Assembly: GCA_031280645.1 (NCBI GenBank)
Contig: JAITGL010000027.1
Location: forward strand, 1-14,045
DNA: 14,045 nucleotides
Direction of reading: 5' to 3'
Source: Tannerellaceae bacterium
GTDB lineage: Bacteria; Bacteroidota; Bacteroidia; Bacteroidales; Tannerellaceae
Below are positions 1 to 14,045 of this stretch, one piece after another (the stretch's first letter is position 1; every line of letters begins with the position of its first letter). Position numbers and translations under genes: made by a program. A model generated the notes under the pieces. It ran no database searches and had not been told where the DNA came from. It saw only the letters and a list, made by a program, of their open reading frames with translations.

Positions 1-231
1 GAAATACGATCGTATTTTGTTCGCCGCAGTTTTGAAACATGCGAAATACGATCGTATTTTGCTCGCCGCAGTTTTGAAACACGCGAAATACGATCGTATT
101 TTGCTTGCCGCAGTTTTGAAACACGCGAAATACGATCGTATTTTGTTCGCCGCAGTTTTGAAACATGCGAAATACGATCGTATTTTGCTCGCCGCAGTTT
201 TGAAACATGCCGGATACGATTGTATTTTGCC
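1..231. repeat. Tandem 42-bp palindromic repeat array (cut by window edge)
   Basis: Five nearly identical 42-bp units start at 1, 43, 85, 127 and 169, and a decayed sixth starts at 211 (cggatacgattg...). Each unit contains the perfect 16-bp palindrome AAATACGATCGTATTT, followed by a spacer with CGCCGCAGTTTTGAAAC. Differences between units are a few single bases (ttgTtc or ttgCtc, acatgc or acacgc). The array begins at base 1, so it probably continues upstream. The unit length is a multiple of three, so a reading frame stays open through it, but I read this as a by-product. I do not recognise the repeat. It could be a set of protein-binding sites or a source of RNA hairpins. Confidence 0.9.
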
Positions 232-234
232 AAT

Positions 235-268
235 AAAAAAAGCCCCGCCAATTTTATTCGGCAAGGCT
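235..268 (-). terminator. Rho-independent terminator of a minus-strand RNA
   Basis: Read on the minus strand, AGCCTTGCC (268-260) pairs over all nine positions, two of them G-U, with GGCGGGGCT (249-241) around a 10-base loop. It is followed directly by a run of T (240-235). On the plus strand the two G-U pairs become mismatches and there is no T run, so the element works only leftward. No protein gene ends here on that strand, which points to a non-coding transcript from the right. Confidence 0.8.
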
Positions 269-398
269 ACACTATATATATATTGTGAAAGAAATTGAGC
301 AATCCCTAAGCTTACTACCTTTAAAGCGGCAGCAGGATACTTTGGAGTATATAGAATAACTGTTGAGTGTTCCATCTTAGTATATTGCTTGTTTTGTG
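235..398 (-). ncRNA. Candidate structured small RNA (~160 nt, possibly 6S-like)
   Basis: Between a Bacteroidetes-type promoter on the minus strand (403-433) and the terminator at 235-268 lie about 160 bases without a convincing ORF but with nested complementarity. Bases 384-389 pair with 298-303 (AGCAAT/ATTGCT on the minus strand). Bases 376-380 pair with 306-310 (CTAAG/CTTAG), across a small internal loop. Inside are two hairpins: ATACT-CCAA-AGTAT (350-337) and CTGCC...GGTAG (332-315). A long interrupted outer stem around an open interior, plus this length, is reminiscent of 6S RNA. I cannot confirm a family without a covariance search. It could also be an unrelated regulatory RNA. It lies divergent from the ABC operon. 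Confidence 0.55.
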
Positions 399-402
399 GG
401 CA

Positions 403-433
403 CAAACATAATAAATGTTTTTTAGAATTCATA
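403..433 (-). promoter_or_regulatory. Bacteroidetes-type promoter for the minus-strand RNA
   Basis: On the minus strand, TATGTTTG (410-403) matches the Bacteroidetes -7 consensus TAnnTTTG exactly. Nineteen bases upstream is TATG (433-430), a three-of-four match to the -33 TTTG box. Transcription would begin near 397-400, just before the predicted stem of the small RNA. Confidence 0.55.
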
Positions 434-465
434 ATTACATACTCTTTTTTTATATGATACAGGGG

Positions 466-476
466 CGCTATCAGCG
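466..476. repeat. Short inverted repeat upstream of the ABC operon
   Basis: CGCT-ATC-AGCG is a 4-bp stem with a 3-base loop in the region between the divergent small-RNA promoter and the ABC operon promoter. It is too short to call an operator with confidence. It is listed because this region should hold the control sites for the operon. Confidence 0.25.
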
Positions 477-519
477 TATTTGGTTAAAGTTTCTTAATGG
501 AGTAGGTGGATATGAATGT

Positions 520-551
520 TACTAATATCTTTGTGCACTATAATACTAATA
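520..551 (+). promoter_or_regulatory. Promoter of the ABC-GntR operon with flanking direct repeat
   Basis: TATCTTTG at 526-533 is an exact Bacteroidetes -7 box (TAnnTTTG). It puts transcription start near 538, about 23 bases before the ATG at 561. No good -33 box is present at the expected distance, which suits a weak or regulated promoter. The octamer TACTAATA occurs at 520-527 and again at 544-551, 24 bases apart and on either side of the start site. It is a candidate binding site for the GntR protein encoded at 2151-2525; the -7 call is firmer than the operator call. Confidence 0.5.
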
Positions 552-560
552 CAGAAAATT

Positions 561-1388
561 ATGATTCGATTAAATGAAGTAAACTTTGGATACCGCTATC
601 AGCAAACGGTATTAAAACAGATCAGCCTGGATATCAAGCCAGGGCAGATTTATGGTCTTCTGGGAAAAAACGGCGAGGGTAAAACCACTTTGCTGCATAT
701 TATGAGCGGGCTGCTTTTCCCGCGCAACGGTAAGTGCATTGTGCTTGACGAGCAGCCTGATAAACGCAAAGCGCAATTCCTTAGCAGGGTTTATCTGCTG
801 GCCGAAGACATTTACATCCCTGATGTTACTTTCCGGCAGTATATTGATATGTACCGGCCGTTTTACCCGTCGTTTTCCGACAACCTGTTGAAGCATTGTA
901 CCGATGCTTTTGAGATTGAAACGTCGAAAAAAATGAAAAAAATGTCGCAGGGGCAGAAGAAAAAGGCTGCCATTACGCTGGCGCTTGCGGCCAATACTCC
1001 TCTGCTGTTGATGGATGAGCCTACAAACGGCTTAGACATTCCTTCAAAAAGTATTTTCCGGAAATTACTTTCGTCGATTATGACCGACGATCGTACTGTT
1101 ATCATTTCAACTCACCAGGTGCGCGACCTCGAAAGCCTGATCGACGCCGTGATTATCCTCGACGGAAAGGAAATTGTATTTAACCTTCCGCTCGACCGTA
1201 TCGGCGAAAAGCTGGAGTTTCGTTTACTGGATGCGGGCGAAAAGTCGCTGTACTCCGAGCCTTCGCCGGGGGGCATGATCGGGGTGGTTCCGAACGGCGG
1301 GAACGAGGCCGGCGTTGTATCTCTCGAGTTGCTGTTTAACGCAACCGTGTTATCCAAGAATGAAATCCGTAAAATTTTTAACTCCTAA
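561..1388 (+). CDS. ABC transporter ATP-binding protein (YtrB/CcmA-like)
   Basis: ATPase subunit of an ABC exporter, expected to sit on the inner face of the cytoplasmic membrane with the protein encoded at 1396-2154. In the 275-residue product I see Walker A GKNGEGKTT near residue 35, a degenerate Q-loop region (LAED), the signature MSQGQ in place of LSGGQ, Walker B LLLMDEP with the D-loop NGLD, and the H-loop STHQ. The last ~70 residues, after the H-loop, are a poorly conserved tail. An ATG at 516 would add 15 residues, but the -7 box at 526-533 would then lie inside the gene and no homology begins before MIRLNEV, so 561 is preferred. It is first in an operon with a GntR regulator, the arrangement of YtrA-controlled exporters in Firmicutes and Bacteroidetes. 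The substrate is unknown. Confidence 0.9.
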   Translation: MIRLNEVNFGYRYQQTVLKQISLDIKPGQIYGLLGKNGEGKTTLLHIMSGLLFPRNGKCIVLDEQPDKRKAQFLSRVYLLAEDIYIPDVTFRQYIDMYRPFYPSFSDNLLKHCTDAFEIETSKKMKKMSQGQKKKAAITLALAANTPLLLMDEPTNGLDIPSKSIFRKLLSSIMTDDRTVIISTHQVRDLESLIDAVIILDGKEIVFNLPLDRIGEKLEFRLLDAGEKSLYSEPSPGGMIGVVPNGGNEAGVVSLELLFNATVLSKNEIRKIFNS

Positions 1389-1395
1389 GAAGATT

Positions 1396-2154
1396 ATGAA
1401 CAATCAATTTAGCTTTAAACGAGTGGGCTTGCTGATGCGGCTCGACTTTATTTCCTACGGCCGCGAGTTTGTACTGGGTATGAGCGCTATCCCGTTGGTA
1501 TGGTTTACATTGATGTGGCTTGCGAGGCACAACAGCACGTCGGAAATGTCTGAAATATGTTTTACATTAAACGGCCTGCTGGCCTTGATTACTTTTAGCG
1601 GTCATGCGGCGCGTAAAATGTTTAAGGAGAAGCATGCGTTTATGATGACGCCTGCGCTTAACGAAGAGAAGTACGCGAGCCTTATCGCCGAAGGCCTTGT
1701 TTACCTGCTTGTTTCGCAGATAGGATTCTGGCTCGGATCGTTTCTTTGCAAGCTGTGTTTTCCCACAGTTCAGATAGCCGCGTTTCAGGCTTTGTTTTTT
1801 AATATGAATATAAATATCGCGATTACTCTTTTCTTTTGCGTTGCGCTTTACTTTGTGGCTGCGGTGAGCGTGCCTAAGCTATGGTTTATCGTTGCGATAG
1901 TTGCGCCTAATCTTTACGTTGCGCTGCATGTGTTTATACTTTTCCTGCTATCCAATTGCTCTAACTTTTTCGCGGGAGCCATGATAAACGGCAATTTCGG
2001 CAGCAGTAATTCTTTGGAGATGACGGGAGGATCGGATAGCATAGCCCACACGATGCGGATCCTGGTCAACATATATACTCCGGTTATAGGCATATCGAGC
2101 ATAATTTTATTTTACGTTGCATATCTTAAGTTGAAAGAAAAGGAGTTGAAATGA
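1396..2154 (+). CDS. ABC transporter membrane subunit (multi-pass)
   Basis: A 252-residue integral membrane protein, probably the permease partner of the ATPase encoded just upstream. It has about six hydrophobic segments, the clearest being near EFVLGMSAIPLVWFTLMW, LVYLLVSQIGFWLGSFL, IAITLFFCVALYFVAAV, LWFIVAIVAPNLYVALHVF and VIGISSIILFYVAYL, and a lysine-rich C-terminus (KLKEKELK). The ATG at 1396 lies seven bases after the ATPase stop. The frame is open further upstream (to 1315), but that part overlaps the ATPase gene and is not membrane-like, so it is left out. Its stop overlaps the next start (ATGA), which indicates translational coupling with the regulator. The family is inferred from context and topology; no diagnostic motif is visible. 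Confidence 0.8.
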   Translation: MNNQFSFKRVGLLMRLDFISYGREFVLGMSAIPLVWFTLMWLARHNSTSEMSEICFTLNGLLALITFSGHAARKMFKEKHAFMMTPALNEEKYASLIAEGLVYLLVSQIGFWLGSFLCKLCFPTVQIAAFQALFFNMNINIAITLFFCVALYFVAAVSVPKLWFIVAIVAPNLYVALHVFILFLLSNCSNFFAGAMINGNFGSSNSLEMTGGSDSIAHTMRILVNIYTPVIGISSIILFYVAYLKLKEKELK

Positions 2155-2525
2155 GAACCGGAGCATCGTTATTTATCCGTATAGCCGACACCGTATGCGA
2201 CAAAATCCTGAGCGGCGAGTATCAGTCGGACAGTCGCATACCCTCGGTTCGCGATCTGGCGGCCGATATGGAGGTCAATCCCAACACGGTAATGCGCTCG
2301 GTAGAGCGTCTTCAGAGGTACGAGGTTATATACAATAAGCGCGGCGTTGGCTACTTTGTGTCGCCCGACGCTCGCGATAAGATCCACAAGATGCGCCTTG
2401 CCATTTTTTCCGACAGCGTACTCCCTTCGCTTTTCCGCGAAATGGATTTACTGGGCATTGGCATCGGCCATCTTACGGAAGCCTATAAGGTTTATAAATT
2501 ACAGTTGTTAAACCAATCAAATTAA
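2151..2525 (+). CDS. GntR-family transcriptional regulator (YtrA-type, short)
   Basis: A 124-residue DNA-binding protein. Residues ~8-75 form the GntR winged helix: IADTVCDKILSGEY, then the recognition region IPSVRDLAADMEVNPNTVMR, then the wing with RGVGYFV. What remains is a short C-terminal helix region, far smaller than a FadR or HutC effector domain. This is the YtrA layout, in which the regulator commonly represses its own operon for an ABC exporter. The start overlaps the stop of the membrane subunit by four bases (ATGA), so the operon order is ATPase, permease, regulator. The likely operator is near the promoter at 520-551. The inducer is unknown. Confidence 0.92.
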   Translation: MRTGASLFIRIADTVCDKILSGEYQSDSRIPSVRDLAADMEVNPNTVMRSVERLQRYEVIYNKRGVGYFVSPDARDKIHKMRLAIFSDSVLPSLFREMDLLGIGIGHLTEAYKVYKLQLLNQSN

Positions 2526-2533
2526 AACAAATC

Positions 2534-2626
2534 ATGAAACGAAGCAATATAATACTGCTTGCGCTTGGCGTGTTTCTGCTTGTTCTTCCTTATATGATAT
2601 TGCTGGTTTGCTGTATTATATATTAA
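2534..2626 (+). CDS. Small single-pass membrane protein, 30 residues
   Basis: An ATG eight bases after the GntR stop opens a 30-codon frame. It starts MKRSN and continues as one hydrophobic segment (IILLALGVFLLVLPYMILL), ending VCCIIY. The short gap, the good start context (AACAAATCATG) and the positive-inside N-terminus followed by a single helix suggest a translated microprotein, the last gene of the ABC-GntR operon. It may modulate or stabilise the transporter. There is no known family that I can name, and translation is inferred only from layout and composition. After its stop comes an inverted repeat CCGGC (2654-2658)/GCCGG (2674-2678). Confidence 0.5.
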   Translation: MKRSNIILLALGVFLLVLPYMILLVCCIIY

Positions 2627-2723
2627 GGAGTATTATTGCGGCCTGAAAACATGCCGGCTATAATTTATTATTTGCCGGACAGTCTTGCAGCAACTTTAAC
2701 AAGAAAATGAAAAAGCATATAAG

Positions 2724-3485
2724 GTGAACAGTTTACTCTCGCAACTCCCCGCCCAAACTCCTTTTGAGTGGAGCTTATTAGTAGTTACGGCCCTGTTGAT
2801 AGGCATGTCGAAAACGGGCATACAAGGTATAAACATGCTTATGATCCCGCTGATGGCCATAGCTTTCGGAGCGAAGCCATCTACGGGAGTCATACTTCCG
2901 ATGTTATGTTTTTCAGACTTGCTGGCGGTTATTTACTACCGCCGGCAAGCCGAGTGGAAGCATATTGTGCGTCTTTTGCCTGCCGCGATTGCCGGATTCG
3001 GCCTGGCGGTGGCTGTCGACCGCCTCATTCCTCCCGCAGGCTTCCGCATTTTGCTTGCCGGATGCCTGCTGCTTGGTCTTGCAATAATGATTTATGCCGA
3101 ATTGCGCAGGGGGGAGAACAAATTGGCCGGTAGCCGCTGGTACGGCCCTTTGTTTGGCCTTGCCGGAGGGTTTACCACCATGATAGGCAACGCTGCCGGG
3201 CCGGTAATGGCCATATATTTGCTGTCGGTAAAGCTTCCGAAGTATGCTTTTGTTGGTACCAGCGCCTGGTTCTTCCTGGTGGTTAATTATCTGAAGCTGC
3301 CTATACAAATTTATGCCTGGGAGAATATCAATCCCGCAACTCTTACTCTTAACCTTTGCATGATTCCGTTCATGATTGCAGGAGCTTTGTGTGGTATATA
3401 TATTGTAAGGAAGCTGCCTGAAGACGGGTTCAGGAAGGTGATAATCGGGGTAACGGTATTATCAACGCTGATACTGTTATTGTAG
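2724..3485 (+). CDS. TauE/SafE family permease (DUF81)
   Basis: A 253-residue membrane protein of the TauE/SafE family, whose members move sulfite, sulfoacetate or other small organic anions out of the cell; the substrate here cannot be told. It shows the family's two-fold repeat: the first half carries IGMSKTGIQG near residue 27, the second carries GLAGGFTTMIGNAAGPVMAIYLL near residue 147. About eight hydrophobic segments span the length, which is usual for the family. The start is a GTG at 2724. No ATG in frame precedes it, and the next ATG in frame would cut into the first conserved helix. The GTG overlaps the stop of a six-codon ATG frame (2707-2727). A TA-N3-TTTG sequence at 2666-2674 could be a weak promoter; otherwise it may be read from the upstream operon. 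Confidence 0.88.
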   Translation: MNSLLSQLPAQTPFEWSLLVVTALLIGMSKTGIQGINMLMIPLMAIAFGAKPSTGVILPMLCFSDLLAVIYYRRQAEWKHIVRLLPAAIAGFGLAVAVDRLIPPAGFRILLAGCLLLGLAIMIYAELRRGENKLAGSRWYGPLFGLAGGFTTMIGNAAGPVMAIYLLSVKLPKYAFVGTSAWFFLVVNYLKLPIQIYAWENINPATLTLNLCMIPFMIAGALCGIYIVRKLPEDGFRKVIIGVTVLSTLILLL

Positions 3486-3486
3486 G

Positions 3487-3517
3487 CCCGAATGGTAAAG
3501 GCTTTGCCGCGTTCGGG
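3487..3517. repeat. Weak inverted repeat after the permease gene
   Basis: CCCGAA (3487-3492) and TTCGGG (3512-3517) can pair just after the permease stop. A second TTCGGG copy follows at once. The stem is short and has no T run, so terminator activity is doubtful. Confidence 0.25.
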
Positions 3518-3528
3518 GTTCGGGGCGG

Positions 3529-3559
3529 TTGTGCGGATTAAATCCAAGCGATATCTTTG
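3529..3559 (+). promoter_or_regulatory. Bacteroidetes promoter of the gene at 3607
   Basis: TTG (3529-3531), 20 bases of spacing, then TATCTTTG (3552-3559), an exact match to TAnnTTTG. Transcription would start near 3564, inside the right arm of the inverted repeat, and leave a 5' leader of about 40 bases before the ATG at 3607. Confidence 0.65.
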
Positions 3560-3576
3560 CGGCGCTTGGATTTAAT
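3537..3576. repeat. Perfect 14-bp inverted repeat enclosing a -7 box
   Basis: ATTAAATCCAAGCG (3537-3550) and CGCTTGGATTTAAT (3563-3576) are perfectly complementary around a 12-base loop, ATATCTTTGCGG. The loop holds the exact promoter box TATCTTTG. The element may be a terminator for the permease transcript, an operator covering the promoter of the next gene, or both. Confidence 0.8.
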
Positions 3577-3606
3577 TATTTATCGCAAACAATAGATTTT
3601 AACTTC

Positions 3607-4095
3607 ATGAAAAAGCTTAGCAAAAGGGGTTATCAGATACTTAAGATTTTACATATCCTGACGGCCGGCGCATGGATCGGAGCGGTTATTACGGCCATTG
3701 CTTTACTGTTAACACTGAAAGGCGAGTATCTTGCGCGAGATTTGGAGGTTATACTTTTTATCGACTTGGCGCTTTTCATTCCCTGCGCGCTTGCCACCTT
3801 ACTCACGGGCCTGGTTTACTCGATATTTACGCAATGGGGCTTCGTTAAGCATTGGTGGATTATTGTAAAGTACCTGATTACCCTGCTCCCGATTTTCACC
3901 GGCTTCCCGCTGGTGGCAAGCAAGCTATTGGGGATGACGGATATTGTTGGGCGGCTGGGAGCCGGGGCGCTTGCGGATAAGGAGTTCGGAGTGTTGTACA
4001 ATGAATGTTTATTGGGGTTGATTGTTTATCTGGTTTTGTTTTTGTCGGCATATATATTGTCGGTTATCAAGCCGGCGAACAGGAGGAAAAGATAA
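3607..4095 (+). CDS. Small integral membrane protein (DUF2269-like)
   Basis: A 162-residue protein with four hydrophobic segments: ILHILTAGAWIGAVITAIALLL, LFIDLALFIPCALATLLTGLVY, WWIIVKYLITLLPIFTGFPLV and CLLGLIVYLVLFLSAYILSV. It ends in a basic tail (KPANRRKR). The pattern of an early histidine in helix 1 (LKILHIL), W-x-G in AGAWIGA and a W-rich third helix resembles the DUF2269 membrane proteins; that assignment is tentative and the function is unknown. I chose the ATG at 3607 because the promoter -7 box (3552-3559) lies downstream of the more distant in-frame start at 3529, so the longer form could not be made from it. It appears to be a single-gene unit. Confidence 0.78.
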   Translation: MKKLSKRGYQILKILHILTAGAWIGAVITAIALLLTLKGEYLARDLEVILFIDLALFIPCALATLLTGLVYSIFTQWGFVKHWWIIVKYLITLLPIFTGFPLVASKLLGMTDIVGRLGAGALADKEFGVLYNECLLGLIVYLVLFLSAYILSVIKPANRRKR

Positions 4096-4142
4096 TGCTT
4101 CGGAACTTGCTTTGTTGGCCGCAAGAGGGGGCCGGAGGCATT
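4094..4142 (+). terminator. Possible terminator-like stem after the DUF2269-like gene
   Basis: AATGCTTC (4094-4101) pairs with GAGGCATT (4135-4142) allowing one G-U pair, and inside it CTTGC pairs with GCAAG. The stem overlaps the stop codon and is followed by AAGCATTATTAAT, with no clear T run. Termination is plausible but not certain. Confidence 0.35.
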
Positions 4143-4165
4143 AAGCATTATTAATAAGCCGCTCT

Positions 4166-4196
4166 TTTGCGATATTTATGATAGAATTTATCTTTG
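4166..4196 (+). promoter_or_regulatory. Consensus Bacteroidetes promoter of the DUF5686 gene
   Basis: TTTG (4166-4169), 19 bases, TATCTTTG (4189-4196): both boxes match the sigma-ABfr consensus exactly and with the canonical spacing. Transcription should begin at about 4200-4202, only a few bases before the ATG at 4205. The mRNA would then be almost leaderless. Confidence 0.75.
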
Positions 4197-4204
4197 TATC
4201 CGAA

Positions 4205-6790
4205 ATGAAAATGAATTATCTCCATAAAGTATCCGCGCTCTTTGTATTGTTTCTTATACTAACTGTTCCGAGCGTCAGGATTCAAGCGCAAAACATTATA
4301 ACCGCCACAGGTATCGTCAGGGATTCAATAACCGGCGAACCTATCCCATTTGCTTCCGTTGTATTTGAAAATTCCCTCATCGGCGCTATGACCGACGATA
4401 ACGGCCGTTTCACCTTACAGAACAATAAGAATATAACGAAGCTTACAGTAGCCTTCCTTGGATACGAGCAAAAAACGGTTGGCCTCCGCCCCGGACGCAA
4501 CGACAACCTCGACCTCAAGCTCCATCCCAAATCACTCGAACTTGCCGAAGTAGTAATCAAGCCAACGCGCGAGCGATACTCCCGCCGCAACAACCCGGCT
4601 GTCGACCTAATCAGAGCCGTGATTGATCATAAAGACGACAATCGTATCGAAGCCCTGCCCGAATACAAGGTAGAGATGTACGAAAAGCTCTCGCTGGCCC
4701 TTGATAACTTCAATCCCAACTTCGACAGCAACGGATTCATGAAAAAGCTAAAGTTCGTGAAGAACTACATGGACACATCCGAATTTAGCGGACGCCCTAT
4801 CCTGACCGTATCCGTTCGCGAAACCCTGTCGGACATTTATTACAGGAAAAGTCCGCGGTCGAAGAAAACCATCGTCAAAGCAAAGAACCAGCAAGGCATC
4901 GACGAAACGATCGACGAAGGCGGCATCACATCCAACCTCGAGGAGTTCTTCCAGGGAATAAACATCTTTGAGAACAACATCAACTTCCTTTCCAACCGCT
5001 TCGTAAGCCCGCTATCGTCGCTGCTTGCAACTACCTACTACCATTATTATATAATGGACACTGTGACGATAGGCTCCGACCGCTGCGTCGACCTTGCCTT
5101 CGTTCCGGTTAACAGTCAGAGCTACGGATTTACAGGACGCCTGTACATCATGCTCGACAACTATTCGATACGCAAATTCCGCCTCGATATCCCGCGAAAC
5201 ATTAACCTCAACTTTGTAGACAACCTGCGCATCGAGCAGGAGTTTAAACTCGCGCCCGACAGCTCATGGGTTGTAGACGTTGAAAACACCTACGTAAACT
5301 TCTACATGATGGGGCAGCAGCTATACGCCCACCAGCTCCGCACCTACAACAATTACAACTTCGACGTTGCCGAGCGCGACTCTGTGTTCGGGCTGCTCGG
5401 CCCGCTGCACGTTATGTCCGACGCCGTTGACAAACCCGACACGTTTTGGGTGCGCAACCGCCACATACCGCTTAAAGAACGCGAAAACGTGTTAGACGAT
5501 CTGGTACGCGAAATACGCAAGGTGCCAGTGTTTAACGCCATCATTAAAACCGCCGAGATCCTCATCACAGGATATATCCAAACCGGCCCATCGAAAGAGG
5601 AAAACTACTTCGACATCGGCCCCATGAACACCATCTTCAGCGCCAACGAACTCGAAGGATGGCGAATCAGAATAGGAGGCATGACAACCGCCAACCTCTC
5701 CCCCCGCCTCTTCGGAACCGGATACTTAGCCTACGGCATGGACGACCGTACCTTTAAGTACAGCGGACGGCTAACATACAGCTTCGACGAAAAGAAATAC
5801 CACGAAGGCGAATATCCCGTTAACAACCTCTCCCTCCTCCAGGAATACGACGTGTATACCCCCGGGCAAGACTTCCTCTTTACCAGCAAAGACAATATGT
5901 TCGTAGCCCTCAAAGTAGGCGAACCCGTTACGAACATGAACTACGTGCTCAAAACCCTAATCCAATACGAAAAAGACTGGCTTAACGGACTGTCCCTCAA
6001 AACCTGGCTCCGCCGCCAGAACGAAGAAGCCGCCGGAACCCTCGAATACAAACGCATCGACGAAAACGGCAACACCGTTAAAGTACCAAGCATAACCTCC
6101 TCCGAAGCCGGATTCCAACTACGATTCGCACCCGGCGAACGAGCCTACGGAGGACGCAAAGGCAAAAACTCCTTCTTTAACATGTCGAAAGACGCGCCCA
6201 TCGTAAAGCTATCCCACCAACTCGGCATGAAAAACGTTCTCGGAAGCGATTATAACTACAACCGCACCGAGTTCAGCGCCGAGAAACGCATCTGGCTATC
6301 GTCGTTCGGACACATCGACGCACAGCTCAAGGCCGGCAAGATATGGAACAAAGTACCCTTCCCGCTCCTCGTACTCCCCAACACCAACCAATCGCTCACC
6401 ATCCAGCCCGAAGCCTTCCACATGATGAGAGCCCTCGAGTTTGTGGCCGACGAGTACGTATCGCTCAACGCTACCTACTACCTTAAAGGATGGATCCTGA
6501 ACCGCATACCCATAATCCGCTGGCTAAAGTTCCGCGAAGTAGTATCCTTCAACGGCATATACGGACGGCTAAGCAACCTCAGCAACCCCCTCGCCCCCGG
6601 CAACTCCGACCTCTTCATCCTCCCCGAAGGAACCGCCGGCCTCGGCTCAGTTCCATATATGGAAGCCAGCTTCGGACTCGAAAACATCTTTAAGATACTG
6701 CGCGTAGACTATTACCACCGCCTCACCTACCTCGACAATCCCAACACAAAGCGCAGCGGCTTCCGCATCGCCCTCCGCTTCTCATTCTGA
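4205..6790 (+). CDS. DUF5686 / carboxypeptidase-regulatory-like outer-membrane protein
   Basis: A large exported protein (861 residues), typical of Bacteroidetes. Residues 1-29 are a Sec signal peptide (hydrophobic core LFVLFLILTVP, cleavage near IQAQ). A carboxypeptidase D regulatory-like beta-sandwich follows (~residues 30-110, from GIVRDSITGEPIPFASV to EVVIKP). The rest is DUF5686, beginning near RNNPAVDLIRAVIDHKDDNR, and the second half has the alternating pattern of an outer-membrane beta-barrel. The C-terminus IALRFSF ends in phenylalanine, as barrel proteins do. The role is unknown; structurally it resembles TonB-dependent receptor relatives but lacks a plug. An ATG at 4178 lies before the predicted transcription start and is rejected; 4211 is a close alternative. 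Synonymous codons are strongly C-ending on this strand. tsaB follows after four bases. Confidence 0.9.
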   Translation: MKMNYLHKVSALFVLFLILTVPSVRIQAQNIITATGIVRDSITGEPIPFASVVFENSLIGAMTDDNGRFTLQNNKNITKLTVAFLGYEQKTVGLRPGRNDNLDLKLHPKSLELAEVVIKPTRERYSRRNNPAVDLIRAVIDHKDDNRIEALPEYKVEMYEKLSLALDNFNPNFDSNGFMKKLKFVKNYMDTSEFSGRPILTVSVRETLSDIYYRKSPRSKKTIVKAKNQQGIDETIDEGGITSNLEEFFQGINIFENNINFLSNRFVSPLSSLLATTYYHYYIMDTVTIGSDRCVDLAFVPVNSQSYGFTGRLYIMLDNYSIRKFRLDIPRNINLNFVDNLRIEQEFKLAPDSSWVVDVENTYVNFYMMGQQLYAHQLRTYNNYNFDVAERDSVFGLLGPLHVMSDAVDKPDTFWVRNRHIPLKERENVLDDLVREIRKVPVFNAIIKTAEILITGYIQTGPSKEENYFDIGPMNTIFSANELEGWRIRIGGMTTANLSPRLFGTGYLAYGMDDRTFKYSGRLTYSFDEKKYHEGEYPVNNLSLLQEYDVYTPGQDFLFTSKDNMFVALKVGEPVTNMNYVLKTLIQYEKDWLNGLSLKTWLRRQNEEAAGTLEYKRIDENGNTVKVPSITSSEAGFQLRFAPGERAYGGRKGKNSFFNMSKDAPIVKLSHQLGMKNVLGSDYNYNRTEFSAEKRIWLSSFGHIDAQLKAGKIWNKVPFPLLVLPNTNQSLTIQPEAFHMMRALEFVADEYVSLNATYYLKGWILNRIPIIRWLKFREVVSFNGIYGRLSNLSNPLAPGNSDLFILPEGTAGLGSVPYMEASFGLENIFKILRVDYYHRLTYLDNPNTKRSGFRIALRFSF

Positions 6791-6794
6791 CCGC

Positions 6795-7472
6795 ATGCCC
6801 GCCATACTGCACATCGAAACCTCCACAACGGCATGCTCCGTAGCCCTCGGCGTTAACGGAAGCCTCACAGGCGAGCAAACCTCCGACAGCGGCCCCTCAC
6901 ACTCCGCCCTTGCAGGAGTATTTGTGAAAAACATCCTCGGCCTGCTGCCAGGTAGCAAGCCCGACGCCATAGCCGTAAGCTCCGGGCCCGGATCGTATAC
7001 CGGTCTCCGCATCGGGCTCTCGCTGGCCAAAGGACTATGTTTCGGGTACGACATACCCCTCATAGCCGTCCCCACCCTACTCCTCCTCGCATCCCAAGCC
7101 GTAGCCGCAGTCTCCGCCGCCGAGCCCAACGCCCCCGCAGCCCTCTATTGCCCCATGATCGACGCCCGGCGCATGGAAGTTTACGCCGCCGTATACAGCC
7201 GCAACCTCGGCGAGCTGCGGCCCGCCCACGCCGAAATCGTCGACCCCCAAAGCTATTCCGACTTACTCAACGGCGGCCCGGTATACTTTTGCGGCAACGG
7301 ATCCTCCAAATGCCGCGAAATAATCGCCCACCCCAACGCCCTCTTTATCGACAACCTGCATCCATCGGCCAAAGCCATGATACCGCTTGCCGAAGCCGCA
7401 TGGAAAGAAGGCCGGTTTGAAGACGCGGCCTATTTCGAGCCTTTTTACCTCAAGCAGTGGGGAGAGAAATAA
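6795..7472 (+). CDS. tsaB: tRNA t6A biosynthesis protein TsaB (YeaZ)
   Basis: TsaB is the inactive ASKHA-fold partner that binds the catalytic subunit TsaD, and with TsaE transfers threonylcarbamoyl (made by TsaC) to A37 of ANN-decoding tRNAs in the cytoplasm. The 225-residue product is full length for the family. Its N-terminal strand pair is ILHIETSTTACSVALG, and the hallmark SSGPGSYTGLRIGLSLAKGL lies near residue 62. The segment YCPMIDARRMEVYAAVY near residue 119 is also typical. The start lies four bases after the DUF5686 stop, so the two are almost certainly co-transcribed from 4166-4196. The 3' end overlaps an inverted repeat at 7457-7494. Confidence 0.95.
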   Translation: MPAILHIETSTTACSVALGVNGSLTGEQTSDSGPSHSALAGVFVKNILGLLPGSKPDAIAVSSGPGSYTGLRIGLSLAKGLCFGYDIPLIAVPTLLLLASQAVAAVSAAEPNAPAALYCPMIDARRMEVYAAVYSRNLGELRPAHAEIVDPQSYSDLLNGGPVYFCGNGSSKCREIIAHPNALFIDNLHPSAKAMIPLAEAAWKEGRFEDAAYFEPFYLKQWGEK

Positions 7473-7494
7473 CCGCTTAATCCGTTCTCCCCAC
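7457..7494 (+). terminator. Inverted repeat spanning the tsaB stop
   Basis: GTGGGGAGA (7457-7465) and TCTCCCCAC (7486-7494) form a perfect 9-bp stem around a 20-base loop containing the tsaB stop codon. It is followed by CTTGCTGTTTCT, a weak pyrimidine stretch. It probably marks or protects the end of the transcript. From 7495 to 7692 I see no gene and no clear element. Confidence 0.45.
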
Positions 7495-7692
7495 CTTGCT
7501 GTTTCTCATCGCCGCGGCCGTCGCGTCGCATCAGGATTTATAAAAAGGAACAGGCCCCGAAGCTATTGTATAATAAGATTTTCATAACGGATTCGAGCCC
7601 GTGCGGTCCGGCCCGCAGAACCTTCCCCCAACGCCATTTCGGCAAAGCCGCTTTCAATCAGTATGAGTTTGCCGCTCCGGCAGCTCGTTGTA

Positions 7693-8061
7693 GAACGTAG
7701 AAAACCTGCGGAAAAATTCCGGACGCTTTCAGCGAACGTGGAAAGTCTGCGGAAAATCTCCGGACGTTTGCCGTAAACCAAGAAATCGTCCGGAATATTT
7801 TCGGGCGATTTCATTAAACGTGGAAAGCTTCCGGAAAATTTACGGACAGTTTCAATGAATAAAGAAAGCTTGCGGAAAATTTTCGGATATTTTTCATGAA
7901 CAAGAAAAGCTTCCGGAAAATTTACGGACGATTTAAATGAATAAGGAAAGTATCCGGAGAATTTCCTGACGGATTTCATGAACAAGGACGGCTTGCGAAA
8001 AATTTCCGCAGAGTTTCCATGAACTAAGGCAGCCCGCAGAGGTTTTCCCCGACGGTTCTCT
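7693..8061. repeat. Diverged tandem array with exact 41-bp period
   Basis: Nine units begin at 7693, 7734, 7775, 7816, 7857, 7898, 7939, 7980 and 8021, each exactly 41 bases after the last. The common pattern starts GAACAAGG or a variant, then AGCTTCCGGAAAATTTACGGA, the core of which is the dyad TCCG-N9-CGGA (exact in the units at 7816 and 7898), then CAGTTTCAAT. Units differ at many bases, yet no insertion or deletion has changed the spacing. A minus-strand frame (7563-7985) runs through it, but since 41 is not a multiple of three that frame reads successive units in three phases, so I do not call a gene. Flanking bases up to 8148 hold nothing else I recognise. Confidence 0.85.
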
Positions 8062-8148
8062 CAAATCCGGAAGCCTTCCCGTAAGTTATCCGAAGAAATC
8101 ACTGTAATTCGGCGCCACCCCCCCTGCATCTCCTCCCCAAATATGAAA

Positions 8149-8197
8149 AGCCTTTGCTATATTTGCGCAGCTCCCTTGCCGGAGGCGGGCGTTGGGG
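8149..8197 (+). repeat. 49-bp leader block, copy 1 (before solenoid gene 1)
   Basis: This block recurs at 8729-8777 with three base differences. It starts AGCCTTTGCTATATTTGCGC, contains a CTCC-CTTGCC-GGAG stem, and ends GGCGGGCGTTGGGG. It carries the promoter box at 8158-8165. Confidence 0.85.
8158..8165 (+). promoter_or_regulatory. Probable promoter of the solenoid gene cluster
   Basis: TATATTTG matches the Bacteroidetes -7 box TAnnTTTG exactly. Transcription would start near 8170, about 60 bases before the ATG at 8232. There is no clear -33 box about 20 bases upstream. The second copy of the leader has TATATTTA at 8738-8745, one base off consensus. Confidence 0.5.
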
Positions 8198-8204
8198 GAT
8201 AATA

Positions 8205-8231
8205 TTTAATCTTTTAAAATGTAATACGGAT
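8205..8231 (+). promoter_or_regulatory. Conserved 27-base leader, copy 1
   Basis: A leader present immediately before all five solenoid genes, also at 8787-8813, 9957-9983, 10624-10650 and 12013-12039. The first 13 bases, TTTAATCTTTTAA, are identical in all five; the rest follows the pattern nATGTAATACCnAn. A/T-rich sequence just before the start favours ribosome binding in Bacteroidetes. All copies contain an ATG followed at once by a stop codon (ATGTAA four times, ATGTGA in the last), seven bases before the gene start. Confidence 0.7.
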
Positions 8232-8729
8232 ATGAAACTTTTTGCGAAATGGAATAGTAAGGATGGCTGGAAGGCGAAGGAGGCCATTGAGAAAATTAAA
8301 AACCAAAAGAAACTTGCGAGGGTTGCCGTGAAAGCGCGGTCGTGGGAGGCGCGGATAACGGCTCTTAATAAGCTGAAGGATGCGGAGCGCCAGCAGCTAC
8401 TGACCCGGATTGCAACAGAGGATAAAGATTGGGAGATTCGCCGGGCGGCGGTAAAGCTACTGGTTGCCGCCAACAACTGGCCGCTGCTGAAGGAGATCAT
8501 AGCCAAGTATGGAAAGGGTTTGAAAAGCGAATCCGAAGACGACAGGAGTAGTTACAAATCGCTTTTGCTGTTCCTTTATGAAGAGGTCAATGCGCCGCTC
8601 AAATGGCAGATCGCCTCATATAGTGGGACTATTATTGAATATCCGAAGGGAGAATATGTTCATTGTTTTGATACCTACGAAGATGAATTCATTCAGACAG
8701 CCCCCGAACGCCGCTTCCATGTTTCCTAA
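8232..8729 (+). CDS. HEAT/LRV-like solenoid protein 1 (2 repeats)
   Basis: The first of five paralogs, 165 residues, probably cytoplasmic (no signal peptide or membrane segment). It has an N-cap (MKLFAKWNSKDG, then a helix with KAKEAIEKI), two helical repeats (KLARVAVKARSWEARITALNKL; LLTRIATEDKDWEIRRAAVKLL), and a C-cap starting PLLKEIIAKYGKGL and containing LLLFLYEEVNAPLKWQIASYSGTIIE. The tail is PERRFHVS. The repeat (hydrophobic helix, D-x-D-W, V/I-R-x-A-A-V) resembles HEAT-like and LRV repeats, which make alpha-solenoids for protein binding. No catalytic motif is seen. The ATG at 8232 is the position shared by all five genes; the frame is open to 8154, but the upstream part is leader DNA with no ATG at the place used by the longer forms of genes 3-5. 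Confidence 0.8.
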   Translation: MKLFAKWNSKDGWKAKEAIEKIKNQKKLARVAVKARSWEARITALNKLKDAERQQLLTRIATEDKDWEIRRAAVKLLVAANNWPLLKEIIAKYGKGLKSESEDDRSSYKSLLLFLYEEVNAPLKWQIASYSGTIIEYPKGEYVHCFDTYEDEFIQTAPERRFHVS

Positions 8730-8777
8730 GCCTTCGCTATATTTACGCGGCTCCCTTGCCGGAGGCGGGCGTTGGGG
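8729..8777 (+). repeat. 49-bp leader block, copy 2 (before solenoid gene 2)
   Basis: Differs at three of 49 positions from 8149-8197 and begins on the last base of the gene 1 stop codon. It shows that gene and leader were duplicated together. The -7-like box here is TATATTTA. Confidence 0.85.
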
Positions 8778-8786
8778 CAAGCTCTG

Positions 8787-8813
8787 TTTAATCTTTTAAT
8801 ATGTAATACCGAT
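8787..8813 (+). promoter_or_regulatory. Conserved 27-base leader, copy 2
   Basis: TTTAATCTTTTAA followed by TATGTAATACCGAT, directly before the ATG at 8814. The position that is ATG before genes 3-5 is CTG here (8784). Confidence 0.7.
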
Positions 8814-9944
8814 ATGGAACGTTTTGGTAAATGGTACAGTTTTGATGATTGCAAGGCGGCAGCCGCCGTCAGGAAAATTACAAATCAGAAGACGCTTGCG
8901 AGAATTGCCGTTGAGGCGCGGTCGACGGAGGCGAAGGTTGCGGCTATTAAAAAGCTGACGGTAGCGGAGCATCTGCCGCTGTTGATCCGGATTGCAACGG
9001 AAGATGGTTGGGCTTGTTCCCGGGCAGTGATAGAGACGCTGATAGCCGCGGATCATCAGCATATGTTGGCCGAGATTGTAACAAAGAAAACAAATTGGTG
9101 GACTCTGGCGGCAGTAGAAAATCTGATTGCAGAGGAGCATCAGCAGTTATTGGCCGAGATTGCGACAACGGATACAGATTCTTATGTTCGCCGGGCGGCG
9201 GTAGACAATCTGATTGCAGATGAGCGCCGGCAGCTATTGGCCGAGATTGCGACAAAGGATACATATTGGAAGGTTCGCCTGGCGGCGGTAAAGAAGCTGA
9301 TAGCCGCAGAGTTCCGACCGTTATTGGCCAGGATTGCGGCAACGGATGAAGATTGGGTGGTTCGCAAAGCGGCGGCAGAGCTACTGATAGCCGAGGAGAG
9401 TCAAGCTCTACTGGCTGAGATTGCAGTAACGGACGAGCATCCGGATGTTCGCCGGGCGGCGGTAAACAAACTGATAGCCGAGGATCATCAGCAGCTATTG
9501 ATCAGGATTGCAACAACCGACGAAGATTGTAATGTTTGCCGGGCGGCAGTAAGAAAACTTACCGATCAAACATGCTTGGCTCATGTAGCCTGGAATGCAA
9601 AGGAAGCAGGCGCTCGACAGGCGGCGGCAAGAAAACTGATAGCCGGGGAGCATCAGCCGCTATTGGTCAGGATCGCAATAAAGGATAAAGATTGGCTGGT
9701 TCGCCGGGCGGCGGTAGAGCAACTGGCAGCCCTCAACAACCGGCCGCTGCTGAAGGAGATCATAGCCGAGTATAGAAAGGCTTTGCAATGCGAATCGGAA
9801 GAGACTAAGGATCGTTACGTATTTCTTCTGCGGTTCATTTATAACGCAGTCGACTCGCCTCTCAAAGAGCAGATCGCCTCATATAACGGGACCCAAGAGG
9901 GGTTCTATTTTCCTGAACCTTCAGACGCTGCCCTCTCCAATTAG
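8814..9944 (+). CDS. HEAT/LRV-like solenoid protein 2 (10 repeats)
   Basis: Second paralog, 376 residues. N-cap MERFGKWYSFDDC, then about ten repeats of 28-29 residues, for example LLAEIATTDTDSYVRRAAV and LLARIAATDEDWVVRKAAA, then the C-cap PLLKEIIAEYRKAL with LRFIYNAVDSPLKEQIASYNG. The tail is FPEPSDAALSN, not the RRF type of protein 1. Repeats 2 and 3 lack the usual V-R (ACSRAVIETL, WWTLAAVENL). Repeats 8 and 9 hold a TDQTCLAHVAWNA variant that also occurs in protein 4 (NDQTCLADVALNA), so repeat blocks were exchanged or inherited together. It is most likely a longer version of the same scaffold; the partner is unknown. Confidence 0.82.
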   Translation: MERFGKWYSFDDCKAAAAVRKITNQKTLARIAVEARSTEAKVAAIKKLTVAEHLPLLIRIATEDGWACSRAVIETLIAADHQHMLAEIVTKKTNWWTLAAVENLIAEEHQQLLAEIATTDTDSYVRRAAVDNLIADERRQLLAEIATKDTYWKVRLAAVKKLIAAEFRPLLARIAATDEDWVVRKAAAELLIAEESQALLAEIAVTDEHPDVRRAAVNKLIAEDHQQLLIRIATTDEDCNVCRAAVRKLTDQTCLAHVAWNAKEAGARQAAARKLIAGEHQPLLVRIAIKDKDWLVRRAAVEQLAALNNRPLLKEIIAEYRKALQCESEETKDRYVFLLRFIYNAVDSPLKEQIASYNGTQEGFYFPEPSDAALSN

Positions 9945-9947
9945 GAG
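9935..9947 (+). repeat. Small inverted repeat at the gene 2/3 junction
   Basis: CTCC-AATTA-GGAG overlaps the stop codon of gene 2 (9942-9944). GGAG lies six bases before the ATG at 9954 and looks like a Shine-Dalgarno sequence that pairing would hide. Confidence 0.45.
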
Positions 9948-9956
9948 TAAGCAATG

Positions 9957-9983
9957 TTTAATCTTTTAATATGTAAAACCAAG
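9957..9983 (+). promoter_or_regulatory. Conserved 27-base leader, copy 3
   Basis: TTTAATCTTTTAA followed by TATGTAAAACCAAG, directly before the ATG at 9984. An ATG at 9954 is in frame just ahead of it. Confidence 0.7.
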
Positions 9984-10613
9984 ATGAAACTTGTTGCCAG
10001 ATGGAACAGTAAGGACGGCTTTAAGGCAGACAAGGCCGTCGGGAGAATTAATAATCAGGAGAAGCTTGCGAGGATTGCCGTTGAGGCGCGGTCGTATTGG
10101 GCGCGCGAGGCGGCTGTTGAGAAACTCACGGCGGAGGATCATCAGACGCTATTGGCCCATATTGCGACAACGGATCAGCATTGGTTTGTCCGCGAGCTGG
10201 CAATAGAAAAACTAACGCCTGCAGATTATCAGCCGTTATTGGCCGAGATTGCGACAAAGGATTGCGACAAGCATGTTCGCCGGGCGGCGGTAGAGAAACT
10301 GGTAGCCGAGGAGAATCAGTCGCTACTGGTCGAGATTGCAACAAAGGATAAAGATCCTTGGGTTTGCGAAACGGCGCTAAAACAACTGATATCTGCCAAC
10401 AATCGGTCGCTGCCGAAGGAGATAATCGCTATGTATGGAAAAGGTTTGAACGGCAAATCCGAATACGACAGGGATCATTACGCACATCTTTTGCGGTTCA
10501 TTTATGAAAAAGTAGACGCGCCGCTCAAAGAGCAGATAGCCTCATTTAACGGGATTATTATTCAAGAGGAGCTTCGATTTCCTGAACCCTCTGACGTTAA
10601 CCTTCCCAATTAG
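9984..10613 (+). CDS. HEAT/LRV-like solenoid protein 3 (4 repeats)
   Basis: Third paralog, 209 residues. N-cap MKLVARWNSKDGFKADKAV, four repeats (KLARIAVEARSYWAREAAV; LLAHIATTDQHWFVRELAI; LLAEIATKDCDKHVRRAAV; LLVEIATKDKDPWVCETAL), then the C-cap KEIIAMYGKGL and LLRFIYEKVDAPLKEQIASFNG. The tail FPEPSDVNLPN matches protein 2, so these two are a closer pair by their ends. An in-frame ATG at 9954 with GGAG six bases upstream would add ten residues; I prefer 9984 because all five genes share that position, but the longer form is a real possibility here. Confidence 0.8.
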   Translation: MKLVARWNSKDGFKADKAVGRINNQEKLARIAVEARSYWAREAAVEKLTAEDHQTLLAHIATTDQHWFVRELAIEKLTPADYQPLLAEIATKDCDKHVRRAAVEKLVAEENQSLLVEIATKDKDPWVCETALKQLISANNRSLPKEIIAMYGKGLNGKSEYDRDHYAHLLRFIYEKVDAPLKEQIASFNGIIIQEELRFPEPSDVNLPN

Positions 10614-10618
10614 TGGAA
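10603..10618 (+). repeat. Small inverted repeat at the gene 3/4 junction
   Basis: TTCC-N8-GGAA spans the stop codon of gene 3 (10611-10613) and ends two bases before the ATG at 10621. It is weaker than the other junction stems. Confidence 0.3.
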
Positions 10619-10623
10619 CAATG

Positions 10624-10650
10624 TTTAATCTTTTAATATGTAATACCAAC
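10624..10650 (+). promoter_or_regulatory. Conserved 27-base leader, copy 4
   Basis: TTTAATCTTTTAA followed by TATGTAATACCAAC, directly before the ATG at 10651; an ATG at 10621 is in frame. Confidence 0.7.
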
Positions 10651-11973
10651 ATGAAACTTTTTGCTAAATGGAACAGTAAGGACGGCGAGAAAGCTATGGA
10701 AGCCGTCGGGCAAATTAAAGATCAAAAGAAGCTTGCGAAGATTGCCGTGGAGGCGTGGTCGTGGGAGGCGCGCAATGCGGCTGTTAAAAGACTTGCAGCC
10801 GCGAATAATCAAACGCTATTAGCCGAGATTACGAAAACGGATCCTAACGAAAATGTTTGCGAATCGGCAATAGAAAAACTTAACGATCAAACATGCTTGG
10901 CCGATGTAGCCCTGAATGCAATATACAGGAACATGCGAACAAAGGCGGTAGAAAAACTGATAGCGGAAGAGCATCAGCAGCTACTGGCCCGGATTGCGGC
11001 AACGGATACCGATTATTATGTTCGCCTTTTAGCAGTAAAAAAACTGATAGACGAGGACTATCAACCGCTATTGGTACGGATTGCGACAACGGATGAAAAT
11101 GATAATGTTCGCCGGTTTGCAATATTTCAACTGAAAGCGGAGGAACACCAGCCGTTATTGGCCCAGATTGCGAAAGCGGATGACAATTATAGTGTTCGCA
11201 TAGCGGCGGTAGAGAGACTGATTACTGAGATGCATCTGCCGCTATTGGTGGAGATTGCAACATATAAACATACAGGTCATTATTTAAAAAAAGCCGTAAT
11301 AGAGAAACTGGTAACCGCCAACAATCAGCCGCTATTGGCCCGGCTTGCTACAAAGGATAATGATTTAGAAGTTCGCTTGGCGGCGGTAGAAAAACTGATA
11401 GCAGAAGAGCATCAGCAGCTATTGGCCAAGATTGCGGAGATGGATAATGATTTGGAGGTTCGCTTGGCGGCGGTAGAGAAACTGATAGCAGAAGAGCATC
11501 AGCAACTATTGGCCAAGATTGCGGAAATGGATAATGTTCGTGACGATCGTGATGTTCGCAAGGGGGCAGTAGAACAATTTAGCAGTAGAGTATCCTCCAC
11601 CGATGTAGATCAAAAGGCGATAAGCGAGAATATCCGCCTGACGGCAATAAAGAAACTGATAGCCGAGGAGCATCAGCAGCTATTGGCCCGAATTGCGACA
11701 ACAGATAAAGATTGGAATATTCGCCTGGCGGCAATAGAGAAACTGGTAACCGTAAACAACCAGCCGCTGCTGAAGGAGATAATCGCTATATATGGAGAAG
11801 GTTTGAACAGCAAATCCGAAAATGATAGGAGTCATTACGCATATCTTTTGCAGTTCATCTATAATAACGTCGACGCTTCGCTTAAAGAACATATCGCCTT
11901 ATATAACGGAACTATTATTGAACATGATTATGACGCGCCGGCAACCCCCCAACGCCGATTCAAGGTTCCTTAA
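10651..11973 (+). CDS. HEAT/LRV-like solenoid protein 4 (11 repeats)
   Basis: Fourth and longest paralog, 440 residues. N-cap MKLFAKWNSKDGEKAMEAV, about eleven repeats, C-cap PLLKEIIAIYGEGL with LLQFIYNNVDASLKEHIALYNG, tail PQRRFKVP (the same type as protein 1). Repeats 8 and 9 are almost identical in DNA (87-bp units at 11371-11544), a recent tandem duplication. The tenth repeat is interrupted by an insertion with a different character (FSSRVSSTDVDQKAISEN), which would make a loop or a distorted repeat in the solenoid. Repeats 2-3 share the NDQTCLADVALNA block with protein 2. An in-frame ATG at 10621 would add ten residues. Confidence 0.82.
   Translation: MKLFAKWNSKDGEKAMEAVGQIKDQKKLAKIAVEAWSWEARNAAVKRLAAANNQTLLAEITKTDPNENVCESAIEKLNDQTCLADVALNAIYRNMRTKAVEKLIAEEHQQLLARIAATDTDYYVRLLAVKKLIDEDYQPLLVRIATTDENDNVRRFAIFQLKAEEHQPLLAQIAKADDNYSVRIAAVERLITEMHLPLLVEIATYKHTGHYLKKAVIEKLVTANNQPLLARLATKDNDLEVRLAAVEKLIAEEHQQLLAKIAEMDNDLEVRLAAVEKLIAEEHQQLLAKIAEMDNVRDDRDVRKGAVEQFSSRVSSTDVDQKAISENIRLTAIKKLIAEEHQQLLARIATTDKDWNIRLAAIEKLVTVNNQPLLKEIIAIYGEGLNSKSENDRSHYAYLLQFIYNNVDASLKEHIALYNGTIIEHDYDAPATPQRRFKVP
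11371..11544 (+). repeat. Near-identical 87-bp tandem duplication in solenoid gene 4
   Basis: Two 87-base units (11371-11457 and 11458-11544), each starting GTTCGCTTGGCGGCGGTAGA, encode one 29-residue repeat each. Up to about 11535 they differ at three bases, then the second copy runs into the insertion. This shows repeat number changing by tandem duplication in frame. Confidence 0.85.
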
Positions 11974-11989
11974 ACCCTCGGCCATTATC

Positions 11990-12007
11990 CTCCCCTATTA
12001 AGGGGAG
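11990..12007 (+). repeat. Inverted repeat at the gene 4/5 junction
   Basis: CTCCCCT-ATTA-AGGGGAG is a perfect 7-bp stem with a 4-base loop, 16 bases after the gene 4 stop. The GGGGAG arm ends two bases before the ATG at 12010. It could act as a weak terminator or hide the ribosome site. Confidence 0.55.
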
Positions 12008-12012
12008 CAATG

Positions 12013-12039
12013 TTTAATCTTTTAAGATGTGACACTAAC
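12013..12039 (+). promoter_or_regulatory. Conserved 27-base leader, copy 5
   Basis: The same 13 invariant bases TTTAATCTTTTAA, then GATGTGACACTAAC, the most diverged copy. It still holds an ATG followed by a stop (TGA) before the ATG at 12040. Confidence 0.65.
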
Positions 12040-12456
12040 ATGAAACTTTTTGCTAAATGGAACAGTAAGGACGGCGAGAGGGCGTCGACCGCCGTCGGGA
12101 AAATTAACGATCAGAAGAAGCTTGCGATGATTGCCCTTGAGGCGCGGTCGTGGGAGGCGCGCAAGGCGGCTGTTGAGAAGCTGATAGCTGCAAACGATCA
12201 GCCGGCGCTGAAGGCTATCATTGCCGAGTATGGAAGGGTTTTATATGGGAATCAGAAATGCGAAGAACTTTTACTTTTCATCTACAATAGATGTAATACG
12301 TTGCTTCAGGAACAAATCGTATCGTATAACGGAACGGTTATTGAATCCGGACGGCCGGCAAGGAGCGAAGTTGTCAGGGAGTTTCATAACGGCAGCTTCT
12401 GCGATGTTGATTACTCGGAGGAAGCAATACCCGACCGCCGATTCCACGCCTTTTAA
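12040..12456 (+). CDS. HEAT/LRV-like solenoid protein 5 (1 repeat)
   Basis: Last and shortest paralog, 138 residues. N-cap MKLFAKWNSKDGERASTAV, a single repeat (KLAMIALEARSWEARKAAVEKL), then directly the C-cap ALKAIIAEYGRVL with LLLFIYNRCNTLLQEQIVSYNG. The tail has an extra acidic stretch (DVDYSEEAIPDRRFHAF) before the RRF end shared with proteins 1 and 4. The C-cap is shortened compared with the others: the S-E-x-D-R segment is missing after GRVL. With only one repeat it can hardly form a solenoid, so it may be a minimal cap-cap protein, perhaps an interaction partner of its longer relatives. An in-frame ATG at 12010 is the alternative start. Confidence 0.78.
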   Translation: MKLFAKWNSKDGERASTAVGKINDQKKLAMIALEARSWEARKAAVEKLIAANDQPALKAIIAEYGRVLYGNQKCEELLLFIYNRCNTLLQEQIVSYNGTVIESGRPARSEVVREFHNGSFCDVDYSEEAIPDRRFHAF

Positions 12457-12476
12457 ACCTTCCCTCAAAACACGCT

Positions 12477-12514
12477 AAAAGGGCCGCCGACATCGGATTG
12501 TCGGCGGCCCTTTT
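12477..12514. terminator. Strong bidirectional Rho-independent terminator
   Basis: AAAAGGGCCGCCGAC (12477-12491) and GTCGGCGGCCCTTTT (12500-12514) form a perfect 15-bp stem with an 8-base loop. The GC core is flanked by A on the left and T on the right, so it can stop both the solenoid operon (plus) and gnd (minus, stop codon 23 bases away). Confidence 0.92.
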
Positions 12515-12537
12515 CAATTGCGGGACATCTTGGCCTC

Positions 12538-13986
12538 TTACACAACGTAGGTGGAGGCTGAGGTGCTTCCGCCTTTGCCTGTCCAGTTGGTGTGGAAGAA
12601 CTCTCCGCGAGGGCGATCGATGCGCTCGTAGGTGTGAGCTCCGAAGTAGTCGCGCTGGGCTTGGAGGAGGTTGGCCGGCAGGCGGGCCGAGCGGTAGCCG
12701 TCGAAGTAGCAGAGGGCGGCGCTGAGGGCAGGGACGGGGACGCCGCTTGCGATAGCCGTGGTCACCACCTTGCGCCATCCGTCTTGCGCGCCGAGCACTT
12801 TCTCCTTGAAGAAGGGATCGAGCAGCAGGTTGGTGAGGTCGGGATTGCGGTCGAAGGCCTCCTTTATCTTGCCGAGGAAGACCGATCGGATGATGCATCC
12901 GCCGCGCCACATTAGGGCTATGCCTCCGTTGTTCAGATTCCAGCCGTACTCCTTGGCGGCCTCGCGCATCAGGAGGTATCCCTGCGCGTACGACACTATC
13001 TTGGATGCGTAGAGGGCTTGGCGGAGGGCTTCGAGCAGCTCTGAGCGATCGGCTGCGACGGGCGCCGGGCCTGGAAGTTGTGCCGATGCCACGACGCGTT
13101 CGTCCTTCTGGGCCGATAGGCAGCGGGCGAATACAGCCTCGCCGATGAGGGTGAGGGGCACTCCGAGGTCGAGGGCAGCCACGCCTGTCCACTTTCCGGT
13201 ACCCTTCTGTCCGGCGGTGTCGAGGATGGTGTCGACAACCGTCTCGCCCGCTTCATTGCGGTAGGCAAGGATATCGCGGGTGATTTCGATGAGGTAGCTT
13301 CCCAGCTCGCCTTCGTTCCAGTCGCGGAAAACTTCGTGCATCTCGGCGGCGGTCATTCCCAGCACATCCTTCATTATTTGGTATGCTTCGCAGATGAGCT
13401 GCATGTCGCCATACTCAATTCCGTTGTGCACCATCTTCACGAAATGTCCGGCGCCATTTTCGCCAACCCAGTCGCAGCATGGAGCTCCGTCGGCCTTGGC
13501 GCATATTGATTGGAAGATGGGCCGAACGGCCTCCCATGCGGCTACTGATCCTCCGGGCATCATGGATGGGCCGTTGAGGGCTCCTTCTTCGCCGCCGGAT
13601 ACTCCGGTTCCGACGTAGAGCAGTCCTTTACTCTCAACGTAGGCCGTGCGGCGGATAGTGTCGGGGAAGTGCGTGTTGCCGCCGTCGATGATGATGTCGC
13701 CGGGTTCGAGATGAGGTATGATCTGTTCGATAAAGTCGTCAACAGCTTTGCCTGCCTTCACGAGGAGCATCACCTTGCGCGGTCGCTTGAGGGATTGGCA
13801 TAGCTCTGCGATGGAATGCGCCGCGATGAAGTTCTTGCCCTTGCCGCGTCCGCCAACGAAGTCGTCAACCTTGGATACGGTGCGATTGAAAACGGCAACC
13901 GTGAATCCTTTGCTTTCCATGTTTAATACGAGGTTCTCGCCCATTACGGCCAAACCTATAAGTCCGATGTCTGCTAAATTGTTCAT
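12538..13986 (-). CDS. gnd: 6-phosphogluconate dehydrogenase, decarboxylating
   Basis: Oxidises and decarboxylates 6-phosphogluconate to ribulose 5-phosphate with NAD(P)+ in the oxidative pentose phosphate pathway; a cytoplasmic homodimer in known members. The N-terminal Rossmann motif is IGLIGLAVMGENLVLNM followed by FNRT, which contacts the cofactor phosphate in NADP-type enzymes. The substrate site shows VGTGVSGGEEGALNGPSMMPGG, then GAGHFVKMVHNGIEYGDMQ with the catalytic lysine and the substrate-binding HN. GTGKWT lies in the helical domain, and the C-terminus has YFGAHTYERIDRPRGEFFHTNW. The 482-residue length is normal. The frame also allows ATGs at 13995 and 13989; I chose 13986 because homology begins at ADIGLIG. 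A TAACTTTT (14007-14000) upstream resembles a -7 box. Confidence 0.96.
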   Translation of the reverse strand: MNNLADIGLIGLAVMGENLVLNMESKGFTVAVFNRTVSKVDDFVGGRGKGKNFIAAHSIAELCQSLKRPRKVMLLVKAGKAVDDFIEQIIPHLEPGDIIIDGGNTHFPDTIRRTAYVESKGLLYVGTGVSGGEEGALNGPSMMPGGSVAAWEAVRPIFQSICAKADGAPCCDWVGENGAGHFVKMVHNGIEYGDMQLICEAYQIMKDVLGMTAAEMHEVFRDWNEGELGSYLIEITRDILAYRNEAGETVVDTILDTAGQKGTGKWTGVAALDLGVPLTLIGEAVFARCLSAQKDERVVASAQLPGPAPVAADRSELLEALRQALYASKIVSYAQGYLLMREAAKEYGWNLNNGGIALMWRGGCIIRSVFLGKIKEAFDRNPDLTNLLLDPFFKEKVLGAQDGWRKVVTTAIASGVPVPALSAALCYFDGYRSARLPANLLQAQRDYFGAHTYERIDRPRGEFFHTNWTGKGGSTSASTYVV

Positions 13987-14045
13987 CATTATCATTATTA
14001 AAAGTTATACTACTGTGAATCTTAATTTCTTTAGAGCCTCTTCCA

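Follow-up and report, generated by a model that had tools for sequence, protein, structure and literature searches.

What do five adjacent genes do when their products share both ends and differ mainly in how many repeats lie between them? The question is raised by a 14,045-nt stretch of a Tannerellaceae contig (here the window), in which five open reading frames, A to E, follow each other in tandem on the + strand with intergenic gaps of 84, 39, 37 and 66 nt. All five encode HEAT solenoids with a short tail. Gene A (8232-8729) specifies 165 aa with two repeat units and a C-terminal RRFHVS (8709..8726; tail ends as aligned). B (8814-9944; 376 aa, 10 units) and C (9984-10613; 209 aa, four units) end in FPEPSDAALSN and FPEPSDVNLPN, respectively. 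D (10651-11973; 440 aa, 11 units and one degenerate) ends in RRFKVP (11953..11970). E (12040-12456; 138 aa), the minimal member, has one 26-residue unit between the N-cap helix and the C-cap and ends in RRFHAF (12436..12453). An alternative in-frame ATG lies 10 codons upstream in C, D and E, but the same codon is ATA or CTG in A and B, so that the MKLF/MERF start is more likely. The ORF map and the alignment confirm what an earlier note on this DNA had described, five neighbouring genes with a common N-cap (KWNSKDG) and a common C-cap.

Once gaps are filled, the unit counts are 2, 10, 4, 12 and 1 for A to E, where the 26-residue unit within the N-cap is included and E has that unit alone. The earlier count of 2, 10, 4, 11 and 1 thus holds for A, B, C and E and falls short for D, in which a degenerate unit near residue 313 had been missed. 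Likewise, the repeats are 29 residues long, as then stated, in most internal units, and 26 residues in one unit each of B (core at residue 252) and D (core at residue 80). Shuffling the pooled protein sequence 300 times gave scores of at most 13.7, and the best unit of each protein reaches 38.9-68.2 (8.3 for the weakest listed unit); 16 window units, that of E not among them, served to build the matrix, which is therefore partly in-sample. Given the distance between the best scores and the shuffle maximum, a chance origin of the repeats is excluded. Independent support comes from Pfam HEAT_2 matches to B, C and D and from the DNA, where tandem repeats are visible: adjacent units of gene D match at 88% over 11324-11536. 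The DNA-level comparison of unit cores covered 19 of the 29 window units; the five in the N-caps and five that scored too low were dropped. Minisatellites are also present in the window.

Assignment to the HEAT fold rests on several lines. Pfam HEAT_2 matches B, C and D at 59.0, 30.1 and 53.5 bits, above the gathering score of 27.7; A reaches 19.6 bits, below that score, and E has no match, both being joined to the family through the caps common to A-E. Of the two affinities proposed earlier, HEAT or LRV, the former is borne out by these three proteins and the latter is not, no Pfam LRV family being listed for A-E at E 0.1. The AlphaFold model of B has 25 helices of at least four residues (pLDDT 91.7), stacked in pairs as a predicted alpha-solenoid, and that of E, the best of five models, comprises the caps and one unit (pLDDT 87.2). 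Foldseek and VIA returned many HEAT and armadillo proteins. Deriving a function from these structure libraries was abandoned, since the matches share the fold and indicate no function.

Short sequence elements flank and link the genes. Copies of a 30-nt leader, seen before gene A as TTTAATCTTTTAA.. (8202..8231, +), precede all five start codons: the 30 nt before the ATG are 77-93% identical in pairwise comparisons, versus only 23-43% in the preceding 30 nt. Further upstream of A, a block of about 50 nt, TTTGCTATATTTGC...GGAGGCGGGCGTTGGGG (8149..8198, +), appears promoter-like from its letters; a second copy precedes gene B (8729..8777, +), and its TTTGCTATATTTG part recurs upstream of the HEAT gene of locus L063 in a related genome. 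After gene E and before the convergent gnd, a GC-rich hairpin followed by TTTT (12481..12514, +) resembles an intrinsic terminator. The five genes may be read as one transcript. An RNA feature was rejected, as no Rfam family exceeded its gathering score.

Homologues of the same subfamily vary widely in length, with about 6 and 13 units in the two genes of L061, 10 and 11 in L064, 6 in P0030, 22 in P0016, 15 in P0017 and 7 in P0029, in a comparison that pools P0016, P0017, P0029 and P0030 with nine members whose gene context was read and leaves out L108b, L151 and L152. The absence of a fixed repeat number among homologues (6 to 22 units) upholds the suggestion that solenoid length is diversified while the ends stay fixed. 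In gene L061b, a recent internal duplication has left two unit-core pairs that are 97% and 92% identical in DNA. Within the units, framework positions 8, 9, 16, 25 and 29 do not vary among the 17 regular 29-residue units compared (17 of the 29 window units; 18 are regular and one irregular was dropped). By alignment-based mapping, variability in the window is focused, as a group, at alphaRep positions 18, 19, 22, 23 and 26, with two exceptions: position 23 alone varies little, and unit position 17, which is not an alphaRep position, varies as much. By analogy, this agreement with the randomised positions of alphaRep strengthens the idea of a binding surface. Variable sites show pN/pS near 1, 'close' pairs being 45 of 276 in the window. 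The caps are mostly constrained (the C-cap comparison omits gene E owing to a gap), all five frames are intact and the translation leader is conserved.

With a probability of about 0.5, we read the locus as one operon of five alphaRep-like HEAT adaptors, maturase-free paralogues that bind different partners and whose repeat number changes under fixed caps. Each protein consists of an N-cap, 1 to 12 helix-pair units, a C-cap and a short tail. The predicted arrangement of the units is a stacked alpha-solenoid, in which many of the hypervariable residues occupy positions that, in alphaRep, line the inner face; the paralogues should thus differ both in the partner bound and in the length of the contact. 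Whole units would be gained or lost, with a change in repeat number, under fixed caps and a fixed leader.

The term maturase-free comes from the wider family. A two-headed radical SAM/SPASM enzyme of the peptide-maturase type adjoins family members or other HEAT proteins in all eight loci found with it, four of which were first found via the enzyme, in order and phylum searches limited to a few scored candidates per genome. The enzyme has 725-801 aa and two radical SAM/SPASM halves in seven loci and is split in the eighth. The L063 enzyme scores 377.5 bits against TIGR04083 (cut-off 300), and three two-headed enzymes tested against TIGR03978 reach 117-123 bits (cut-off 370). Twelve of 14 neighbouring proteins at these loci, the exceptions being P0133 and L108b, end in a His-x-Asp-rich tail, with 47 HxD in total; the count includes L108b, L151 and L152 and the nine proteins of read context, with P0016, P0017, P0029 and P0030 outside it. 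Window proteins are homologous to enzyme-adjacent members, caps included: E is 31% identical to P0135 over 136 columns, most of its length (BLASTP 7e-18), C is 37% identical to P0136 over 170 columns, and A is 46% identical to P0134 over 50 aa. The family's related caps carry a His-x-Asp/Cys tail that the adjoining enzyme probably modifies; the solenoid would serve as address or leader, and the tail would be what is modified. The window proteins would keep the address part only, having lost the modified tail or never had it. Because the window contains neither a radical SAM/SPASM gene nor HxD (none of five tails), the most fitting reading of its proteins is as paralogues that lack the maturase and only bind, within what may be a new RiPP-like system, a function that we infer. 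The broader proposal falls slightly short of even odds: HEAT solenoids would be the leader or carrier of a new RiPP-like system, in which the two-headed enzyme modifies the His-x-Asp/Cys tail of a length-variable, hypervariable solenoid, and the window operon would be a natural repertoire of maturase-free carriers, or one served by the enzyme in trans. The earlier description of a self-contained cluster with no enzyme, toxin or transposase is accordingly right inside the window cluster and wrong for the family, whose relatives adjoin the enzyme. In the Puniceicoccales lineage, the two-headed enzyme was found in none of 79 family genomes (E 1e-60) and none of 327 phylum genomes (E 1e-90); HEAT genes are present there, one with an HxD tail. 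The radical SAM gene of L067 was not counted as a HEAT partner, being single-headed and next to a gene with a Cys-rich tail.

Service in trans is the strongest of the alternatives, and still an unlikely one. Here a radical SAM maturase encoded at another site in the genome would use the window proteins as substrates or carriers, and their short tails, some with RRFxVP, would be modified or docked in trans. The close relative G001 holds, in one genome, the unlinked pair L061 and the enzyme-linked loci L062 and L063, tail ends are alike in both kinds (KRFLIP and RHFFIP versus RRFRVP), and the tails of A and E have Cys beside acidic residues. However, beyond the missing HxD, FPEPSD..N takes the place of RRF at the ends of B and C, and the last 60 residues of C and D are free of Cys. 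RRFxVP as a dispersed genome-wide tag was not supported: the DNA pattern gave three matches in each of four genomes (12 in total) versus four in all for the reversed control, and two of the 12, the only ones inspected, are the L061 HEAT genes. A sequence search with the P0003 tail (residues 205-270) returned only P0003 itself, by a method that needs exact shared words and shows little.

Considerably less probable is a set of immunity, antitoxin or decoy proteins, with various toxins or phage proteins as their targets for neutralisation. Immunity arrays typically consist of diversified paralogues in tandem, and PADLOC gave two weak partial matches on A-E (14.6 and 18.5 bits), none convincing. 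Against this, the window proteins searched, all from these 14 kb, include no toxin, delivery, secretion or defence gene: beside A-E, they comprise an ABC transporter, a GntR-type regulator, a TauE transporter, a tsaB-like protein, gnd, a TonB-receptor-like protein and two without match, searched in Pfam or NCBIfam, not always both, with PADLOC and PHROGs on A-E only. Protein C had no match in phage or plasmid records, and 115 stretches in viral_contigs matched a pattern, none of which encoded a relative of A2. We found no evidence for the immunity-like role once suggested. A mobile-element or phage origin was rejected, given no confirmed viral-contig relative and no phage or plasmid match to C. 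We are equally doubtful of a role in symbiosis, in which the proteins would be effectors aimed at a gut protist or the insect host and their HEAT repeats would mimic eukaryotic scaffolds. Six of seven relatives from one search are MAGs of Tannerellaceae, Tannerella, Bacteroidales or Puniceicoccales, presumably termite-gut isolates, and there is an ankyrin-repeat gene close to the L067 cluster, but a by-eye reading revealed neither a signal peptide nor a membrane segment, nor was any secretion gene seen among the window proteins searched. A largely non-adaptive expansion, with recombination multiplying repeats and genes under weak constraint, would suit the pN/pS values, the single unit of E and the minisatellites, but is improbable against mostly constrained caps, intact frames, a conserved leader and five invariant framework positions.

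How does the adaptor operon compare with known systems? The HEAT and HEAT_2 families (PF02985, PF13646) share fold and repeat signature with it, but the Pfam name denotes the fold only, to which this subfamily adds its own N-cap (KWNSKDG), C-cap, tail and tandem paralogues. No description of the family was found, as far as titles and abstract openings show. The target of the His-Xaa-Ser system carries repeated His-x motifs. That system (TIGR03978, HxsB) likewise joins such motifs in a putative target to a radical SAM maturase, but here the motif is His-x-Asp, the carrier is a HEAT protein and TIGR03978 scores lie far below the cut-off. TIGR04083 and PapB-type peptide maturases (NCBIfam) are the kind of enzyme that adjoins family members in sister genomes, although those described here are two-headed, have HEAT-type neighbours and are absent from the window. 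In proteusin RiPPs (PMC10858898), a large folded leader precedes a modified C-terminal segment, the logic proposed for the enzyme-linked relatives; here, by contrast, the proposed leader is a HEAT solenoid, tail modification is putative and the window members have no candidate core. In the part of the literature accessible to our search, no publication joined HEAT repeats with radical SAM/SPASM RiPP maturation or TIGR04083 with radical SAM, and five that mention HEAT repeats, radical SAM and a gene cluster appear unrelated from their entries. If the proposal is right, RiPP-like systems would gain one in which the carrier is an entire repeat protein. A further likeness is to alphaRep (PMC3754942; PDB 4zv6, 3ltj, 6ft5), which shares with A-E a variable number of HEAT-like units between fixed caps and a focus of variability around the VR motif. 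The alphaRep binders are artificial, with a randomised design and units that are longer in the alignment, whereas the window family is natural, with 26/29-residue units, a C-cap and a tail. If our reading is right, these HEAT protein sets, with fixed ends, swappable units and a variable inner face, would be a natural counterpart in bacteria of the alphaRep synthetic binder libraries.

The window carries five tandem HEAT-repeat genes on the forward strand, the ORFs A (8232–8729), B (8814–9944), C (9984–10613), D (10651–11973) and E (12040–12456). They lie head to tail, with intergenic gaps of 84, 39, 37 and 66 nt, and are flanked by a tsaB-like gene (6795–7472) on one side and by the convergent gnd (12538–13995) on the other. 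All five proteins have a common N-cap (MKLFAKWNSKDG...), whose last part is a 26-residue unit, and a common C-cap (...LLKEIIAxYG...LLxFIYxxxxxxLKEQIASYNGT) that leads into a tail. The space between the caps is occupied by HEAT units, mostly of 29 residues, some of 26. Counting the unit of the N-cap, A has 2 units, B 10, C 4, D 12 (11 clear and one degenerate) and E 1. The counts of the earlier note (2, 10, 4, 11 and 1) were right, its 11 being the clear units of D; its description of the units as 29-residue and HEAT/LRV-like holds for HEAT and, apart from the 26-residue units, for length, but not for LRV, which had no match in A–E. Two minisatellite arrays are present at 1–230 (42-bp unit, 5.5 copies) and 7709–8029 (41-bp unit, 7.8 copies), the latter immediately before the cluster; a relative, Tannerellaceae MAG Pc512_bin25 (G001, locus L001), likewise shows repetitive intergenic ORF translations.

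The 30 nt preceding the start codons are 77–93% identical among the five paralogues. Identity is 70–85% over the first 144 coding nucleotides, below that of the leader in nine of ten pairs, and only 23–43% just upstream of the leader. Only A and B are preceded by a promoter-like block of ~50 nt, of which the TTTGCTATATTTG part is also present upstream of a HEAT gene of G001 (L063). A GC-rich hairpin followed by a run of T, read from the sequence, lies 3' of E (12481–12514), and we infer that the genes from A or B to E likely form one transcript.

Identity between the window and G001 is 95% for gnd and 61–63% for tsaB, indicating that G001 is a relative that belongs to a different species. Both share the gene order from an ABC transporter to tsaB (seven genes, 61–87% identity), including two genes that we take to be CopD-like and DUF5686-like. 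No HEAT gene was detected in G001 from tsaB to the contig end or within the initial 18 kb of the gnd-bearing contig; thus, the cluster sits elsewhere in that genome, where the window-type HEAT pair (L061) adjoins a Beta-lactamase-family gene. The HEAT-family profile A2 matched 17 of 123 genomes of the family and 26 of 393 sampled from the order, and the unit scan found two or more such genes at 9 of the 27 Bacteroidales loci read.

Repeat gain and loss, as proposed in the earlier note, agrees with the variation in repeat number among homologues of the window subfamily. Adjacent genes encode about 6 and 13 units at L061 and about 10 and 11 at L064, whereas P0016, P0017 and P0029, which probably share one contig (each on 12313 bases), have about 22, 15 and 7, and P0030 about 6, so that repeat number is not fixed. 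In a comparison restricted to units of the window, L061 and L064, the closest DNA relative lay inside the window for 18 of the 19 window units used (12 in another gene, 6 in the same gene), and in the same genome for all 16 units of L061 and only 9 of 18 of L064. Protein L061b contains a recent internal duplication, with two unit-core pairs, 139 residues apart, being 97% and 92% identical. By eye, P0134 (L062:4939–5832) seemingly has three copies of a C-cap-like module rather than of HEAT units, which suggests that caps, too, can be multiplied.

At two further loci of G001, L062 and L063, other HEAT genes of the family adjoin a large enzyme composed of two radical SAM/SPASM halves. Against TIGR04083, a peptide-modifying family with a cut-off of 300, the L063 enzyme scores 377.5, and those of L062 (299.6) and L065 in G002 (299.2) fall just below. 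When the 123 family genomes were searched with TIGR04083 at E 0.001, without use of HEAT, 112 of them gave matches, with five loci ranking clearly first (258–305 bits versus 158 for the next): G001:C74, G028:C1, G002:C155, G020:C33 and G001:C15. All five adjoin A2 matches. With a few candidates scored per genome, a profile built from the two-headed enzyme (A4) retrieved only G001 (two loci) and G300 from the 393 order genomes at E 1e-90, and G001 plus two new loci, in G808 and G837, from 395 phylum genomes; in the Puniceicoccales lineage it matched none of the 79 family genomes scanned at E 1e-60 and none of the 327 phylum genomes at E 1e-90. A 1230-aa protein from Puniceicoccales (L070:3635–7327) has 29 unit-scan matches, and its genome holds several HEAT genes of this type and no two-headed enzyme that we could find.

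In all eight enzyme loci (L062, L063, L065, L107, L108, L116, L151, L152), a HEAT-type gene lies on the same strand, −4 to 104 nt from the enzyme. The loci of G028, G020, G808 and G837 first came to light through the enzyme. The two in G001 and the one in G002 were initially noticed as neighbours of HEAT genes and were retrieved a second time by way of the enzyme, and the G300 locus, which is included in A4, was reached through HEAT. Evidence for HEAT identity is uneven: neighbours in G300, G808 and G837 exceed the Pfam gathering score; those scanned in L063, L107 and L108 fall below it, with 2–3 unit-scan matches, and for one of the L107 pair Pfam gave nothing; P0134 and the enzyme-adjacent P0135 of L062 lack a Pfam HEAT match and are included by the homology of their caps, and the L065 neighbour via A2. 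In G837, the reading frame of the enzyme is broken into a 554-aa part and another ORF, and the HEAT gene runs off the contig. Close to HEAT genes of G001, G002 and G010 (L062:8749–11001, L065:3384–6176, L073, L109), there are repeatedly genes for a B12-binding radical SAM protein, a small protein (120–133 aa; none listed for L065) and an acyltransferase-like protein, with Pfam applied in L062 and L073 and the other identifications made by eye. A small toxin–antitoxin-like pair, presumably DUF1778-like and GNAT-like, adjoins the two-headed gene in G808 and G837 (L151:7334–8146, L152:3160–3957).

The last 60 residues of 14 neighbour proteins at the eight loci contain 18 Cys and 47 His-x-Asp motifs, versus a mean of 7.75 and a maximum of 16 in 2000 shuffles. 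Twelve of the 14 have two or more motifs and P0133 and L108b none; taken singly, the G808 tail stands out only mildly (225 of 5000 shuffles). Tail motifs are absent from the nine window-type proteins (five of the window, the others of L061 and L064) with context read and no two-headed enzyme there; four more, with context not read, have 3. Speaking against a strict rule, His-x-Asp tails are also present at L067 and L070, where the 12 and 14 kb read show no two-headed enzyme; five database proteins taken without gene context (P0003, P0058, P0066, P0084, P0115) have them as well. At L067:5031–7910, close to a HEAT cluster, a 469-aa protein whose tail is Cys-rich with CTC repeats, possibly a ranthipeptide-type precursor, is encoded next to an ankyrin-repeat gene and a single-headed radical SAM gene of PapB-like type.

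The two-headed enzyme and HEAT-type genes with His-x-Asp-rich tails are a candidate new RiPP-like system. We found no published account of a HEAT and radical SAM system in the open-licence literature, so that novelty is not certain, and the main text of a Bacteroidales RiPP mining paper mentions neither HEAT nor TIGR04083. Window proteins have enzyme-linked homologues (A–P0134, E–P0135, C–P0136), and the best reading of A–E is a set of putative binding-only, maturase-free paralogues. The solenoid would serve as a variable address and the ends as the constant part; the tail, presumed target of the enzyme in relatives, is missing here. A–E might be served by an enzyme in trans.

Across 17 aligned regular units, positions 8, 9, 16, 25 and 29 are invariant, positions 17, 19 and 20 take 8 to 11 residue types each, and position 23 takes five, yet has the second-highest pN. 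The caps are mostly constrained (dN/dS 0.22–0.94 in 15 of 16 pairs, the exception being the B–E N-cap at 1.48). In alphaRep, a designed library of HEAT-like binders, positions 18, 19, 22, 23, 26 and 30 are described as randomised, and contacts of A3 include Trp60, Trp91, Val98, Trp121, Phe122, Ile125, Phe129 and Trp153 (PMC3754942). By our own fit, an alignment plus an offset of nine, these eight contacts fall one or two residues before the VR motif of the unit and two and six after its V, placing alphaRep 18, 19, 22, 23 and 26 at unit positions 19, 20, 23, 24 and 27. Mean entropy at these five columns versus the other 19 is 2.49 versus 1.29 in the window (24 distinct units, permutation P 0.007), 3.05 versus 1.85 at other Bacteroidales loci (139, P 0.010) and 2.43 versus 1.17 at Puniceicoccales loci (63, P 0.002). 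In each set they make up three of the four most variable columns; position 17 (window, Bacteroidales) or 18 (Puniceicoccales) is equally variable, and position 24, though matched, varies little. For unit pairs with a DNA identity of 75% or more, the pN/pS of matched columns versus the rest is 1.05 versus 0.71 in the window, 1.49 versus 0.49 in L061 and L064, 1.82 versus 0.91 in 26-residue Bacteroidales proteins and 0.63 versus 0.45 in Puniceicoccales. Since the alphaRep positions were picked from natural variability, the agreement is not proof of selection but shows a surface logic shared with the designed library.
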